Positions 1-64,000 of a stretch of DNA of 64,000 nt are shown in pieces; position 1 is the first letter of the stretch; every line of letters begins with the position of its first letter. The position numbers and the translations under genes are program-made. The stretch comes from Veillonellales bacterium (GTDB lineage: Bacteria; Bacillota; Negativicutes; Veillonellales; Dialisteraceae). The notes beneath the pieces are model-generated. The model made no database searches, was not told the DNA's origin, and saw only the letters and a list, made by a program, of their open reading frames with translations. The stretch covers positions 186,001 through 250,000 of the forward strand of contig CALXPQ010000002.1 in NCBI GenBank assembly GCA_944390485.1, written 5' to 3'.

Positions 1-258
1 CTCGCCGCCGCCCGGCAGGACGAGACGCCGCCGCTCCCGGCGCAGGTGCCCGCGAAGCAGCGCCGCGTCCTCCGCCGGCTCCGGCAGGGCCTCACCTACA
101 AGGAGATCGGCGAAGTCCTCGGCATCAGCCCGCGCACCGTCCGCTATTACGTGAGCGAGCTCATCCACCGCTTCCACGTGGAGAACAAAGCCCAGCTCCT
201 CGCCGCCAGCCGCGGGCTCGACGAGATCGCGGACGAAGAAAAGGAGGAAACCCCATGA
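1..258 (+). CDS. LuxR-type HTH transcriptional regulator, 5' end outside window
   Basis: Only the C-terminal DNA-binding part is present. The frame is open from base 1, and the GTG at 46 has no ribosome binding site, so the gene most likely starts outside the window. A GerE/LuxR helix-turn-helix is clear: TYKEIGEVLGISPRTVRYYV, followed by a dimerisation-type helix and the VENKAQLL motif typical of the family. The TGA overlaps the ATG of the next gene (ATGA). The next gene encodes a paralogue with the same PRTVRYYV recognition helix, so this is a tandem regulator pair, probably co-transcribed. The sensor domain is not visible, so the signal is unknown. Confidence 0.8.
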   Translation, partial: LAAARQDETPPLPAQVPAKQRRVLRRLRQGLTYKEIGEVLGISPRTVRYYVSELIHRFHVENKAQLLAASRGLDEIADEEKEETP

Positions 259-951
259 AACTGCTCATCTTCTGCCGCCGGGCGAAAGAGCTCGCCCGCC
301 GCGTCCTGCACGGCTGGTACGAAAAATCCCTCACCGTGGAAGACCTCCTCGCCGAAGCCGACGGGGGCCGCTTCACCTGGATCGGCGCGGGCGCGGAGCG
401 CGCCGGCTGCTGCGCCGCCGGGCCCGGCCTCCTCGACATGCAGCGCGCGCAGGACGAGCTGCCCGCCCTCACCGTGGAGGAGGAGATCTGGCACTTCCAG
501 CCCCTCGCGCCGGACGCGGGCCTCGTCTTCGGCCGCTTCCGCCTCGCCACCGCCCCGGAGAGCGGCCTCGTCCTCAGTGAGCAGCAGCGCGCCACCTTCC
601 TCTTCCGCGCCGAAGGGAACGCCGTGCGCCTCTGCCACGTGCACATCTCCAGCCCCGCCGGCCGGAAGCGCCGCACCCTCTACGCCTTCGAAGAGCCCGC
701 CGTCCGCCGGGACTACATGGGCGAGCTCGCCGCCCGCCGCCTCGGCGACCGCTTCCCCGAGCTCACGAAGCGGCAGGTGAAAGTGCTCTGCTTCCTCATG
801 CAGGGCCTGCCCTATAAAGACATCGCCGATGCCATGAACATCACGCCCCGCACCGTCCGCTACTACGTCACCGAGATCGAGCGCCGCCTCCGGGTGGAGA
901 ACCGCACACTCCTCATTGAGAAAGTCCTGCAGCGGAACACGGGGGGGGTGA
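255..951 (+). CDS. LuxR-type HTH regulator ending at a G8 homopolymer
   Basis: Starts at ATG 255 with an AAGGAGG SD at 241-247. The N-terminal ~170 residues look like a sensor domain; the LCHVHISSP segment recalls SnoaL/NTF2-like domains (inference). Residues ~175-230 are a GerE helix-turn-helix (YKDIADAMNITPRTVRYYV). As sequenced, eight Gs (941-948) keep the frame open past the natural end, through a terminator and into the adhesin, giving a 1484-codon frame. With seven Gs the frame meets tandem stops TGA TAA at 949-954 and gives 231 residues. I annotate that end. The G8 is either a sequencing or assembly indel or a slippery phase-variation tract. The protein may regulate the adhesin downstream. 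Confidence 0.75.
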
Positions 952-954
952 TAA
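941..954 (+). repeat. G8 homopolymer abutting tandem stop codons TGA TAA
   Basis: Eight consecutive Gs at 941-948 are followed directly by TGATAA. Removing one G puts both stops in frame with the upstream regulator. Such a tract can slip during replication, and it is also a common place for sequencing errors. Confidence 0.85.
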
Positions 955-976
955 GTATCTATGGGTATGTGCGGCA

Positions 977-1001
977 GAAGACCCTGCGCGGGTCTTTTTT
1001 T
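977..1001 (+). terminator. Intrinsic terminator after the LuxR pair
   Basis: Stem AGACCC/GGGTCT (979-984 / 990-995) with loop TGCGC, followed by a T tract to 1001. It separates the regulator transcript from the adhesin, which argues that the two are not one protein. Confidence 0.85.
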
Positions 1002-1064
1002 GTGTTCGCCTTTCCCGGCGGCGCAGGCGTCTTGGACCGGCACAGCCGGCGTGCCCCGCTTTGG

Positions 1065-1094
1065 TTTAGAGGCGTCATAAAGAAAATCTATACT
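1065..1094 (+). promoter_or_regulatory. Possible adhesin promoter
   Basis: TATACT at 1089-1094 is a fair -10, with a weak -35 (TTTAGA, 1065-1070) at 18 bp. A second possible -10, TACAAT, lies at 1149-1154 without a good -35. The AAGAAGGAGG SD sits just before the ATG at 1209. Confidence 0.35.
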
Positions 1095-1208
1095 GGCACT
1101 TCCGGCACGGCTGTCGAAAGAGAGGTAAAGAAAAACGACAGGAATTCATACAATCTTTATAGATTCATAGTTGTTTCGTGGCAAACAACAAAAGAAGGAG
1201 GAATTTGT

Positions 1209-4200
1209 ATGAATCAGATTTATAAAGTCGTCTGGAGCAAGGCGCGTCATCAGTATGTCGTCGCTTCGGAACTGGCAAAGAGCGTCACGAAAGGCGCAGG
1301 CAGCCGCGCGGGCAAAGCGGCCGCCGCCGTCCTCGCCGCTGTCGTCCTCACCGCGGGAGCAGGGATGACTGCGCAGGCAAAAGAGGTCACATTAAATGGG
1401 AGTGCCGATGTGCGGGCAACCGGATATGGATGGGGCGTAATTGTTGCCGAAACGACAGGGTCTGCAAATGCTACGTTGACTACTGATGCTGTTAAAACTG
1501 TGATAGAGGACGAGACTCTTGATTTGGGCACCGGGACGCTGACTGCAAGTGAATTAAAAGTAGGAACAGAAAGCGTCCTCACGGATTCTGATAAGACGGA
1601 AATAACAACGCAGATGAAAGCTGGCGATACTGAAGCGCTGGCGACAGCAAATGCCTATACGGATGAGCAAACAAAAGGCGTCGTGAAATGGGATAAAGAC
1701 AATTCCGAAGACGGCTACAAAGAAGGCACCATCGAGGGCGTAGAATTCGGAGGGCATGGAGCACTGACAGCGGGTACACTTACCGCGACGGAATATCAGA
1801 ATGCGAATGGAACTTTTACCGTTAATGGAAACGGGAAAATCACGGCAAGTGCAATTAACTCTCCCACCGATAAATTTTACGTAGATGAAAATGGTAATGC
1901 AGAATTCGAGGGATGGATGACCATCGGCAGCGAGCTGACTGTTAATGGCAATGAAAGAGTTCATGGCCAGATGACAGCGGATGGGTATCATATTACACAG
2001 GGAACTGGTGATGAAGCATACGACGTCTTTTCTGTCAATGATAGCGGCAAACTGTCTGCTGCAACGCTGAGCAATAACAACGACACGTTCACCGTCGACG
2101 AAAACGGCAACCTGAAAGCGGCCGGAGGCATCGTTTCCGGGTCGGTTGCGGAAGGGTCTGTCCACTCCATGGCTCTCGGCGAAGGGGCCCGGGTAGCGAA
2201 GGACAGCGATTTCGCGCTGGCGATTGGCTATAATGCACGGGCTTCACATGACAATGCGCTCGCGGTGGGACATTCCGCCGCAGCAGGTTCTGAAGGATCG
2301 GTGGCTATCGGCAATAGTGCTTATGCCAATTATGGCCTGAATGCCATTGCACTGGGGAATCATACACGCGTCACCGGGACGGCGGCCGTAGCGGTCGGCG
2401 AAGGCAGCAAAGCTGCCGGCGATGAAGCGGCCGCATTCGGTGCAGGCAGCAATGCAGCGGCGGATCATTCCGTGGCACTCGGCGCGGGCACTATCGCGGA
2501 TGAAGAAAATACGGTAGCCGTGGGCGGCCGTCAGCTCACGCAGCTGGCGAATGCGGACTTCGTGGCAGGCTCTACCGACGCGGTCACCGCCGGCCAGCTT
2601 TATGCGGCGGGCATCGTGCCGGGGACGGTTAAAGATGGCAGTAAATATGCGATTGCTCTGGGCATGAGCTCTGTGGCAGCAAAAGAGAACTCTATTGCAA
2701 TGGGATATAAGGCAACGGCAGGTAGCTATGGTTCCATAGCTATTGGCGAAAATGCTAAAGTCAGCAATGCAATTGAATCCATGGCATTGGGTCAAGATTC
2801 TTATGTTTATGCAGCAAATGCGGTCGCCCTCGGTGCAGGCAGCATAGCAGATGAGGCGGATACTGTATCTGTCGGCCGTAAAGGGGAGGAACGGAAAATC
2901 ACCAATGTAGCAGATGGTGTGTATGCTCATGATGCTGTCAATATGTCGCAGTTGGAGGCGCTGAGTTCCGATGTGGACACGAAAACAGCGGGCGTCGTGA
3001 AGTGGGATGAAGACGATTCCGAAGACGGCTATAAGGAAGGCACGCTCAAAGGCGTAGAATTCAAAGGAGACGGAGACCTTGCCGTCAAAGACCTTACCGC
3101 AGATACGATTTCCGCGGCGGAGGGACGCTTCACTGTAGATGAATACGGCAATATCGCCGCACACACTTATGGCGGTTCTGATGGTGAAGGTCATGATATG
3201 CCCTATTACTATTTCAATATGGATCAGAATGAAGGTATTTCCTTCGGCTATACCACTGGCGCATCTCTGAACGTAAGTGAGAATGGAACGACCTTCACTT
3301 ATGGCGATCAGTCTACAGTTATCAACGGCAATACTATTGATACGGGGACTGCCACGGCGGACAAGGTTATCGCAGGCGGCATGTATGTAGGGTCGGAGAG
3401 CGACGGAAATGCGGTGGTGACGAAAGACCAGCTGACCGGCACTGTAAGTACAGCTACCGAAGGCATGGTCCAGTGGGATAAGGACGACAACGGCAATCTC
3501 ACGAACAGCATCAACGGCGTCGGCCTCGAAGACGGCAAGATTACCGCGGAGAAGGGCGGCACCATCGGCGGCGTAGAGTTCACCGGGGATGGCGACTTGT
3601 CGACAACGGGGGATATCACTGGCGGTACGGTCACCGGCGGCACCATCACGGCGACCGACAACCTGATTATCGGGACCGGCGAGGGTGCTATCAATGTGGG
3701 CGACAAGCTCGATGCGATAGATGATTCCATTAAGACTGTGAGCGGCGATGTGTCCACCATCAAGACAGATGTCGAAGGTGTGAAGACGGAAATCGGCGTG
3801 AATCCGGACGGCACCTACAAGACCATTGAGAATGGGGCCGCAGATGTTATTTCCGGCATCAACCAGAACACAACAGACATCTCCGGAATCAAAGACCAGA
3901 TCGGTGCGGCGGATGAAGCAGGGCTTGGTCTGACGAATAAGGGCGGCGAAGCCGGTACACTCGTAGGCGGAATCAATGCCAATACGACAGCCATCGACAA
4001 GAACAAGACGGCCATCTCCGGCATCCAGAGCCAGATCGGAACCGGTACAGTGACGGCGACCGGCGCGGACGGCAAGACGTATGCGAATATCACGGAAGCT
4101 GTGAATGGAAACAACGAGATGATTCATCAGAATACCGCAGCCATTCAGCAGCAGGGACAGGCCATCGATTCGCTGGGCCATCGCATGAGCGACCTCGGAG

Positions 4201-4709
4201 AAGAAGTGGACGATGTGGGCGCGATCTCCGCAGCCCTCGCCGGCCTCCATCCGCTGGACTACGACGGCACGGGTTCGAAGTTCCAGATTTCCGCGGCGAT
4301 GGGCACCTATGACGGCACGCAGGCCGCGGCCATCGGCGGCTTCTATCACTTCAACGAAGACGTGATGCTCTCTCTCGCAGGCTCGACGGTCTTCGAAGAC
4401 AGCCACAAGACGGCGGCCAATGTGGGCGTGACTTTCCGCGTCGGCCCCGGCGGCTCTGAAAAGAAAGCCGCTCCGGAAGACGTGATGGCGAAACTGGAAG
4501 CCATGGAGCAGAAGATGCAGGCCATGGACGAGAAGATCGCCGCACTGGAAGCGGAGAATCAGCAGCTCAAAGGCGAAGCTCCCGCAGCAGAAGCGGTAGA
4601 AGCTCCTGCGGAAGAAGCTGCTCCGGCTGCGGAAGCAGCAGAAGCTGTGGAAGCTCCGGCAGCTCCGGCAGCAGAAACCGCAGAAGCGGCTCCGGCAGAA
4701 GCAGAATAA
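1209..4709 (+). CDS. YadA-type trimeric autotransporter adhesin
   Basis: 1166 residues from ATG 1209 (SD AAGAAGGAGG). Residues 1-30 are an extended signal peptide region (MNQIYKVVWSKARHQYVVAS). A hydrophobic core follows, with probable cleavage after AQA at residue 57. The passenger carries YadA/Hep_Hag head repeats (SMALGEGA, NALAVGHSA, AIALGNH, SIAMGYKA types, ~315-560) and neck motifs (ITNVADGVYAHDAVNMSQL, DFVAGSTDAVTAGQLY). A long stalk with repeated GVVKWD modules leads to a YadA anchor at about 1010-1078. Unusually, 88 residues follow the anchor: a coiled coil (~1089-1122) and an Ala/Pro/Glu-rich tail. Type Vc secretion places it on the outer membrane. It is probably involved in adhesion or aggregation; the ligand cannot be predicted. 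By eye its G+C is lower than that of neighbouring genes. Confidence 0.93.
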   Translation: MNQIYKVVWSKARHQYVVASELAKSVTKGAGSRAGKAAAAVLAAVVLTAGAGMTAQAKEVTLNGSADVRATGYGWGVIVAETTGSANATLTTDAVKTVIEDETLDLGTGTLTASELKVGTESVLTDSDKTEITTQMKAGDTEALATANAYTDEQTKGVVKWDKDNSEDGYKEGTIEGVEFGGHGALTAGTLTATEYQNANGTFTVNGNGKITASAINSPTDKFYVDENGNAEFEGWMTIGSELTVNGNERVHGQMTADGYHITQGTGDEAYDVFSVNDSGKLSAATLSNNNDTFTVDENGNLKAAGGIVSGSVAEGSVHSMALGEGARVAKDSDFALAIGYNARASHDNALAVGHSAAAGSEGSVAIGNSAYANYGLNAIALGNHTRVTGTAAVAVGEGSKAAGDEAAAFGAGSNAAADHSVALGAGTIADEENTVAVGGRQLTQLANADFVAGSTDAVTAGQLYAAGIVPGTVKDGSKYAIALGMSSVAAKENSIAMGYKATAGSYGSIAIGENAKVSNAIESMALGQDSYVYAANAVALGAGSIADEADTVSVGRKGEERKITNVADGVYAHDAVNMSQLEALSSDVDTKTAGVVKWDEDDSEDGYKEGTLKGVEFKGDGDLAVKDLTADTISAAEGRFTVDEYGNIAAHTYGGSDGEGHDMPYYYFNMDQNEGISFGYTTGASLNVSENGTTFTYGDQSTVINGNTIDTGTATADKVIAGGMYVGSESDGNAVVTKDQLTGTVSTATEGMVQWDKDDNGNLTNSINGVGLEDGKITAEKGGTIGGVEFTGDGDLSTTGDITGGTVTGGTITATDNLIIGTGEGAINVGDKLDAIDDSIKTVSGDVSTIKTDVEGVKTEIGVNPDGTYKTIENGAADVISGINQNTTDISGIKDQIGAADEAGLGLTNKGGEAGTLVGGINANTTAIDKNKTAISGIQSQIGTGTVTATGADGKTYANITEAVNGNNEMIHQNTAAIQQQGQAIDSLGHRMSDLGEEVDDVGAISAALAGLHPLDYDGTGSKFQISAAMGTYDGTQAAAIGGFYHFNEDVMLSLAGSTVFEDSHKTAANVGVTFRVGPGGSEKKAAPEDVMAKLEAMEQKMQAMDEKIAALEAENQQLKGEAPAAEAVEAPAEEAAPAAEAAEAVEAPAAPAAETAEAAPAEAE
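1677..1748 (+). repeat. Adhesin stalk module, copy 1 (partner at 2991-3062)
   Basis: A 72-base segment encoding GVVKWDKDNSEDGYKEGT and onward recurs at 2991-3062 with few changes (GVVKWDEDDSEDGYKEGT). A decayed third copy lies near 3459-3533 (GMVQWDKDDNG). The spacing suggests duplication of head/stalk units. Confidence 0.85.
2991..3062 (+). repeat. Adhesin stalk module, copy 2
   Basis: Same length as and near-identical to 1677-1748, in the same reading frame. It follows a neck motif ending NMSQLEAL, as expected for the start of a new stalk section. Confidence 0.85.
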
Positions 4710-4734
4710 TCTTTTCCTTTTTCGGAATCCGGAA

Positions 4735-4760
4735 AGCAGAGGCGAAAGCCTCTGCTTTTT
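4735..4760 (+). terminator. Intrinsic terminator after the adhesin gene
   Basis: Perfect 9-bp stem AGCAGAGGC/GCCTCTGCT with a GAAA tetraloop (4744-4747) and a T run. Confidence 0.93.
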
Positions 4761-4807
4761 GCGTGGGCGGGCGGGCCGTTTCCCCGCCGGACGGAAAGGG
4801 GAAGTCA

Positions 4808-4816
4808 TGATATAAT
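4808..4816 (+). promoter_or_regulatory. Extended -10 promoter of fhs
   Basis: TGA-TATAAT matches the extended -10 consensus TGnTATAAT. No recognisable -35 lies 17 bp upstream. Confidence 0.6.
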
Positions 4817-4877
4817 AAAGAAAATAGAAGCATGCGGGGGAGGTCCGCACTTTTGACTGGAAAAAAGGAGGAATGAC

Positions 4878-6545
4878 ATGCTTAGCGATATCGAAATTGC
4901 GCAGAAGGCAGAACTCAGACCGATCGGGGAGATCGCGGAGAAGGTGGGCATCCGTCCGGAGGAGCTGGAGCAGTACGGCCCGTACAAGGCGAAGGTGTCG
5001 CTCGCGCTGACGAAGCGGGTGCAGAGCGAGCCGGAGGGGAAGCTCATCCTCGTGACGGCCATCTCCCCCACGCCGGCGGGCGAGGGGAAGACCACCACCA
5101 CGGTGGGCCTCGGGCAGGCGCTGGCACAGCTCGGCAAAAAGGTCATGATCTGCCTCCGCGAGCCGTCCCTCGGCCCGTGCATGGGCGTGAAGGGCGGCGC
5201 GGCCGGCGGCGGCTATTCGCAGGTGGTGCCCATGGAGGACATCAACCTCCATTTCACCGGCGACATCCACGCGGTGACTACGGCGCACAATCTGCTCTCG
5301 GCGATGCTGGACAACCACATCCAGCAGGGGAACGCGCTCGGCATCGACCCGCGGCGCGTGGTGTGGGGCCGCGTGCTGGACATGAATGACCGCGTGCTCC
5401 GCCAGATCGTGGTGGGCCTTGGCGGCAAGGCAAACGGCGTGCCCCGCGAGGACAGCTTCCAGATCTCGGTGGCGTCGGAGGTCATGGCCATCCTGTGCCT
5501 GGCGAAGGATATCTCGGACCTGAAAGCGCGCCTCGCCCGGATCATCGTGGCGTATACCTACGAGGGCAGGCCGGTCACGGCGGGGGACATCCACGCGCAG
5601 GGCGCGATGGCGGCGCTCCTGAAGGACGCGCTGAAGCCGAATCTGGTGCAGACGCTGGAGCATGTGCCGGCCTTCATCCACGGCGGGCCTTTCGCGAACA
5701 TCGCCCACGGATGCAATACGATGCTCGCCACGAAGACGGCGCTCCATCTGGCGGACTACGTGGTGACAGAAGCGGGCTTCGGCGCGGATCTCGGCGCGGA
5801 GAAGTTCCTCGACATCAAGTGCCGCTTCGGTCATCTGAAACCGGCGGCGGCGGTGCTGGTGGCGACCATCCGCGCGCTGAAAATGCACGGCGGCCGCCCG
5901 AAGAACGCTCTCACGGAGTCCGACCCGGAGGCGGTGCGGCGCGGCCTGCCGAATCTGCTCCGGCACATCGCGAATTTGAAGAAGTTCGGCCTGCCCGTGG
6001 TGGTGGCGCTGAACAGGTTCCCCACGGACACGGCGGAGGAGACGGCGGTCGTGGAGGAAGCCTGCCGGGACGCGGGCGTGGCGGTCGCGGAGTCGCGGGT
6101 CTTCACGGACGGCGGCGCGGGCGGCACGGCGCTCGCGGAGGACGTGCTGGCGGCGATCGAGCAGGGCTCGGACTACCGGCCGCTCTATGAGGACGGCCTC
6201 TCGCTCAGGGAGAAGATCGAGACCATCGCGAAGGAAATCTACGGCGCGGGGAGCGTCGCCTACGAGCCGGCAGCGGAGAAGCAGCTCGCCGAGATTGAGG
6301 CCATGGGCTTCGGCTCCATGCCGGTGTGCATGGCGAAGACCCAGATGTCCTTCACGGACGACCCGTCGAAGATGGGCGCGCCGTCGGGATTCACGCTCCA
6401 CGTGCGGGAGGCGCGGGTGTCCGCGGGCGCGGGCTTCGTGGTGGTGCTGAACGGCAAGATCATGACCATGCCGGGCCTGCCGAAGCATCCCGCGGCGGAA
6501 AATATCGACGTGGACGACGAAGGCAATATCACCGGACTTTTCTGA
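4878..6545 (+). CDS. fhs: Formate--tetrahydrofolate ligase
   Basis: 555 residues, the usual length of this cytoplasmic enzyme, which joins formate to THF using ATP to make 10-formyl-THF. The ATP-binding loop [11 protein letters not shown] is at 65-75. The family signatures [20 protein letters not shown] and [13 protein letters not shown] follow. The start has the SD AAAGGAGG. It has its own extended -10 promoter and is followed by a terminator and then folD, so the two are neighbours in one pathway with partly separate transcription. The product feeds PurN and PurH, whose genes are at the far end of the window. Confidence 0.97.
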
Positions 6546-6555
6546 GTGCAGACGG

Positions 6556-6581
6556 ACCGCCGCTTCCGGGCGGCGGTTTTT
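6556..6581 (+). terminator. Intrinsic terminator between fhs and folD
   Basis: 8-bp stem ACCGCCGC/GCGGCGGT (6556-6563 / 6570-6577), loop TTCCGG, then TTTTT. Confidence 0.8.
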
Positions 6582-6599
6582 GGCGGAGAGGAGACACAT

Positions 6600-7442
6600 A
6601 TGGCACAGATTCTGGACGGCAGGGAAACGGCGGCGGCGCTGGAGCCGGTCTTCCGGGCGCGGCTCGCGGCGCTCCGGGAGGCGGGGCGGGAGGTGACGCT
6701 CGCCATCGTCCTCGCTGGGGACAGCCGGCCTTCGGAGATGTACGCGGCGTTCATGCAGAAGCAGGCCGCGGGCTACGGCATCCCCGTGCGGCTCGTGCGG
6801 GAGCCGGCGGACGTGACGGAGGCGGCGCTCCTCGCGGACATTGAAACGCTGAACGGGGACGACGCGGTGACGGGCATCCTCCTCATGATGCCGCTCCCGG
6901 CGCACATCGACGCGGAGCGCGTGGTGGAGGCCATCGACCCGGATAAGGACATCGACGGGCTCACCACGGCGAACGCGGGCCGGCTCGCCGCGGGGAAGGA
7001 CGGGCTTTTCCCGTGCACCCCGCGGGCGTGCATGGCGATTCTCCGGCATTACGGCATCGACCCGGACGGGAAGCGCGCGGTGGTGCTCGGCCGGTCGAAC
7101 GTGGTGGGCGGCCCCGCGGCGCAGCTCCTCCAGCGGGCGAACGCCACGGTGACGGTGTGCCACTCCCACACGCGTGACACGGCGGCGCTCGCGCGGGAGG
7201 CGGACATCCTCGTGGCGGCCATGGGCCGGCCGGAGACGGTCACGGCAGACATGGTGAAGCCCGGCGCGGTGGTGCTCGACGTGGGCATCAGCCGCGTGGG
7301 CGGCCGGACGGTGGGCGACGTGGCGTACGACGAGGTGGCGCAGGTGGCCGGCGCGGTGACGCCGGTGCCGGGCGGCGTGGGCTCGGTCACGACGGCCATG
7401 GTCATCGAGTCGCTCATCACGGCGGCGGAGCGCCGCGCGTGA
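6600..7442 (+). CDS. folD: FolD-family methylene-THF dehydrogenase (cyclohydrolase residues altered)
   Basis: 280 residues from ATG 6600 (SD GGAGAGGAG). The family normally oxidises 5,10-methylene-THF and hydrolyses methenyl-THF. Family motifs are present: DPDKDIDG with Asp119, PCTPRACMAIL, the nucleotide-binding stretch VVLGRSNVVGGPAAQLL, and TPVPGGVGSVT. Aligning GDSRPSEMYAAFM with the usual GDxxxSxxYxxxK puts Met52 at the catalytic Lys position. GILLMMPLP puts Met96 at the conserved Gln of GILVQLPLP. The PGGVGPMT motif is also changed. In human and E. coli enzymes the Lys and Gln serve the reaction, the Lys especially the cyclohydrolase step. This copy may therefore be dehydrogenase-only or catalytically changed. 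The name is by family only. Confidence 0.88.
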   Translation: MAQILDGRETAAALEPVFRARLAALREAGREVTLAIVLAGDSRPSEMYAAFMQKQAAGYGIPVRLVREPADVTEAALLADIETLNGDDAVTGILLMMPLPAHIDAERVVEAIDPDKDIDGLTTANAGRLAAGKDGLFPCTPRACMAILRHYGIDPDGKRAVVLGRSNVVGGPAAQLLQRANATVTVCHSHTRDTAALAREADILVAAMGRPETVTADMVKPGAVVLDVGISRVGGRTVGDVAYDEVAQVAGAVTPVPGGVGSVTTAMVIESLITAAERRA

Positions 7443-7456
7443 GGTCGGAACGGAAA

Positions 7457-7482
7457 GGGGGCGCGGCGGCGCCCCTTTTTTT
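7457..7482 (+). terminator. Intrinsic terminator after folD
   Basis: Stem GGGGCGC/GCGCCCC (7458-7464 / 7469-7475) followed by seven Ts. Confidence 0.85.
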
Positions 7483-7542
7483 GTGTCTGCCGATTTGTTA
7501 AGATAGGGGAAAACGGATTGGCCGCAGGGCGGAGGAAAGAGC

Positions 7543-8400
7543 ATGGACAATGAGATTGTGGAACAGGTGGGCGTGAAGACGGTGAGCTGGACGGAGCGGG
7601 CGTGGGATCATCTGACGGATTTCGCTCTCGCGAAGGGGCCGGAGGTGCTCGCGGCGCTCGTCATCGCCGCAGTCGGCTACATCATCTGCCGGTGGATCCG
7701 GCGGGTGGTCTTCAACGTGCTCACCCGGAGCAGCGTGGAGGATTCGGCGGTGACCTTCATCACGGAGCTGCTCTATTTCTTCTGCCTCACTATCGTGGCG
7801 GTGATGGTCCTCGGCACGGTGGGCTTCTCCACCACGTCCCTCTCGGCGGCGCTCGGCGGCATCGGCCTCGGCATCGGCCTCGCGCTGAAGGACAAGATCA
7901 GCAACGTGGCCTCGGGCATCTACATCCTCATTTTCAAGCCTTTCAAGGTGGGGGACTTCATCGACGCGGGCGGCGGCACCACGGGCACCGTGGCGGATAT
8001 CCGCATCATGTACACGGAGCTCCAGACCACGGGGAACCAGATGATCATCGTGCCGAATCTCAATATGACGTCCAGCATCATCACGAATTATTCCTATCTG
8101 GACACGCGGAATGTGGAGCTGAATATCGGCGTGGGGTACGGCACGGACCTGCCGGCGTGCATCGAGCTCATGAAAAAGACCATCTGCGAAAGCCCCTACG
8201 TGGTGAACAAGGACACGCTCCCCATCTACGTGAAGGCCTTCGGCGATTCGAGCATCACGATCTACGCCCGGGCGGAGGTGGCGAGGGAAAATTATTTCGC
8301 CGCCATGAACGAGCTGTACATCGCCGTGAAGCAGGCCCTCGACGGGGCGGGCATCGACATCCCCTTCCCGCAGGTGGTGGTGCATCAGGCGAAGGATTGA
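7543..8400 (+). CDS. MscS-family small-conductance mechanosensitive channel
   Basis: 285 residues, matching the MscS core length. Three N-terminal membrane segments are visible (residues ~32-52, ~68-90, ~95-125). The pore-lining TM3 is rich in Gly and Ala (LSAALGGIGLGIGLALKDKI). It is followed by the beta domain (GDFIDAGGGTTGTVADI, NQMIIVPNLNMTSSIITNYS) and a C-terminal alpha/beta region. It acts in the inner membrane, releasing solutes on hypo-osmotic shock. SD GGAGGAAAG precedes ATG 7543. Terminators on both sides suggest a single-gene transcript. Confidence 0.95.
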   Translation: MDNEIVEQVGVKTVSWTERAWDHLTDFALAKGPEVLAALVIAAVGYIICRWIRRVVFNVLTRSSVEDSAVTFITELLYFFCLTIVAVMVLGTVGFSTTSLSAALGGIGLGIGLALKDKISNVASGIYILIFKPFKVGDFIDAGGGTTGTVADIRIMYTELQTTGNQMIIVPNLNMTSSIITNYSYLDTRNVELNIGVGYGTDLPACIELMKKTICESPYVVNKDTLPIYVKAFGDSSITIYARAEVARENYFAAMNELYIAVKQALDGAGIDIPFPQVVVHQAKD

Positions 8401-8414
8401 GCGCGGCGCGGACG

Positions 8415-8436
8415 GCGGCCATGAGGCCGCTTTTTT
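8415..8436 (+). terminator. Intrinsic terminator after mscS
   Basis: GCGGCC/GGCCGC stem (8415-8420 / 8425-8430) with loop ATGA and six Ts. Confidence 0.85.
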
Positions 8437-8492
8437 CCGTCCTGCGGGAGTGCGGGACCGGACGGGAGAGAACTGAGGAAAGGAGAGGTACG

Positions 8493-9215
8493 ATGCGTTT
8501 CTGTCTGTCGCCGGCGGCTCGGCGGGCCGCGGGGGAGGCGTTCCTGTGTACGGCGCCCATCCTGGCGGGCTTCTGGTTCGTGGGCGTGAGCTACGGCCTG
8601 TACATGCATTCCATGGGCTTCCCCTTCTGGTATCCGCCGGTGATGGCGGCCGTCATCTTCGGCGGGTCGCTGGAATTCATCGCCGTGTCCATGCTGGCGT
8701 CGCCTTTCGCGCCGGCGGCGACGGCGGCGGTGGCGCTGGCCGTGCAGGCGCGGCATCTGTTTTACGGCCTGTCCATGGCGGAGCGGTACCGCGGCATGGG
8801 CTGGAAGCTGCCTTTCCTCGTCTTCTGGCTGTGCGACGAGACCTTCGCCCTGAATTACACCGCGCGGGTCCCGGCGGACACGGACCGGAGCTGGTTCTAT
8901 TTCTTCGTGAGCCTCTTCAATTATCTCTACTGGGTGTCCGGGGCGCTGCTGGGCGGCCTCGCGGGGGCGGCGCTGTCGTCGCTGCCGCTGGAGGGGATGT
9001 CTTTCGTCATGACGGCCATGTTCGTGGTGATCTTCCTGGAGCAGCTCCTCCACGAGCGGCGGCCCTGGACGGCGCTCATCGGCATCGCGGCGGCCGCGGG
9101 GTGCCTCCGCGTCTTCGGGGCGGAGGATTTCATGCTGCCCGCCATGGGGCTCATCCTCGCGGCGGTGACGCTCTTCCGGCGGCCTCTCGAGCGGGCGGCG
9201 GGAGGCGCGTCATGA
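8493..9215 (+). CDS. azlC: AzlC family branched-chain amino acid exporter, large subunit
   Basis: 240 residues from ATG 8493 (SD AAAGGAGAGG). Multiple membrane segments and the AzlC pattern are clear: GVSYGLYMHSMGFPFWYPP, FGGSLEFIAVSML, and VQARHLFYGLSMAERY, the signature Q-x-R-H-x-x-Y-G. With AzlD it forms an inner-membrane exporter for branched-chain amino acids and their analogues. The stop codon overlaps the azlD start by four bases, implying translational coupling. No adjacent regulator is visible. Confidence 0.93.
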   Translation: MRFCLSPAARRAAGEAFLCTAPILAGFWFVGVSYGLYMHSMGFPFWYPPVMAAVIFGGSLEFIAVSMLASPFAPAATAAVALAVQARHLFYGLSMAERYRGMGWKLPFLVFWLCDETFALNYTARVPADTDRSWFYFFVSLFNYLYWVSGALLGGLAGAALSSLPLEGMSFVMTAMFVVIFLEQLLHERRPWTALIGIAAAAGCLRVFGAEDFMLPAMGLILAAVTLFRRPLERAAGGAS

Positions 9216-9547
9216 CGGCGCTCACTCCGGCGGAGCAGGCGGCGGTGATCCTCCTCTGCGCGGCCATGACGGTGCTCACCCGGAGCCTGCCTTTCGTCGT
9301 CTTCGGCGCGGGGCGGCCCGTCCCTTCGTATGTGCGGTGGCTGGGCCGGGCGCTCCCGCCGGCGGTCTTCGCGCTGCTCGTGGTGTACTGCCTGCGGGAC
9401 GTGTCGTTCGCGGCGGGGGCCCGGAGCGCGGCGGAGCTCCTCGGCGTGGCGGCCACGGCGGCGATCCACCTGTGGAAGCGGAATATGATGCTCTCCATCG
9501 CCGCAGGCACGGCGTGCTACATGGCGCTCGCGCGGCTCCTGGGGTGA
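9212..9547 (+). CDS. azlD: AzlD family branched-chain amino acid transport, small subunit
   Basis: 111 residues with three to four hydrophobic segments, the usual AzlD size. TRSLPFVVFGAG and LPPAVFALLVVYCLRDV are typical family segments. It starts at ATG 9212 inside the azlC stop (ATGA). It pairs with AzlC as the small membrane partner. A strong hairpin follows, shared with the convergent Nramp gene. Confidence 0.92.
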   Translation: MTALTPAEQAAVILLCAAMTVLTRSLPFVVFGAGRPVPSYVRWLGRALPPAVFALLVVYCLRDVSFAAGARSAAELLGVAATAAIHLWKRNMMLSIAAGTACYMALARLLG

Positions 9548-9556
9548 AAGGGCAAT

Positions 9557-9598
9557 AAAAAAGAACGGGGTCTTGCGGAAAGACGCCGTTCTTTTTTT
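9557..9598. terminator. Bidirectional terminator between azlD and the Nramp gene
   Basis: Long hairpin with outer arms AAAAAGAACGG (9558-9568) and CCGTTCTTTTT (9586-9596) and an inner GTCTT/AAGAC stem. A and T tracts lie on both sides, so it serves both converging genes. Confidence 0.88.
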
Positions 9599-9607
9599 GT
9601 GCGCCGC

Positions 9608-10873
9608 TCAGAGGGAGGCGAAGAGGTCCTGCAGGAGGAGGAGATTCAGGAAGGTCACGATGAGGCCGATGGCCCAGAGGAGGACTTTCGTGTAGCCGTG
9701 GTTCGCGTAGGCGCCCATGACCCGCGCGGAGGAGGTGAGGTAGAGCTGGGTGAAGATGGTGAAGGGGAGCTGCATGGAGAGGAAGGTCTGGGACCAGATG
9801 AGCCCTTCGAAGGGGGACTCGATGAAGAGGAGGATGAGGAAGGCCGGCACCATGGTGAGGAGGGAGCCGAGCTTCGTGTGCTTGTCCGCCGAGTCGTAGG
9901 GTTCGCCGATCATGCCGGCGAAGATGCAGCCGCCCGCCATGGAGGAGGTGAGGCTCGCGGCGATGCCCGCGAAGAGGAGCGCCGCGCCGAAGATCTGTGC
10001 CGAGAGGGGGCCGAGGATGGGCGCGAGGAGGCCGCCCGCCTGCGCCAGGTCGTCCACGGCGATGCCGCGGGCGTAGAAGGCCGCCGCAGCGATGAAGATG
10101 ATGGCGCTGTTGATGGCCCAGCCCACGCCCATGGAGAAGATGGTGTCGATGTATTCGGTTTTCAGTTTCTTCTCGATGGTCACGGGACCGGAGAGATGGA
10201 ACTGCTGGCTCTGGATGACTTCGGAGTGGAGGAAGAGATTGTGCGGCATGATGACCGAGCCGAGCACGCTCATGACGACGGGCATCGCGCCCGCGGGGAG
10301 CGACGGCGTGACCCAGCCCGCGCGGGCCGCCGGCCAGTCCACGGGCACGAGGAAGATCTCCGCCATGAAGGCGAGGCCGATGAGGGAGACGAAGGTGACG
10401 ATGATCTTTTCCACGCGCCGGTAGGAATGGCTGAACTGGAGGTACAGCGAGAGGAGGAGCATGGCGAAGGCCCCCGCGCGGAGGGGCACGCCGAAGAGCA
10501 TCTGGAGGGCGATGGCCCCGCCGAGGAGTTCGGCGAGCGCGGTGGAGACGGCAGCGCACATGGCCGTGGTGAGGATGAAATTTTTCAGATGGCGCGGCAT
10601 GTACGCCGTAGCCGCCTCGGAGAGGCACTTGCCGGAGACGATGCCCAGATGGGCCGCGTTGTGCTGGAGGATGATGAGCATCGCCGTGGAGAGCGTCACC
10701 ACCCAGAGGAGCTGGTAGCCGTAGGACGAGCCGGCGGCGATGTTCGACGCCCAGTTGCCGGGGTCGACGAAGCCCACGGCGACGATGAGGCCGGGGCCGA
10801 GGGATTTGAAGATGTCCGCGTAGGCCGAGAGCTTCGGCTTCTCCCGGTCCCGCCAGAATTCTTTCAGAGTCAT
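9608..10873 (-). CDS. mntH: Nramp family divalent metal transporter (MntH-like)
   Basis: 421 residues with about 11 membrane segments. The TM1 metal-binding motif DPGN is at 37-40 and the TM6 motif MPHN at 209-212 (IMPHNLFLHSEV). The conserved Asp, Asn and Met are thus all present, which supports proton-coupled Mn(II)/Fe(II) uptake at the inner membrane. The SD is GAAAGGAG. The promoter region carries a near-perfect palindrome just downstream of the -10, consistent with repression by a metal-sensing DtxR/MntR-type regulator. No such regulator is encoded nearby. Confidence 0.93.
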   Translation of the reverse strand: MTLKEFWRDREKPKLSAYADIFKSLGPGLIVAVGFVDPGNWASNIAAGSSYGYQLLWVVTLSTAMLIILQHNAAHLGIVSGKCLSEAATAYMPRHLKNFILTTAMCAAVSTALAELLGGAIALQMLFGVPLRAGAFAMLLLSLYLQFSHSYRRVEKIIVTFVSLIGLAFMAEIFLVPVDWPAARAGWVTPSLPAGAMPVVMSVLGSVIMPHNLFLHSEVIQSQQFHLSGPVTIEKKLKTEYIDTIFSMGVGWAINSAIIFIAAAAFYARGIAVDDLAQAGGLLAPILGPLSAQIFGAALLFAGIAASLTSSMAGGCIFAGMIGEPYDSADKHTKLGSLLTMVPAFLILLFIESPFEGLIWSQTFLSMQLPFTIFTQLYLTSSARVMGAYANHGYTKVLLWAIGLIVTFLNLLLLQDLFASL

Positions 10874-10895
10874 GGGGAACTCCTTTCCTGTTTAT

Positions 10896-10911
10896 TTTAG
10901 GTATAGCTAAA
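10896..10911 (-). promoter_or_regulatory. Palindromic operator, MntR/DtxR-like, in the mntH promoter
   Basis: TTTAGGTATAGCTAAA has half-sites matching at 7 of 8 positions. It resembles DtxR/MntR-type boxes with TTTAGG-type arms. It lies between the minus-strand -10 (TATAAT at 10927-10922) and the ATG, covering the probable transcription start. Confidence 0.6.
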
Positions 10912-10921
10912 TCCTGCCCCC

Positions 10922-10927
10922 ATTATA
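10922..10927 (-). promoter_or_regulatory. -10 element of mntH
   Basis: Minus-strand TATAAT about 50 bases upstream of the ATG. No good -35 is visible. Confidence 0.55.
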
Positions 10928-11036
10928 CACGCTTTGCATGAGAAGTTACAGCCGGCGGCCCTGCCGCGCCGCGCCCGGTGGTGTATAATAAGACAATCGG
11001 AAAGGCCCCTCGGGGCGTGTGAGAAAGGAAAGAATC

Positions 11037-11978
11037 ATGAACATGCAGGATAAAGGGCGCCGGCTCACGGTGCTCCTCGTGGCGGCGGCGCTCGTCCTCG
11101 CGGGGGTGCTGACGGCGGTCTTCCGGAGCGGCGGGGGCGAGCCCGCGGGCCGGGACTATGTGGCGGTGGTCCGCATCGACGGGGCCATCTACGGCGGCGC
11201 GGAGGCGGGCGGCCTGCTCGCGCAGCAGCAGGGCACGGCGAGCGAGCGCGTCATGCGGGAGCTGCGCGAGGCGCGGCTGGACCCGCACGCGAAGGCGGTG
11301 CTCCTCCGGGTGAATACGCCGGGCGGCTCGGCGGCCGCGGCGCAGGAGATCGCCGAGGAGGTGGACAAGCTCCGGAGCGGCGGCAAGCCCGTGGTGGTGT
11401 CCATGGGGGACCTGTGCGCGAGCGCGGGCTACTGGATCGCCAGCCGGGGAGACTATCTCTTCGCCAGCCCGGCGAGCATGACTGGCAGCATCGGCGTGTA
11501 CATCGACTACAACAATATCGAGGAGCTCATGGACAAGCTGGGCGTGCGCAATGAGAAGATCAAGAGCGGCGCGCACAAGGATATCCTCTCCATGTTCCGT
11601 CCCATGACGGAGGACGAGCGGGCCATGCTCCAGCAGATGGTGGACGACATTTACAATCAGTTCATCCGCACGGTGGCGGACGGCCGCCGCATGGACGAGA
11701 GCCGCGTGCGTGCGCTCGCGGACGGACGCATCTTCACAGGGCGGCAGGCCCTCGACGAAGGACTCATCGACGCGCTGGGCAATTATTACGACGCGCTGAA
11801 CTACGCGGGCAGCCGCGCGGGCTTCGCCGACGGGGACGTGCCGGTGCGTTCGTACGGCGCGGAGCACCCGCTCTCGGGTCTGCTCGCCGCGGAGGCGGAC
11901 GCTGTGGGCCGCCGCGCGGCGGAGGGCATGATGGACCGGATGACGCAGGCCGCGGACGGCGCGCCGGTGGTGAAATAA
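11037..11978 (+). CDS. sppA: Signal peptide peptidase SppA, single-domain type
   Basis: 313 residues, the short Gram-positive-style SppA. One N-terminal membrane anchor (residues 11-28) leads to a periplasm-facing protease domain. The Ser nucleophile is Ser129 in MGDLCASAGYWIAS. The general-base Lys lies in the IKSGAHKD motif (175-182). TPGGSAAAAQEI is the typical oxyanion segment. It degrades signal peptides left in the membrane. The ATG at 11037 is chosen over the GTG at 11019 because GAAAGGAAAG is correctly spaced. A TATAAT lies at 10984-10989. A Yip1-like membrane protein gene follows 9 bases later, probably in the same operon. Confidence 0.94.
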   Translation: MNMQDKGRRLTVLLVAAALVLAGVLTAVFRSGGGEPAGRDYVAVVRIDGAIYGGAEAGGLLAQQQGTASERVMRELREARLDPHAKAVLLRVNTPGGSAAAAQEIAEEVDKLRSGGKPVVVSMGDLCASAGYWIASRGDYLFASPASMTGSIGVYIDYNNIEELMDKLGVRNEKIKSGAHKDILSMFRPMTEDERAMLQQMVDDIYNQFIRTVADGRRMDESRVRALADGRIFTGRQALDEGLIDALGNYYDALNYAGSRAGFADGDVPVRSYGAEHPLSGLLAAEADAVGRRAAEGMMDRMTQAADGAPVVK

Positions 11979-11987
11979 GGAGGGGCC

Positions 11988-12575
11988 ATGACGTATTTCC
12001 TCGATCTGATGTATCAGCTGCTGGCGAGCCCCCGGCAGGCGCTCCGCACGGTGACCCGCGGAGAGAAGCTGCGCCAGGCGGCGCTCCTGTGGCTCTTCGT
12101 GGTCTTCCTGCTGTCGCTCTCGTCCCTCCTCGAGGGGCCGGGGCTGGGCGTGCGGTTCTTCGTCTCCGCCGTCGTACTGGGGCTGGCGCTTTTCCTGCAC
12201 AGCGCGGTCATCGACTACTGCGCGGGCTTCCTCGGCGGGCGGGGCACGGCGAAGGGCATCACCGCCGGATTCATGGCGGCGGCCTTCCCGTACGCCTTCT
12301 CCGTCTTCGGCGGGCTGCTCCAGATGATCGCCGGCGCGGGGGCGGGCGCGCTCGAGACGGCGCTCTTCCTGTGGAGCTTCGCGCTGGACGTCCTCGCTAT
12401 CAGCGAGAACTACGGCTTCTCCACGGGGAAGGCGCTCGGCGTGGCGCTCATCCCGGCGGTGCTCTTCGCGCTCTTTTTCCTGTGCCTCTTCGCCGCGGGG
12501 CTGGCGGCGGCGGTGTCGGGCCTCGCGCAGATGCAGGACTTCGCCGCCGTGGAGGGCGTGCTCCAGAGCATCTGA
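11988..12575 (+). CDS. Yip1-domain integral membrane protein
   Basis: 195 residues with about five hydrophobic segments. The layout resembles bacterial Yip1 domain proteins: an N-terminal segment LDLMYQLLASPRQALRTV, then a membrane region with a central polar kink (AISENYGFSTGKALGV). Function in bacteria is not established; I do not propose one. It is preceded by AAGGAGGGG and lies 9 bases after sppA, so it is probably co-expressed with that membrane protease. The stop is followed at once by the glmS promoter. Confidence 0.75.
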   Translation: MTYFLDLMYQLLASPRQALRTVTRGEKLRQAALLWLFVVFLLSLSSLLEGPGLGVRFFVSAVVLGLALFLHSAVIDYCAGFLGGRGTAKGITAGFMAAAFPYAFSVFGGLLQMIAGAGAGALETALFLWSFALDVLAISENYGFSTGKALGVALIPAVLFALFFLCLFAAGLAAAVSGLAQMQDFAAVEGVLQSI

Positions 12576-12587
12576 TTGTCTTGTCAA

Positions 12588-12616
12588 TTTCCACTTATAC
12601 CGCCGTATGGTATAAT
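12588..12616 (+). promoter_or_regulatory. glmS promoter with extended -10
   Basis: TGG-TATAAT (12608-12616) with a partial -35 TTTCCA (12588-12593) at 17 bp. The 17-mer CCGCCGTATGGTATAAT (12600-12616) also occurs in front of polA. A GGGAAA/TTTCCC hairpin (12617-12635) sits at the very start of the predicted transcript. Confidence 0.7.
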
Positions 12617-12730
12617 GGGAAAGTGTATATTTCCCGGAAGGGGCAGACAGAGCAGAGCCGCCTCCGCGCGGCCTGCTGAAATAGAGAAAAGAGAGAAAAA
12701 GTCACTGAATACAGTAAGGAGGATTCACTT

Positions 12731-14557
12731 ATGTGCGGTATTGTAGGCTACACAGGCAAGGGCGAAGCGTCGGAGTTCCTCGTAGACGGGCTCCGCCGTC
12801 TGGAATACCGCGGATATGATTCCGCAGGGATCGCCGTCTATACGGACAGCGGCATCCAGATTGTGAAGAAGGAAGGGCGCCTGGCCAATCTGGAAGCGGC
12901 GCTCAAAGACCATCCGCTCCGCGGCCATACCGGCATCGGGCACACCCGCTGGGCGACGCACGGTGCGCCGTCCGACCGCAACGCCCATCCCCACGGCGAC
13001 TGCCACAACCATTTCGTCATCGTACATAACGGCATCATCGAAAATTACATGCAGCTCCGGCAGGACCTCATCGCGAAGGGCCACACTTTCCGGTCCGACA
13101 CGGACTCCGAAGTGGCGGCGCACCTCGCGGAAGAGATGGACGACGGAGATTTCCTCTCCACCGTGCGGAAGGTGCTCCGGTCCATCACCGGCACGTACAC
13201 CCTGCTCTTCCTGGACAAGGACCAGCCGGACACCATCATCTGCTCGAAGAAGGACAATCCTCTCATCATCGGCCTGGGCGAGGGCGAGAATTTCATCGCC
13301 TCGGACATCCCGGCCATCATCAGCCGCACCCGCCGCATCTACGTGCTGGACGACGGCGAAGTGGCGGTGGTGAAGCCCGACAGCGTCACTGTGTACAGCG
13401 CGGACGGCCTGCCCATCTCCAAGAAGGTGCAGGAAGTGACCTGGACCGCCGAAGCGGCGGAAAAGGGCGGCTACCCCCATTTCATGCTGAAGGAGATCTA
13501 CGAGCAGCCCAAGGCGGTGCGCGACACCGTGCAGATCCACGTGGGTGCGCACGACGAAGTGGTCTTCGACAACCTGAACTGGACGAAGGCGGACGTGAAT
13601 ACCTTCGACCATATCCTCATCACCGCGTGCGGCACGGCGTACCACGCCGGCCTCGTGGCGAAATACTACATCGAGCGGTTCGCCCGCATCCCGGTCTCCG
13701 TGGAGATCGCTTCGGAGTACCGCTACAGCCATCCGCTCACCACGGAAGGGACGCTCGCCATCGTGGTGAGCCAGTCCGGCGAGACCATCGACACGCTGGC
13801 GGCGCTGAAAGAGGCGAAGCGCCTCGGCGCGCAGAGCCTGGCGGTGACGAACTCCATCGGCTCGTCCATCGCCCGCGAAGCGGACTACACCATCTACACG
13901 CTGGCCGGCCCGGAGATCGCGGTGGCTTCCACGAAGGCCTACACCACCCAGCTGGTGGCGCTCCTGCTGCTGGCGCTCTACATCGGCCAGGTGAAGGGCA
14001 CCGTGAAGCCGGAAGAAGTGGCGGACATCCTCCGCGCGCTGAAAGAGCTCCCGGCGCACATCGAGAAGGTGCTCGAATCCCGGGACCGCATGGCGGACTT
14101 CGCGGATAAATTGAAAGACGCGGAAGACATCTTCTATCTGGGCCGCTCCATCGACTACGCTATCGCCATGGAAGGGGCGCTCAAGCTGAAGGAGATTTCC
14201 TACATCCACGCGGAAGCCTACGCCGGCGGCGAGCTGAAGCACGGCACGCTCGCGCTCATCACGCCGAAGACGCCGGTCATCGCCGTGGTGACCCAGAACG
14301 AGATCGCCGCGAAGATGTACAGCAATATCCAGGAAGTGCGCGCCCGCGGGGCGGAAGTCATCGGCATCGGCTACGACGACGACACGGAGATCGAGAAATA
14401 CACCACTGCCGCCGTGCGCATCCCGAAGGTGGACGAATTCATCGCGCCCATCCTGTCGGTCATCCCCATGCAGCTCCTGGCGTACTACACGGGCATCAAG
14501 AGAGGCAACGACGTGGACAAGCCGAGAAATCTCGCGAAGTCCGTCACCGTCGAATAA
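12731..14557 (+). CDS. glmS: Glutamine--fructose-6-phosphate aminotransferase (isomerizing)
   Basis: 608 residues, family length. It makes glucosamine-6-phosphate from fructose-6-phosphate and glutamine in the cytoplasm, the first step to UDP-GlcNAc for peptidoglycan and LPS. MCGIVGYTG gives the N-terminal Cys nucleophile after Met removal. RWATHG and HNGIIENY belong to the glutaminase site. Two SIS sugar-isomerase domains follow (ACGTAYHAGLVAKY; VSQSGETIDTLAAL; LGRSIDYAIAMEGALKLKE). The C-terminus DKPRNLAKSVTVE is the conserved isomerase end. SD AAGGAGG. I see no glmS ribozyme in the 115-base leader. Confidence 0.98.
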   Translation: MCGIVGYTGKGEASEFLVDGLRRLEYRGYDSAGIAVYTDSGIQIVKKEGRLANLEAALKDHPLRGHTGIGHTRWATHGAPSDRNAHPHGDCHNHFVIVHNGIIENYMQLRQDLIAKGHTFRSDTDSEVAAHLAEEMDDGDFLSTVRKVLRSITGTYTLLFLDKDQPDTIICSKKDNPLIIGLGEGENFIASDIPAIISRTRRIYVLDDGEVAVVKPDSVTVYSADGLPISKKVQEVTWTAEAAEKGGYPHFMLKEIYEQPKAVRDTVQIHVGAHDEVVFDNLNWTKADVNTFDHILITACGTAYHAGLVAKYYIERFARIPVSVEIASEYRYSHPLTTEGTLAIVVSQSGETIDTLAALKEAKRLGAQSLAVTNSIGSSIAREADYTIYTLAGPEIAVASTKAYTTQLVALLLLALYIGQVKGTVKPEEVADILRALKELPAHIEKVLESRDRMADFADKLKDAEDIFYLGRSIDYAIAMEGALKLKEISYIHAEAYAGGELKHGTLALITPKTPVIAVVTQNEIAAKMYSNIQEVRARGAEVIGIGYDDDTEIEKYTTAAVRIPKVDEFIAPILSVIPMQLLAYYTGIKRGNDVDKPRNLAKSVTVE

Positions 14558-14576
14558 TTTCACAGCATACGGCATG

Positions 14577-14606
14577 GACGCTGATTTCCCTCGCGGGGTC
14601 AGCGTC
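14577..14606 (+). other. Stable hairpin between glmS and trpS
   Basis: GACGCTGA/TCAGCGTC arms (14577-14584 / 14599-14606) with an inner CCC/GGG pairing. No T tract follows, so it is not a normal terminator. It could be an RNA-processing or mRNA-stabilising structure. Confidence 0.5.
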
Positions 14607-14630
14607 TCTCATTATGAAGGAGGCAATCTC

Positions 14631-15623
14631 ATGGACACCATCTTTTCCGGCATCCAGCCGAGCGGCGATCTCACCCTCGGGAACTATCTGGGCGCGCTGA
14701 AAAATTTCATCCCCTTTCAGGACACGGCGGAGTGCTACTACTGCATCGTGAACCAGCACGCTATCACCGTGCCGCAGGACCCGAAGCAGCTCCACGAGCG
14801 CACGCGCAATCTGGCAGCGCTCTACATCGCTGCGGGCCTCGACCCGAAGAAGGCCACCATCTTCGTCCAGTCCGAAGTGCCGGAGCACGCCCAGCTCGGC
14901 TGGATGATCATCTGCACCGCCTACGTGGGCGAGATGGAGCGCATGACCCAGTACAAGTCCAAGGCGCGCAAGGAAGAAGCGAAGGAAGGCTTCATCCCGC
15001 TGGGGCTCCTCACCTATCCGCCGCTCATGGCCGCGGATATCCTGCTCTACCAGGCGACCCTCGTGCCCGTCGGCGAAGACCAGCGCCAGCACATGGAGAT
15101 CACCCGCGACCTGGCGGAGCGCTTCAACCGGAAATACGGCGAAGTCTTCACCCTGCCGGAAATGTGGGCTCCGAAAGGCGGCGCGCGCGTCATGAGCCTG
15201 CAGGACCCGACGAGCAAGATGTCCAAGTCCGACGACAACGACATGGCCACCATCCACATGCTGGACGAACCGGACGTGATCGTGAAGAAGATCAAGCGCG
15301 CCGTGACCGACTCCCTCGGCCACGTGCACTACGACAAGGAGAACCAGCCCGGCATCTCCAACCTCATGAGCATCCACGCCGCCGTCTCCGGCAAGACCTT
15401 CGACGAGATCGAAGCCATGTACGAGGGACAGGGCTACGGCGTCTTCAAGAAAGACGTGGCTGACCTCGTGGTGGGCGAGATGTCGCCCATCCTCGCGCGG
15501 TACAAAGAACTCATGGGCACCCCCGAGCTGGACGCCATCCTCGACGAAGGCCGGGAAAAAGCCCACGCCAAAGCGCACCAGACCTACGAAGCGGCCATCC
15601 ACGCCATGGGGCTCTACCGCTGA
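14631..15623 (+). CDS. trpS: Tryptophan--tRNA ligase
   Basis: 330 residues, typical of class I TrpRS, which charges tRNA-Trp. The HIGH-like motif is in GDLTLGNYLGAL (12-23). KMSKS is at 196-200 (QDPTSKMSKSDDND), and GEDQRQHMEITRDLAERFN is the family signature. The ATG at 14631 is chosen over that at 14574 because GAAGGAGGC is correctly spaced and the protein then begins MDTIFSGIQPSG, as in homologues. No T-box or Trp leader motif is visible upstream. Confidence 0.97.
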   Translation: MDTIFSGIQPSGDLTLGNYLGALKNFIPFQDTAECYYCIVNQHAITVPQDPKQLHERTRNLAALYIAAGLDPKKATIFVQSEVPEHAQLGWMIICTAYVGEMERMTQYKSKARKEEAKEGFIPLGLLTYPPLMAADILLYQATLVPVGEDQRQHMEITRDLAERFNRKYGEVFTLPEMWAPKGGARVMSLQDPTSKMSKSDDNDMATIHMLDEPDVIVKKIKRAVTDSLGHVHYDKENQPGISNLMSIHAAVSGKTFDEIEAMYEGQGYGVFKKDVADLVVGEMSPILARYKELMGTPELDAILDEGREKAHAKAHQTYEAAIHAMGLYR

Positions 15624-15651
15624 CCGCGGCGGCTTTTGAATAAGAAAATAC

Positions 15652-15683
15652 AAAAGCACCGGATTTGGGGTCCGGTGCTTTTT
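15652..15683. terminator. Bidirectional terminator, trpS / DUF898-like gene
   Basis: Perfect 12-bp arms (15652-15663, AAAAGCACCGGA, and 15671-15682, TCCGGTGCTTTT) around a 7-base loop, with A and T tracts on both sides. Confidence 0.92.
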
Positions 15684-15696
15684 GCGTGGGTAACTT

Positions 15697-16017
15697 TCAG
15701 GCGGCGGGGTAGGAATCGGCGAAATGGGTGTGGGCGACGCGCCAGGCGGTGACCTTGATGTAGAGCCAGAAGCCGTAGATGCCGAAGGTGACGATCGTGA
15801 GGACGAGCCAGAGGAGGTATTTCCAGAAGAGCTCGCCGCCCGTGCCGTCGAAGCGGAGCTGCCGCCCTTCGATGTACGTGTTCCTCGCGAGCCACCGGTG
15901 GAAAGCCGCGTAGACCCACGGCAGGGTGAGGGAAAAGGTAAAGGTGACCGAGAGGAAGGCCAGCAGGGCATAGAAGAGGAAGTACAGGACGCCGCCTGTG
16001 AATGCGGAACGGTGCAT
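15697..16017 (-). CDS. DUF898 (YjgN-like) small membrane protein
   Basis: 106 residues with two clear membrane regions (residues ~10-36 and ~65-88). The segment RQLRFDGTGGELFWKYLLW followed by LTIVTFGIYGFWLYIK matches the DUF898/YjgN pattern of an F-DGtGgELF motif before a hydrophobic helix. The function of the family is unknown. SD AAAGGAG. It lies 42 bases downstream of the RhuM gene on the same strand and may be co-transcribed with it, although its base composition is more typical of the chromosome. Confidence 0.65.
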   Translation of the reverse strand: MHRSAFTGGVLYFLFYALLAFLSVTFTFSLTLPWVYAAFHRWLARNTYIEGRQLRFDGTGGELFWKYLLWLVLTIVTFGIYGFWLYIKVTAWRVAHTHFADSYPAA

Positions 16018-16059
16018 GAGAGGCTCCTTTCTCCGGCGGGGCCGGATTGAACCACAGAA

Positions 16060-17079
16060 TTATTTTTTCAGCTTTTTCTCCGCCGTTTTTTCAAGAGATT
16101 TTATGGCGGCCAGGTACGCTTCTTCAACGGGCGAAAGGGTTTGTGCCTGATATTTCCGGTATTCCGCTTTCGCTTTTTCCAGGGCGCGGGCATGGCTGAC
16201 CGTGCCGGGCCCGTCCAGGATTTTTTCTCCGGTGGAGGAAAGAATACGGTCAAGCGTTTCGATGTAATCTTTCATATACATGGGGCGGTGCCGGATGGCC
16301 TGAAGTTCTGCAAAATCAAAATAGCCGGACACCAGATGATTCAGCACCTGCAATTCTTCTTCCGTCATGTAGTTTTTCGCATTACCGATATCTTTCATGA
16401 CGGGCATGGCGCCGGAAAACGAAGTGAGGCCCATAAACGGTTTGGATGCGTCTGCCCTTTCATAGATCAGCTCTGCAGCCGTATGTCCGTGGGCGGCATA
16501 GTGCAGTTTATTCTGTACGATTTTGAAAAACTGAACCGATTCTGCGCTGTGCGGATCGTAATCGACACTCGTGGCGTAGAGGTCGAGCACCTGACGGTAC
16601 AGCATTTTTTCCGAAGAGCGGATGTCGCGGATGCGGTCCAGCAGTTCGTGCCAGTACACGCCGCCGCCGAGATTTTTCAGACGTTCATCGTCCAGTGCGA
16701 AACCTTTCCGCATATATTCTTTCAGTACGCCCATGGCCCAGATACGGAACTGCGTGCCTCGAAGGGACTTGACGCGGTAGCCTACGGAAATGATGACATC
16801 CAGATTATAATATTTGACGTCGTGCGTTTGTGTTTTGCCCGCCACAGCGCCGTGAGGAGTGGTTGTTGTAAATTTTGCAACAACCACTTTTTCATCCAAT
16901 TCTCCTTCTTTGAAAATATTCCGGATGTGCCGGGAAATGGTGGATTTATCGCGCTGAAATAAATCGGCCATCTGGTCCAGCGAGAGCCAGACCGTGTCGC
17001 CGTCAAATTTGGTTTCTACGTGAGTGAGACCGTCATCCGTGGCATACATCAGGATCTGCGTATCCGGTTTGTTCTGCAT
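16060..17079 (-). CDS. RhuM family protein
   Basis: 339 residues. The sequence matches the RhuM 'virulence protein' family: an N-terminal DNA-binding-like part (WLSLDQMADLFQRDKSTISRHI) and a RhuM core (YYNLDVIISVGYRVKSLRGTQFR, FRIWAMGVLKEYMRKGF, LLDRIRDIRSSEKMLYRQVLDLY). Its biochemical role is unknown. RhuM genes are often carried on mobile or defence islands (family knowledge). ATG 17079 is preferred to 17088 because AAGGAGG touches the latter with no spacer. Codon use and G+C are visibly lower than in neighbours, suggesting horizontal acquisition. No integrase or repeat borders were found. Confidence 0.85.
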   Translation of the reverse strand: MQNKPDTQILMYATDDGLTHVETKFDGDTVWLSLDQMADLFQRDKSTISRHIRNIFKEGELDEKVVVAKFTTTTPHGAVAGKTQTHDVKYYNLDVIISVGYRVKSLRGTQFRIWAMGVLKEYMRKGFALDDERLKNLGGGVYWHELLDRIRDIRSSEKMLYRQVLDLYATSVDYDPHSAESVQFFKIVQNKLHYAAHGHTAAELIYERADASKPFMGLTSFSGAMPVMKDIGNAKNYMTEEELQVLNHLVSGYFDFAELQAIRHRPMYMKDYIETLDRILSSTGEKILDGPGTVSHARALEKAKAEYRKYQAQTLSPVEEAYLAAIKSLEKTAEKKLKK

Positions 17080-17123
17080 GAACAGCATCCTCCTTCATGT
17101 GGAATAGTATATGTATTTTTTTC

Positions 17124-17132
17124 ATTATAGCA
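17124..17132 (-). promoter_or_regulatory. Extended -10 of the RhuM gene
   Basis: Minus-strand TGC-TATAAT, about 45 bases upstream of the start. There is no recognisable -35. Confidence 0.55.
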
Positions 17133-17192
17133 GAAATCCTCCGGACTTATTTCCTGCGGGACGGGGGACGCGGGGCAAGGGAGGCCGGCGGC

Positions 17193-17221
17193 TTGCGGAT
17201 GGTCCGATATTTGACTATAAT
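17193..17221 (+). promoter_or_regulatory. marR-MATE promoter
   Basis: TTGCGG (17193-17198), 17-bp spacer, TATAAT (17216-17221). Confidence 0.65.
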
Positions 17222-17234
17222 GGTAAAATATTGG
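17204..17234 (+). promoter_or_regulatory. Inverted repeat operator across the marR -10
   Basis: CCGATATTT (17204-17212) and AAATATTGG (17226-17234) pair at 8 of 9 positions. The centre of symmetry falls inside the -10 element. This is the expected architecture for autorepression by a MarR dimer. Confidence 0.65.
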
Positions 17235-17253
17235 ACGAATCAGGAGGAAGACC

Positions 17254-17706
17254 ATGGAAGAACAAAAGCTGATCAGCGGGCTGTATCTGTCGTGGGCGCA
17301 GGGAACGGCGCTGTACGCGCGGTACGCGGAGACGCGCCGCGTGAGCTACAGCGAGCTCATGGTGCTGTACACGCTCTCCGAGGGGGAGGCGCTCACCCAG
17401 CGGGAGGTCTCGCTCCGGTGCGAGCTTACGAAGCAGACCGTGAATCAGGTGGTGAAGAAGTTCCGCGAGGCGGGCTGGCTCGTGCTGACCGGCGACGCGG
17501 CGGACCGCCGGCGGAAGGTGATCACGCTCACGGAGGCCGGCGCGCGGCAGGCGGAGGCGGTGGCGGGGCCGCTCCGGGCGATGGAGGCGCGGGTCGGCCG
17601 CCGCGTGGGCTGGAAGCGGCTCGCGGCGATGAAGGAGACGTCGGACCGGTTCAACCGGTATTTCGCGGAGGAGCTGGCTTGGCTCTCCGGAAAGGGGGAC
17701 GCATGA
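17254..17706 (+). CDS. MarR family transcriptional regulator
   Basis: 150 residues, family length. A winged helix-turn-helix is visible at ~30-100: YSELMVLYTLSEGEALTQRE, then the recognition helix CELTKQTVNQVVKKFREAGW and the wing DAADRRRKVITLTEAGA with the conserved D-x-R-x-x-x-V. SD AGGAGGAAG. The TGA overlaps the start of the MATE gene (ATGA). It probably represses this two-gene operon through the inverted repeat over its promoter and is relieved by an efflux substrate. The ligand is not predictable. Confidence 0.93.
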   Translation: MEEQKLISGLYLSWAQGTALYARYAETRRVSYSELMVLYTLSEGEALTQREVSLRCELTKQTVNQVVKKFREAGWLVLTGDAADRRRKVITLTEAGARQAEAVAGPLRAMEARVGRRVGWKRLAAMKETSDRFNRYFAEELAWLSGKGDA

Positions 17707-19016
17707 TGGTCCGCACGTTCCTGTCCTACGTGATCCCCGCGGTGCTGGCCATGACGCTCTCCGGCGTGTACGCCATCGTGGACGGCTTCTTCGTGGGGAA
17801 TCGCATCGGCGACATGGGGCTGTCGGCCATCAATTTCGCCTATCCCGTGACGGCGCTCCTCGAGGCTGTGGGCGCGGGCATCGGCATGGGCGGCGCGGTG
17901 CATTACGCGCTCGCCATGGGGCGGGGCGACCCGGTGCGGGCGCGGGGCTGCGCGGCGGCGGCACTCCGCACGCTGGTCCTGGCGGGGCTGGCGCTGTCGG
18001 CCGTGCTGTGGGCGCTGGCGGAGCCCATGCTGTACCTCATGGGCGCGCGGGACGGGCTGCTCCGGCTCGGCACGGAGTACAATCGCGTCATCACCGCCGG
18101 GGGCTTCCTCCAGATCCTCGGCGTTGGGCTGGTGCCGCTTCTGCGGAACCGCGCGGGGTCTTTCCCGGCGACGGCGGTCATGGTGACGGGCTTCGTGCTG
18201 AATATCGCGCTGGACTATCTCCTCGTGTGGCGCGTGGACTGGGGCATGACCGGGGCGGCGCTGGCGACGGTCATCGGGCAGGGAGCGGCGGCCGCGCTCG
18301 GCGCGGGCATCCTCCTCCGCCGGGGCGCGCTGGACTGGCGGCTGCCGGCTTCGGGCGCGTCCTCGCTCGTGCGGGACATCCTTTCCGTGGGCGCGGCGCC
18401 GTTCGGCCTCGCCATGACGCCGAACCTGTCCCTCGTGCTCATGAACGGATTCTCCGCGCACTATGGCGGGGAGTTCGCCGTGGCGGTGTACGCGGTGGTG
18501 GCGTACTCCATCTGCATCGTCTATCTGGCGCTGCAGGGCGTGGGCGAGGGGAGCCAGCCGCTCATGAGCTTCTGCTGCGGGCGGCGGGACGGCCGCGGGC
18601 TCGCGCAGGTGCAGCGCTGGGCAGCGGGTTTCGCGCTCCTCCTCGCGGCGGGGAGCGGCGTGGTCTTCTGGCGGTGGGGCACGGACATCAGCCTCTTCAT
18701 GGGCGTGTCGCACGCCGCGGCGGAGGCGTCGGGCGCGGTGTACCCCGTCTTCATCGCGTCCCTGCCCTTCATCGCGCTGTCCCGCGTGGCGGCGGCCGCG
18801 TTCTATGCGGCGGGGCAGAGCCGGCCCGCGCAGTGCCTCTCCTGGTCGGAGCCGCTCTTCCTCGGCGGTTTTCTCCTCGCGCTGCCTCCGTTCGGCGGGC
18901 AGGTCATGGTGTGGTGGAGCGTGACCTTCGCGCGCATCGCGGCGGCGGCCTTCGCGGCGTATCTGTGGCGGCGGGGCCGCGCGGGCTTCCTCGCCCCGGA
19001 GCGGCAGGCAGCCTGA
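17703..19016 (+). CDS. MATE family efflux transporter
   Basis: 437 residues with about 12 membrane segments in two homologous halves. The first half begins with LSYVIPAVLAMTLSGVYAIVDGFFVG and includes the MATE-type AINFAYPVTALLEAVGAGIGMG. The second half has GAAPFGLAMTPNLSLVLMNG and GVGEGSQPLMSFCCG, the family signature around QP. It is an inner-membrane cation-coupled exporter of drugs or metabolites. It is translationally coupled to the upstream marR and is probably induced by a substrate of that regulator. Confidence 0.94.
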   Translation: MMVRTFLSYVIPAVLAMTLSGVYAIVDGFFVGNRIGDMGLSAINFAYPVTALLEAVGAGIGMGGAVHYALAMGRGDPVRARGCAAAALRTLVLAGLALSAVLWALAEPMLYLMGARDGLLRLGTEYNRVITAGGFLQILGVGLVPLLRNRAGSFPATAVMVTGFVLNIALDYLLVWRVDWGMTGAALATVIGQGAAAALGAGILLRRGALDWRLPASGASSLVRDILSVGAAPFGLAMTPNLSLVLMNGFSAHYGGEFAVAVYAVVAYSICIVYLALQGVGEGSQPLMSFCCGRRDGRGLAQVQRWAAGFALLLAAGSGVVFWRWGTDISLFMGVSHAAAEASGAVYPVFIASLPFIALSRVAAAAFYAAGQSRPAQCLSWSEPLFLGGFLLALPPFGGQVMVWWSVTFARIAAAAFAAYLWRRGRAGFLAPERQAA

Positions 19017-19029
19017 AAGACAGACAGAG

Positions 19030-19061
19030 ACATCCCGGACGCGCTCCGGGCTGTTTTTTTT
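19030..19061 (+). terminator. Intrinsic terminator after the MATE gene
   Basis: CCCGGA/TCCGGG stem (19034-19039 / 19045-19050) extended by ACA/TGT, followed by eight Ts. Confidence 0.85.
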
Positions 19062-19083
19062 GCGGGGGGATGGCCCGCGCTTT

Positions 19084-19112
19084 TTCAGGGAAAATCCGCC
19101 GTATGGTATAAT
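19084..19112 (+). promoter_or_regulatory. polA promoter with extended -10
   Basis: TGG-TATAAT (19104-19112); weak -35 TTCAGG at 17 bp. The 17-mer CCGCCGTATGGTATAAT (19096-19112) is identical to that of glmS. Confidence 0.65.
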
Positions 19113-19146
19113 ACAAATAATTGTATTCGTTTCGAGGAGGCCCCTT

Positions 19147-21723
19147 TTGGAAAAAGAACTGGTGATCATTGACGGCAACAGCCTGCTGTACCGCGCGTTC
19201 TACGCGCTGCCGCTGCTGTCGAAGAACGGCGTCTACACGAACGCCGTGTACGGATTCCTGCGGATGCTCCTTTCGGTGTACCGCACGATGGACCCGGAGT
19301 ACATGGCGGTGTCGTTCGACAAGGACAAGCACACCTTCCGCATGGACATGTACGGAGACTACAAGGGCACGCGGAAGCCCGCACCGCCGGAGCTGGTGCC
19401 GCAGTTCGCGCTCATCCGGGACGCGCTCCGCGTGATGGGCATCGCCCAGTACGAAGTGTCCGGCTTCGAGGGGGACGACATCCTCGGCACGCTCGCCGCG
19501 CGCTATGAAGAGACGCTCCCCGTGAAGGTCATCACCGGGGACCGGGACGCGCTCCAGCTGGTGAACGGCCGCACGACGGTCTTCCTCACCCAGCGGGGCA
19601 TCTCGGACATGGCGGAGATGACGCCGGACGCGGTGGCGGCGAAGTACGGCATCACCCCCGCGCAGGTGGTGGACATGAAGGCCCTCATGGGCGACGCGTC
19701 GGACAATATCCCCGGCGTGCCCGGCGTGGGCGAGAAGACCGCCCTGAAGCTCCTCGGCCAGTACGGCACGCTGGACGGCATCTACGCCCATGCGGAGGAG
19801 ATCAAGGGCAAACTCGGCGAGAAGCTCCGCGCGGGGAAGGACTCGGCGTACCTGTCGCAGACGCTCGCCCGCATCCGGCGGGACGTGCCGGTGGACGCGC
19901 CTCTCGAGGATATGCACCGGCCGGTGCACGCAGAGGAAATGACGGAGCTCTTCCGCACGCTCGGCTTCGAGCAGCTCGCGGAAGAATTCAGCGCCCTGCC
20001 CCGCTTCCGGGCGCTCGCCGCGGCGAAGCAGGCGGAGACAAAAGACGCGGCGGAGGCGCTCGCCCTGTGGGACGGCACGGCGGATCTCGCGGGGAAATCC
20101 TGCGCCCTCGCGGTGAGCCTCACGGGCAACGCGCCCTTCTACGACTGGGACGCGGCGGTGATCGCCTGCGGCGATGCGGCGTGGGAGGTCCCGAAGGACG
20201 CGGCGGACAGCGCGGCGGCGGCCCTCCGCACGGCCCGGTCCGTGGCCGTGACGGACAGCAAGGCCCTCTGGGAGAGCGGTTTCCCCTGCGAAGGCGTCCC
20301 CTTCTGCGATCTGACGCTGGCGGCGTACCTCCTCGACCCGACCCGCGTGACTTATCCCCTGTCGTACCTGGCGGAAGCTTTCGGCGCGCTGCCGGTCTAC
20401 CCGGACGAAGCGGAGACGGCCGCCGGGCGGTGCGCCGTGACGGCGCGCTTCCTCGCCGGCGTGGGGGACGCGGCGGCGGCGAAGCTCGAGGCGCGGGGGC
20501 TCACCTCTCTGTTCCGGCAGATCGAAGCGCCGCTCGCGCCGGTGCTGGCCGCCATGGAGCGGGCGGGCATCGCCACCGACCAGGCGCGGTGGGCGGAGGT
20601 GCGGGAGGACATGACCCGCCGGGAACGGCAGCTCCTCCGCACCATCTATGAGGAGGCGGGCGAGAGCTTCAACGTGAATTCCCCGAAGCAGCTCGGGCAC
20701 ATCCTCTTCGAGAAGATGGGCATGCCCGCGGGCAAGAAGACGAAGACCGGCTGGTCCACCGCGGCGGACGTGCTGGAAATGCTCGCGGCGGATTATCCCT
20801 TCGTGAAGGAGATCCTCGCGTACCGCACGCTGGCGAAGCTCGTGTCCACCTACCTGGACGCGCTGCCCCAGCTCATCCGGCCCGAGACGGGGCGCATCCA
20901 CACGTCGTTCAACCAGACGGTGACCGCCACGGGGCGGCTCTCCAGCTCGGACCCGAACCTGCAGAACATCCCCGTCCGCACGGAGGAGGGGAAAAAGATT
21001 CGCTCCCTCTTCGTGCCGGGGGCGGGGTACGACTGCTTCATTTCTTCGGACTACTCGCAGGTGGAGCTCCGCGTGCTGGCGCACATGTCCGGCGACGAGA
21101 GCCTCATCCGCGCCTTCCGGGAGAAAGAGGACATCCACCGCCGGACCGCGGCGGAAGTGCTGGGCATCCCCATGGAGGACGTCACGCCGGAGCAGCGGTC
21201 CCACGCGAAGGCCGTGAATTTCGGCATCATCTACGGCATCAGCGACTTCGGCCTCGCCCGCCAGCTGGGCATCCCGCGGAGCGCGGCGGCGGACTACATC
21301 CGCACGTATTTCGAGCGCTATCCCCGCATCCACGCCTTCATGGAGGAAATGGTGCAGAAAGCGCGGGAGACCGGCCGGGCGGAGACGCTCTTCGGCCGCG
21401 TGCGGGACCTGCCGGACATCCTGAGCCGGAATTTCAACCGCCGGTCCTTCGCGGAGCGGACCGCCATGAATACGCCCATCCAGGGCACGGCGGCGGACAT
21501 CATGAAGATCGCCATGATCCGCGTGGCCCGCGCGCTCCGGGAGGGGCAGTTCCGGAGCCGCATCCTGCTCCAGGTGCACGACGAACTGGTGCTGGAGGCG
21601 GTGGAGAGCGAGATCCCCGCCGTGTCGGACCTGCTCCGCCGAGAGATGGAAGGCGCGGCGGATCTCGCGGCGCCGCTCGTAGTGGACATCCACACGGGGA
21701 AGAACTGGGCGGAGACGAAGTAG
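19147..21723 (+). CDS. polA: DNA polymerase I, TTG start
   Basis: 858 residues from TTG 19147 (GAGGAGG at 19134-19140, spacing 6). The protein then begins LEKELVIIDGNSLLYRAFYAL, as in homologues. Residues 1-~290 are the 5'-3' flap exonuclease (GFEGDDILGTLA, GDRDALQL, GDASDNIPGVPGVGEKTA). The middle exonuclease-like domain lacks all three proofreading motifs: no Asp-x-Glu, and the ExoII and ExoIII acids are absent. The polymerase domain has motif A (SDYSQVELRVLAHMSGD), motif B (AKAVNFGIIYGISDFGLA) and motif C (LLQVHDELVLE). It handles gap repair and Okazaki fragment processing. Ends with TAG. It heads polA-coaE-transglycosylase. Confidence 0.97.
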   Translation: MEKELVIIDGNSLLYRAFYALPLLSKNGVYTNAVYGFLRMLLSVYRTMDPEYMAVSFDKDKHTFRMDMYGDYKGTRKPAPPELVPQFALIRDALRVMGIAQYEVSGFEGDDILGTLAARYEETLPVKVITGDRDALQLVNGRTTVFLTQRGISDMAEMTPDAVAAKYGITPAQVVDMKALMGDASDNIPGVPGVGEKTALKLLGQYGTLDGIYAHAEEIKGKLGEKLRAGKDSAYLSQTLARIRRDVPVDAPLEDMHRPVHAEEMTELFRTLGFEQLAEEFSALPRFRALAAAKQAETKDAAEALALWDGTADLAGKSCALAVSLTGNAPFYDWDAAVIACGDAAWEVPKDAADSAAAALRTARSVAVTDSKALWESGFPCEGVPFCDLTLAAYLLDPTRVTYPLSYLAEAFGALPVYPDEAETAAGRCAVTARFLAGVGDAAAAKLEARGLTSLFRQIEAPLAPVLAAMERAGIATDQARWAEVREDMTRRERQLLRTIYEEAGESFNVNSPKQLGHILFEKMGMPAGKKTKTGWSTAADVLEMLAADYPFVKEILAYRTLAKLVSTYLDALPQLIRPETGRIHTSFNQTVTATGRLSSSDPNLQNIPVRTEEGKKIRSLFVPGAGYDCFISSDYSQVELRVLAHMSGDESLIRAFREKEDIHRRTAAEVLGIPMEDVTPEQRSHAKAVNFGIIYGISDFGLARQLGIPRSAAADYIRTYFERYPRIHAFMEEMVQKARETGRAETLFGRVRDLPDILSRNFNRRSFAERTAMNTPIQGTAADIMKIAMIRVARALREGQFRSRILLQVHDELVLEAVESEIPAVSDLLRREMEGAADLAAPLVVDIHTGKNWAETK

Positions 21724-21733
21724 GAGGGAGCGC

Positions 21734-22345
21734 ATGTATCGTATCGGACTGACCGGAGGCGTAGGCTGCGGGAAGAGCACCGTCTCTTCCTACATGGCGG
21801 AGCTCGGCATCCCGGTCATCGACGGGGACCGGCTCTCCCGGGAGGCGGTGACGCCGGGAAGCGAGGCCATGGAGGCCATCCGCCGCGTCTTCGGGCCGGA
21901 GGTCTTCCTGCCGGACGGCCGCCTGGACCGGGCGAAGATGGCGAAGCTCGTCTTTTCCGACGAGGATAAGCGGCAGGCGCTGAACGCCATCATCCATCCC
22001 TACGTGTGGAAGCGCACGGAAGAAGGGCTCATCACCGCGCAGAACGACGGGCACCGGCTGGCCGTGCTGGACATGCCGCTCCTTCTCGAGATCGGCTGGC
22101 AGCTCCGCTCCGAGGCGGTGTGGGTGGTGAAAGCGCCGGTGGACATGCAGATCCGCCGGGTGTGCGCCCGCGACGGCGCGACGCCCGAAGAGGCGATGGC
22201 CCGCATCCGCAAGCAGATGCCCACCGAGAATAAACTGCATTACGCAGACGTAGTCATCGACAACAGCCATTCGATCGCCGCGACCCGGCGGCAGGTGCGG
22301 GAAGCGCTCGCCCGCGTGCCGGGGTGCGTGCTGCCGAAGGAATAA
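21734..22345 (+). CDS. coaE: Dephospho-CoA kinase
   Basis: 203 residues, family size. The P-loop GLTGGVGCGKST is at 5-16. The CoA-binding region has IDGDRLSRE (usually DADxxAR) and NAIIHPYVW. The lid is RRVCARDGATPEEAMARI, and the C-terminal VVIDNSHSIAATRRQV is typical. It performs the last step of CoA synthesis in the cytoplasm. It lies 10 bases after polA; the polA-coaE order is common in Firmicutes. The SD AGGAGGGAG starts at the polA stop. Confidence 0.96.
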   Translation: MYRIGLTGGVGCGKSTVSSYMAELGIPVIDGDRLSREAVTPGSEAMEAIRRVFGPEVFLPDGRLDRAKMAKLVFSDEDKRQALNAIIHPYVWKRTEEGLITAQNDGHRLAVLDMPLLLEIGWQLRSEAVWVVKAPVDMQIRRVCARDGATPEEAMARIRKQMPTENKLHYADVVIDNSHSIAATRRQVREALARVPGCVLPKE

Positions 22346-22356
22346 AGGAGAGAGCC

Positions 22357-22974
22357 ATGGGAGGACAGAGACGCCGGCGGCGCAGCCGGAGCAGAAAAGA
22401 ATACCGGCCCTGCCGGGCGCGGAGGAGCGTCCGCGTCTTTACGGCGCTCGCGGCGTGCCTGTGCGTCTTCTTCCTCCTGCGGGAAGAGCCCCTCGTGCCG
22501 GAGGCGGTGCTCTACCGCCCCACGCCGGAGGTGCAGCGGCTCATCGCGGAGAATGCGGAGCGCTTCTCCCTCTCCCGGGAGCTCCTCCAGTCGGTGATCC
22601 TCACGGAGAGCAAATTCGACACGCACGCCGTGTCCAGCACGGGCGCGGTGGGCATCATGCAGCTCATGCCGGATACGGCCGAGTGGATCTCCGAGCAGAG
22701 CGGACTCCCCGATGACAACCTCCACAATCCGGAGGAAAACATTCCCCTCGGCTCGTGGTACCTGGAGTACCTCATCGGCAAGTACGACGGCAATCTCGTG
22801 CTGGCGCTGGCGGCGTACAACGCGGGCCGGGGTAATGTGGACTCCTGGATGGAGGAGCGCGGCTGGCCGCCGGACTATGCGGACATCGACGGCATCCCCT
22901 TCCCGGAGACGCGGGAATTCGTGCGGTCCGTCATCGAGAACCGGGACTGGCTGAGAGAAAAGAACCGCCCGTGA
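22357..22974 (+). CDS. SLT-type lytic transglycosylase
   Basis: 205 residues. A very basic N-terminus (residues 2-26) and a single hydrophobic segment (~28-41) suggest a membrane-anchored or exported protein with its enzyme in the periplasm. The SLT domain (~55-190) has the catalytic Glu84 in ILTESKFD, then GAVGIMQLMPDTAEW and ALAAYNAGRGNVDSW. It cleaves peptidoglycan to 1,6-anhydro-MurNAc products. ATG 22357 is chosen over GTG 22324 because of AAAGGAG. It lies 11 bases after coaE, so it is probably in the polA operon. Confidence 0.93.
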   Translation: MGGQRRRRRSRSRKEYRPCRARRSVRVFTALAACLCVFFLLREEPLVPEAVLYRPTPEVQRLIAENAERFSLSRELLQSVILTESKFDTHAVSSTGAVGIMQLMPDTAEWISEQSGLPDDNLHNPEENIPLGSWYLEYLIGKYDGNLVLALAAYNAGRGNVDSWMEERGWPPDYADIDGIPFPETREFVRSVIENRDWLREKNRP

Positions 22975-22993
22975 GCGGAAAGGAAGGACGACC

Positions 22994-23674
22994 ATGGAAC
23001 TGACTGAAGACCAGGCGAAGCGCCGGCAGGGCTTCCTCGACTGGGATGTGGAGCACATCCTGCCGGAGGCCGTGGGGGACTATCATTTCCGGCGGCTCGA
23101 CCGGCAGGAAGGGCGCATCTACTACGCCTTCGCCTATGTGAGCGAATCCACCGGCTGGGCCGTGCGGGCGCTCTTCGACGAAGAGACCATGGACTACATG
23201 GTGAAGACGGACTTCCGCCTCTTCGTCATGACGGACATCGAGCTCATCACCGGCGATTTCGAGGCGTATAAAAAAGCGGTGGAAGAGCTCCTCGTGAAGA
23301 ACATGACGCGGGAGCTCCTCGACCGGAAGGTCTCCGTCCTCGTGGCGGGGCGCGCCTTCACGAAATGGCACTGGGAAGAGGTCCTGCCGCCGGCCGTCGG
23401 TCATTACCGGCGCATGGTGGACCCGTCGCGGCCCCTCCTCGGGCTGAACGGCTCGTACATCATCGCGGTGTACGAATACGCGGAGAAGGAGCGGGGCATC
23501 GTCTTTTTCTACAACATGTTCCGCGACGAGTACTACGCGGAGATGAGCGCGGAGAAGATCCCCGTCATCATCCACCAGTACGACGCGCAGACCGCCGGAG
23601 AGCTGGAGCAGCTCATCCGGAAGCATCTGGCCGGCGACCTGGCGGAGCTGGAGACGATGACGCCGGAATCGTGA
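22994..23674 (+). CDS. Conserved-looking protein of unknown function
   Basis: 226 residues, start ATG 22994 with AAAGGAAGG. There is no signal peptide, membrane segment or motif I can name. It is rich in aromatic and acidic residues. Two similar-looking halves may exist: WDVEHILPEAVGDYHFRRLD (~17-36) and WHWEEVLPPAVGHYRRMVDP (~125-144) share spacing and the pattern (D/E)-x-x-LP-x-AVG-x-Y-x-R-R. This suggests an internal duplication. It closes the polA-coaE-SLT run before a terminator. Function unknown. Confidence 0.7.
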   Translation: MELTEDQAKRRQGFLDWDVEHILPEAVGDYHFRRLDRQEGRIYYAFAYVSESTGWAVRALFDEETMDYMVKTDFRLFVMTDIELITGDFEAYKKAVEELLVKNMTRELLDRKVSVLVAGRAFTKWHWEEVLPPAVGHYRRMVDPSRPLLGLNGSYIIAVYEYAEKERGIVFFYNMFRDEYYAEMSAEKIPVIIHQYDAQTAGELEQLIRKHLAGDLAELETMTPES

Positions 23675-23678
23675 GAAT

Positions 23679-23700
23679 GCGGGCATGTCCCGCTTTTTTT
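23679..23700 (+). terminator. Intrinsic terminator after the polA operon
   Basis: GCGGG/CCCGC stem (23679-23683 / 23689-23693), loop CATGT, seven Ts. Confidence 0.85.
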
Positions 23701-23746
23701 ATGTTTATTTTGCGGAAATGATAGAAATTCCGGCCCGCCCAGCCGG

Positions 23747-23752
23747 TATAAT
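23747..23752 (+). promoter_or_regulatory. -10 element of the aldo/keto reductase gene
   Basis: TATAAT 43 bases upstream of the ATG. There is no clear -35 and no TGn extension. Confidence 0.45.
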
Positions 23753-23794
23753 GATAAGCAAAGACGTAACGGCAGCAGAAAAGGAGGGACTCTC

Positions 23795-24604
23795 ATGGAA
23801 TGGATACAGCTGGAAAACGGCGTGAAGATGCCGCGCCTCGGGCTCGGCGTCTGGCAGAGCGGCGTCATGACGGAGCAGGCCGTGCTGTGGGCGCTCGAAG
23901 CGGGCTACCGGCACATCGACACGGCGGCCATGTACGGGAACGAGGAGGCCGTGGGCCGCGCCGTGAAGAAGAGCGGCCTCCCGCGGGAAGAGGTCTTCGT
24001 GACGACGAAGCTCTGGACCGACGACGTGCGCCGCGGCCGCGCGCGGGACGCGCTCATGGAGAGCCTCCGCCGCCTCGACATGGATTACGTGGATCTGTAC
24101 CTCATCCACTGGCCGGCGGAGGGCTACCGCAAGGCCTGGGAGGACCTGACGGACCTTTACCACGAAGGGTGGTGCCGGGCCATCGGCGTGGCGAATTTCG
24201 AGGCGGACTATCTGGACGCGCTCTCCGGCGTGTCGGATATGAAGCCGCTGGTCGACCAGTTCGAGTCGCATCCGTCCTTCGCGAACCAGCCGGTGCTGGA
24301 CGCGTGCCTCGCCCGGGGCATCGCGCCCGTGGCGTACAGCCCGCTCGGCAAGGGGAAGGACCTCGCGGGGAACGACACGGTGAAGCGCCTCGCGAAGAAA
24401 TACGGCAAGACCCCCGCGCAGATCACGCTGCGCTGGCAGCTCCAGCGGGGTTTCACGGTCATCCCGAAATCGGCGGACCGGGGGCGCATCGCGGAGAACG
24501 CGCAGATCTTCGATTTCAAGCTGCGGAAGAAAGACATGGAAGCGATGGCCGCGCTCGACGAGGGGCGCCGCCTCTCTGCGGACCCGCACGATTTCCCGTT
24601 CTGA
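23795..24604 (+). CDS. Aldo/keto reductase
   Basis: 269 residues, a typical single-domain TIM-barrel AKR using NADPH. The catalytic tetrad is visible: Asp42 and Tyr47 (HIDTAAMYGNE), Lys72 (TTKLW) and His105 (LIHWP). The cofactor-binding C-terminal motif VIPKSADRGRIAENAQIFDF is present. It probably reduces small aldehydes or diketones such as methylglyoxal (family inference); the substrate is not shown by the sequence. SD AAAGGAGGG. Single-gene transcript with a bidirectional terminator after it. Confidence 0.93.
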   Translation: MEWIQLENGVKMPRLGLGVWQSGVMTEQAVLWALEAGYRHIDTAAMYGNEEAVGRAVKKSGLPREEVFVTTKLWTDDVRRGRARDALMESLRRLDMDYVDLYLIHWPAEGYRKAWEDLTDLYHEGWCRAIGVANFEADYLDALSGVSDMKPLVDQFESHPSFANQPVLDACLARGIAPVAYSPLGKGKDLAGNDTVKRLAKKYGKTPAQITLRWQLQRGFTVIPKSADRGRIAENAQIFDFKLRKKDMEAMAALDEGRRLSADPHDFPF

Positions 24605-24624
24605 CCCATAAAAAAAGCGCAATC

Positions 24625-24662
24625 AAAAAAAGCCGTCCTGCACGATGACAGGATGGCTTTTT
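24625..24662. terminator. Bidirectional terminator, AKR / UDG-fold gene
   Basis: Arms AAAAAGCCGTCCTG and CAGGATGGCTTTTT (one G-T pair) around an 8-base loop, with A and T runs on both flanks. Confidence 0.88.
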
Positions 24663-24676
24663 CATTTGCGCCCGTT

Positions 24677-25393
24677 TCAGGAGGAGAGCCCCCGCTGCTT
24701 CAGCGCGTCGGCGAGCCCCTCGCGGAAGAGGTTCGCCCCGCCGTTCGCGGGATGGCGCAGGCCGATGGGCCGGTAGCCCGCGGCGCGCAGGGTGGCTTCG
24801 CTTTTTTTGCCCACGGCGAAGAGGGGCAGCGGGCCCGTGAGGGCGAGGAGCGCTTCCGTGTAGGCGAGCCCCGCCGCGAGCTCCGCGTCGGTGGGCGTGC
24901 GGTTCGTGAGCATGCGCCCTTTCTGGTGCGGATGGAAAGGGAAGATGTTCCACAGGAGGAATTCTTCCGGCGCGAGCCCCGCGGAGAGGCACGCGTCCCA
25001 CACGACCGTGTCGGTGGGCTCGTTGAAGCCGGACCGGCGCTGGATGTCCTTCGGCAGGAAGGGGCTGTCCGCGCGGCTCGTGCGGCGGCCCGGCGCGCCG
25101 ATGACCATCTTCGCATTCACCGTGGGATGGAGGGAGAGCATCATGCGCTCGCAGGTCATAGCTACGCCGGTGAAGCGGCCGCCCTGGTAGCCGCACGCTT
25201 CGGCCACGAGGAGGATGCGCGCCTGCGGGAGGCGCCGCGCGAGATAGCGCTCGAGCTGTGCCTTCCGGATGGAGCGGGCGTACGCCACGTCATAGTCCGG
25301 GTCGAAGTCCGCCCAGGGATTGAAAACGTCCGGCCCGTGCCAGCGGAGGAGGGACTGTACGAAATCCCGGGCCTGATGGATCGCGTCGGTCAT
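24677..25393 (-). CDS. Uracil-DNA glycosylase superfamily protein
   Basis: 238 residues with a UDG-like fold signature. ILLVAEACGYQGGRFTGVAMT (~60-80) resembles motif 1 of family-4/5 UDGs, with Cys replacing Pro in the GEAPG-type motif. LLWNIFPFHP is the Asn-containing strand, and LRHPANGG near 219 is the HP-type motif 2. It lacks the Cys pattern for an Fe-S cluster as far as I can see. Substrate unproven; it could be a DNA repair glycosylase or a UDG-fold protein of other use. Its start overlaps the stop of the upstream glycosyltransferase by four bases, so it is in that operon. Confidence 0.75.
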   Translation of the reverse strand: MTDAIHQARDFVQSLLRWHGPDVFNPWADFDPDYDVAYARSIRKAQLERYLARRLPQARILLVAEACGYQGGRFTGVAMTCERMMLSLHPTVNAKMVIGAPGRRTSRADSPFLPKDIQRRSGFNEPTDTVVWDACLSAGLAPEEFLLWNIFPFHPHQKGRMLTNRTPTDAELAAGLAYTEALLALTGPLPLFAVGKKSEATLRAAGYRPIGLRHPANGGANLFREGLADALKQRGLSS

Positions 25394-26991
25394 GGCTTGT
25401 CCGCTTCCATTTCATAGACCGTGCCCGAGGGGAGCGCCTTGTTTTCCGTGAAGCGGTCCCGGCCGCTCCATTCCGCGAAGGTGTCGGCGTCGCTCTTGTC
25501 CACGTAGAGGTAGACCGGGCCGTCCGCTCTGGCGAAGAGCTCATCCGTGGTGACCGTCGGGACGGCGTACTTCGTCTCCCAGCGGGCGTCGCGCTGCACC
25601 ATGCCCGCGTCGTATACGCGGACAGCCACCTCATCGGTGTAGTATGTGTAGGACGGGGGATAGCTCTTGAAGAAATAATGCTGCCCCGGCAGGCTGTGGA
25701 AATATTCGTTCATGTCGAGGGACGAGCGGGTGGCGATGTATCCCGTGAGGCCGCCGAAGACGAGGCACGAGAGTCCCACGGCCATGGCGGCGGACGAGAG
25801 GATGAGCATGCTGCCGTACTGCTTCTTCTTCCACTGCGTGACGAGGAGGAAGCCGCTGTACACGGCGATGACGTAGTACGAGAGGAAGTCCCCCGGGAGG
25901 AAGTACGTCCCTGCGGCGATGGCTACGAGCGTCAGCAGGTACGGATAGACCAGCGCGCCGTGGACGAGCTTCGAATCGGAGCTGAGGAATTCCTTCAGGG
26001 TGAGCGCCGCCAGCACGATGGCCGGCGCGACGGCGATGTAGGTGTAGGTGATGTACTTCGTCGCCACGAGGGTGTAGAAGAGGATCGTGCCCCAGCACCA
26101 GATCATGAGGAAATCATAGAGCGTGTCCCGCTCTTTCCAGCGCTTCACCATGGAGTAGAAGGACAGCCCCGTCCACGGGAGGAGCGCCACCGGGAGCACG
26201 AGGAGGTAGTAGAAGAAATAGTTGTCCTCCGGATGTTCGGACGAGAGCGCGCGGGTCACGTTGTGGAGGCCGATGAGCTGGTCGAGGAAGACCTGGCCGT
26301 GCAGGCTGTACATGGTCCAGTACCACGGCGCGGCGATCAGGAGGAAGACCACCGGGCCCGCGGGGAAGAAGAGGCGGAGCACGTCCCGCACGGACCGGCG
26401 GGTGAGGCACCACAGGAAGAGGATCATCCCCGGCAGGACGAGGCCCACGGGGCCTTTGGCGAGGCACGCCAGGCCCGCCGCCGCCCAGGCGAGGGTGATG
26501 TGCTTCCCGCTCTTCTCGGTGACGCCGATGTAGCCGGAAAAGAGAGTGGGCAGGGTAAAGAGGAGAAGCATGCTGTCCGTGATGACCGCATGGGAGATGA
26601 TCCACACTTCGAGGGCCGTGCCGAGGAAAGCCGCCGCGCAGACCGCCATGTCGCGGTCCTTCGTGATGCGCATGACGTACCAGCCCATGAGCACCACTGT
26701 GAGCGCGCCGCAGAGCGCGGCCGGCAGGCGGGAGGCGAGATTCGTGAATCCGAAGACGGTGTACGACGCGGAAAGGAGCCAGTACACGAGCGCCGGCTTG
26801 TCATACCAGTACGTGCCGTAGATCTGCGGGGAGATCCAGTCGCCGGAGAGCACCATCTCTTTCGCGGTGAGGGCGTAGTTGGACTCCACCGGGTCGGTGA
26901 CGGGCATCTGCTGCGCGCCCCACAGGTACATGACGAAGGCCACGAAGAAGAGCATGCCCAGGATGACGGGGAAACGGAGAGGTCGATTCAT
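25390..26991 (-). CDS. GT39/PMT-family (ArnT-like) glycosyltransferase, copy 1
   Basis: 533 residues with about 11-12 membrane segments. The first periplasmic loop carries TDPVESNYALTAKEM and WYDKPALVYWL, the PMT/ArnT signature with the catalytic-type acid. FTNLASRLPAALCG and GLACLAKGPVGLVLPG are also family motifs. A soluble C-terminal part follows (~430-533). Such enzymes transfer a sugar from a polyprenyl-phosphate donor to lipid A, protein or glycan at the periplasmic face. The acceptor is unknown. It is operonic with a second copy upstream (39 bases apart) and dedA. Confidence 0.88.
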   Translation of the reverse strand: MNRPLRFPVILGMLFFVAFVMYLWGAQQMPVTDPVESNYALTAKEMVLSGDWISPQIYGTYWYDKPALVYWLLSASYTVFGFTNLASRLPAALCGALTVVLMGWYVMRITKDRDMAVCAAAFLGTALEVWIISHAVITDSMLLLFTLPTLFSGYIGVTEKSGKHITLAWAAAGLACLAKGPVGLVLPGMILFLWCLTRRSVRDVLRLFFPAGPVVFLLIAAPWYWTMYSLHGQVFLDQLIGLHNVTRALSSEHPEDNYFFYYLLVLPVALLPWTGLSFYSMVKRWKERDTLYDFLMIWCWGTILFYTLVATKYITYTYIAVAPAIVLAALTLKEFLSSDSKLVHGALVYPYLLTLVAIAAGTYFLPGDFLSYYVIAVYSGFLLVTQWKKKQYGSMLILSSAAMAVGLSCLVFGGLTGYIATRSSLDMNEYFHSLPGQHYFFKSYPPSYTYYTDEVAVRVYDAGMVQRDARWETKYAVPTVTTDELFARADGPVYLYVDKSDADTFAEWSGRDRFTENKALPSGTVYEMEADKP

Positions 26992-27030
26992 TTTTGTTTT
27001 TTCACCTGACAGTATGGAACACAGAGAAAA

Positions 27031-28548
27031 TCAGGATTTCCGGAGGAAGTACGCCGCAGGCGTCTCCCACACGGTGCGCCACCGGGCGCGTTCTTCGTCC
27101 GGCCAGTCGCGGCAGAGCTTCTTCTGCACGAGGAGGTACGCGTCGCCGGGGATGTCTTCCGCAGGCTGCCGGAGGTCGGGCATGCGGAGGCCGTACAGGT
27201 CGTGGTAGAACGCCGACGCCGGCCGGTAGAACGGGTCGATGTAGAGCGGCACCCCTTCGTCCCGCTCGGTGAGGAGCACCTTCATGGAGAGGTCCGGCGA
27301 GGTGAACTGTTCGCGCACCGGAGCGGCGAAGAGCGTCCACACCGCGCAGACGAGGAAGAGCGGGAGAGCCCCCTGCAGGAGGAGGAAGAGCTTCGGCCGC
27401 CCCCACCGGTACGCCCGCGCCCCGGCGAGCCCCAGGAGGAGCAGAACGAAGGCGGTGCCGTACCGCACCGTGTCGCCTCCGGCGGGCGTGAGCGGCGCGA
27501 GGCCGACGGCCGCCGCGGTGAGCCCCAGGAAGAAAATGTGGAGCTGCGGGAAGAGCCGGCCCGGCGGCCGGTCCAGGAGTTCTTCCAGATAGAGCGCCGT
27601 CAGCACGGCGAGCGCCGGGTACATGGGCAGGATGTACGAGAAGAGCTGCGTGGACGACGCGGAGAAGAAGAGGAAGATGAACGCGGCCCACACGATGAAG
27701 TAGAGCTTCACCGGATCGGACGCGAAGCGCCGGAGCCGCGTGAGCATGCCGCACACCGCGCCCGTCCAGGGGAAGCACCCCGCGGTGAGCACCACGAGGT
27801 AGAGCCACCAGTGGTCTTTCCCCGCGTGCTCCGGCTCGGTGAAGCGCACCAGATTGTGGTAGCCGAGGAACGTATCGATGAAAGGCTGGCCGTGCACGGC
27901 GGTCATGTAAAGGTACCACGGCAGGCCCACCGCGCAGGCGAGCGGGATGCCCCAGTACCATTTGAGCGCCATCACGCGGCGGAACGTGAACTGCCGCTGC
28001 GCGAGGAGCCAGAGCCCCACGATGAGCGCGGGGAATCCGAAGCCGATGGGCCCCTTCGCCAGGAGGGCCAGGCCGCAGGCGATGTAGGCGGTGACGTACC
28101 GCTCCCGCACGAAAGAGAAGAGCGCCACCGTGAGCGCCGCGGTGAGCGTCATGTCCGTCACGGCCGAACGGGCGATGACCACGAACTCGAGGGACGTGGC
28201 GAGGATCAGCGCCGCGAGGAACGCCGTCCGCCGGGAGAAGAGCTGCTCCGTCTCGTGCCACACGTAGAGCACCGTGAGTGCCGCGATGAGCGCCGACGGC
28301 AGGCGGGCGGAAAAGGTGGAGACGCCCAGCACGGAGAAAGACAGTGCTTCCAGCCAGTAGAAGAGAGGCGGCTTGTCATACCAGAACTCGCCGTAGATGC
28401 GGGGAGAAAGCCAGTCCCCCGTGGCGAGCATCTCCTTCGCGGTCTCGCCGTACACCGGTTCGTCCGGGTCGAGGAGAGGCACGTTCCAGAGAAACAGAAG
28501 AAACAGGATGAGACAATACACAAAAAGATATTTCCGGTCAGAGGTCAC
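27031..28548 (-). CDS. GT39/PMT-family (ArnT-like) glycosyltransferase, copy 2
   Basis: 505 residues and homologous to the next gene: LDPDEPVYGETAKEMLATGDW, WYDKPPLFYWLEAL, STFSARLPSALIAAL and ALLAKGPIGFGFPAL align throughout. About 11 membrane helices plus a periplasmic C-terminus. The acid-rich first loop (DPDEP) is canonical, whereas copy 1 has TDPVES, so the two may differ in donor or acceptor. It uses a polyprenyl-linked sugar (family knowledge). dedA lies 4 bases upstream, so the two are co-translated or tightly co-transcribed. Confidence 0.9.
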   Translation of the reverse strand: MTSDRKYLFVYCLILFLLFLWNVPLLDPDEPVYGETAKEMLATGDWLSPRIYGEFWYDKPPLFYWLEALSFSVLGVSTFSARLPSALIAALTVLYVWHETEQLFSRRTAFLAALILATSLEFVVIARSAVTDMTLTAALTVALFSFVRERYVTAYIACGLALLAKGPIGFGFPALIVGLWLLAQRQFTFRRVMALKWYWGIPLACAVGLPWYLYMTAVHGQPFIDTFLGYHNLVRFTEPEHAGKDHWWLYLVVLTAGCFPWTGAVCGMLTRLRRFASDPVKLYFIVWAAFIFLFFSASSTQLFSYILPMYPALAVLTALYLEELLDRPPGRLFPQLHIFFLGLTAAAVGLAPLTPAGGDTVRYGTAFVLLLLGLAGARAYRWGRPKLFLLLQGALPLFLVCAVWTLFAAPVREQFTSPDLSMKVLLTERDEGVPLYIDPFYRPASAFYHDLYGLRMPDLRQPAEDIPGDAYLLVQKKLCRDWPDEERARWRTVWETPAAYFLRKS

Positions 28549-28552
28549 AGCA

Positions 28553-29140
28553 TCATTTCTCCTTCACACGGCGGAGATAGAAATAGACGGCGAGGATCGC
28601 GGCGACGAGCACGACGGACCCGGCGGCGATCTCGTAATGGTAGTCCAGGATCGTCTGCCAGTTGTCCCCGAGGACGGAGCCCACGTACACGAGGAGGATC
28701 GTCCACGGCACGGTGCCCGCGATGGTGAAGAGCATGAACTCGGGCAGCGGGTACTGGGCGATGCCGGCGGGCAGCGAGATGAACGTGCGGATGCCCGGCA
28801 GAAGGCGGCCCGTGAAGACCGCGATGCCCCCGTACCGCTGGAACCACGAGTCTGCGGCGATGAGCTTCTTTCCCGACAGGTGCATGTGCTGCCCGTACTT
28901 CAGGAGCACCGTGCGTCCGCCCTTCGCGCCGATCCAGTAGGAGCCGAGCGAGCCCGCCAGGCCCGCCGCCGTCCCCACGAGGACCGTCGGCCAGAAGGAG
29001 AAGATCTCCTGCGACACGAGGAAGCCCGCGAAGCCGAGCACGATCTCGCTGGGGATGGGCACGTTCATGTTCTCCAGCACCATCGTCGCGAAGAGCGCGA
29101 GATAGCCCCAGTCCGTGAGAAATTCAGTAATCAGTTCCAT
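28553..29140 (-). CDS. DedA family membrane protein
   Basis: 195 residues from ATG 29140; an upstream GTG (29170) falls at the predicted transcription start and has no SD. Four or more hydrophobic segments. Family motifs: LENMNVPIPSEIVLGFAGFL with the conserved Glu, and FTGRLLPGIRTFISLPAGIA with the paired Arg (F-x-R-x-x-P-x-x-R). Members of this family flip undecaprenyl phosphate or phospholipids across the inner membrane (established for some). Next to two polyprenyl-phosphate-sugar-dependent glycosyltransferases, a carrier-recycling role is attractive. Confidence 0.9.
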   Translation of the reverse strand: MELITEFLTDWGYLALFATMVLENMNVPIPSEIVLGFAGFLVSQEIFSFWPTVLVGTAAGLAGSLGSYWIGAKGGRTVLLKYGQHMHLSGKKLIAADSWFQRYGGIAVFTGRLLPGIRTFISLPAGIAQYPLPEFMLFTIAGTVPWTILLVYVGSVLGDNWQTILDYHYEIAAGSVVLVAAILAVYFYLRRVKEK

Positions 29141-29176
29141 CGGTCTATTCCCCATTCCGTAAAAAATCACATATAA

Positions 29177-29205
29177 AATATATCATTATATAATAGGCGG
29201 GTCAA
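29177..29205 (-). promoter_or_regulatory. dedA operon promoter
   Basis: Minus strand TTGACC (29205-29200), 17 bp, TGA-extended TATATT (29182-29177). It diverges from the SBP promoter at 29236. Confidence 0.65.
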
Positions 29206-29235
29206 CGCGGGGCCCGGCAGCGGCTTTACACAGAG

Positions 29236-29264
29236 TTGACGGAGATTTCCTTCCCTGATAGTAT
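29236..29264 (+). promoter_or_regulatory. Promoter of the first amino-acid-binding protein gene
   Basis: TTGACG, 17 bp, TAGTAT with TGA extension (29256-29264). A strong match. Confidence 0.75.
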
Positions 29265-29326
29265 AGGGAGAAGAAAAGCACAGATATACAACATGCTAAA
29301 CAGTGATGAAACAGGGAGGTTTGCAC

Positions 29327-30112
29327 ATGTTCGGAAAGAAATGGAAACTGATTCTCGCGGCGGGCGCGCTGGCGGCGGCCGTGGCGGTCACGGGCTGCGG
29401 CGGCTCTTCGTCTTCCGGCGCGTCCGCTCCGGCGGACGGCATCGTCCGCGTCGGCGCGGAGACCACCTATCCGCCGTTCGAATTCACGCAGGACGACAAG
29501 TACGTGGGCTTCGACATCGACCTGGCGGACGCCGTGGTGAAGCAGATGGGCGGCAAGATGGAATTCAAGAGCATGGGCTTCGACGCGCTCATCCCGGCGC
29601 TCCAGAGCGGGCAGATCGACCTCATCGCCTCCGGCATGGACGTGACGCCCGAGCGGGAGAAGCAGGTGGCGTTCAGCGACATCTATTTCGACCAGTCCGG
29701 CAAGGTGATCATCGTCCCGAAGGACAATGACCAGATCCACGACTGGGCGGACCTCTCCGGCAAGGTGGTCGGCGCGCAGGTTGGCACGAAGCAGGTGGAA
29801 TTCGCTCAGGAAGCGGGCGCGAGCCAGGTGAAGCAGTTCGACTCGAACTCTCAGGCTTTCATGGAGCTCAATGCGAAGACCGTGGACGCGGTGGTCATCG
29901 ACGCGCCGGTGGGCATGTACTATCTGAAGCAGGGCGCGGACAAGGACCTGAAGATCGTGGGCACGCCGAAAGAATCGGTGGGCTTCGCCTTCGCCGTGAA
30001 GAAGGACAACAAGGAGCTTCAGGACAAGGTGAACAAAGCGCTGAAGGAACTGAAGGAAAACGGCACGTACGACAAGATCTACGAGAAGTGGTTCGGCGCG
30101 TCCGGGAAATAA
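29327..30112 (+). CDS. Amino acid ABC transporter substrate-binding lipoprotein (orphan)
   Basis: 261 residues from ATG 29327 (SD AGGGAGG). Signal peptide with lipobox AVTGC (Cys at ~24). The mature part is a family-3 periplasmic binding protein: GAETTYPPFEFTQDDKYVGF, LIASGMDVTPEREKQVAFSD, and the C-terminal NGTYDKIYEKWFG. It captures a polar amino acid and hands it to an ABC permease. No permease or ATPase is adjacent, so it must use a system elsewhere. It is followed by a terminator and a paralogue of identical length. Confidence 0.93.
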   Translation: MFGKKWKLILAAGALAAAVAVTGCGGSSSSGASAPADGIVRVGAETTYPPFEFTQDDKYVGFDIDLADAVVKQMGGKMEFKSMGFDALIPALQSGQIDLIASGMDVTPEREKQVAFSDIYFDQSGKVIIVPKDNDQIHDWADLSGKVVGAQVGTKQVEFAQEAGASQVKQFDSNSQAFMELNAKTVDAVVIDAPVGMYYLKQGADKDLKIVGTPKESVGFAFAVKKDNKELQDKVNKALKELKENGTYDKIYEKWFGASGK

Positions 30113-30124
30113 GCGAGGCACAGG

Positions 30125-30151
30125 AGGCGCCGGGGAGACCCGGTGCCTTTT
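30125..30151 (+). terminator. Intrinsic terminator after the first SBP gene
   Basis: 10-bp stem (30125-30134 / 30139-30148) with a GAGA loop and one G-T pair. Only four Ts follow, so it may be leaky. Confidence 0.7.
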
Positions 30152-30279
30152 CGTATAGCCGGGAAGCGGCGCGGCGCGCGGGCCCATAGGGATTTTCTAT
30201 AGGCGCGCCGCGGGCGGCTTCTGTATAATGAGGCAGATGAAAAGGAGTGCCGCAAAGCGCGGCAGAATGGAGGAATCGT

Positions 30280-31065
30280 ATGAAACAGAGAAGATGGGCG
30301 GCTCTCGCTGCAGCGGGCCTGTGCGCCGTCATGCTGGCGGGCGGATGCAGCAGCCTCACCGGTTCGTATTCCGGCGCCGTGCAGGAGAAGAAGGAAAAGG
30401 TGCTCCGCGTCGGTTCGGACCTGAACTATCCGCCGTTCGAATACAAGGCGGACGGGAAAGTGACCGGCTTCGACATGGAGCTCATCGCCGCCGTGGCGGA
30501 CCGCATGGGCGCGAAGCTTGAAGTGGAGGACATCACCTTCGGCGACCTCATCTCCGCAGTGAAGGACAACAAGGTGGACGCGGTCATCTCCGGCATGGAA
30601 GGGACCGACGCCCGGGCGAAAGACCTCACCTTCTGCGATCCCTACATCGAGAAGGCGGGCTACTCCATCCTGAAGAACGCCGGCGACGACTCCATCCGCG
30701 GCTGGGAAGACCTCTCCGGCAAGGTGGTGGGCACGCAGGCGGGCACGCGCCATACGGAGCTCTCCGTCGATTTCGGGGCGGAACGAGTGCAGGCCTTCGA
30801 TGAGAAAGAGAACGTCATTCGCGCGCTGAAGGACGGCCGCGTGGAAGCGGCGGTGCTCGACACGCCGGTGGCGGCGTACTACGCGAAGCAGGACAGCGCC
30901 CTCGCCGTGGCGGGCGAGCCAAAGCTCTCCGCCCACGGGCTGGTCATCGCCGTGAAGAAAGGCAATACGGAGCTCCAGAAAGAGATCAACGGCGCGCTGA
31001 AATCTCTCCGCGACGACGGCACGTACGACAAACTGTACAAAAACTGGTTCGGCGGAGCGCAGTGA
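30280..31065 (+). CDS. Amino acid ABC transporter substrate-binding lipoprotein (orphan, second copy)
   Basis: 261 residues from ATG 30280 (ATGGAGG SD). Lipobox LAGGC. Family-3 binding protein: VGSDLNYPPFEYKADGKVTG, DAVISGMEGTDARAKDLTFC, and C-terminal DGTYDKLYKNWFGG. It is clearly a paralogue of the preceding gene, although the sequences have diverged through the ligand cleft. This suggests duplication followed by a change of ligand. A -10 (TATAAT, 30224-30229) precedes it. No permease gene is nearby. Confidence 0.93.
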   Translation: MKQRRWAALAAAGLCAVMLAGGCSSLTGSYSGAVQEKKEKVLRVGSDLNYPPFEYKADGKVTGFDMELIAAVADRMGAKLEVEDITFGDLISAVKDNKVDAVISGMEGTDARAKDLTFCDPYIEKAGYSILKNAGDDSIRGWEDLSGKVVGTQAGTRHTELSVDFGAERVQAFDEKENVIRALKDGRVEAAVLDTPVAAYYAKQDSALAVAGEPKLSAHGLVIAVKKGNTELQKEINGALKSLRDDGTYDKLYKNWFGGAQ

Positions 31066-31073
31066 ACCGAAAG

Positions 31074-31101
31074 AAGGCAGGCCGTGGGGTCTGCCTTTTT
31101 T
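31074..31101 (+). terminator. Intrinsic terminator after the second SBP gene
   Basis: AAGGCAG/CTGCCTT arms around a 10-base loop, then a T run. Confidence 0.8.
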
Positions 31102-31133
31102 GTATCTTCGAAACAGGAATAAGGAGAGTGGAC

Positions 31134-31523
31134 ATGAAACCCTTTGACACTGATCACAAGCTGCCGGACGGGATGACGATGGCAGACAAATTCGGAGATC
31201 CCGGCAGGATTGATATCCTGGCAGAAACCAAAGCGGGAGAAGTGCTGATGATTCTGGTCTGCCATGGCTTTATTGATGGGGCCCCGGAGACGCAAAAAGC
31301 GCTGCTGGATAAGATGCGGGGCTATCTGAATCATACACAGAGCGGGAAATTTCGGGAAACATATGCGGATTGGCCTGTGATTTTGCGGGTCGCTTTTAAT
31401 GAAATCCCCGATCAGCGGGTGATGGCACTGCTCAGCCGGTGCCTGCCCTGGGCGGCTGATTATGGCGTTAAACTGGAATTTGAAATCGAAGGGAAACAGG
31501 TGCGCTTTGTGGAGCGGGGCTGA
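31134..31523 (+). CDS. DUF6572-like small protein
   Basis: 129 residues from ATG 31134 (SD AAGGAGAG). A pattern of IDILAE...EVLMILVCH, then ALLDKMRGYLNHTQSGKF and VILRVAFNEIPDQ, ending in a LEFEIEG strand, resembles DUF6572 proteins (tentative, from memory of the family). Soluble, with no signal peptide. Function unknown. Base composition is lower in G+C than neighbours, and the next gene also encodes a small DUF protein; such pairs often occur as accessory or immunity-type genes. Confidence 0.55.
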   Translation: MKPFDTDHKLPDGMTMADKFGDPGRIDILAETKAGEVLMILVCHGFIDGAPETQKALLDKMRGYLNHTQSGKFRETYADWPVILRVAFNEIPDQRVMALLSRCLPWAADYGVKLEFEIEGKQVRFVERG

Positions 31524-31559
31524 CTCCCGGTCAGGGAGAAGGAAAGGAGGGCAAGCGAA

Positions 31560-32051
31560 ATGGGAATGTATGCCAATTATCGACCGATGGCAGACGGGGA
31601 CCTGGAAAAGCGTTTTGGTCTTGATGACGTAGAGGAATTACAGGAAAATGAGGAGCTGGAGATATGCAACATCGACAAAATGTGGGACGCACTGCATTTT
31701 TTACTGACTGGGCGATCTGCTGAGGAACCGATAGAAGGGCATTTACTCAGTGAAGCGATCGTTGGACAGCGGAATCTGTCCGGAGAGGACGGGGACGAAT
31801 GGATAGCGGGCACAAAAGCAGATAGAGTAAAAGAAATCGCACAGGCTTTGCAAAAAATTGATTTTGAAACGTACCTTGCCAACTTTGACCGGAGCGCGTT
31901 TTCCCGCAACCGGATTTATCCCGACATCTGGGAATACGAAGAGGAAGAAGAGGAAATCAAAGAAGATCTGCAAATTTCCTTCGAAACACTGAAAGCGTTT
32001 TATGAAAAAATGGCAGCACGGGGAAGCGCCGTTTTGGTATCCATCTATTGA
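31560..32051 (+). CDS. DUF1877 (YfbM-like) protein
   Basis: 163 residues from ATG 31560 (AAAGGAGG, spacing 9). MGMYANYRPMADGDLEKRF and CNIDKMWDALHFLLTG are the DUF1877/YfbM hallmarks, with the acidic central segment WEYEEEEEEIKEDL near 120-135. Cytoplasmic. The function is not established; members are seen among immunity-type proteins of polymorphic toxin loci (family knowledge). It forms a low-G+C pair with the preceding gene. No toxin gene is visible, so an immunity role is only a possibility. Confidence 0.8.
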   Translation: MGMYANYRPMADGDLEKRFGLDDVEELQENEELEICNIDKMWDALHFLLTGRSAEEPIEGHLLSEAIVGQRNLSGEDGDEWIAGTKADRVKEIAQALQKIDFETYLANFDRSAFSRNRIYPDIWEYEEEEEEIKEDLQISFETLKAFYEKMAARGSAVLVSIY

Positions 32052-32168
32052 CGCGTCCGTCGCAGCGGCGGGAGCAAAGAGAAAGTCGGCCGGGAGGCAA
32101 TCATCAAGGCGGGAGCGCACGGCGGGGCGACTCGCCTTTTCTTTTTATATCGGATACGGCTACATAAT

Positions 32169-32183
32169 TGAGAATGACTCTCT
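32169..32183 (+). promoter_or_regulatory. Fur-box-like site upstream of the suf operon
   Basis: TGAGAAT-G-ACTCTCT matches the 7-1-7 Fur consensus TGATAATnATTATCA at 10 of 14 positions. It lies immediately upstream of the -35. Confidence 0.5.
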
Positions 32184-32187
32184 TTTA

Positions 32188-32216
32188 TTTACAGGCATTG
32201 CCATATCATGTACAAT
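32188..32216 (+). promoter_or_regulatory. suf operon promoter
   Basis: TTTACA (32188-32193), 17 bp, TACAAT (32211-32216). Confidence 0.75.
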
Positions 32217-32264
32217 ATGGAAAGAGTTAGATTTATTTCAACATTTCCCTATAGAGGTGACATA

Positions 32265-33017
32265 ATGAGCGAATTACTCCGTATTGAAAATCTCCACGTC
32301 TCCGTGGGGGAGAAGGAGCTCCTGCACGGGCTCGACCTCACCGTGCGGGCCGGGGAGGTCCACGTCATCATGGGCGTGAACGGCGCGGGCAAGTCGACGC
32401 TGCTCCATGCCATCATGGGCAATCCGGCTTACACGGTGACGGAAGGGCGGATCTGGTTCGAGGGGCAGGACATCACGGAGCTCTCCACGGACAAGCGCGC
32501 CCGCCTGGGGCTCTTCCTCTCTTTCCAGGCGCCGATCTCCGTGGCGGGCATCTCCATGGAGAACTTCATCCGCACGGCGAAGACCGCCGTCAGCGGCCAG
32601 CAGCAGCGCCTCTTCCCCTTCAAGCGCCTCCTGAAGGCGCGCCTCCAGGACCTCGCCATGGACCCGTCCTACGCGGAGCGCTACCTGAACGATGGCTTCT
32701 CCGGCGGCGAGCGGAAGAAGAGCGAGATCCTCCAGATGCGCATCCTCGACCCGAAGCTGGCCATGCTCGACGAGACGGATTCCGGCCTCGACGTGGACGC
32801 GGTGCGCATCGTGTCGAAGAACATCTCCGATTTCCACAATGAAACCAACGCGGTCATCCTCATCACGCATCTGAACCAGATCCTGAAATTCATCCGGCCG
32901 GACCACGTGCACATCCTGATCGGCGGGCGGATCGTGAAGGAAGGCGGCCCGGAGCTGGTGGACGAAGTGGAGGCGAACGGCTTCGACGCGTACCGGAGCC
33001 TCGCCGGGGAGGCCTGA
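32265..33017 (+). CDS. sufC: Fe-S cluster assembly ATPase SufC
   Basis: 250 residues from ATG 32265 (AGAGGTGA SD). ABC ATPase motifs: Walker A GVNGAGKST (37-45), signature FSGGERKKSE (145-154), Walker B LAMLDETDSGLD, and the switch His in ITHLN. It drives conformational change of SufB and SufD in the cytoplasmic scaffold complex. First gene of sufCBDSU; sufB starts 1 base after its stop. The operon promoter has a Fur-like box, suggesting induction when iron is scarce. Confidence 0.97.
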   Translation: MSELLRIENLHVSVGEKELLHGLDLTVRAGEVHVIMGVNGAGKSTLLHAIMGNPAYTVTEGRIWFEGQDITELSTDKRARLGLFLSFQAPISVAGISMENFIRTAKTAVSGQQQRLFPFKRLLKARLQDLAMDPSYAERYLNDGFSGGERKKSEILQMRILDPKLAMLDETDSGLDVDAVRIVSKNISDFHNETNAVILITHLNQILKFIRPDHVHILIGGRIVKEGGPELVDEVEANGFDAYRSLAGEA

Positions 33018-33018
33018 C

Positions 33019-34431
33019 ATGGCGGAAGAACGGAAGAAGAGCCGCATCGACGACGTGGCCCGCAGCATCTACGATGTGAAGGACGCCGTCGAGTATGCGT
33101 ACAAGGCGGACGCCGGCCTCACGGAGGACGTGGTGCGGGAGATCTCGGCGCAGAAGGACGAGCCGGACTGGATGCTGGAGAAGCGTCTCGCCGCGCTCGC
33201 GCTCTACCGGAAGCTCGACATCGCGCCGTGGATGCCGGACATCTCCGAGCTGGACATGGACCACATCGACACCTACGTCCGTCCGAAGACGGACATGAAA
33301 GCCCGCTGGGAGGACCTGCCGGAGAATATCCGGGAGACCTTCGACCGGCTGGGCATCCCCGAAGCGGAGAAGAAGTCCCTCGCCGGCGTGGGCGCGCAGT
33401 ACGACTCGGAAGTGGTGTACCACAATGTGCAGGAAGAAATGGAGCGGCAGGGCGTCATCTACGTCGATTTCGAGACGGCGGTGAAGGAGTATCCTGAGCT
33501 GGTGAAGCCCTATTTCGGCCGGCTCATCACGCCGAATTATCACAAGTTCGCCGCGCTGCACTACGCGGTGTGGTCCGGCGGCTCCTTCGTGTACGTGCCG
33601 AAGGGCGTGGACGTGAAGATGCCGCTCCAGAGCTATTTCCGGCTGAACGCGCCCGGCGCGGGCCAGTTCGAGCACACGCTCATCATCGTGGAGGAAGGGG
33701 CGAAGTGCCACTTCATCGAAGGGTGCTCCGCGCCGCGGTACAACGTGGCGAATCTCCACGCCGGGGCGGTGGAGCTCTTCGTGAAGAAGGGGGCGACGCT
33801 CCGGTACTCCACCATCGAGAACTGGTCGAAGAACATGTACAACCTGAACACGAAGCGCGCCCTCGTGGAGGACGACGGCCATATGATCTGGGTGAGCGGG
33901 TCCTTCGGCTCGCACACGTCCTGCCTCTATCCGGACACGGTGCTCGCCGGGGACCGGTCGTCGTGCGAATTCACGGGCATCACCTTCGCCGGGAAGGGGC
34001 AGTTCCTTGACACGGGCTCGAAGGTGGAATGCATCGGGCGGGACACGCACCTGTCCATCCATTCGAAGTCCATCTCGAAGGGCGGCGGCGCGGCCATCTA
34101 CCGCGGAGTGGTGCACATCGGTCCGAAGGCGGCCGGCGCGAAGGGCGCCATCAGCTGCGAGTCCCTCATGCTGGACAATGAATCCCGCTCGGACACGATA
34201 CCGGATATCATCATCGAAAACGACAACATCGACCTGGGGCACGAGGCGAAGATCGGCCGCATCCCCGAGGAAGACATCTACTATCTCATGAGCCGCGGGC
34301 TCAGCGAGGAAGACGCGAAGGCCATGCTCGTGCGCGGCTTCGCGGAGCCGATCTCCAAGGCGCTCCCTCTCGAGTACGCCGTGGAGATGAACCGGCTCAT
34401 CGATCTGGAATTTGAAGGTTCGATCGGATAA
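33019..34431 (+). CDS. sufB: Fe-S cluster assembly scaffold SufB
   Basis: 470 residues, family length. Right-handed beta-helix core with the SufB patterns YVPKGVDVKMPLQSYFRLN, EGAKCHFIEGCSAPRY and GSKVECIGRDTHLSIHSKSIS. The C-terminal EEDIYYLMSRGLSEEDAKAML is shared with SufD. It is the Fe-S scaffold of the SufBC2D complex. It lies between sufC and sufD in one operon. Confidence 0.97.
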   Translation: MAEERKKSRIDDVARSIYDVKDAVEYAYKADAGLTEDVVREISAQKDEPDWMLEKRLAALALYRKLDIAPWMPDISELDMDHIDTYVRPKTDMKARWEDLPENIRETFDRLGIPEAEKKSLAGVGAQYDSEVVYHNVQEEMERQGVIYVDFETAVKEYPELVKPYFGRLITPNYHKFAALHYAVWSGGSFVYVPKGVDVKMPLQSYFRLNAPGAGQFEHTLIIVEEGAKCHFIEGCSAPRYNVANLHAGAVELFVKKGATLRYSTIENWSKNMYNLNTKRALVEDDGHMIWVSGSFGSHTSCLYPDTVLAGDRSSCEFTGITFAGKGQFLDTGSKVECIGRDTHLSIHSKSISKGGGAAIYRGVVHIGPKAAGAKGAISCESLMLDNESRSDTIPDIIIENDNIDLGHEAKIGRIPEEDIYYLMSRGLSEEDAKAMLVRGFAEPISKALPLEYAVEMNRLIDLEFEGSIG

Positions 34432-34441
34432 GGAGGGCGTC

Positions 34442-35491
34442 ATGGAATTGGAAAAAGTGAACCGGCTGCCCATGCCGACGTGGCGCTACCTGAAGACGAA
34501 CGACAGCCAGCTGCCCTTCGCCATGCCGGCGCGCCCGGCGAAGGCGGTCTGGTCGGATGCTTCGTACCTGACGGCGGGGGCGGCGCTCCCGGAGAACTTC
34601 GAAGGGGCGTCCCCCGCGTGGAAAGACGCGGCGGCGTCCGGCGAAGCGTATACCGTGCGCATCCCCGCGGACGAAAAGGTGCTCCTCCGGGCGGACATCG
34701 TCATGGACGCCGCTTCGCCGGATTACGCGGGGACGTACGTCTTCCGCGTGGAAAAAGGGGCGGAGCTGCGCCTCGTCTGGTCGTGGAAAGGCGGCGGTGA
34801 GGCCGGCGTGTGCGCGCTCGCCGCGGCGTACGAGCTGGAAGAGGGGGCCGTCCTCCACGTATCGGCGGCGGAAGAGGGCCTCTCCGGGAAGCTCCTCTGC
34901 ACGCAGCGCGCGGCGAGAGCGGCCGCCGGCGCGCGGGCGGATTTCGTCTCGGCAGACCTGGGCGGACAGACCGTCATCACCCACAGCCGGGGTTGGCTCG
35001 AAGGCAAGGGGGCCGTCATGCACGAGTACGGGCTCTATGCCGCCGGCGGCCGGCAGGTGCTGGACCTCTTCTATCACATCGACCACACGGGCGAGGAGAC
35101 GGAGAGCGACATCGAAGTGAAGGGCGCGCTCTCCGGCGAGGCGAAGAAAGTCTTCCGCAGCACCATCGATTTCAAGCGGGGCTGCTCCGGCGCGGAGGGC
35201 AGCGAAGGCGACTACGCCATCCAGCTCGACCCGCGGACGAAGAATATCTCCCTGCCGCTCCTGCTCTGCACGGAAGACAACGTATCGGGCAATCACGCGT
35301 CCAGCGCGGGGCAGATCGACCCGGGGACGGTGTATTACCTCATGAGCCGCGGCCTCACGAAGGAAGAAGCGCGGCGCATCGTGGTGGAATCGCTGATCCG
35401 GCCGCTCATCGACCGCCTGGACGAGAGCCTCCGGGAGGACGTGCTCGCCGGCGTGCGGGCGAAGCTGGACGCGGAAGGAGGAGAGCCATGA
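34442..35491 (+). CDS. sufD: Fe-S cluster assembly protein SufD
   Basis: 349 residues from ATG 34442 (AAGGAGGG). The C-terminal half is the SufBD domain: VFRSTIDFKRGCSGAEGSEG, DNVSGNHASSAGQIDPGTVY and YYLMSRGLTKEEARRIVVES. The His in GNHAS corresponds to the conserved SufD His used in cluster assembly. The N-terminal half is divergent, as is usual. It partners with SufB and SufC. Its stop overlaps the sufS start (ATGA). Confidence 0.95.
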   Translation: MELEKVNRLPMPTWRYLKTNDSQLPFAMPARPAKAVWSDASYLTAGAALPENFEGASPAWKDAAASGEAYTVRIPADEKVLLRADIVMDAASPDYAGTYVFRVEKGAELRLVWSWKGGGEAGVCALAAAYELEEGAVLHVSAAEEGLSGKLLCTQRAARAAAGARADFVSADLGGQTVITHSRGWLEGKGAVMHEYGLYAAGGRQVLDLFYHIDHTGEETESDIEVKGALSGEAKKVFRSTIDFKRGCSGAEGSEGDYAIQLDPRTKNISLPLLLCTEDNVSGNHASSAGQIDPGTVYYLMSRGLTKEEARRIVVESLIRPLIDRLDESLREDVLAGVRAKLDAEGGEP

Positions 35492-36720
35492 ATCTCGAAG
35501 CCATCCGGAATGATTTTCCCATCCTGAAGACGCAGTGCGCCGGACGGGACATCGTGTATTTCGACAACGCGGCCACCACGCAGAAGCCGCTCCCCGTGCT
35601 CGAGGCGGTCTTCGACTACAGCACGCACCGGAACGGGAATCCCCACCGCGGGGCGCATCCCTTCGCCATCGCCGCCTCCGAGGCGTACGACGGCTCGAAG
35701 GAGACCGTGCGCCGCTTCCTCCATGCGAAGAGCACCCGGGAGATCATCTACACGCGGAACACCACGGAAAGCCTCAATCTGGTGGCGCGCTCCTGGGCGG
35801 AGACCCATCTCGGGCCGGGGGACAAGATTCTCATCACCATCGCGGAGCATCACTCCGACCTTGTGACGTGGCAGCGCGCGGCCCGGAAGACGGGCGCCGT
35901 GCTGGACTATATCTACGTGGACCGGGAGACCGGCCGTTTCCTGCCGGAAGACCTCGCGAAGATCGACGACCCGGCGGTGAAGCTCCTGGCTTTCGCCGAA
36001 GTGTCGAACGTACTGGGCGTCCGCTTCGACCCGAAGCCGCTCATCGCGCGGGCCCACGCGCACGGCGCGGTGGTCGTCCTCGACGGGGCGCAGAGCGCGC
36101 CGCACCGCCCGGTGGACGTGCAGGATCTGGACTGCGACTTCTTCGCCTTCTCCGGGCACAAGATGTGCGCCCTGGGCGGCATCGGCGTGCTCTACGGCAA
36201 AGAGGCGCTCCTCGAAGACATGGAGCCATTCCTGCTGGGCGGCGACATGATCGATACCGTGGGCGAGCAGGAGACGTCCTTCGCGGAACTCCCGGCGAAA
36301 TTCGAAGCGGGCACGCAGTACGTGGAAGGGGCGGTCTCCCTCGAAGCGGCCATCCGCTATGTGGAGGCCGTCGGCTGGGACGCCATCCGTTCGCAGGAAG
36401 AAAAGCTGGTGCGCCGCACGCTGGAAGGGCTGCGGCAGATCCCGCACATCCGCCTCATCGGGCCGTCCGACCCGGCGGAAAAGGAAGGGCTCGTGGCGTT
36501 CAACGTGGATGATGTGCATCCCCATGACGTGGCGCAGATCCTCTCCGCGGAGGGTATCTGCATCCGCACAGGCCACCACTGCGCGGAGCCGCTCCACCGC
36601 TACCTCGGCGTGGGCGCGAGCTGCCGGGCGAGTTTCTATTTCTACAATACAGAAGAGGAAGTGGACTACTTCCTCGAAAAGCTGAAGGGCGTCCGCCCGA
36701 TGATGGGGTATGATGACTGA
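35488..36720 (+). CDS. sufS: Cysteine desulfurase SufS
   Basis: 410 residues from ATG 35488 (GGAAGGAGGAG). A PLP-dependent group II desulfurase that provides sulfur as a persulfide. The Schiff-base Lys is Lys225 in FSGHKMCALGG, and the catalytic Cys is Cys365 in RTGHHCAEPLH. FDNAATTQKP, AEHHSDLVTWQ and LDGAQSAPH are further motifs. It overlaps sufD by four bases and the sufU start by one base, so the two sulfur-transfer partners are tightly coupled. Confidence 0.97.
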   Translation: MNLEAIRNDFPILKTQCAGRDIVYFDNAATTQKPLPVLEAVFDYSTHRNGNPHRGAHPFAIAASEAYDGSKETVRRFLHAKSTREIIYTRNTTESLNLVARSWAETHLGPGDKILITIAEHHSDLVTWQRAARKTGAVLDYIYVDRETGRFLPEDLAKIDDPAVKLLAFAEVSNVLGVRFDPKPLIARAHAHGAVVVLDGAQSAPHRPVDVQDLDCDFFAFSGHKMCALGGIGVLYGKEALLEDMEPFLLGGDMIDTVGEQETSFAELPAKFEAGTQYVEGAVSLEAAIRYVEAVGWDAIRSQEEKLVRRTLEGLRQIPHIRLIGPSDPAEKEGLVAFNVDDVHPHDVAQILSAEGICIRTGHHCAEPLHRYLGVGASCRASFYFYNTEEEVDYFLEKLKGVRPMMGYDD

Positions 36721-37172
36721 TGGAACTGCAGCAGCTGTACACGGACCTGATCCTCGAGTACAACCGGGACAGGACGAATAAACGGAAAATCGAGAACCCG
36801 ACCCTGTCGGAGCACGGCCACAACGCGAGCTGCGGCGACGACATCACGCTGGAGGTGAAGATGGACGGCGACGTCATCGCGGACATCGCCTACACGGGCA
36901 GCGGGTGCGCCATCAGCCAGGCTTCCACGGCGATGATGGCGGAGCTCCTGAAAGGGCGGACCGTGGACGAGGCGCTCCGGCTGGTGCACCTCTTCCTCGA
37001 CATGATCCGCGGCAAGGCGACCGACGAGGCGCAGCTCGAAGAGCTCGAAGCGGCGGTGTCCCTGAAAGACATCTCCCAGCTCCCGGTGCGCGTGAAGTGC
37101 GCCGTCCTCGGCTGGCACACGCTGGAGATCATGCTGGACAAGCTCGAAGCGATGAAAGCGGAAAAAAAATAA
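36720..37172 (+). CDS. sufU: SufU, Zn-dependent sulfur transfer partner of SufS
   Basis: 150 residues. Ligands of the SufU Zn site are present: Cys38 and Asp40 (NASCGDD), Cys63 (GSGCAISQAS) and Cys127 (VKCAVLGWHT). The insertion that separates SufU from IscU is in place (region ~90-115). It accepts sulfur from SufS and passes it to the SufBCD scaffold. ATG 36720 shares its A with the sufS TGA. Last gene of the operon; no sufA is present. Confidence 0.96.
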   Translation: MELQQLYTDLILEYNRDRTNKRKIENPTLSEHGHNASCGDDITLEVKMDGDVIADIAYTGSGCAISQASTAMMAELLKGRTVDEALRLVHLFLDMIRGKATDEAQLEELEAAVSLKDISQLPVRVKCAVLGWHTLEIMLDKLEAMKAEKK

Positions 37173-37177
37173 TACAG

Positions 37178-37202
37178 ACAGTCCCGGAAGGGGCTGTTTT
37201 TT
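37178..37202 (+). terminator. Intrinsic terminator after sufU
   Basis: ACAGTCCC/GGGGCTGT (one T-G pair), loop GGAA, six Ts. Confidence 0.88.
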
Positions 37203-37283
37203 CGTGCGCGGAAACGCCGCTCTGGCGGGGCCCGCGCTTTTGCGGTATCGTATAAGGAAACGGAAACAGAGGAGGGATGACAG

Positions 37284-38738
37284 ATGGAAATTCATGCGCC
37301 GTGCGGCCGGATGGAGGGCCTGGACCGGGGCGGCTTCGTGCAGTGTCTCGGCATTCCCTATGCGAAGCCGCCCGTGGGACCACTGCGCGTCCGCCCGCCG
37401 GAGCCGGCCGCCCCGTGGGAGGGCGTACGGGACTGCCGGCGGCCGGGCCATGCCGCGCCGCAGACCGCCGTGCCCGGTCTCTCGCATCTCACGAAGAACG
37501 AGACCATGGACGAGGACTGCCTGTACCTCAATGTGACGGCGCCGAAGGGGGCCCGCCGCGCGCCGGTCCTCTTCTGGATCCACGGCGGCGCGTTCCAGAA
37601 AGGCTCGGGCCTGCTCGGCATCCGGCCGGAAACGTTCGCCCGGGAGGGGATCGTCGTGGTGAGCGCGAATTACCGGCTGGGCGCGCTGGGCTTCCTCGAC
37701 GTGTCCGGCCGGCTCGGGGAGGCGTACCGACAGTCCGGGAACAGCGGCCTCCTCGATCTCGCGGCGGCGCTCCGGTGGACGCGGGACAACATCGAAGCCT
37801 TCGGCGGCGACCCGGAGAACGTCACGATCATGGGACAGAGCGCCGGGGCGAAGCTCTGCGGGGCGCTCCTGCTCGCGCCGGCGGCGAAAGGACTCTTCCG
37901 CCGGGCCGTGCTGTCCAGCGGCGGCGTGCAGTGCATCCGGGATCAGCATACGGCCCGGCGCGCGGCGGAGGCGTTCTTTGCGGAAGCGGGCCTTGCGGCG
38001 GGCCGGGAAGAAGAGCTGCTCACCATGCCCTGGCAGGCCGTCCTCCGGGCGCAGGCGCCGCTCTTCGCGGGGCTGAATCTCCATGCCGTGGGGCCGGTCT
38101 TCGACGGCGTGACCTTCGACGGGGACGACGCGCTCTCCATGCTCCGCCGGGGTGCAGCGCGGGACACGGCGGTGCTCCTCGGCACGAATCGAGACGAGAT
38201 GGAGCTCTACTGGCAGGTGTACGGCGTGCACGGCCTGGACCGCGTCCTCGCGGAGCGACTCTTCGGGAACCGCGCGCCCCTCGTGATGGAAGCGTACGGG
38301 AAGATTCCTCATGATGCGGAGTTCCACCGGCATTTCATCCGGTTCTTCACAGAGTACGTGTACCGCGCGCCGGCGGTGCGCATGGCGGAGGCCTCGGCGG
38401 AAGGCGGGCAGACCGCGTACCTGTACCGCCTCGACTGGGACCGGCAGGCGTTCCGGGCGTGCCACGCCTCGGAGACGCAATTCCTCATGGGCATGGGCCT
38501 CGTCATCCGGGATATGGACCGCTCGCCTGCGCACGAACGGCTCGCGCGGCAGATGCGGGGGGCGTTCCTCTCTTTCATCCGGGCCGGCCGTCCGGAAATG
38601 GAGGACCTGCCTCCGTGGCCGCGCTTCTCGCTCCCTGACCGGGCGATGATGGTCTTCGACGCGCCGTGCCATACAGAGCGCGCGCCGGAAGCCGGCACCG
38701 ATCCCCGCATGCCCTTCCAGATCTTCGCGCTGGACTGA
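37284..38738 (+). CDS. Type-B carboxylesterase / para-nitrobenzyl esterase-like
   Basis: 484 residues, alpha/beta-hydrolase of the carboxylesterase type-B family. GIPYAKPPVGPLR and EDCLYLNV are N-terminal signatures. The oxyanion-hole HGGAF, the nucleophile elbow GQSAG, an acid in NRDEMEL and a candidate catalytic His in ACHASETQFLMG are visible. No signal peptide, so probably cytoplasmic. The substrate is unknown; it cleaves esters. SD GAGGAGGG. Not obviously linked to the suf operon before it, which ends in a terminator. Confidence 0.92.
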   Translation: MEIHAPCGRMEGLDRGGFVQCLGIPYAKPPVGPLRVRPPEPAAPWEGVRDCRRPGHAAPQTAVPGLSHLTKNETMDEDCLYLNVTAPKGARRAPVLFWIHGGAFQKGSGLLGIRPETFAREGIVVVSANYRLGALGFLDVSGRLGEAYRQSGNSGLLDLAAALRWTRDNIEAFGGDPENVTIMGQSAGAKLCGALLLAPAAKGLFRRAVLSSGGVQCIRDQHTARRAAEAFFAEAGLAAGREEELLTMPWQAVLRAQAPLFAGLNLHAVGPVFDGVTFDGDDALSMLRRGAARDTAVLLGTNRDEMELYWQVYGVHGLDRVLAERLFGNRAPLVMEAYGKIPHDAEFHRHFIRFFTEYVYRAPAVRMAEASAEGGQTAYLYRLDWDRQAFRACHASETQFLMGMGLVIRDMDRSPAHERLARQMRGAFLSFIRAGRPEMEDLPPWPRFSLPDRAMMVFDAPCHTERAPEAGTDPRMPFQIFALD

Positions 38739-38778
38739 AAACGGACCGCATCCGGACAGGCGGGCGCGGTGTTCTTTT

Positions 38779-38787
38779 TGTTATAAT
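38779..38787 (+). promoter_or_regulatory. Extended -10 promoter of the DUF6125 gene
   Basis: TGT-TATAAT, about 32 bases before the start, with no -35. A possible weak terminator hairpin of the esterase gene (38742-38780) overlaps it. Confidence 0.55.
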
Positions 38788-38818
38788 GAAAGAAACACAG
38801 CAGAAGGGAGCGATGCGT

Positions 38819-39352
38819 ATGACACCGCAGGAGGAACGGCTCATGGCGCTGCCGAAGGAGCGGCTCGTGGAGCTGCTCGGCATCTATGCGAAGGACTGGC
38901 TCGCCATGGACGGCGTGTGGTTCCAGTCGGTGGAGAAGGAGTACGGCATGGACGCAGCCATGCGCCACGACATCGCCATCTGGGAGCGGTTCACCGTCAT
39001 CGAGGCGCAGAAAATCAGAAAGTTCCTCGGCCTCCCGGAGCGGCCGGGGCTCGAAGGACTGGCGGAGGCGCTCCGGTGGCGGCTGTACGCGAATATCAAT
39101 GCGGACGAGATCCGCTGGGATGGCGGCGCGCTCATCTACCGGACGCTGGCTTGCCGCGTGCAGCATGCGCGCGAGGCGAAAGGCATGCTGCTCCATCCGT
39201 GCAAAGCGGTGGGCCTCGTGGAATACGGCGGTTTCGCCCGCGCCATCGACCCGCGCATCCGCTGCGAGTGCCTGTCGTGCTACCCGGACATCACCGATAC
39301 GGCCTGCCACTGCGCGTGGCGCTTCACGCTGGAGGAGGACGGCGGGCTATGA
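38819..39352 (+). CDS. DUF6125 family protein
   Basis: 177 residues from ATG 38819 (AAGGGAG, spacing 8; upstream ATGs at 38786 and 38813 are too close to or before the SD). LPKERLVELLGIYAKDWLAM and DGVWFQSVEKEYGMDAAM, with DIAIWERFTVIEAQKI, match DUF6125, a family with an all-helical start and a Cys-rich end. Here the end has RCECLSCYPD and TACHCAWRF, six Cys that could bind a metal or cluster (inference). Related to L-2-amino-thiazoline-4-carboxylate hydrolase-like proteins. Function unproven. Confidence 0.7.
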   Translation: MTPQEERLMALPKERLVELLGIYAKDWLAMDGVWFQSVEKEYGMDAAMRHDIAIWERFTVIEAQKIRKFLGLPERPGLEGLAEALRWRLYANINADEIRWDGGALIYRTLACRVQHAREAKGMLLHPCKAVGLVEYGGFARAIDPRIRCECLSCYPDITDTACHCAWRFTLEEDGGL

Positions 39353-39421
39353 GTTTGCCGGCGGAAGGCTTTCTTTTATGCGAAATACGGTCATTCCTTT
39401 TATGAATCGGTAAAGATGGAT

Positions 39422-39427
39422 TATAAT
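39422..39427 (+). promoter_or_regulatory. -10 element upstream of the small unknown gene at 39514
   Basis: TATAAT with a weak -35 TTTATG (39399-39404) at 17 bp. The 160-base gap 39353-39513 otherwise shows nothing recognisable. Confidence 0.4.
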
Positions 39428-39513
39428 AGGAAAAGTAATGTTATGCGGATAGACCCGGCTTTCCTGCGGCGCGCGCTGCGGGGACGGGTGTATCGGAAGA
39501 CTGAGGTGAGGGA

Positions 39514-39795
39514 ATGGACCGGTACAGGGAAGTGAGCATCCGGAAAGAGGTCCTGCTGGAAGGCTATGCGGGCGTTCTGGTGCGGTTCCTCGATTATTTC
39601 GAGCGGGAGCACATCGACCCGGAGACTGCGGTGGGCGATTCCAATGTCTTTCTGTTCCTCCAGGCCGTGGAAATCTGCCGGAGCGTGGTGAATATGGATT
39701 CAATCGAGGAGGTCCTCGAGGCGGAGGGGCAGTTCAAGATGCTCCGCCGCGTGGCGAACCGGCTGAACGGCTATCCGGTGGACGCGCCCGTGTGA
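39514..39795 (+). CDS. Small protein of unknown function
   Basis: 93 residues, start ATG 39514 after a GAGGTGAGGG SD. Soluble, probably helical and acidic (VRFLDYFEREHIDPETAVGD, SIEEVLEAEGQFKMLRRV). No motif I recognise. It has its own -10 element and a strong terminator, so it looks like a real single-gene unit rather than a chance frame. Function unknown. Confidence 0.65.
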   Translation: MDRYREVSIRKEVLLEGYAGVLVRFLDYFEREHIDPETAVGDSNVFLFLQAVEICRSVVNMDSIEEVLEAEGQFKMLRRVANRLNGYPVDAPV

Positions 39796-39804
39796 AAACA
39801 TGAC

Positions 39805-39838
39805 AAAAGCCGCATCCCGAGAAGGGGTGCGGCTTTTT
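39805..39838. terminator. Bidirectional terminator, small unknown gene / abg operon
   Basis: Arms AAAAGCCGCATCCC and GGGGTGCGGCTTTT (39805-39818 / 39824-39837) with a GAGAA loop. Confidence 0.9.
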
Positions 39839-39847
39839 GCGTGCCTT

Positions 39848-41023
39848 TTATTTTGCATTGAGGAAATCGAGGGCGAACCGGGCGTAGATGGCGGCGCCGA
39901 GCGGCAGGACGTCTTCGTCCACGTCGAAGGTGTCCGCGTGGTGCGGCGAGGCGGCGCCCTTCGCTTCGTTGCGGCAGCCGAGGAAGCCGTACAGGCCGGG
40001 GGCGGCGTCCATGTAGACGGAGAAGTCTTCCGCGCCCATCTGCCGCTCCATGGGGACGAGAGCGCCCGGGCCGAGGATGTCCTCCGCGGCGCGGCGGGCG
40101 ATCTCGTTCAGGTCCCGGTGCTCGTTGATGAGCGGGGCGGGGCCGAAGAAATAGGTGCATTCGGCGGTGCAGCCGTACGCTTCGGCCGCGGCCTCCGCGG
40201 TGCGCCGGATGAGGTCCGGGATGGTCTTCCGGAAGGCTTTGTCGAAGGCGCGGGTGGTGCCGATGAGCTCCGCTTCGGCGGCGACGATGTTGTCCCGGGT
40301 GCCGCCGTTCATGACGCCCGTGGTGAGGACGAAGGTGTTCTGCGGGTCGTTCACGCGGGACACGAGAGTCTGCAGGGCCATCACGACGGCCGCGGCAGCG
40401 AGGACGGCGTCATGCCCCTGATGGGGGGCGCTGCCGTGGGCGGCCTGCCCGTGGATGCGGATGGTGAAGCGGTCGCTCGAGGCCATGCGCGGGCCGTCTT
40501 CCAGATTGTAGGTGCCCGCTGGGAGGAGGGACCACACGTGCTGGCCGTAGATGGCGTCCACGCCGGCGAGGCACCCTTTCTCCACGTAGTGCCGGGATTC
40601 GGTGCCGATCTCTTCGGCCATCTGGAAGAGGAATTTCACCGTGCCGGCGATCTCGTCCCGGTGGGCGGCAAGGAGCTTCGCCGCGCCGAGGAGCATGGCC
40701 GTGTGGCAGTCGTGGCCGCAGGCGTGCATCACGCCGGGATTCTGCGACGCGTAGGGCTTCGAGGTATCCGCCTCCTGGATGGGCAGGGCGTCGATGTCCG
40801 CGCGGAGCATGACGGTCTTTCCCGGCCGCGCGCCCCGGAGGGTGCCCACGCAGCCCGTGATGTCCGGGAAGGTCTCCGCCTCCACGCCGGCGGCGCGGAG
40901 CTCTTCGGCGATGCGGGCGGTGGTCCGGACTTCTTCGCCGCCCAGTTCGGGATGGGCGTGGAACCAGCGGCGCAGGCCGATGATGTAGTCTTTTTCCTGA
41001 AGGGCGAGTGCTTTCGTATCCAT
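39848..41023 (-). CDS. M20D family amidohydrolase, second of a pair
   Basis: 391 residues from the minus-strand ATG at 41023 (AAAGGAGG). Metallo-amidohydrolase of the hippurate / IAA-amino-acid / AbgB group: RRWFHAHPELGGEE, RADIDALPIQEAD, MHACGHDCHTAMLLGAAK with the metal-binding Cys and His, FQMAEE with the catalytic Glu, and GQHVW. The dimerisation domain is at ~180-300. It hydrolyses N-acyl amino acids or aminobenzoyl-glutamate. Its ATG shares one base with the stop of the upstream paralogue. With AbgT upstream, an AbgAB-like heteromer is plausible. Confidence 0.93.
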   Translation of the reverse strand: MDTKALALQEKDYIIGLRRWFHAHPELGGEEVRTTARIAEELRAAGVEAETFPDITGCVGTLRGARPGKTVMLRADIDALPIQEADTSKPYASQNPGVMHACGHDCHTAMLLGAAKLLAAHRDEIAGTVKFLFQMAEEIGTESRHYVEKGCLAGVDAIYGQHVWSLLPAGTYNLEDGPRMASSDRFTIRIHGQAAHGSAPHQGHDAVLAAAAVVMALQTLVSRVNDPQNTFVLTTGVMNGGTRDNIVAAEAELIGTTRAFDKAFRKTIPDLIRRTAEAAAEAYGCTAECTYFFGPAPLINEHRDLNEIARRAAEDILGPGALVPMERQMGAEDFSVYMDAAPGLYGFLGCRNEAKGAASPHHADTFDVDEDVLPLGAAIYARFALDFLNAK

Positions 41024-42204
41024 CAGAGGCCTCCTTTCCCTGCGAGGACATCCAGCGCGAACTGCGCGTGGAGCGCCGCGCCGTGCCAGAGGACGCTGTC
41101 GTCCGGGCAGAAATGATCGGAATGGAGCGGCCAGGTCATGCCGGACGCTTCGTCCCGCGCGCCCACCTTGGCGAAGACCGCGGGAATCTTTTCCATGAGG
41201 AGAGAGAAATCTTCCGACGCCATGGAGCGGGGCTCTTCGGCGAGGATGCCTTCTCCGAAGAGGGAGACGGCCGCTTCGCGGGCGGCGTCCGTGAGGGCGT
41301 CGTGGTCGTTCGACGTGACGGGCTCGAAGGAGATGACGTCGAGCTCTGCGGTGCAGCCGAGGGCTTTCGCCGTGTTCTCCGCGATCTCCCGGAAGAGCTC
41401 CGGCGCGCGCCGGGCCATGTCGCGGTCGAAGGAGCGGATGGTCCCTTCCATGGTGACTTCTCCGCAGATGATGTTGAACTGCTTCCCTCCGCGGACGGTG
41501 CCGATGGTCATGACGAGCGGGTGGAGGGGATTGTTCCGGCGGGAGACGAGCGTCTGGAGATTGAGCAGGATGGAGCTCGCCGCGACGATGGCGTCCTGCC
41601 CGAGGTGGGGCGTGGAGCCGTGGGCGGAGACGCCACGCACGATGCACCGGAAGTCGGTGCACGACGCCATGAGCGGGCCGCGGGTGACGGCGATGGTCCC
41701 TTTCGGGATGTCGGCGGACATGTGGATGCCGAAGGCGGCGTCCACGCCGGCGAAGCAGTCGTGGTCGAGGTAGTACTGCATGCCGTGGCCGGATTCCTCG
41801 GCGGACTGGAAGAGGAGCTTCACCGTGCCGGGGAGCGCGCGGCGGCGGGCGGCGAGGAGCTTCGCCGCGCCGAGGAGCATGGCAGTGTGGCAGTCGTGGC
41901 CGCAGGCGTGCATCACGCCCGGACGCTCGCTGGCAAAGTCCGCGCCCGTCTCTTCCCGGAGGGGGAGCGCGTCGATGTCCGCCCGGAGGAGGACCGTGCG
42001 GCCTGCGGGATCGCCGGCGAGCGTGGCGATGAGGCCGTAGTAATCGGGGAAGGTCTCGATCGTGTAGCCGAGGGGCGCGAGCTCTTCGGCGATGCGGCGG
42101 GTGGTCTCCTCCTCGTGGAAGGAGAGCTCGCCGAAGCGGTGGAAATGGCGGCGCATCTCCCGGATGTACGGGGAGAGCTGTTCCGCTTCGTCTCGTAAAG
42201 TCAT
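41023..42204 (-). CDS. M20D family amidohydrolase, first of a pair
   Basis: 393 residues, paralogous to the following gene: MRRHFHRFGELSFHEEET, RADIDALPLREETGADF, MHACGHDCHTAMLLGAAK, FQSAEES and GIHMSADIPKG. It uses the same two-metal amidohydrolase chemistry. In the neighbour the second segment reads HAHPE, while here it is HRFGE, so the paralogues may be specialised. It sits 54 bases after abgT, from which it is separated by a terminator-like hairpin. Confidence 0.93.
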   Translation of the reverse strand: MTLRDEAEQLSPYIREMRRHFHRFGELSFHEEETTRRIAEELAPLGYTIETFPDYYGLIATLAGDPAGRTVLLRADIDALPLREETGADFASERPGVMHACGHDCHTAMLLGAAKLLAARRRALPGTVKLLFQSAEESGHGMQYYLDHDCFAGVDAAFGIHMSADIPKGTIAVTRGPLMASCTDFRCIVRGVSAHGSTPHLGQDAIVAASSILLNLQTLVSRRNNPLHPLVMTIGTVRGGKQFNIICGEVTMEGTIRSFDRDMARRAPELFREIAENTAKALGCTAELDVISFEPVTSNDHDALTDAAREAAVSLFGEGILAEEPRSMASEDFSLLMEKIPAVFAKVGARDEASGMTWPLHSDHFCPDDSVLWHGAALHAQFALDVLAGKGGL

Positions 42205-42222
42205 GGGGACTCCTTTCTCATG

Positions 42223-42250
42223 GAAAAAAGGGACGGCGGGACCGTCCCTT
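42223..42250 (-). terminator. Intergenic terminator between abgT and the M20 genes
   Basis: GGGACGG/CCGTCCC stem (42230-42236 / 42242-42248); six Ts follow on the minus strand. There is no room for a promoter before the next gene, so it is probably a partial terminator setting gene ratios. Confidence 0.8.
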
Positions 42251-42258
42251 CCGATGGA

Positions 42259-43788
42259 TCACAGATGGATGTAGCCGCCGGGGCCGAGCGGGAGATCGAA
42301 GAAGACCCACACGCCGAGGAGGCAGACCCATACGAGGGCAAAGATGAGGGAATAGGGCAGCATGTTCGCCACGATGGTGCCGAAGCCCGTGTCCTTCTCA
42401 TAGCGCTTCACGTACCCGAGGACGAGCGGGAAATAGGTGAAGAGCGGGGAGATCGGGTTCGTGATGGAGTCGCCGATGCGGTACGCCGCCTGGGTGAGCG
42501 CCGGGTCGTAGCCGAGGAGCATCATCATGGGCACCATGACCGGCGCGAGGATGGCCCATTTCGCCGAAGCGGAGCCGATGAAGATATTTACGATGCACGC
42601 CACGATGACCAGGCCCACGATGAGGGGCATGCCGGTGAAGTTCATGGACTGGAGGAACGCCGCGCCCTTGATGGCCAGGATCGCCCCCAGATTGGACCAG
42701 GCGAAGTAATTGGTGAACTGCGCGCAGAAGAAGCACAGGATGATGTATGAGGAGATGTCCTTGAAGGCGAGGGAAATATCGGCGAAGAGGTCCTTGTCGT
42801 TCCTGTATTTCCCCACGGCGAAGCCGTACACCGCGCCCGGGACGAAAAGGACGATCGTCACGAGGAGGATGATGCCCTGCATGAAGGGGGAGCTGTTCGC
42901 CATGATGGAGCCCGTCTCCGGATCGCCCAGCACGGGATGGTCGCCGATGCAGAGGAGCGCGATCACGGCGAGCGTGGCGAGCGTCGCCCAGAGCGCGAGA
43001 TTCACGGCGCGCTTCTTCTGCGGGGTGAGGCGGGTGAGCTCTTCGTCGAGCTCATACTTCGAGAGGTCCGCGCCGGCGAAGCGGGGCGCCATGATCTTCT
43101 CCGTGACGTACGTGCCCACGAAGGAGAGCACGATGCACGAAGCGAAGAGGAAATAGTAGTTGATCGCCGGGGAGGCCGCGTAGTCCGGGTCGATCATGCG
43201 GGCCGCCGCCTCGGTGAAGCCGTAGGCGAGGGAGTCCGTCATGCCCAGCATGACATTGGCGGAGAAGCCCGCCGCGACGCTCGCGTAGGCGCAGAAGATG
43301 CCCAGCAGGGGATGCCGCCCCATGCCGAGGAAGATCACCGCCGCCACCGGGGGCAGCACGACGAACGCCGCGTCGCCCGCCACGTTGCCGTTGATGCCGA
43401 TGAAGATGATGACGAAGGTCACGAAGGCTTTCGACGCGCCGCCGAGCATCTTCTGCATGAACGCCGCGAGGAAGCCGCTCTTCTCCGCGCAGCCCGCGCC
43501 GATAACGCACACCAGCACCATGGCGAGCGGGGCGAAGGTGGAGAAGTTCGATACGGCTTTGCCCCACATCTGGCGGAAGCCGTCGAGGGAGAGGAGATTG
43601 ATGACCTTGATGGTCTTGTGGGTGCCCGGGTGGACCGCCTCCACGCCCATCGCGCCGAAGACCGCCGACAGGAGGACGGTGATGAGGGCGAGGAGGATGA
43701 AGAGGGAGACCGGATCGGGCAGTTTGTTGCCCACCGTCTCGACGCCGTTCAGAAAACGGGTCATGAGGGATTTCTTTTCAGCAGGCAT
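42259..43788 (-). CDS. abgT: AbgT family transporter
   Basis: 509 residues, family length, with about 10-12 membrane segments. Typical motifs: NKLPDPVSLFILLALITVLL, NLLSLDGFRQMW, IGINGNVAGDAAFVVLPPVA, NYYFLFASCIVLSFVGTYVT, and the hairpin SASAKWAILAPVMVPMMM. E. coli AbgT takes up p-aminobenzoyl-glutamate; other members export sulfonamides. The adjacent M20D pair favours uptake and cleavage, giving folate building blocks or acyl amino acids. The promoter has a consensus -35, and its leader holds a terminator hairpin. Confidence 0.93.
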   Translation of the reverse strand: MPAEKKSLMTRFLNGVETVGNKLPDPVSLFILLALITVLLSAVFGAMGVEAVHPGTHKTIKVINLLSLDGFRQMWGKAVSNFSTFAPLAMVLVCVIGAGCAEKSGFLAAFMQKMLGGASKAFVTFVIIFIGINGNVAGDAAFVVLPPVAAVIFLGMGRHPLLGIFCAYASVAAGFSANVMLGMTDSLAYGFTEAAARMIDPDYAASPAINYYFLFASCIVLSFVGTYVTEKIMAPRFAGADLSKYELDEELTRLTPQKKRAVNLALWATLATLAVIALLCIGDHPVLGDPETGSIMANSSPFMQGIILLVTIVLFVPGAVYGFAVGKYRNDKDLFADISLAFKDISSYIILCFFCAQFTNYFAWSNLGAILAIKGAAFLQSMNFTGMPLIVGLVIVACIVNIFIGSASAKWAILAPVMVPMMMLLGYDPALTQAAYRIGDSITNPISPLFTYFPLVLGYVKRYEKDTGFGTIVANMLPYSLIFALVWVCLLGVWVFFDLPLGPGGYIHL

Positions 43789-43845
43789 GAAAGCACCTTC
43801 CTTTCTTCGGGCCCTGCGCGGCGCGCATCTGCAAAAAGAAAAGAC

Positions 43846-43877
43846 GAAAAAGACACGCCGGTGAAATCCGCCGGCGT
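43846..43877 (-). promoter_or_regulatory. Terminator-like hairpin in the abgT 5' leader (candidate attenuator)
   Basis: Minus strand ACGCCGG/CCGGCGT stem (arms at 43877-43871 and 43861-43855) followed by GTCTTTTT. It lies between the promoter and the abgT start. The loop carries GGATTTC (43869-43863), which is complementary to GAAATCC at 43915-43909 at the very start of the leader, a possible antiterminator pairing. Confidence 0.55.
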
Positions 43878-43919
43878 ATTCACTTCCGTCTCTGGACCCT
43901 GTGCAATTGGATTTCTTTC

Positions 43920-43948
43920 AGGATACCGAAATGATTTAGTCCTGTCAA
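43920..43948 (-). promoter_or_regulatory. abgT promoter
   Basis: Minus strand TTGACA (43948-43943), 17 bp, TATCCT (43925-43920). Confidence 0.75.
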
Positions 43949-44020
43949 GGAATGAAAGGATGAAGGGCTGACCGAAAGACAGGGGACGGACAGGTGAGCG
44001 GACAATTTCCGGAAAGGCAC

Positions 44021-44049
44021 AAAAAAACAGGGCCCCTTCCGGGACCCTG
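44021..44049 (-). terminator. Intrinsic terminator after rpsT
   Basis: Minus strand CAGGGTCCC/GGGGCCCTG with a GGAA loop, then seven Ts. Confidence 0.88.
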
Positions 44050-44064
44050 CGAGGCGTCAGGCAA

Positions 44065-44415
44065 TCATTCCTTGTCTTCTTCCATCTTTTCCTTGTAAGC
44101 TTCTTTTTCAGCTTCTCTTTCTGCTTCCGCAGCTTCCTTGGCTTCAGCAGCCTTTTCCGCAGCGATGGCAGCGTTTACGCGGGCATGAAGACGGGATTTC
44201 TTGCGGGCAGCGGTGTTCTTGTGCAGGACACCTTTGGAGGCAGCGCTGTCGATGACGCTGACAGCAGCCCGAAGAGCCTCCTCCTTGTTATCGGAGTTCG
44301 CAGCTGCGATCGCTTTTTTCACAGCCGTATGGATCTGAGATTTGACGGCAGCGTTCACAGCGTGCTTCGCTGCGTCTCTCTTCATCGTCTTGATGTTTGC
44401 TTTGATTTGCGGCAA
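44065..44415 (-). CDS. rpsT: 30S ribosomal protein S20 with C-terminal extension, TTG start
   Basis: 116 residues if started at TTG 44415: GGGAGG is spaced 8 bases from it, and the protein then begins (M)PQIKANIKTMKRD, as S20 does. The GTG at 44424 overlaps the SD. The S20 core is clear: IDSAASKGVLHKNTAARKKSRL. S20 is usually ~85-90 residues and binds 16S rRNA. Here ~33 Ala/Glu/Lys-rich residues follow the core (AAEAEREAEKEAYKEKMEED), probably a charged helix. E. coli rpsT also uses UUG, which is linked to its autoregulation. Consensus-like promoter upstream. Confidence 0.92.
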   Translation of the reverse strand: MPQIKANIKTMKRDAAKHAVNAAVKSQIHTAVKKAIAAANSDNKEEALRAAVSVIDSAASKGVLHKNTAARKKSRLHARVNAAIAAEKAAEAKEAAEAEREAEKEAYKEKMEEDKE

Positions 44416-44454
44416 TGGTTTCACCTCCCGTCTTTTGCTGTTTCATACTCAGCT

Positions 44455-44483
44455 ATTTTATCATGATTTCCTGCGGATGGCAA
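44455..44483 (-). promoter_or_regulatory. rpsT promoter
   Basis: Minus strand TTGCCA (44483-44478), 17 bp, TGA-extended TAAAAT (44460-44455). Confidence 0.75.
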
Positions 44484-44547
44484 GGAAGGGCGGAAGGATT
44501 TTTTTCGGGCCGCGGCGCGGCGCCCGGAGCCCTGCCGGCGGGCCGCC

Positions 44548-44576
44548 TTGCCTTTTCCTCCAGGGGCAGATAAGAT
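44548..44576 (+). promoter_or_regulatory. acpS operon promoter
   Basis: TTGCCT (44548-44553), 17 bp, TAAGAT (44571-44576). Confidence 0.5.
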
Positions 44577-44609
44577 AAAGACAAGATTTGTATTTCATAA
44601 GGAGGAACG

Positions 44610-45023
44610 ATGTACGTCGGTATCGATCTGGTGAAAACGGAGCGCTGGGAGCGGCTGCTCACGAAGTACCCGAAGCGCGCGGAGGCCATCTTCACGGACG
44701 CGGAGATCGCCCACTGCGAAGGGAAGAAGGCCCATCGGTGGGAGTCTTTCGCCGCGCTCTGGGCGGTGCGCGAGGCGGCGGGCAAGGCGCTCGGCATCGG
44801 GATCTTCGGCTCGGCCTGGCGGGACGCGCACGTCACATGGACGAAGTGGGGCGCGCCGGTGCTCCATCTGGAGGGCACGTTCGCCCGGCGGGCGGCCGAG
44901 CTCGGCGTGACGGACATGTCCGTCTCCATCTCGCATGAAGCGGGGATGGCGGCGGCGGTGGTGGTGATGCAGGGAGGCAGTCATGATACTCACATCGACG
45001 GAGGAAGCGAGAGCGCTCGATAA
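44610..45023 (+). CDS. acpS: Holo-[acyl-carrier-protein] synthase
   Basis: 137 residues. It transfers 4'-phosphopantetheine from CoA to ACP. GIDLVKTERW carries Asp6, FAALWAVREAAGKALG carries Glu55 (the Mg ligands), and SVSISHEAGMAAAVVVM is the C-terminal AcpS signature. SD AAGGAGG. The last 41 bases overlap the start of nnr, so the C-terminal tail (about 14 residues) is encoded by sequence shared with the next gene. acpS next to nnr is a common Firmicute pairing. Confidence 0.94.
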   Translation: MYVGIDLVKTERWERLLTKYPKRAEAIFTDAEIAHCEGKKAHRWESFAALWAVREAAGKALGIGIFGSAWRDAHVTWTKWGAPVLHLEGTFARRAAELGVTDMSVSISHEAGMAAAVVVMQGGSHDTHIDGGSESAR

Positions 45024-46518
45024 GGCGGCCATGGGGCCCTGGGGGCTCCCGGAAGCGGTGCTCATGGAAAACGCGGGGGCGGCTGTCGTGCGCCTCGCGG
45101 GAGAGAAAATCCGCTGGCGCGGCGCGGAGGCGGTCATCGTCTGCGGCACGGGCAACAACGGCGGCGACGGCTTCGTGGCGGCGCGGTATGCGGCGGAGGC
45201 CGGCGCGGACGTGACGGTGCTCCTCATGGGCGATGCGTCCCACATGGGGGACGCGGCCCGGATGTACCGCCATGCGGCGGAAGCCATGGGCATCCCCGTG
45301 GTGGAAATCGCCCGCGCGGCGGAGGCGCTGCCGTACTTCGCGGAGGCGTCGGTCATCGTGGACGCGCTCATCGGGACGGGCGTCTCGCGTGCGGTCGCCG
45401 GGGAGAAAGCGGCGCTCATCGCCTGCATGAACGACGCGAAGGCGGCGGTCGTCTCCGCGGACGTGCCGAGCGGCCTGTCGAGCGACACGGGGCGCGCGGC
45501 GGGGGCAGTGGTCACGGCGGACATCACCGTGGCGCTGGGCTCCCTCAAGCGGGGGCACGTGCTGTACCCCGGCTCGGACTACTGCGGGACGGTGCTGTAT
45601 TCGTCCATCGGCATCCCCGACGCGGCGCGGGAGGGATTCCCGGTGCGCCTCATGGAAGCGCGGGACGCGGCGGTGCGGCTCCCCGTGCGGTCCCGCATTT
45701 CCCACAAGGGAAAGAACGGCTTCATCGGCCTCTTCGCCGGCTCGGCGGGTATGGAAGGGGCGGCGCTCCTCGCGGCGCAGGGGGCGCTCGCGGCGGGCGG
45801 CGGCAAGATCGCCCTCCGCACGCCTTCCGGCGCGGCGCCGGTCCTCGCGGGGCGGATCCCCGAAGTGATGGTGCGCGCCCTCGGCGAGGGGCCGCGCTTC
45901 ACGGAAGCCATGGCGGAGGAGGCCGCGGCCGAAGCGGCGGCGTACGACGTGGTCGCCATGGGGTGCGGCTTTGGCCGGAGCGAAGAGACGCAGCGCTTCA
46001 CCGCAGCGCTCCTCGGGGCGCTCGGCAAGATCGTCGTGATCGACGCGGACGCGCTCTGGGCGGTGGGCGAGCAGCGGATCGAGCTGAAAGACGGGCCCGG
46101 CCGGTACATCCTCACGCCCCACGTGGGAGAATTCGCCCATCTCACGGGCCTCTCCGCGGCGGAGATCGAGGCGCGGCGCATCGACTGCGCCCGGGACTAC
46201 GCGGCGGCGCACGGCGTCGTGCTCGTGCTGAAAGGAGCGCCCACCGTGACGGCGCTCCCGGACGGCACGGCGTGGGTGAATCCCACGGGCAATCCGGGCA
46301 TGGCCTCCGGCGGCATGGGCGACACGCTCACGGGCATCATCGCGGCGCTCGCCGGACAGGGCATGGCCCCGGGCGACGCGGCGGCCGCGGGGGTCTACCT
46401 CCACGGGCTGGCGGGGGACCTCGCGGCGGAAGGCGCGCCGGTGGGCTACACCGCCACCGACGTGGCGCGCCATGTGCCGGCGGCGCGGGAGAAGACCATG
46501 CAGGACGGCCTGCGGTAA
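44983..46518 (+). CDS. nnr: Bifunctional NAD(P)H-hydrate epimerase / ADP-dependent dehydratase
   Basis: 511 residues, the fused NnrE-NnrD form that repairs damaged NAD(P)H hydrates. N-terminal epimerase (~1-215): VCGTGNNGGDGFVAARY and SADVPSGLSSDTG. C-terminal ribokinase-like dehydratase (~225-505): HKGKNGFIGLFAGSAGMEGA, LTPHVGEFAHLTG and ASGGMGDTLTGIIAAL, the nucleotide-binding anion hole. ATG 44983 is preceded by GGGAGG inside acpS; the 41-base overlap implies translational coupling. Confidence 0.96.
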   Translation: MILTSTEEARALDKAAMGPWGLPEAVLMENAGAAVVRLAGEKIRWRGAEAVIVCGTGNNGGDGFVAARYAAEAGADVTVLLMGDASHMGDAARMYRHAAEAMGIPVVEIARAAEALPYFAEASVIVDALIGTGVSRAVAGEKAALIACMNDAKAAVVSADVPSGLSSDTGRAAGAVVTADITVALGSLKRGHVLYPGSDYCGTVLYSSIGIPDAAREGFPVRLMEARDAAVRLPVRSRISHKGKNGFIGLFAGSAGMEGAALLAAQGALAAGGGKIALRTPSGAAPVLAGRIPEVMVRALGEGPRFTEAMAEEAAAEAAAYDVVAMGCGFGRSEETQRFTAALLGALGKIVVIDADALWAVGEQRIELKDGPGRYILTPHVGEFAHLTGLSAAEIEARRIDCARDYAAAHGVVLVLKGAPTVTALPDGTAWVNPTGNPGMASGGMGDTLTGIIAALAGQGMAPGDAAAAGVYLHGLAGDLAAEGAPVGYTATDVARHVPAAREKTMQDGLR

Positions 46519-46533
46519 AGGAAAGGAGTGCCT

Positions 46534-47439
46534 ATGATCCAGTTGTTTTTCCGCTGGCTGGCGGCGTGCCTGCTGGCGGTGTCCCTCGCGTTCGGCGCGT
46601 CGGGCTGCGGCGCTTCCGGCGGTGGGGAAAAGAGCGCGGCGGCCGCGGGCGGCTCCGAGCTCGCCATCCATGTGCTCGACATCGGGCAGGGCGACGCCAT
46701 CCTCCTCTCGAAGGACGGGCAGTGGGCGCTCATCGATTCGGGCGACGTGGACCATCGGCCGGAGATGAAGAAATACCTCAAAGAGTACGGCGTGGACGAG
46801 CTGTCGAAAGTCATCATCACCCATCCCCACGCGGACCATGTGGGCGGCATGCTCGCCGTCTTCCAGACCGTGAAGGTCGGAGAGATCTACGACAGCGGCG
46901 TGGCTACCACCACGAACACCTACCGCACCTATCTGAAGCAGATCAAGGCGAAGAACATCCCCTTCCACGTGGTGAAGGCGGGCGATGTGATCCCGCTCTT
47001 CCCGGACGTGGCCTTCGAAGTGGCGGCGCCGGTCCGGACGATCACGGAAGGAAAGAAGAACCGACCGGACCTGAACAACAATTCCATCGTGGGCCGCCTC
47101 GTGTACGGCGAGTCCACCATGCTCTTCACGGGCGATGCGGAGAAGGAAGAGGAGCGGACCATCCTCGACAGCGGCGCGGACATCCGGAGCGGCGTGCTCA
47201 AGGTAGGCCATCACGGCAGCAAGACCAGCTCGTCTTCGGACTTCGTGGCGGCGGTCGCCCCGAAAGCGGCGGTGCTCTCCGCCGGCGCGGGAAACAGCTA
47301 CGGCCTGCCTCACAAGGCCGCGCTGGACCGCCTCAGGAAGGGCGGCGTCTCTCACATCTACCGCACCGACCAGGACGGGACCGTGACCTTCACCACGGAC
47401 GGCAGCGGCGATTTCAAAGTGACGGCAGGAAAGGAGTAA
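46534..47439 (+). CDS. ComEC/Rec2-type metallo-beta-lactamase-fold lipoprotein
   Basis: 301 residues from ATG 46534 (AAAGGAG). A signal peptide with a weak lipobox (GASGC, Cys25) suggests export and lipid attachment. The rest is an MBL fold like the C-terminal domain of ComEC: HVLDIGQGDAILL, the Zn motif THPHADHVGG (His97, His99, Asp101, His102), TGDAEKEEER and KVGHHGSK. There is no ComEC channel domain. It may be an exported nuclease or phosphodiesterase (inference). Followed after 3 bases by a DUF3006 gene, a known frequent companion. Confidence 0.9.
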   Translation: MIQLFFRWLAACLLAVSLAFGASGCGASGGGEKSAAAAGGSELAIHVLDIGQGDAILLSKDGQWALIDSGDVDHRPEMKKYLKEYGVDELSKVIITHPHADHVGGMLAVFQTVKVGEIYDSGVATTTNTYRTYLKQIKAKNIPFHVVKAGDVIPLFPDVAFEVAAPVRTITEGKKNRPDLNNNSIVGRLVYGESTMLFTGDAEKEEERTILDSGADIRSGVLKVGHHGSKTSSSSDFVAAVAPKAAVLSAGAGNSYGLPHKAALDRLRKGGVSHIYRTDQDGTVTFTTDGSGDFKVTAGKE

Positions 47440-47442
47440 CCC

Positions 47443-47649
47443 ATGGAGATCCGGACATTTCTGGACCGCATCGAAGGGGATAAAGCGGTCCTCCTCGATG
47501 AGGACGAAAAAGAAGCGGTCATCCCCGCGGCTTGGATCCCCGGCGCCCATGAAGGGCAGGCGGTGACGCTCCGCATCGAAGACGACCCGGAGCGGGAGGA
47601 GGCGGCGCTCGCCGAAGCGGAAGCGCTCCTCGCCGATCTGAAACAATAA
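47443..47649 (+). CDS. DUF3006 family small protein
   Basis: 68 residues; FLDRIEGDKAVLLDEDEKEA with IPAAWIPGAHEGQAV matches DUF3006, a small beta-rich domain of unknown function commonly encoded next to ComEC-like MBL proteins. SD AAAGGAG, 3-base gap after the MBL gene, so certainly co-transcribed. Probably an accessory partner of the MBL protein, although it has no signal peptide. Confidence 0.85.
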   Translation: MEIRTFLDRIEGDKAVLLDEDEKEAVIPAAWIPGAHEGQAVTLRIEDDPEREEAALAEAEALLADLKQ

Positions 47650-47670
47650 AAAAGACGCCCGGAGGCGTCT
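47647..47670 (-). terminator. Second terminator hairpin behind the aminotransferase gene
   Basis: AGACGCC/GGCGTCT with loop CGGA; on the minus strand it is followed by six Ts. Confidence 0.75.
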
Positions 47671-47683
47671 CGAGGAAAAAAAG

Positions 47684-47717
47684 AAACGGCGCGGCCCGAA
47701 GAGGCTGCGCCGTTTTG
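47684..47717. terminator. Bidirectional terminator, DUF3006 / aminotransferase
   Basis: AAACGGCGCGGCC and GGCTGCGCCGTTTT arms with a short loop. A and T runs on both sides. Confidence 0.85.
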
Positions 47718-47726
47718 TCATGGCTG

Positions 47727-48929
47727 TCACAGGAAGTAGGGATTGGCCGACGGCTTCTGCGATTTGAACGCTTCGTAGAGCCGGTTCATGCCCTCCTCCA
47801 GCGTGGCCCGCGGGCACGCGATGTTGAGCCGCACGTAGCCGCTGCCCTCCGAGCCGAAGATGTGGCCCATATTCACCCACAGGCGGGCGTCGTTCAGGAG
47901 CTTCTGCTCCAGCGCGGAGTCCTTGAGGCCGTAGTAGCGGAAATCCAGCCACAGGAGGTACGTGCCCTCCGGCTCCACCAACTTGATGTACGGGAGATTG
48001 GCCGAGAGGAAATTCCGCACGTAGTTGAGGTTCCGCAGGAGGTATTCCTTCAGCTCCTCCAGCCAGGCCTTCCCGCCGGTGTAGGCCGCGCGGCCCGCCA
48101 CGAGGCCGAAGAGGTTCGGATGGATGGCGCCGCACGCGGTGAGCTCCTTCCGGAACGCCGCGCGCATCTCCGGGTTCGGGATCCAGATATTCGCATCCTG
48201 CAGGCCGGAGAGATTGAACGTCTTCGTCGGGGCCGTGCAGATGACCGCGTTCATGGCGTCCGCTTCGGAGAGCGTGCCGAAGGCGGTGTGCTTGTAGCCC
48301 GGATAGGTGAAGTCGCAGTGGATCTCGTCCACGATGACCCGCACGTGGTGGCGGCGGCAGATGGCGCTGTACTGGGACAGCTCCTCCCGCGTCCACACGC
48401 GGCCCGTTGGGTTGTGCGGCGAGCAGAGGAGGCTCAGGCGGACGTTGTTCTCCGCGATTTTCCGCTCGATGTCCCCCAGATCGTTCATGCTGTATTTCTT
48501 GCCGCGGCGGATGAGCGGGCTCTTCACCACGCGGCGGCCGTTGTTGCGGATGGCTGATTCGAAGCACTGATAGACCGGCGTCTGGATGAGCACCGCGTCG
48601 TCCGGATTCGTGAACGCGCGCACCGCCGCGTTCAGCGCGGGCACGACGCCCGAGGTCTTCACGAGCCATTCCCGCTTCGTGTCCCAGTGGAAATTCTGGC
48701 GGAACCAGCGGTGCACCGCGGCGAAGTACGTGTCCTCCATGTCGGAATACCCGTAGATGCCGTGCGCGGCGGCCCGGGCGAGCGCTTCCGTCACGCAGGG
48801 GGCCGTCCGGAAATCCATATCGGCGATCCAGAAGGGGAGGATGTCCGGCGCATAGCCCCGCTCCCCGGCAAAGTCGTATTTCAGGGAAAACGTATGCCGG
48901 CGGTCGATCACCGTATCAAAATCATACAT
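47727..48929 (-). CDS. MalY/PatB-family PLP aminotransferase (putative cystathionine beta-lyase)
   Basis: 400 residues from the minus-strand ATG at 48929 (AAGGAGG). Fold type I PLP enzyme: LPFWIADMDFRTAPCV, HGIYGYSDMEDTYF, LLCSPHNPTGRVWTREEL, VIVDEIHCDFTYPGY and the PLP Lys in TAPTKTFNLSGLQ. MalY/PatB enzymes cleave C-S bonds of cystathionine or cysteine conjugates, releasing homocysteine or thiols. It diverges from an amino acid ABC operon, which fits a role in sulfur amino acid use (inference). Two hairpin terminators lie behind it. Confidence 0.9.
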   Translation of the reverse strand: MYDFDTVIDRRHTFSLKYDFAGERGYAPDILPFWIADMDFRTAPCVTEALARAAAHGIYGYSDMEDTYFAAVHRWFRQNFHWDTKREWLVKTSGVVPALNAAVRAFTNPDDAVLIQTPVYQCFESAIRNNGRRVVKSPLIRRGKKYSMNDLGDIERKIAENNVRLSLLCSPHNPTGRVWTREELSQYSAICRRHHVRVIVDEIHCDFTYPGYKHTAFGTLSEADAMNAVICTAPTKTFNLSGLQDANIWIPNPEMRAAFRKELTACGAIHPNLFGLVAGRAAYTGGKAWLEELKEYLLRNLNYVRNFLSANLPYIKLVEPEGTYLLWLDFRYYGLKDSALEQKLLNDARLWVNMGHIFGSEGSGYVRLNIACPRATLEEGMNRLYEAFKSQKPSANPYFL

Positions 48930-49271
48930 GGGAGGGCCTCCTTCTCCGCGGCGCACAGGCACTGGTCCGGCTTCGCCGGATGGCTCCGGCGGGACGTGCG
49001 CACGGCGGACTGCCGGCCGGAAACTGCCGCGCAGGCATGCTGACAGCCGACAAAAAATGAGAATCTTCACTACACCATACAGTTTACAGCGAAAACCATA
49101 TCGGTTTCAATGAATTTTTACAGATGTAAAGACAATTCGCCTATAGAAATTTTCCATTAAGAGATACAGAAAAGTCATGTATGAGAGAAGCGGTCCGGCC
49201 CGGTGTCCTGCGGCGTGTGAATGACGGTGCCCTGCGGATATGAACAATGCTTAAATTTTCCCATCAGGCGG
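48930..49271. other. Divergent intergenic region, no gene seen
   Basis: About 340 bases between the aminotransferase start and the ABC operon promoter. 49060-49180 is AT-rich and contains a possible minus-strand promoter (TTGAAA 49110-49105, 16 bp, TGTAAA 49088-49083) and the palindrome TTTACAGATGTAAA (49117-49130). No coding frame looks real here. Confidence 0.6.
49117..49130. promoter_or_regulatory. Perfect palindrome TTTACA-GA-TGTAAA
   Basis: 14 bases with 6-bp perfect half-sites just upstream of the possible aminotransferase promoter. It could be an operator; the regulator is unknown. Confidence 0.4.
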
Positions 49272-49300
49272 TTGCCGCGGGCGCGGCCGGATGATACAGT
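49272..49300 (+). promoter_or_regulatory. Promoter of the ABC / UroD-like operon
   Basis: TTGCCG (49272-49277), 17 bp, TGA-extended TACAGT (49295-49300). Confidence 0.6.
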
Positions 49301-49305
49301 AATGG

Positions 49306-49461
49306 CAATTACACGGAGCCGCGGAGACCGGTCAGGCCGGCTTCTCCCGGGACTGCCCGATACAGCAGAGAGCCGCAGGGCTCGAGACGGCCCATGCATC
49401 CGCATGGGCAGGAATGGGTGAGAATCAGGAAGCTTCCGTCCCTTTGGGGCGGAGGCTTTTT
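49306..49461 (+). promoter_or_regulatory. Structured 5' leader with terminal terminator (candidate riboswitch or attenuator)
   Basis: After the promoter come three hairpins: GGAGA-CCGG/CCGG-TCTCC (~49323-49348), GAGCC/GGCTC (~49370-49383) and GCCCATGC/GCATGGGC, perfect (~49390-49409). A terminator (49430-49461) follows, then the ABC ATPase gene 55 bases later. A GACGG at 49386-49390 can pair with CCGTC inside the terminator arm. It matches no riboswitch class I know. Confidence 0.5.
49430..49461 (+). terminator. Leader terminator before the ABC ATPase gene
   Basis: GCTTCCGTCC paired with GGGCGGAGGC (two T-G pairs), loop CTTTG, followed by TTTTT at 49457-49461. Confidence 0.75.
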
Positions 49462-49515
49462 GCGTATCCGGCCTCTGCGGGCCGCGGCGCCGGCAGGGCG
49501 GAAGGAGGAGAGACG

Positions 49516-50271
49516 ATGGCGATACTTTCTGTGGAAGAGCTGGAGAAATCATTCGGGGACAGGCAGGTGCTCCGGGGGATCTCTTTCCGGGCGGAGGAAG
49601 GGGACGTGGTATCGGTGCTGGGGCCGTCCGGCACGGGGAAGACCACCATGCTCCGCTGTCTGAATGCGCTGGAGCGGCCCGACGCGGGACGGGTCGCCAT
49701 CGGCAGCGTGTCGGTGGATTTCCGGCACGCTTCGAAAAAGGAGGTGCGGGCGCTCCGCCGGCAGTCCACCATGGTCTTCCAGAATTTCAATCTGTTCCGC
49801 AATCATACGGTGCTGGAGAACGTCATGGACGGGCTCGTCTACGGCAAGGGGATGACCCGGGCGGAGGCGGAGCCGCTCGCCATGGAAGAACTCGCCCGGG
49901 TCCATATGGAGCAGGCGGCGCACCTGTACCCGGCGGAGCTGTCCGGCGGGATGCAGCAGCGCGTGGGCATCGCGCGGGCGCTGGCTCCGAGGCCGGAGGT
50001 CATCCTGCTGGACGAGCCTACGTCAGCGCTCGATCCGGAGCTCGTGGGCGAGGTGCTGGACGCCATCCGCAAGGCGGCTTCCCTGGGGATCACCATGATC
50101 ATCGTCACGCACGAGATGCGCTTCGCCGAGCAGATCTCGACGAAGGTGCTGTTCATGGCGGAGGGGCGCGTGGTGGAAGAAGGGCCTCCGCAGCAGATCT
50201 TCCATCACCCGGAACAGGAAAAGACGCGGCAGTTCCTGCGCCGCATGCTGGAAAGAGAACAGGAGGGATGA
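49516..50271 (+). CDS. Polar amino acid ABC transporter ATP-binding protein
   Basis: 251 residues from ATG 49516 (GAAGGAGGAG). Walker A GPSGTGKTT, signature LSGGMQQRVGIARALA, Walker B VILLDEPTSALDPE, and H-loop VTHEM. The QNFNLFRNHTVLENV Q-loop region is typical of the GlnQ/HisP-type polar amino acid group. It energises the two membrane proteins encoded at 51145 and 51843. First gene of a five-gene operon; binding protein 3 bases downstream. Confidence 0.95.
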   Translation: MAILSVEELEKSFGDRQVLRGISFRAEEGDVVSVLGPSGTGKTTMLRCLNALERPDAGRVAIGSVSVDFRHASKKEVRALRRQSTMVFQNFNLFRNHTVLENVMDGLVYGKGMTRAEAEPLAMEELARVHMEQAAHLYPAELSGGMQQRVGIARALAPRPEVILLDEPTSALDPELVGEVLDAIRKAASLGITMIIVTHEMRFAEQISTKVLFMAEGRVVEEGPPQQIFHHPEQEKTRQFLRRMLEREQEG

Positions 50272-50274
50272 CAC

Positions 50275-51126
50275 ATGGATTACAGAAAAAAGATCCTGGC
50301 CGCGCTTGCGGCGGGATGCCTCGCAGCGGCGCTCTTCGCGGGCTGCGGCGGCAGCAGCGCGCCGGCGGCGGATGCCGAAGGAAAGACCGTCATGAAGACG
50401 CTGGTGTCGGCGACGGAGCCGCCTCTCGCCTGGAAGGACGCGGACGGGAAGATCCAGGGCTATGAATACGACGTGCTCTGCGAAGCGGGCCGCCGGCTCC
50501 GGTCGTATTCGCTCGATATCGACGCGGTCCCGCCGGAGACGCAGGACGTGATGATGGAGTCCGGAGAGGCGAAGCTCGCCGCGGGCGGCTACTACCGCAA
50601 TCCCCAGCGGGCGGCGAATTACATCATCCCGGAGAATCCCATCGGCGCGAGCGCGCTCCTCGTCTATGTGAAGCAGGGTGAAGAGACGAAGTACCGGGAC
50701 CTGAAGGAGGCGCTCGCCGCAGGGCTCCGGCCGTGCCCTTTCACCTCGGGACACGGGGCGTTCCGCATCCTGTCCGAATGGAATGAGAAGAACGGCAGGC
50801 CGCTCGGGGAGGAACTGCCCGTGCAGAGCGGCGTCACGCAGGCAGAGCGCATCCAGGCCATCGGGGCGGGGCAGTACGACATGCTGATCGTCCCGGGCAA
50901 TCTGAATATCGAGAAGCTCAGCCGGGAGGAAGGCGTGCCGCTCGCCCCGCTGGCGGCGCCCGTGCAGGTGGATCCCACGGTGGTGCTCGTGAACAGGCAG
51001 GAGCCGCAGTTCGCAGAGGAGCTCAATGAGGCGCTCGGTTCCATGCGGCAGGACGGGACGCTCTCCTCTCTTTCGGAGAAATGGTTCGGCAGCGACATGA
51101 TGCGGCTGCTGGATTCGGCGTCCTGA
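50275..51126 (+). CDS. Amino acid ABC transporter substrate-binding lipoprotein
   Basis: 283 residues; lipobox LFAGC near residue 24. Family-3 binding protein fold: VSATEPPLAWKDADGKIQGY, EYDVLCEAGRRL and the C-terminal SLSEKWFGSDMM. The ligand segments differ from the orphan binding proteins at 29.3-31.1 kb, so the cargo probably differs. It delivers substrate to the permease pair downstream. Start ATG 50275 with AGGAGGGATG, 3 bases after the ATPase gene. Confidence 0.92.
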   Translation: MDYRKKILAALAAGCLAAALFAGCGGSSAPAADAEGKTVMKTLVSATEPPLAWKDADGKIQGYEYDVLCEAGRRLRSYSLDIDAVPPETQDVMMESGEAKLAAGGYYRNPQRAANYIIPENPIGASALLVYVKQGEETKYRDLKEALAAGLRPCPFTSGHGAFRILSEWNEKNGRPLGEELPVQSGVTQAERIQAIGAGQYDMLIVPGNLNIEKLSREEGVPLAPLAAPVQVDPTVVLVNRQEPQFAEELNEALGSMRQDGTLSSLSEKWFGSDMMRLLDSAS

Positions 51127-51144
51127 CGGAAAGGGGGTGGTCCC

Positions 51145-51846
51145 GTGCTCAGCTTCGATCCTTCGTACTTCCTCGCGGTCTTTCCGCAGATCGCGGCGGC
51201 GCTGCCGTTCACTTTCTACGTGGTGGCCGCCGCGGCGGCGATGAGCCTCCTGGCCGGCGCGGCGGTGGCGGCCGTGCGCATCGCCCGCGTGCCGGTGCTG
51301 TACGCGCTGTGTGAAGTGTGGCTCTCTTTCGTGCGGAGCATGCCCTTCGTGCTGCTGCTCTTCCTGATGTATTTCACCGTGCCGGCATTCCTGCGGGCAG
51401 CCGGACTGGATACGTCCCGCCTGCCCAAGGAAGTCTATGTCTTCGCGGCGGTGGTCTTCGGCTTCGCTCCCGTCATCGGGGAGGTCATCCGCCCGGCGTA
51501 CCTTTCGGTGGACCGGGGCCAGCACGACGCGGCCAGGGCGTTCGGATTTTCTGATTTCGACCGCATCTTCCGCATCATCGTGCCGCAGATGATCCCGGTG
51601 GCCGCGCCGCCCCTGATGAATCAGGTCATCGAGATCGTGAAGGACACCTCGCTCATGTATCTGATCGGCCTGATGGACCTCATGGGCCGGGCGAATCTGC
51701 TCATCCATGTGAACATGGGCCGGGGCAAGCTGGAAAATTATGCCGCCGTAGCGCTCCTCTACTGGGTGCTCGTGGCGGTGCTGGAAGCGGCGGCGCAGTA
51801 CCTGAGCCGGCGGAGTTCCGGCGGTTTCCCGGGAGGTGCGTCATGA
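51145..51846 (+). CDS. Polar amino acid ABC transporter permease 1, GTG start
   Basis: 233 residues from GTG 51145 (AAAGGGGGTG). About five membrane segments of the HisM/GlnP family: FVRSMPFVLLLFLMYF (the usual RGTP-type segment reads RSMP here), AFGFSDFDRIFRIIVPQMIP (EAA loop), and NQVIEIVKDTSLMYLIGL. It forms the channel with the next permease. Its stop overlaps that gene by four bases. Confidence 0.93.
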   Translation: MLSFDPSYFLAVFPQIAAALPFTFYVVAAAAAMSLLAGAAVAAVRIARVPVLYALCEVWLSFVRSMPFVLLLFLMYFTVPAFLRAAGLDTSRLPKEVYVFAAVVFGFAPVIGEVIRPAYLSVDRGQHDAARAFGFSDFDRIFRIIVPQMIPVAAPPLMNQVIEIVKDTSLMYLIGLMDLMGRANLLIHVNMGRGKLENYAAVALLYWVLVAVLEAAAQYLSRRSSGGFPGGAS

Positions 51847-52550
51847 CCTTTGACATCCATGTGATGGCCTCGGCTTTTCTCTACATCCTGCCGGCGGTGC
51901 CGCGGACGGTGCTGCTCGCGGCGTTCGTGCTGGGCGCAGGCATCGTGCTGGGCGCGGGCATCGCAGTCCTACGCATCGGCCGGCACCGCATCCTGAATCC
52001 CGTCCTCGCGGTGTGGGTGTCTTTCACGCGGGCCGTGCCGGCCATCGTGCAGATCTTCATTGCCTATTACACGGTGCCCTTCCTGCTCGCCCCGGTCCTG
52101 AGCGCCGCGGCGGGCGCGGAGGTGAAGCCTTTCGACGTCAGTCCGTACTGGACGGGGTGCCTCCTCTTTATCCTGTACCATGCGGCCTACCAGTCGGAAA
52201 ATATCCGCGGGGCGCTCCTGTCCGTGCCGAAGGGGCAGTACGAAGCGGCCATGAGCATCGGCATGACGCCGGGGCAGGCGCGGCTGCACATCGTCTTCCC
52301 GCAGGCGCTGTCTGTGGTGCTCCCCACATTTTTTACCTATTATCTGCACGCGCTGAAAGCGCTGGCGCTGCTCTTCACCATCCGCGTGGTGGACATCTTC
52401 TCCGCCGCGGACATCTATGCGGCGCTGGTGAGCCGGCGGACCGAGCCGTACGCGGCGGACGCGCTGGTGTACTGGATGCTGTGCCTCATCCTCACTGCGG
52501 GCTATCACCGGCTGGAGGCCTCTCTGACCCGGCGCGGGCGCGCAGGATGA
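51843..52550 (+). CDS. Polar amino acid ABC transporter permease 2
   Basis: 235 residues, five membrane segments. HisM-family motifs: WVSFTRAVPAIVQIFIAYY, YQSENIRGALLSVPKGQYEA (EAA loop with SIGMTPGQARLHIVFPQAL) and LHALKALALLFTIRVVDIF. It is a diverged partner of permease 1, so the channel is probably a heterodimer. Overlaps permease 1 by four bases; the UroD-like gene follows after 35 bases. Confidence 0.93.
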   Translation: MTFDIHVMASAFLYILPAVPRTVLLAAFVLGAGIVLGAGIAVLRIGRHRILNPVLAVWVSFTRAVPAIVQIFIAYYTVPFLLAPVLSAAAGAEVKPFDVSPYWTGCLLFILYHAAYQSENIRGALLSVPKGQYEAAMSIGMTPGQARLHIVFPQALSVVLPTFFTYYLHALKALALLFTIRVVDIFSAADIYAALVSRRTEPYAADALVYWMLCLILTAGYHRLEASLTRRGRAG

Positions 52551-52585
52551 GCGGGCGGCCTGCGGGCCGCGGAAAGGAGAATCTC

Positions 52586-53599
52586 ATGAACAGGGAAGAA
52601 CGGGTGCGCGCGGTCATCGAAGGCGGAACGCCGGACCGCGTGCCGGTATCGGTGTGGTTTCATTTCTCCGTGTACGATCAGGACCCGGTCTCGCTCGCCG
52701 AGGCGGAAGCGGACTTCGTGGAGACGTACGATTATGATTTCATCAAGATGATGCCTTTCGGCGATTACGGCATCCAGGACCTCGGAGCGAAGCTCTCCAT
52801 CTACTGCCAGCCGAACCGGCCGGTGACGCTCGCCGCTCCGGGAATCCGATCGATGGACGATTACCGGCATATGGAGGTCATCTCCGGCCTGCAGGGGACA
52901 TACGGCAAGCAGGTGGAATTCGCGCGGCATCTCGCCCGGTGCGTCCCGCCGCACACGCCGTTCATCCAGACCATCTTCAGCCCGCTCACTACGCTTCACA
53001 AGCTCACCGGCGGCCGCGTCCTCCGCGATCTGCGGGAAGATCCGGACGCGGTGCATCATGCGCTCGCCGTGGTGACGGCCATTACGGTGGATTTCATCCG
53101 CTATAACATCGATGCCGGGGTGAGCGGCTTCTTTTTCGCCACGCAGGACGCGCGGCGGCCGCTGCTGTCCCTGGAGGAATTCCGTACATTCGGGGAGTTC
53201 TATGACCGGCAGGTGATGGAGGCGTACATGGGCCGCACGTGGTTCAATGTCATCCATATCCACGGCATGGACGTGTATTTCGAGGAAATCCTGCGCCGGT
53301 ATCCGCCGGCGGTCCTCAACTGGCATGACCGGGATACCCCGCCGTCGCTGGCGGAGGCGCGGGCCCTCACGGACCGGCCCTTCCTCGCGGGGCTCCAGGC
53401 GGCGAAAAAGATCGCGGACGGCCGCGAGGTGTGGGACGATATCGTGAAGAACGGCACGCCGGAGAGCATCACGGCGCAGGTGCGGGATGCGATCCGCTCC
53501 GCAGGCGGGAAAGGGATCATAATCGGCCCGGGGTGCGTGGTGAATCAGGAATGCCCGGCGGCCAATCTCCGCGCGGTCCGGCAGGCGGTCGAAATCTGA
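52586..53599 (+). CDS. Uroporphyrinogen decarboxylase-family protein (MtaA/CmuA-like), not HemE
   Basis: 337 residues from ATG 52586 (GGAAAGGAG). UroD-fold TIM barrel: EERVRAVIEGGTPDRVPVSV, KMMPFGDYGIQDLG, and GIIIGPGCVVNQECPAANLR. The last is the methyltransferase-subfamily end motif. Methyl-cobamide:thiol enzymes of this family bind Zn with H-x-C...C; here the positions read His224-x-His226 (IHIHGMD) and Cys317 (GPGC), a variant set. Essential HemE residues are not evident. Last gene of the ABC operon, so it probably acts on the imported compound. Substrate unknown; no corrinoid protein is nearby. Confidence 0.85.
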   Translation: MNREERVRAVIEGGTPDRVPVSVWFHFSVYDQDPVSLAEAEADFVETYDYDFIKMMPFGDYGIQDLGAKLSIYCQPNRPVTLAAPGIRSMDDYRHMEVISGLQGTYGKQVEFARHLARCVPPHTPFIQTIFSPLTTLHKLTGGRVLRDLREDPDAVHHALAVVTAITVDFIRYNIDAGVSGFFFATQDARRPLLSLEEFRTFGEFYDRQVMEAYMGRTWFNVIHIHGMDVYFEEILRRYPPAVLNWHDRDTPPSLAEARALTDRPFLAGLQAAKKIADGREVWDDIVKNGTPESITAQVRDAIRSAGGKGIIIGPGCVVNQECPAANLRAVRQAVEI

Positions 53600-53606
53600 C
53601 GGGCAC

Positions 53607-53634
53607 GAAAAAACTCCGCGCATCCGGCGGAGTT
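53607..53634 (-). terminator. Terminator of the PepSY lipoprotein gene
   Basis: AACTCCGC/GCGGAGTT arms (53612-53619 / 53627-53634); a run of As on the plus strand gives a T tract for minus-strand transcription. Confidence 0.8.
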
Positions 53635-53639
53635 CTCTG

Positions 53640-54209
53640 TCAGTTCCGGAGGTCGGCGGTCCAGTCGAAGATGAGGCCGGTCCCCGGGTCCATCTCGAAT
53701 TCGTACACCATCCCGCGGAAGGCGGCGCGTCCCTCGTAGCGGCCGTATCCGTCGCCGGACTCCCGGCGGATGCGGATGGCGTCCGCGGGCAGGCCGGGCA
53801 CCTTCGACTGCACGATGGCCTTCGCCTCTTCCGGCGAGACAGGGCGGGTCGGCTGACGGCGCACCCATTCTTCCTGCACTTCGTAGTCGGCGCCCACGAT
53901 GGCCCCGGTCTCGATGGCGATCTCGAAATCGTAGTCGCCGTACGGGGTCTCGAATTCGATGTCGTAGATGGGGATGCCGCTGTCTCCGTCCCGTTCGAGC
54001 TTCCGCACCTGGGCGCGGCTCTCCGGGACGCCCGCGTTGGCGAGGGCGATGGCGAGCGCTTCCTCGCCGCTCACGGTGCGGCCGGCCGGCGCGGGCGCTT
54101 CCACGAGAGGAGCGGGGCGGGCAGCGGGCTGGGCGGCCTCGCCGCAGCCGGCGCACAGGACGGCGCCCGCGAACAGCGCGGAAAGGAAAAGACTGGCAGT
54201 GCGTTTCAT
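53640..54209 (-). CDS. PepSY-domain lipoprotein
   Basis: 189 residues from the minus-strand ATG at 54209 (AAAGGAGGGAT). Signal peptide with lipobox VLCAGC. Two PepSY domains: VSGEEALAIALANAGVPESR with IPIYDIEFETPYGDYDFEI, and VSPEEAKAIVQSKVPGLPAD with YEFEMDPGTGLIFDW. PepSY domains are thought to inhibit or modulate peptidases in the envelope. It diverges from an M20 peptidase gene, although that one looks cytoplasmic. Own promoter. Confidence 0.88.
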   Translation of the reverse strand: MKRTASLFLSALFAGAVLCAGCGEAAQPAARPAPLVEAPAPAGRTVSGEEALAIALANAGVPESRAQVRKLERDGDSGIPIYDIEFETPYGDYDFEIAIETGAIVGADYEVQEEWVRRQPTRPVSPEEAKAIVQSKVPGLPADAIRIRRESGDGYGRYEGRAAFRGMVYEFEMDPGTGLIFDWTADLRN

Positions 54210-54237
54210 GGGGGATCCCTCCTTTATTTTTTCTACT

Positions 54238-54266
54238 ATTATATGAGACTGGGGAGGAAAGGACAA
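54238..54266 (-). promoter_or_regulatory. PepSY gene promoter
   Basis: Minus strand TTGTCC (54266-54261), 17 bp, TATAAT (54243-54238). Confidence 0.65.
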
Positions 54267-54313
54267 TCGCCGCGCCGAGGTGCAGAAAAATCCGCGGCAT
54301 TTCTGGCCCGGGA

Positions 54314-54322
54314 TGCTATAAT
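54314..54322 (+). promoter_or_regulatory. Extended -10 of the M20 peptidase gene
   Basis: TGC-TATAAT, 42 bases before the ATG at 54364. There is no recognisable -35. Confidence 0.55.
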
Positions 54323-54363
54323 GAAGGCAATCCCCGCAGGGGAAAAGAAAAGGAGGATTTCCA

Positions 54364-55704
54364 ATGAACGAGACATACATCCGTCATCTGCAGGACATCG
54401 TGCGCATCCCCACGGTGTCCACGGAAAACGACGCGTCCACGGACTGGACGCAGTTCGACCGGCTTCACGACTTCCTGAAGGAAGCCTATCCGCTCATCCA
54501 CAGCCGGATGGAGCGCACCGTCATCGGGCGGGCGAGCCTGCTCTATCGCTGGAAGGCGAAGGAGCCGAAGCGCCTGCCGGTGCTCCTCATGGCGCATCAG
54601 GACGTGGTGCCCACGGGCGACCCGGCCCAGTGGACGCACGACCCCTTCGGCGGCGAGCTCGATCAGGGCTGCGTCTGGGGCCGCGGCACGAACGACTGCA
54701 AGTCTCTCCTCATCGCGGAGTGCGAAGCGGTGGAGGAGCTCCTCGCGGAAGGGTTCGAGCCGGATTTCGACATTTACCTGTCTTTCGGCCACAATGAGGA
54801 AGTGCAGGCGGACGACGACCGGAAAGGCTCCGTCCTCGCCGGCCGGTACCTGGCGGACCGGGGCGTGCGGATCGGCTGCATCTTTGACGAAGGCGGCATG
54901 GTGCAGCGCGGCGCGGACTCCGGAGAGTCACAGGACACGGCGCTCGTGAGCCTGGCGGAAAAATCGCCGAATGACTTCGTGCTCTACAAGGACGGACCCG
55001 GCGGCCATGCGAGCAAGCCCGGGCGGCACACCGTGCTGGGCGACGTGGCCCGCGCCATGGCGGCGGTGGAAGCCCATCCCATGCCGTACCGCCTGACGCC
55101 GCTGGCGGAGGCGCAGCTTGCCGCGCTGGCGCCGCTCCAGACCGGGGCGCGCCGGGCGGTCTATGCGGACCCGAAGGGGCACTAGGCCGAGCTGTGCGCG
55201 CTCGCGGCGGAAGACCGCGGCCTCGACGCCATCCTCCACACGACCTTCGCGGTGACGAAAGCGTCCGGCAGCCCGCAGACGAACGTCCTCCCCGCCCACG
55301 CGGAGTGCACCATGAGCGTGCGCATCCTGCAGGGGGACACGGTGGCGTCCGTGAAAGCGTATCTGGAGAGCCTCATGCCCGACGGCGTCAAAGTGAAGGT
55401 GACCTTCGGCGAGGACCCGCATCCGGAAGGCTCCGTGGACAGCGCGGAGTTTCGTCTGCTGGAGCGCGTCATCCGCGACGTGTACGGCGCGGACACGGCG
55501 GTGGTCCCCATGGTGATGACCGGCGCGACGGATTCCCGCAACTATGCGGCGGTGTGCGATCACATCTTCCGCTTCAGCGGGCGCATCATGACGAAGGACT
55601 GGGGCGAGGCGCACCAGATCGACGAAAAGGTGCCCGCAGACGCGGTGGAGCCGGCGGCGGCCTTCTTCAAGGCGTACCTCCGGGCGTACCGGACGGCGCT
55701 CTGA
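54364..55704 (+). pseudogene. M20 family peptidase interrupted by one in-frame amber codon
   Basis: A 446-residue M20 peptidase (PM20D1/carboxypeptidase-like) that reads through apart from TAG at 55183-55185. Before it: LLMAHQDVVPTG, VWGRGTNDCKS, FGHNEEVQ, FDEGGMV and GPGGHASKPGRH, the metal and substrate motifs. After it, in the same frame: HTTFAVTKASGSPQTN and TGATDSRNYAAVC, with the C-terminal AHQIDEKV carrying the last metal-binding His. Both parts have normal codon use and no other lesion. So it is a recent point nonsense mutation or a sequence error, and the first part alone (273 residues) would lack a metal ligand. SD AAAGGAGG. Confidence 0.85.
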
Positions 55705-55711
55705 GACAGAG

Positions 55712-55742
55712 AAAGACAGCTCGATGCGGGGCTGTCTTTTTT
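55712..55742 (+). terminator. Intrinsic terminator after the M20 gene
   Basis: AAAGACAGC/GCTGTCTTT arms (55712-55720 / 55731-55739), 10-base loop, Ts to 55742. Confidence 0.85.
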
Positions 55743-55775
55743 CGTGCCTGTCCGGTGGCGGCGGCGGGGAGTTTT

Positions 55776-55784
55776 TGATAGAAT
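55776..55784 (+). promoter_or_regulatory. Extended -10 of the dus gene
   Basis: TGA-TAGAAT about 30 bases before the ATG. Confidence 0.45.
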
Positions 55785-55815
55785 AAAAAAATATTCGCAA
55801 AAGAGGAGGGGTCCT

Positions 55816-56823
55816 ATGGAAAAACCGGCGATCGGCGCCGTGAAGCTCGACGGGTGGTGCGCCCTCGCGCCCATGGCGGGGGTGAGCGACCTGGCGTACC
55901 GCGTCATCGCGCGGCGCATGGGGGCGGCGCTCACCACGACGGAGATGGTGAGCTCCCGCGGGCTGCACCACAGGAACGAGAAGACCCGGGAGATGATGAA
56001 GCTCGACCCGGGCGAGCACCCCGTGGCGCTCCAGCTCTTCGGGGACGACCCGGACATCATGGCGGAAGCGGCGCAGGCGGCGGAGCGGGCCGGCGCGGAC
56101 ATCGTGGACGTGAACATGGGCTGCCCCATGCTGAAGGTGGTGAAGAACGGCGACGGCTCGGCGCTCATGAAGAACGTGCCGCTCGCGCACGACATCCTCC
56201 GCGCCATGGTGCGCGCCGTGTCCGTCCCCGTGACGGTGAAGATGCGCCTCGGCTGGAGCCGGGCGTCGCTCAATGCGCCGGAGCTGGCGCAGGCCGCGGA
56301 GGAAGCGGGCGCGGCGGCCGTGACGGTGCACGGGCGCACGCGGGACGAATTCTACAGCGGCCATGCGGACTGGGACGGCATCCGCCGCGTCGTGGAGGCC
56401 GTGTCCATCCCCGTGTGGGGGAACGGCGACGTGACGGACGGCCCGTCGGCGAAGCGGCTCATGGAGGAGACCGGCTGCGCCGGCGTCGCCGTGGGCCGCG
56501 CGGCCTGGGGCAATCCGTGGATCTTCCGCGAGGTCAACGCGTACCTCGAGACGGGCGAGGTCCTGCCGCCGCCCACGCGGGAGGAGCGGCTCTCCATGGC
56601 GGAGGAGCACCTCGCGGGCCTCGTGCGGGAGAAGGGCGAGTACATCGCCGTGCGGGAGATGCGCGCCCACGCGAGCCACTACTTCCGCGGCCTGCCGCAC
56701 GCCACGGCGCTCCGGCGGGAGATCATGCGGGCGGAGTCGCAGGCGGCGTTCCTGGCGCTGCTCGAGCAGTACAAGCAGGAGACCGGGGCGGCTTCTGTAG
56801 AATGCATTAGAGGAACTTCATGA
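55816..56823 (+). CDS. dusB: tRNA-dihydrouridine synthase
   Basis: 335 residues from ATG 55816 (GAGGAGGGG). FMN-dependent TIM-barrel enzyme reducing uridines in tRNA. Motifs: ALAPMAGVSDLAYR, LFGDDPDIMAEAA, VDVNMGCPMLKVVKNGDGSA with the catalytic Cys, VTVKMRLGWS, TVHGRTRDEFYSG and GNGDVTDG. It is closest to the DusB group in layout. The extreme C-terminus (VECIRGTS) shows no family conservation I recognise. Single-gene unit. Confidence 0.95.
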   Translation: MEKPAIGAVKLDGWCALAPMAGVSDLAYRVIARRMGAALTTTEMVSSRGLHHRNEKTREMMKLDPGEHPVALQLFGDDPDIMAEAAQAAERAGADIVDVNMGCPMLKVVKNGDGSALMKNVPLAHDILRAMVRAVSVPVTVKMRLGWSRASLNAPELAQAAEEAGAAAVTVHGRTRDEFYSGHADWDGIRRVVEAVSIPVWGNGDVTDGPSAKRLMEETGCAGVAVGRAAWGNPWIFREVNAYLETGEVLPPPTREERLSMAEEHLAGLVREKGEYIAVREMRAHASHYFRGLPHATALRREIMRAESQAAFLALLEQYKQETGAASVECIRGTS

Positions 56824-56878
56824 ATTTGTAAAATTTCATGATTTCTTCATTAAAATCCAATGGTATCACAAAAAAACA

Positions 56879-56917
56879 GGCCCTTTTCGGGGCGCTTTCT
56901 TTGACAAGAAAAGGGCC
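56879..56917 (+). promoter_or_regulatory. Inverted repeat overlapping the purine operon promoter
   Basis: GGCCCTTTTC (56879-56888) and GAAAAGGGCC (56908-56917) are perfect 10-bp arms. The right arm lies inside the -35/-10 spacer. It could be an operator or, on the minus strand where a T tract follows, a terminator. Confidence 0.6.
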
Positions 56918-56929
56918 AGCCATTACAAT
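56901..56929 (+). promoter_or_regulatory. Purine operon promoter
   Basis: TTGACA (56901-56906), 17 bp, TACAAT (56924-56929). Near consensus. A second TTGACA (56934-56939) with TGAAAT (56958-56963) at 18 bp follows. Confidence 0.8.
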
Positions 56930-56958
56930 GAATTTGACAGAGCAAATCATTATATGTT

Positions 56959-57035
56959 GAAATAAGCAAGCCAGCGCCATATGTCAAGGGTTCGGCTTTT
57001 CTTATTTCCGAGGGGATGGAGGGAAGGCTCCGTCC
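56959..57035 (+). promoter_or_regulatory. Structured leader of the purine operon
   Basis: GAAATAAG (56959-56966) pairs perfectly with CTTATTTC (57001-57008), enclosing AAGCC/GGCTT. A second stem GGATGGAG/CTCCGTCC follows (~57014-57034), ending just before the SD. It does not carry the purine riboswitch core. Confidence 0.45.
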
Positions 57036-57052
57036 CGCAGAAAGGGGACATG

Positions 57053-58426
57053 ATGTTAGACAGGCTTTTTGCGCTTTCGGAACGGAAGACGACGGTCCGC
57101 ACGGAAATCCTCGCGGGCATCACTACGTTCATCACCATGGCGTACATTCTTTTCGTCGCGCCGGGCGTTCTCTCCGCAGCGGGCATGGACCCGAATGCGG
57201 TCTTTATCGCGACCTGCCTCGGCGGCGGCCTCGTGACGATCGCCATGGGGGTCTTCGTGAATTATCCGATATGTCTGGCTCCGGGCGTCGGTCTGCTGGC
57301 ATTCTATGCCTTTACGGTGTGCATCGGGATGCAGGTGCCGTGGCAGACCGCGCTGGGGGCCGTTTTCATTTCCGGCGTCGTCTTCTTCATCCTCACGGTG
57401 ACGCACATCCGGCAGATGATCATCGAGGGCATCCCGAATTCCCTCAAGTCGGCCATCACCGTGGGCATCGGCCTTTTCATCTGCATCATCGGCCTGAAGA
57501 TGAGCGGCCTCATGGCGGTCAATCTGGCGCTCGCGCCGGACGTGCTCCAGGCGGTGGTGGACGCGGGCGGCCACTATACCACCGGGGCGAATGACACGGT
57601 CTTCGCGCTGGGCAGCATGATGGACGGCGGCCATCTCGTGACGATCTTCGGCCTCTTCTTCACGGCCATCCTCATGAGCCGCGGCGTGCCCGGCGCCATC
57701 CTCATCGGCATCTTCGTGACGACGCTCGTGTCCTACGCGGCAGGCGTGTCCCATCTGCCGGCGGACTTCACGCCCTTCACCCTGCCGGACTTTTCCAACA
57801 ATAACTTCCTCGCGCTCGACATCCCCGGCGCGTTCCACATGGGCATCGTCACCATCGTCTTCACCTTCACCTTCGTGGAGCTCTTCGACTCCATGGGCAC
57901 CATGGTGGGTGCGGCGACGAAAGCGGGCCTCGTGAATCCGAAGACCGGCGATTTCCCCGGCATGGGGAAGGCGCTCTTCTGCGACGCCTGCGGCGTCTCC
58001 TTCGGCTCGCTCCTCGGCTCCTCCACCATCACCGCGTTCGTGGAATCGGTGGCGGGCGTCGGCGCGGGCGGCCGCACGGGCCTCACCGCGGTGACCTGCG
58101 GCGTGTGCTTCCTGGCATCGCTGCTCCTCGCGCCCATCGTGGGCCTCATCCCGGGCTCGGCGACGGCGCAGGTGCTCATCATCGTGGGAGCGCTCATGCT
58201 GGAAGGCGTGAAGGACATCGACTTCTCTGATTTCACGGAAGTCTTCCCGGCGTTTCTCACCATCGTGCTCATGCCGTTCACCTACAGCATCGCCAACGGC
58301 ATCTGCGGCGGCTTCGTGGCGTACGCGCTCCTGAAGCTCGCCGTGGGCAAAGGGCGGGACGTTCATCCCATCGTCTATGTCCTGGCGGTGCTCATCATGA
58401 TCCGGTTCATTTTCCTTGGTGAATAA
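57053..58426 (+). CDS. NCS2 family (AzgA/PbuG-like) purine permease
   Basis: 457 residues, start ATG 57053 (AAAGGGG spaced 5; the ATG at 57050 is too close). About 12-14 membrane segments. Family motifs: TEILAGITTFITMAYILFV, GGGLVTIAMGVFVNYP, TFTFVELFDSMGTMVGAA, and SSTITAFVESVAGVGAGGRT. The usual APGMGLNAFF reads APGVGLLAFY here, with Leu for the conserved Asn. Probably imports hypoxanthine, guanine or adenine by proton symport. It heads the purine synthesis operon, so salvage and synthesis share a promoter. Confidence 0.9.
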   Translation: MLDRLFALSERKTTVRTEILAGITTFITMAYILFVAPGVLSAAGMDPNAVFIATCLGGGLVTIAMGVFVNYPICLAPGVGLLAFYAFTVCIGMQVPWQTALGAVFISGVVFFILTVTHIRQMIIEGIPNSLKSAITVGIGLFICIIGLKMSGLMAVNLALAPDVLQAVVDAGGHYTTGANDTVFALGSMMDGGHLVTIFGLFFTAILMSRGVPGAILIGIFVTTLVSYAAGVSHLPADFTPFTLPDFSNNNFLALDIPGAFHMGIVTIVFTFTFVELFDSMGTMVGAATKAGLVNPKTGDFPGMGKALFCDACGVSFGSLLGSSTITAFVESVAGVGAGGRTGLTAVTCGVCFLASLLLAPIVGLIPGSATAQVLIIVGALMLEGVKDIDFSDFTEVFPAFLTIVLMPFTYSIANGICGGFVAYALLKLAVGKGRDVHPIVYVLAVLIMIRFIFLGE

Positions 58427-58444
58427 AAGGAGGAATACAGCAAT

Positions 58445-58936
58445 ATGCATGCAGCGATTGTTATGGGCAGCGATTCCGATCTGCCGACGATGAAAAAAGC
58501 CTTCGCCATCCTTGACGAATTCGGCGTTTCCTACGATGTGGCGCTCGCCTCGGCGCACCGCACCCCGAAGAAGCTGGAAGAATTCGTGGCGGCGGAAGAA
58601 GCCAAGGGCGTCACCTGCTACATCGCGGGGGCGGGCATGGCGGCGGCGCTCCCGGGCGTCGTGGCCAGCCTCACCATGAAGCCGGTCATCGGCGTGCCGC
58701 TCTCTAGCGCGAAGCTGGACGGCCTCGACGCGCTCCTCTCCATCGTGCAGATGCCGTCCGGCATGCCGGTGGCGACGGTGGCCATCGACGGCGCGAAGAA
58801 CGGCGCGCTTCTCGCCGTGCAGATCGGCGCGGCGTCCGACGAAGCGCTCGCGGCGAAATACAAGGCCTACCGCGAAGACATGGCCCGCCAGATCTACGAA
58901 AAGGATGAAAAGCTCCAGAAAGAGCTGGGCCGCTGA
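58445..58936 (+). CDS. purE: 5-(carboxyamino)imidazole ribonucleotide mutase, class I
   Basis: 163 residues. [25 protein letters not shown] with the catalytic His, and [16 protein letters not shown] with GVPLSS are class I PurE motifs. It converts N5-CAIR to CAIR. No purK is in the window, so either it lies elsewhere or CO2 suffices. SD AAAGGAGG; 18 bases after the permease gene. Confidence 0.96.
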
Positions 58937-58998
58937 CACTTGTGTCCGATCAATTTTATTTCTATAGGTAAGGGCCCGGCAGGGCAGAAGGAGACATC

Positions 58999-59862
58999 AT
59001 GAAAGAATACAAGCCTTTTAAATCCGGAAAAGTACGCGAACTCTACGACATCGGCGACAGCCTCGTCATGGTCTGCACGGACCGCATCTCCGCATTCGAC
59101 AGCATCCTGAAGGAACCGATCCCGAAGAAGGGCGAAGTGCTGAACCGCATGTCCGAATTCTGGTTCGACTTCACGAAGGACATCGTCCCGAACCACATGA
59201 TCTCCATCGACACGAAGGATATGCCGGAATTTTTCCAGACGCCGGAATTTGAAGGCCGCAGCATGAAGACGCTGAAGCTCACCATGATCCCCGTGGAATG
59301 CATCGTCCGCGGCTACATCACGGGCAGCGGCTGGGAAGGCTACCAGAAGACCGGCAAGGTCTGCGGCATCCAGCTCCCGGAAGGCCTCCAGGAATGCCAG
59401 AAGCTGCCGGAACCGATCTTCACTCCCTCCACGAAAGCGCCGGTGGGCGAGCACGACCAGAACATCTCCATGGAAGAAGGCGTGGAATGGGTGGAAAAAT
59501 ATTTCCCCGGCAAGGGCAGAGAATACATGGAAAAGCTCTCTGAACTGACGCTGGCCCTTTACAACAAGTGCGCCGCCTACGCTCTCGAAAAAGGCATCAT
59601 CATCGCCGACACGAAATTCGAATTCGGCCTGAACGAAAAGGGCGAGATCGTCCTGGGCGACGAGATGCTCACGCCGGACAACTCCCGCTTCTGGCCGCTC
59701 GAAGGCTACGAAGCCGGCAGGAGCCAGCCCTCCTATGACAAGCAGTTCGTCCGCGACTACCTCTCCGCGCATCCCGGCGACAGCCTCCCGCAGGACATCA
59801 TCGACAAGACCATCGCGAAGTACGAAGAAGCCTACGAAATGCTCACGGGCAAAAAATTCTGA
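58999..59862 (+). CDS. purC: SAICAR synthase
   Basis: 287 residues. KSGKVRELYDIGDSLVMVCT is the N-terminal ATP-site strand, then DRISAFDSIL, CIVRGYITGSGWEGYQKTG, IADTKFEFGL, and GDEMLTPDNSRFWP with the Asp motif. It joins CAIR and aspartate. SD AAGGAGA. 62-base gap after purE without a terminator, so same operon. Confidence 0.97.
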   Translation: MKEYKPFKSGKVRELYDIGDSLVMVCTDRISAFDSILKEPIPKKGEVLNRMSEFWFDFTKDIVPNHMISIDTKDMPEFFQTPEFEGRSMKTLKLTMIPVECIVRGYITGSGWEGYQKTGKVCGIQLPEGLQECQKLPEPIFTPSTKAPVGEHDQNISMEEGVEWVEKYFPGKGREYMEKLSELTLALYNKCAAYALEKGIIIADTKFEFGLNEKGEIVLGDEMLTPDNSRFWPLEGYEAGRSQPSYDKQFVRDYLSAHPGDSLPQDIIDKTIAKYEEAYEMLTGKKF

Positions 59863-59911
59863 TTTCCCGGGGAGGGACCCTTCCCGCCTGTGTTTCTGAT
59901 AGGAGTCTCCC

Positions 59912-61327
59912 GTGAACCATACATCTTTTACCACCTACGACGACAAGCCCCATGAAGAATGCGGCGTGTTCGGCATCTTCGACCGCCAGGCGAATGCGGC
60001 GCTGGAAGTGTACTACGGCCTCTTCTCGCTGCAGCACCGCGGGCAGGAAAGCGCCGGCATGACCGTCTCCGACGGATCGTCCATGGAGACCTTCCGCGGC
60101 ATGGGCCTCGTGACGGAAGTCTTCCGGGACTTCCCCGTGAAGCAGGGCCACATCGGGATCGGCCACGTGCGCTACAGCACCACCGGCTCGTCCATCCCGA
60201 GCAACGTGCAGCCCCTGCAGGTCGACTGCGCCGAAGGCCCCTTCGCCCTCGCGCACAACGGCAATCTTATCAATACGGCGCCTCTCCGCCAGCAGCTCCT
60301 CCGGAGCGGCGCGGACTTCCAGACCACCATGGACACGGAAGTCATCATCAAGCTCATCGCCCGCTCCCGCCGGGAGACGGTGGAAGACCGGATCCAGGAA
60401 GTCATGGGCATCCTCCGCGGCGCCTATGCGCTCGTGGCCTGCACGGACCGCGCCATCTACGGCGTGCGCGATCCCTTCGGCTACCGCCCGCTCGTGATCG
60501 GGCAGACGGAGACAGGCTGGGTGCTGGCCTCCGAGACGTGCGCGCTCGACGCGATCGACGCGAAATTCGTGCGCGACGTGCTCCCCGGCGAGATCGTCAC
60601 CATTGACGACGAAGGCGTGAAGAGCACCATGTACGGACCGGCCGTGAACCACCGCCGGGCGATCTGTTCCTTCGAGTACATCTACTTCGCCCGCCCGGAC
60701 TCCGTCATGAACGGGCAGAGCATCTACCAGGCGCGCCTCAATATGGGCCGCGCGCTCTGGGAGGAGACGCATTACGACGGGGACATCGTCATGAGCGTGC
60801 CGGACTCGGGCAACGTGGCGGCCCTCGGCTATTCCTACGCGTCGGGCATCCCCTATTCGGAAGGGTTCCTGAAGAACAAATACATGGGCCGCACCTTCAT
60901 CCAGCCGGACCAGAAGCAGCGCGAACGGGCCGTGCGGATGAAGCTCAATCCGATCGCTCTCAACGTGGAGGGCAAGCGGATCATCCTCATCGATGACTCC
61001 ATCGTCCGCGGTACCACGAGCGGCATCATCATCCGCATGCTCCGCCATGCGGGCGCGGCGGAGATCAAGCTGTGCATCAGCTCCCCGCCGGTGAAATATC
61101 CGTGCTTCTTCGGCATCGACACGGCGGAGCGCCGCCAGCTCATCGCGGCGAAGCACTCCGTGGAAGAGATCCGCGGGATGATCGGTGCAGACGAGCTGCA
61201 CTACCTGTCCCAGGAAGGGCTGGCGAAAGCCATCAGCTGCCTCCGCGGGGAGGACATGTGCTTCGCCTGCTTCGACGGCCAGTATGCAGAACCGCTTCCC
61301 GAAGATATGGAAGCCAGGGTGAAATAA
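59912..61327 (+). CDS. purF: Amidophosphoribosyltransferase
   Basis: 471 residues. A short propeptide precedes the nucleophile Cys17 (HEECGVFGI), as in the B. subtilis type. Glutaminase motifs QHRGQESAGM, GHVRYSTTG and AHNGNLIN. The PRPP site is RIILIDDSIVRGTTSG. The Fe-S cluster Cys pattern is present: Cys in RRAICSFEY, SPPVKYPCFFGID, and EDMCFACFDG. First committed step of purine synthesis. The start is weakly marked (GATAGGAG). 10 bases before purM. Confidence 0.97.
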   Translation: MNHTSFTTYDDKPHEECGVFGIFDRQANAALEVYYGLFSLQHRGQESAGMTVSDGSSMETFRGMGLVTEVFRDFPVKQGHIGIGHVRYSTTGSSIPSNVQPLQVDCAEGPFALAHNGNLINTAPLRQQLLRSGADFQTTMDTEVIIKLIARSRRETVEDRIQEVMGILRGAYALVACTDRAIYGVRDPFGYRPLVIGQTETGWVLASETCALDAIDAKFVRDVLPGEIVTIDDEGVKSTMYGPAVNHRRAICSFEYIYFARPDSVMNGQSIYQARLNMGRALWEETHYDGDIVMSVPDSGNVAALGYSYASGIPYSEGFLKNKYMGRTFIQPDQKQRERAVRMKLNPIALNVEGKRIILIDDSIVRGTTSGIIIRMLRHAGAAEIKLCISSPPVKYPCFFGIDTAERRQLIAAKHSVEEIRGMIGADELHYLSQEGLAKAISCLRGEDMCFACFDGQYAEPLPEDMEARVK

Positions 61328-61337
61328 GGAGGAAGGC

Positions 61338-62402
61338 ATGAGCGAAAAGAAAAAAGGACTGACCTACGCGGAAGCCGGCGTGGACATCGACGCAGGCGAG
61401 CGGGAAGTCGAACTCATCAAGGACAGCGTCAAGGCGACCTATACGGAAGGCGTCCTGGGCGATCTGGGCGGTTTCGGCGGCCTCTACACGCTGAAGCACG
61501 AGATGGCGCGCATGGAAGAACCGGTGCTCGTCTCCGGCACGGACGGCGTAGGCACGAAGCTGCGCCTGGCCATCGACATGGGCATCCACGGCACCATCGG
61601 GCAGGACTGCGTCGCCATGAGCGTGAATGACGTGCTCGTACAGGGCGCGCGGCCCCTCTTCTTCCTGGACTACATCGCCACCGGCAAGCTCACGCCGGAA
61701 CTGATGGCGGAGATCGTGAAGGGCGTGGCCGACGCGTGCATCGAGTCGGGCTGCGCGCTCCTCGGCGGCGAGACGGCGGAAATGGCCGGCTTCTACGCGC
61801 CGGGCGACTACGACGTGGCGGGCTTTGCCGTGGGCATCGTGGACCGGAAGCATCTCATCACCGGCGAGACCATCCGCCCCGGCGACGTCATCCTGGGCCT
61901 GCCGTCCTCCGGCGTCCATTCCAACGGCTACTCCCTCGTGCGCCGCATCATCAGGGACAACGGCCTCGACCTCCGGAAGACCTACGAAGGCATGGACAAG
62001 CCTCTCGGCGAAGTGCTCCTCACCCCGACACGCCTCTATCCGAAAGCGGTCCTTCCCGTGATGGAAGAAGTCGCGCTGAAAGGCCTGGTGCACATCACCG
62101 GCGGCGGCTTCTACGACAATATCCCCCGCGTGCTCCCCGAAGGGACCCGCGCGGTCGTCGATGCGGACGCATGGCCGCTCCTGCCGGTCTTCCCGTTCAT
62201 CATGAAGGAAGGCGGCGTGGAGCCCCGGGAGATGTACCGCACGTTCAACTGCGGCATCGGCATGCTTCTCATCACCGCGCCGGAAGACGCGGACAAAGCG
62301 AAAGCGATCCTCGCTGCGCACGGCGAGCCGGTCTACGAGATCGGGCGCATCGAAGAAGGCGCCCGGGACGTTGTAGTCACAGGCGGTCTGTTCCATGAGT
62401 AA
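61338..62402 (+). CDS. purM: Phosphoribosylformylglycinamidine cyclo-ligase (AIR synthetase)
   Basis: 354 residues. TYAEAGVDIDAGE, VSGTDGVGTKLRLA, QDCVAMSVNDVLVQGARPLF, LLGGETAEM and GLPSSGVHSNGYSL are PurM motifs; the C-terminal half has HITGGGFYDNIPR. SD AAGGAGG. The last 8 bases overlap purN. Confidence 0.97.
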   Translation: MSEKKKGLTYAEAGVDIDAGEREVELIKDSVKATYTEGVLGDLGGFGGLYTLKHEMARMEEPVLVSGTDGVGTKLRLAIDMGIHGTIGQDCVAMSVNDVLVQGARPLFFLDYIATGKLTPELMAEIVKGVADACIESGCALLGGETAEMAGFYAPGDYDVAGFAVGIVDRKHLITGETIRPGDVILGLPSSGVHSNGYSLVRRIIRDNGLDLRKTYEGMDKPLGEVLLTPTRLYPKAVLPVMEEVALKGLVHITGGGFYDNIPRVLPEGTRAVVDADAWPLLPVFPFIMKEGGVEPREMYRTFNCGIGMLLITAPEDADKAKAILAAHGEPVYEIGRIEEGARDVVVTGGLFHE

Positions 62403-63018
62403 GAAACGCATCCTCATCTTCGCCTCCGGCCGCGGCTCCAATGCGGAAGCCATCCACGGCGCGTGCGCGGACGGCACGGTGAACGGCGAAGTGGTGGGCG
62501 TCATCTGCGACCACGCGGACGCGCAGGTGCTCGGCCGCGCCGCGCGGTGGGGCGTGCCGTCCGTCGTGATCGAGAAAAAGGACTATCCGGACAAGGCGGC
62601 CTTCGACGAGGCCATCCTGAAAGCGGCCGTGTCCTTCACGCCGGACCTGATCTGCCTCGCAGGTTACATGCGCATCTGCGGGGAAAATCTCATCCACGCG
62701 TTTCCTGACCGCATCCTGAATATCCATCCGGCGCTCCTTCCGAGCTTCCGCGGGCTCCACGCCCAGCGGCAGGCTGTCGAAGCGGGCGTGAAAGTCGCGG
62801 GCTGCACCGTCCACTTCGTGGGCACCGGCCTGGACGACGGGCCCATCATCACGCAGGTGGCCGTCCCCGTCTACGACGACGATACGGAAGAGACTCTGTC
62901 CGCCCGCATCCTCGAGCAGGAGCATCCCGCCTACGTGCGGACCGTCAGAGCGTTTTGTGACGATGCTCTCCATGTGGAAGGGCACCGGGTCACCGGTATG
63001 CATGCAAAGGAGAAGTGA
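62395..63018 (+). CDS. purN: Phosphoribosylglycinamide formyltransferase
   Basis: 207 residues. FASGRGSNAEAIH phosphate loop, LAGYMRICGENLIHAF, and the catalytic Asn-x-His in ILNIHPALLPSFRG. VHFVGTGLDDGPIITQ carries the catalytic Asp. It uses 10-formyl-THF to formylate GAR, linking the operon to Fhs. It overlaps purM by 8 bases and precedes purH by 6. Confidence 0.97.
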   Translation: MSKKRILIFASGRGSNAEAIHGACADGTVNGEVVGVICDHADAQVLGRAARWGVPSVVIEKKDYPDKAAFDEAILKAAVSFTPDLICLAGYMRICGENLIHAFPDRILNIHPALLPSFRGLHAQRQAVEAGVKVAGCTVHFVGTGLDDGPIITQVAVPVYDDDTEETLSARILEQEHPAYVRTVRAFCDDALHVEGHRVTGMHAKEK

Positions 63019-63024
63019 CAGCAA

Positions 63025-64000
63025 TTGACCATCAAAAGAGCATTAATCAGCGTATCCGATAAGACCGGCGTGGTGGACTTCGCCAGAGGCCTCCACGAGC
63101 TGGGCGTAGAGATCATCTCCACCGGCGGCACGATGAAAGCCATCGCCGACGCGGGCATCCCGGTCATCTCTGTCTCCGATGTGACGGGCTTCCCGGAAAT
63201 GATGGATGGCCGCGTGAAGACCCTCCACCCGAAGATCCACGGAGGCATCCTCGCCATCCGCGACAATCCGGAACACGTGAAGGCCATGAAGGAACATGGC
63301 ATCACCGGCATCGACCTCGTGGCGGTGAACCTCTATCCCTTCCGCGAGACCATCGCCAAGCCCGACGTGACGCTGGCGGAAGCCATCGAGAATATCGATA
63401 TCGGCGGCCCGTCCATGGTGCGCGCGGCGGCGAAGAACTACAAATACGTGGCCATCGTCGTCGATCCTTCCCAGTACGGCGAGATCCTCACCCGCATCCG
63501 GGAAGACAATCTCACCGAGGACTTCCGCCTGAAGCTCTCCCAGAAGGCGTTCCTCCACACCGGCCTCTATGACTGCGCCATCGCGGACTATCTGGAAAAA
63601 CAGGTGGAAGGCGAAGGGAATGGCATGCCCGACGTATTCAGCCTCGCCTACACGAAGATCCAGGACCTGCGCTACGGCGAGAACCCGCACCAGAAAGCGG
63701 CGTTCTACAAGGACCCCGAAGAGACCGGCGGCATCGCCGCGGCGAAGCAGCTCCACGGCAAGGAACTCTCCTATAACAACATCGTCGATATGGAAGCGGC
63801 GTGGGATCTGGCCATGGAATGGAAAGACGTCCCGGCCTGCACCATCATCAAGCACACCAATCCCTGCGGCACCGCCCTCGGCGCGACCCCGGCGGAAGCG
63901 TTCCGCCGCGCCTTCGAAGCGGACAGCAAATCCGCCTACGGCGGCATCGTGGCGATGAACCGCGAATGCGACAAAGAGACCGCCGAAGCGATGAAGCCGA
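63025..64000 (+). CDS. purH: Bifunctional AICAR formyltransferase / IMP cyclohydrolase, 3' end outside window
   Basis: TTG start at 63025 after AAAGGAGAAG; the protein begins (M)[19 protein letters not shown], as in homologues, and no ATG is available. The MGS-like cyclohydrolase domain has [25 protein letters not shown] and [10 protein letters not shown]. The transferase domain begins with [14 protein letters not shown] and has the catalytic Lys-His in [14 protein letters not shown]. 325 codons are visible; the rest lies beyond base 64000. Last two steps to IMP. Confidence 0.96.

Follow-up and report, generated by a model that had tools for sequence, protein, structure and literature searches.

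Among described regulatory RNAs, the closest to the leader analysed here are the class I transcriptional T-boxes (RF00230), in particular the Cys-specific T-boxes of Dialister and its relatives. The S-turn of Stem II is an optional part of T-boxes, and glycine T-boxes do without it. Stem I is described as obligate for decoding (PMC7583486). A reduced Stem I is found in the short and ultrashort Stem I T-boxes of class II, which are mostly translational and keep the specifier loop. That RNAs other than T-boxes can sense tRNA has a precedent in the SAM-I riboswitch of Xanthomonas campestris, which is reported to sense uncharged initiator tRNA as well (PMC7270179); its architecture is unrelated and its control mainly translational. 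The leader in question occupies positions 49272-49515 of a 64,000-nucleotide stretch of a Veillonellales genome (hereafter, the window), and all its features lie on the forward (+) strand. It shares with the Cys class I T-boxes a Stem IIA/B with F-box, an RRRxG-like flank at Stem III, the antiterminator/terminator switch, and the place before a probable cystine transporter operon. Unlike them, it has no Stem I, specifier or Stem II S-turn, the AA 3' of its Stem III is displaced, and the Rfam model is blind to it. Its reduced Stem I recalls the class II T-boxes, but it has no specifier and carries an intrinsic terminator.

A promoter-like site at 49272-49300, composed of a -35 element (TTGCCG, 49272-49277), a 17-nt spacer and an extended -10 element (TGA-TACAGT, ending at 49300), is the top and sole strong site in a scan of 48930-49480. 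It has 8 of the 12 consensus bases, is equalled by 2.5% of shuffles and is absent from the list of a stricter consensus scan; the transcript start is inferred to lie near 49307. The RNA from 49307 to 49463 has a predicted folding energy of -78.3 kcal/mol (z -4.68, none of 200 shuffles as good), and the 144 nt upstream (49160-49303) show no structure beyond that of shuffles (z -0.16). Structure thus sets in at the end of the promoter. The promoter, three stable hairpins and terminator 55 nt before the first gene that the sequence-only reading had described are all present at the positions given. That reading had proposed a new ligand- or tRNA-responsive element, of which transcription attenuation and a possible involvement of tRNA stand, and a new ligand finds no evidence.

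The nature of the structured part was revealed by its relatives. When 61 related genomes, drawn from Dialister and its kin and from neighbouring families of the order (including Veillonellaceae bacterium UBA5809 and Phascolarctobacterium), were searched at the nucleotide level, short, strongly conserved matches appeared to 49347-49368 and to about 49415-49462, one of them a second copy within the window's own genome. Seen in their context, the matched loci are parts of T-box leaders, many of which pass the gathering score of RF00230. R1, a covariance model trained on T-box 3' halves from 19 relatives and not on the window, matches the window at 49345-49462 with 66.9 bits (E 1.3e-16), compared with 61.2 and 71.1 bits for intact T-boxes of the same genus, and a separate profile HMM matches the 3' half of the window with an E-value of 2e-14. 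By these comparisons, 49345-49462 is homologous to T-box leaders. Among 57 aligned T-boxes, 93.7% of cells are paired, 18 of 28 pairs have changed on both sides and the covariation score is reached by none of 500 shuffles, counts that are biased towards structure by the fitting of the alignment to the model. The modelled helices of this T-box 3' half covary strongly among relatives, and the class is not an unknown one. The window keeps 27 of the 28 modelled pairs intact, which points to maintenance. It keeps 24 of 27 near-invariant columns, the second lowest count of the 57 rows; GG is aligned with the near-invariant AA on the 3' side of Stem III, and one C is gone from the A2 helix, both of which look like signs of relaxed constraint.

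Rfam itself returns nothing for the leader at gathering level, and local scans list no T-box even at E <= 10. Two features conceal the T-box likeness, the lack of Stem I and a bulge that reads UGAGAAUC in place of UGGNACC; the exclusion of the T-box class by the earlier reading was mistaken in view of the R1 match and of the homology to leaders called by RF00230. The top local match, to the L31-Firmicutes leader (49473-49507; 25.7 bits, threshold 33.3), was rejected, as it overlies the Shine-Dalgarno region and precedes a gene that does not encode L31. Likewise, a cobalamin riboswitch, an idea suggested by GGTGAGAATC, receives no support from Rfam.

From 5' to 3', the leader opens with what appears to be the scar of Stem I (49304-49320), in which GGCAAT (5' foot, 49304-49309) is followed by TACA and CGGAGCC (3' foot, 49314-49320). 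Intact leaders start around GGCAATGA and their Stem I finishes with GGAGC; set beside a Stem I alignment of 21 homologues, the scar lacks about 90 nt holding the specifier and distal loops, and the four-base gap between the two feet suggests an internal deletion of about this length. The predicted fold and comparison with homologues place a shortened Stem II hairpin, GGAGACCGGUCAGGCCGGCUUCUCC, at 49323-49347; it is a plain hairpin from which the GAA/AGUA S-turn of the homologues is missing. The Stem IIA/B element CCGGGACTGCCCGATACAGCAG (49347-49368), with the F-box-like CCCGAUA, is supported by both nucleotide and R1 matches and is identical at 22 of 22 nt (100%) to intact T-boxes of other genera (G009, G011). 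It is followed by a small predicted hairpin, GAGCC-GCAG-GGCUC (49370-49383), the first hairpin of the sequence-only reading, an equivalent of which is present in L021, the intact Cys T-box of the window's own genome.

The R1 alignment then assigns 49385-49409 to AGACG, which fits the RRRxG motif expected 5' of Stem III, and to Stem III itself, GCCCAUGC-AUCC-GCAUGGGC, seen also as the hairpin GCCCATGC/GCATGGGC at 49390-49409. Stem III of the window is a perfect 8-bp helix with a sequence of its own; all nine of its modelled pairs covary among homologues, and the AA on its 3' side is displaced by two bases. The T-box antiterminator (49415-49442) comprises UGGG, the bulge UGAGAAUC (49419-49426) and a short A2 helix (GGA/UCC), and its A1 pairing joins GGG 49416-49418 with CCC 49440-49442. 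The antiterminator proposed earlier, GACGG (49386-49390), is complementary to CCGTC of the terminator, but homologues read GAGG at this place, and the A1 pairing is the actual alternative. The intrinsic terminator (49426-49462; core GCUUCCGUCCC-UUU-GGGGCGGAGGC at 49432-49456, T-run 49457-49461) ends 55 nt before the ATG at 49516. Both folds are possible and mutually exclusive, with predicted energies of about -27.4 kcal/mol for the terminator with its extension and -3.2 kcal/mol for the antiterminator. An open frame of 285 codons (49414-50271) runs from T-box sequence in frame via the terminator into the ABC ATPase, and it is probably there by chance.

The absence of Stem I was assessed with two models. 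A profile HMM of Stem I, some of whose training rows were incomplete, found no match over 48900-49560 and scored 47-51 bits in leave-one-out Stem I controls. A covariance model of Stem I (R2), with those rows corrected, found none over the same span (best score, 3.0 bits); Stem I with specifier, AGUA loop and distal loops is thus absent by both, and no S-turn is found in Stem II at 49323-49347. As a control, R2 was run on 70 further T-box loci, some of which overlap or belonged to the training set, and recovered Stem I at 67 of them (37 of 40 in L148-L187 and all 30 in L118-L147); the loci without an R2 match, L150-L152, have full-length Rfam T-box matches. A candidate degenerate Stem I upstream (GACGGTGCCCTGCGGA, 49223-49238) was discarded, as neither the HMM nor the covariance models detect it and the stretch is unstructured. 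The window therefore holds the sole T-box 3' half without Stem I in this survey of about 70 loci, in which no second genome carries the same deletion, and a search of open-licence papers returned no T-box without Stem I. Loci L150, L151, L153 and L154 each carry, downstream of a full T-box, another antiterminator/terminator unit that has no Stem I of its own. The extra units of L150, L151 and L154 resemble that of the window in this respect and differ from it in following a complete T-box, whereas nothing precedes the unit of the window.

Where a 7-nt antiterminator bulge opening with UGGN would be expected, the window has UGAGAAUC, which equals the expected UGGAAUC (present in L049) plus one inserted A and is shared with five intact Cys T-boxes of the family (L021, L022, L023, L029 and L040). 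The bulge is hence unusual, yet precedented, and does not account for the loss of Stem I. A noncanonical tRNA-Cys end that would explain UGAGA was ruled out, since the sole tRNA-Cys gene found in the genome has a normal U73-CCA end (TCCA). Locus L176 shows UGUGAAUC; the genome's tRNA-Cys is canonical.

The genes downstream are all full length. They encode an ABC transporter ATP-binding protein of the polar amino acid type (49516-50271; best NCBIfam match cystine TcyN, below cut-off), a substrate-binding lipoprotein with an SBP_bac_3 domain match (50275-51126), two permeases (51145-52550, i.e., 51145-51846 and 51843-52550; best NCBIfam match cystine ABC permease, below cut-off) and, as the last gene, a URO-D/MtaA-CmuA-like methyltransferase assigned by domain and family match (52589-53599). 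The operon is thus a probable cystine/cysteine ABC transporter with a UroD-like gene, and its divergent neighbour encodes a PatB-type C-S lyase. Within the family, all intact orthologous leaders that were found have a UGC (Cys) specifier: such T-boxes precede the orthologous ATPase in L031, L155, L159 and L166, the SBP in L042, L165, L169, L170 and L178, and a permease in L185. In a syntenic Phascolarctobacterium operon, a 40-codon cysteine-rich leader peptide, MKKYDVVKNVMCSMCMGSAMCMPSCCVAQKRMCLYYGSCR, is followed by a terminator-like hairpin (L113:2985-3153), and a related peptide (58% identical) is present in a second Phascolarctobacterium genome (L196:188-310, - strand). These organisms probably use leader-peptide cysteine attenuation instead of a T-box. 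A peptide of this kind was rejected for the window, whose open reading frames over the leader are not cysteine-rich. The same operon was found in neither of two congeneric genomes and in only one genome outside the family within the class. Three lines, i.e., the cystine-transporter matches with the PatB-type neighbour, the UGC specifiers and the cysteine-rich peptides, therefore suggest that the ancestral signal was cysteine.

Taken on its sequence features, the leader is best explained as a class I transcriptional Cys T-box that has lost its sensor and may now act mainly as a tRNA-insensitive attenuator, a reading given a probability of roughly 0.65. It is a T-box by descent that, having neither Stem I nor specifier, is not to be counted among functional T-boxes; it is probably a relic, a switch stuck mostly off, and not a new sensor. 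Transcription would start near 49307, and the RNA would fold through the Stem II remnant, Stem IIA/B and Stem III. With the docking of tRNA-Cys by codon-anticodon and elbow contacts lost, the weak antiterminator would be left unstabilised and the strong terminator would form in most transcripts, a fixed share of polymerases continuing into the probable cystine/cysteine transporter operon with its UroD-like gene. The terminator is expected to win because the specifier and the elbow-binding loops are gone and -3.2 kcal/mol faces -27.4 kcal/mol, and some readthrough is expected because all genes of the operon are full length. Counted against the relic reading are the 27 of 28 pairs and the perfect 8-bp Stem III, by which part of the element looks maintained, not decaying. 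These same pairings would suit a T-box that still works without Stem I, its discriminator (Stem III and antiterminator) binding the uncharged tRNA 3' end with no codon reading. Stem I and the Stem II S-turn have been lost together with the discriminator retained, and the bulge, the same in five intact Cys T-boxes, could pair with the U73-CCA end of tRNA-Cys in the form UG(A)GA, a single A being bulged out. The response would then be of low affinity and low specificity, to uncharged tRNAs and possibly to tRNA-Cys through this bulge, and is less likely than an attenuator. This alternative is judged unlikely, as Stem I is described as obligate and the loss of the elbow contact alone reduced affinity up to 60-fold and abolished readthrough in vivo (PMC7583486). 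In addition, the AA at Stem III is displaced, the A2 helix is shortened, and no second example exists among about 70 T-box loci.

If another sensor had instead taken over the old terminator, a leader peptide or a domain for a new ligand would stand where Stem I was, and the cysteine-rich peptide in the same position of the Phascolarctobacterium operon indicates that sensors are exchangeable. This is rather improbable, given that 49160-49303 is without significant structure, that the element follows the promoter directly and that the short reading frames across the leader lack a visible Shine-Dalgarno sequence and are not rich in cysteine. An assembly or strain-level artefact, the real genome having an intact Cys T-box, is distinctly improbable: the genome consists of 10 contigs at 94.4% completeness, but the deletion is clean, the promoter is at the normal place for a leader of this reduced length, and changes extend to Stem II and to the displaced purine string next to Stem III, a combination that one assembly error would not give. 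The proposal of the sequence-only reading, a new ligand riboswitch unrelated to T-boxes with a GACGG antiterminator, accords with the lack of an Rfam match and is barely credible, since both a covariance model and an HMM of the T-box 3' half match the leader significantly and homologues lack the GACGG pairing.

Rfam overlooks T-box derivatives of this kind, and leaders called 'unknown structured' in genomes such as this one need to be checked against a model of the T-box 3' half. A clean loss of Stem I with discriminator and terminator kept would offer a snapshot of a transporter operon losing its tRNA control or, alternatively, a natural test of whether the discriminator works alone.
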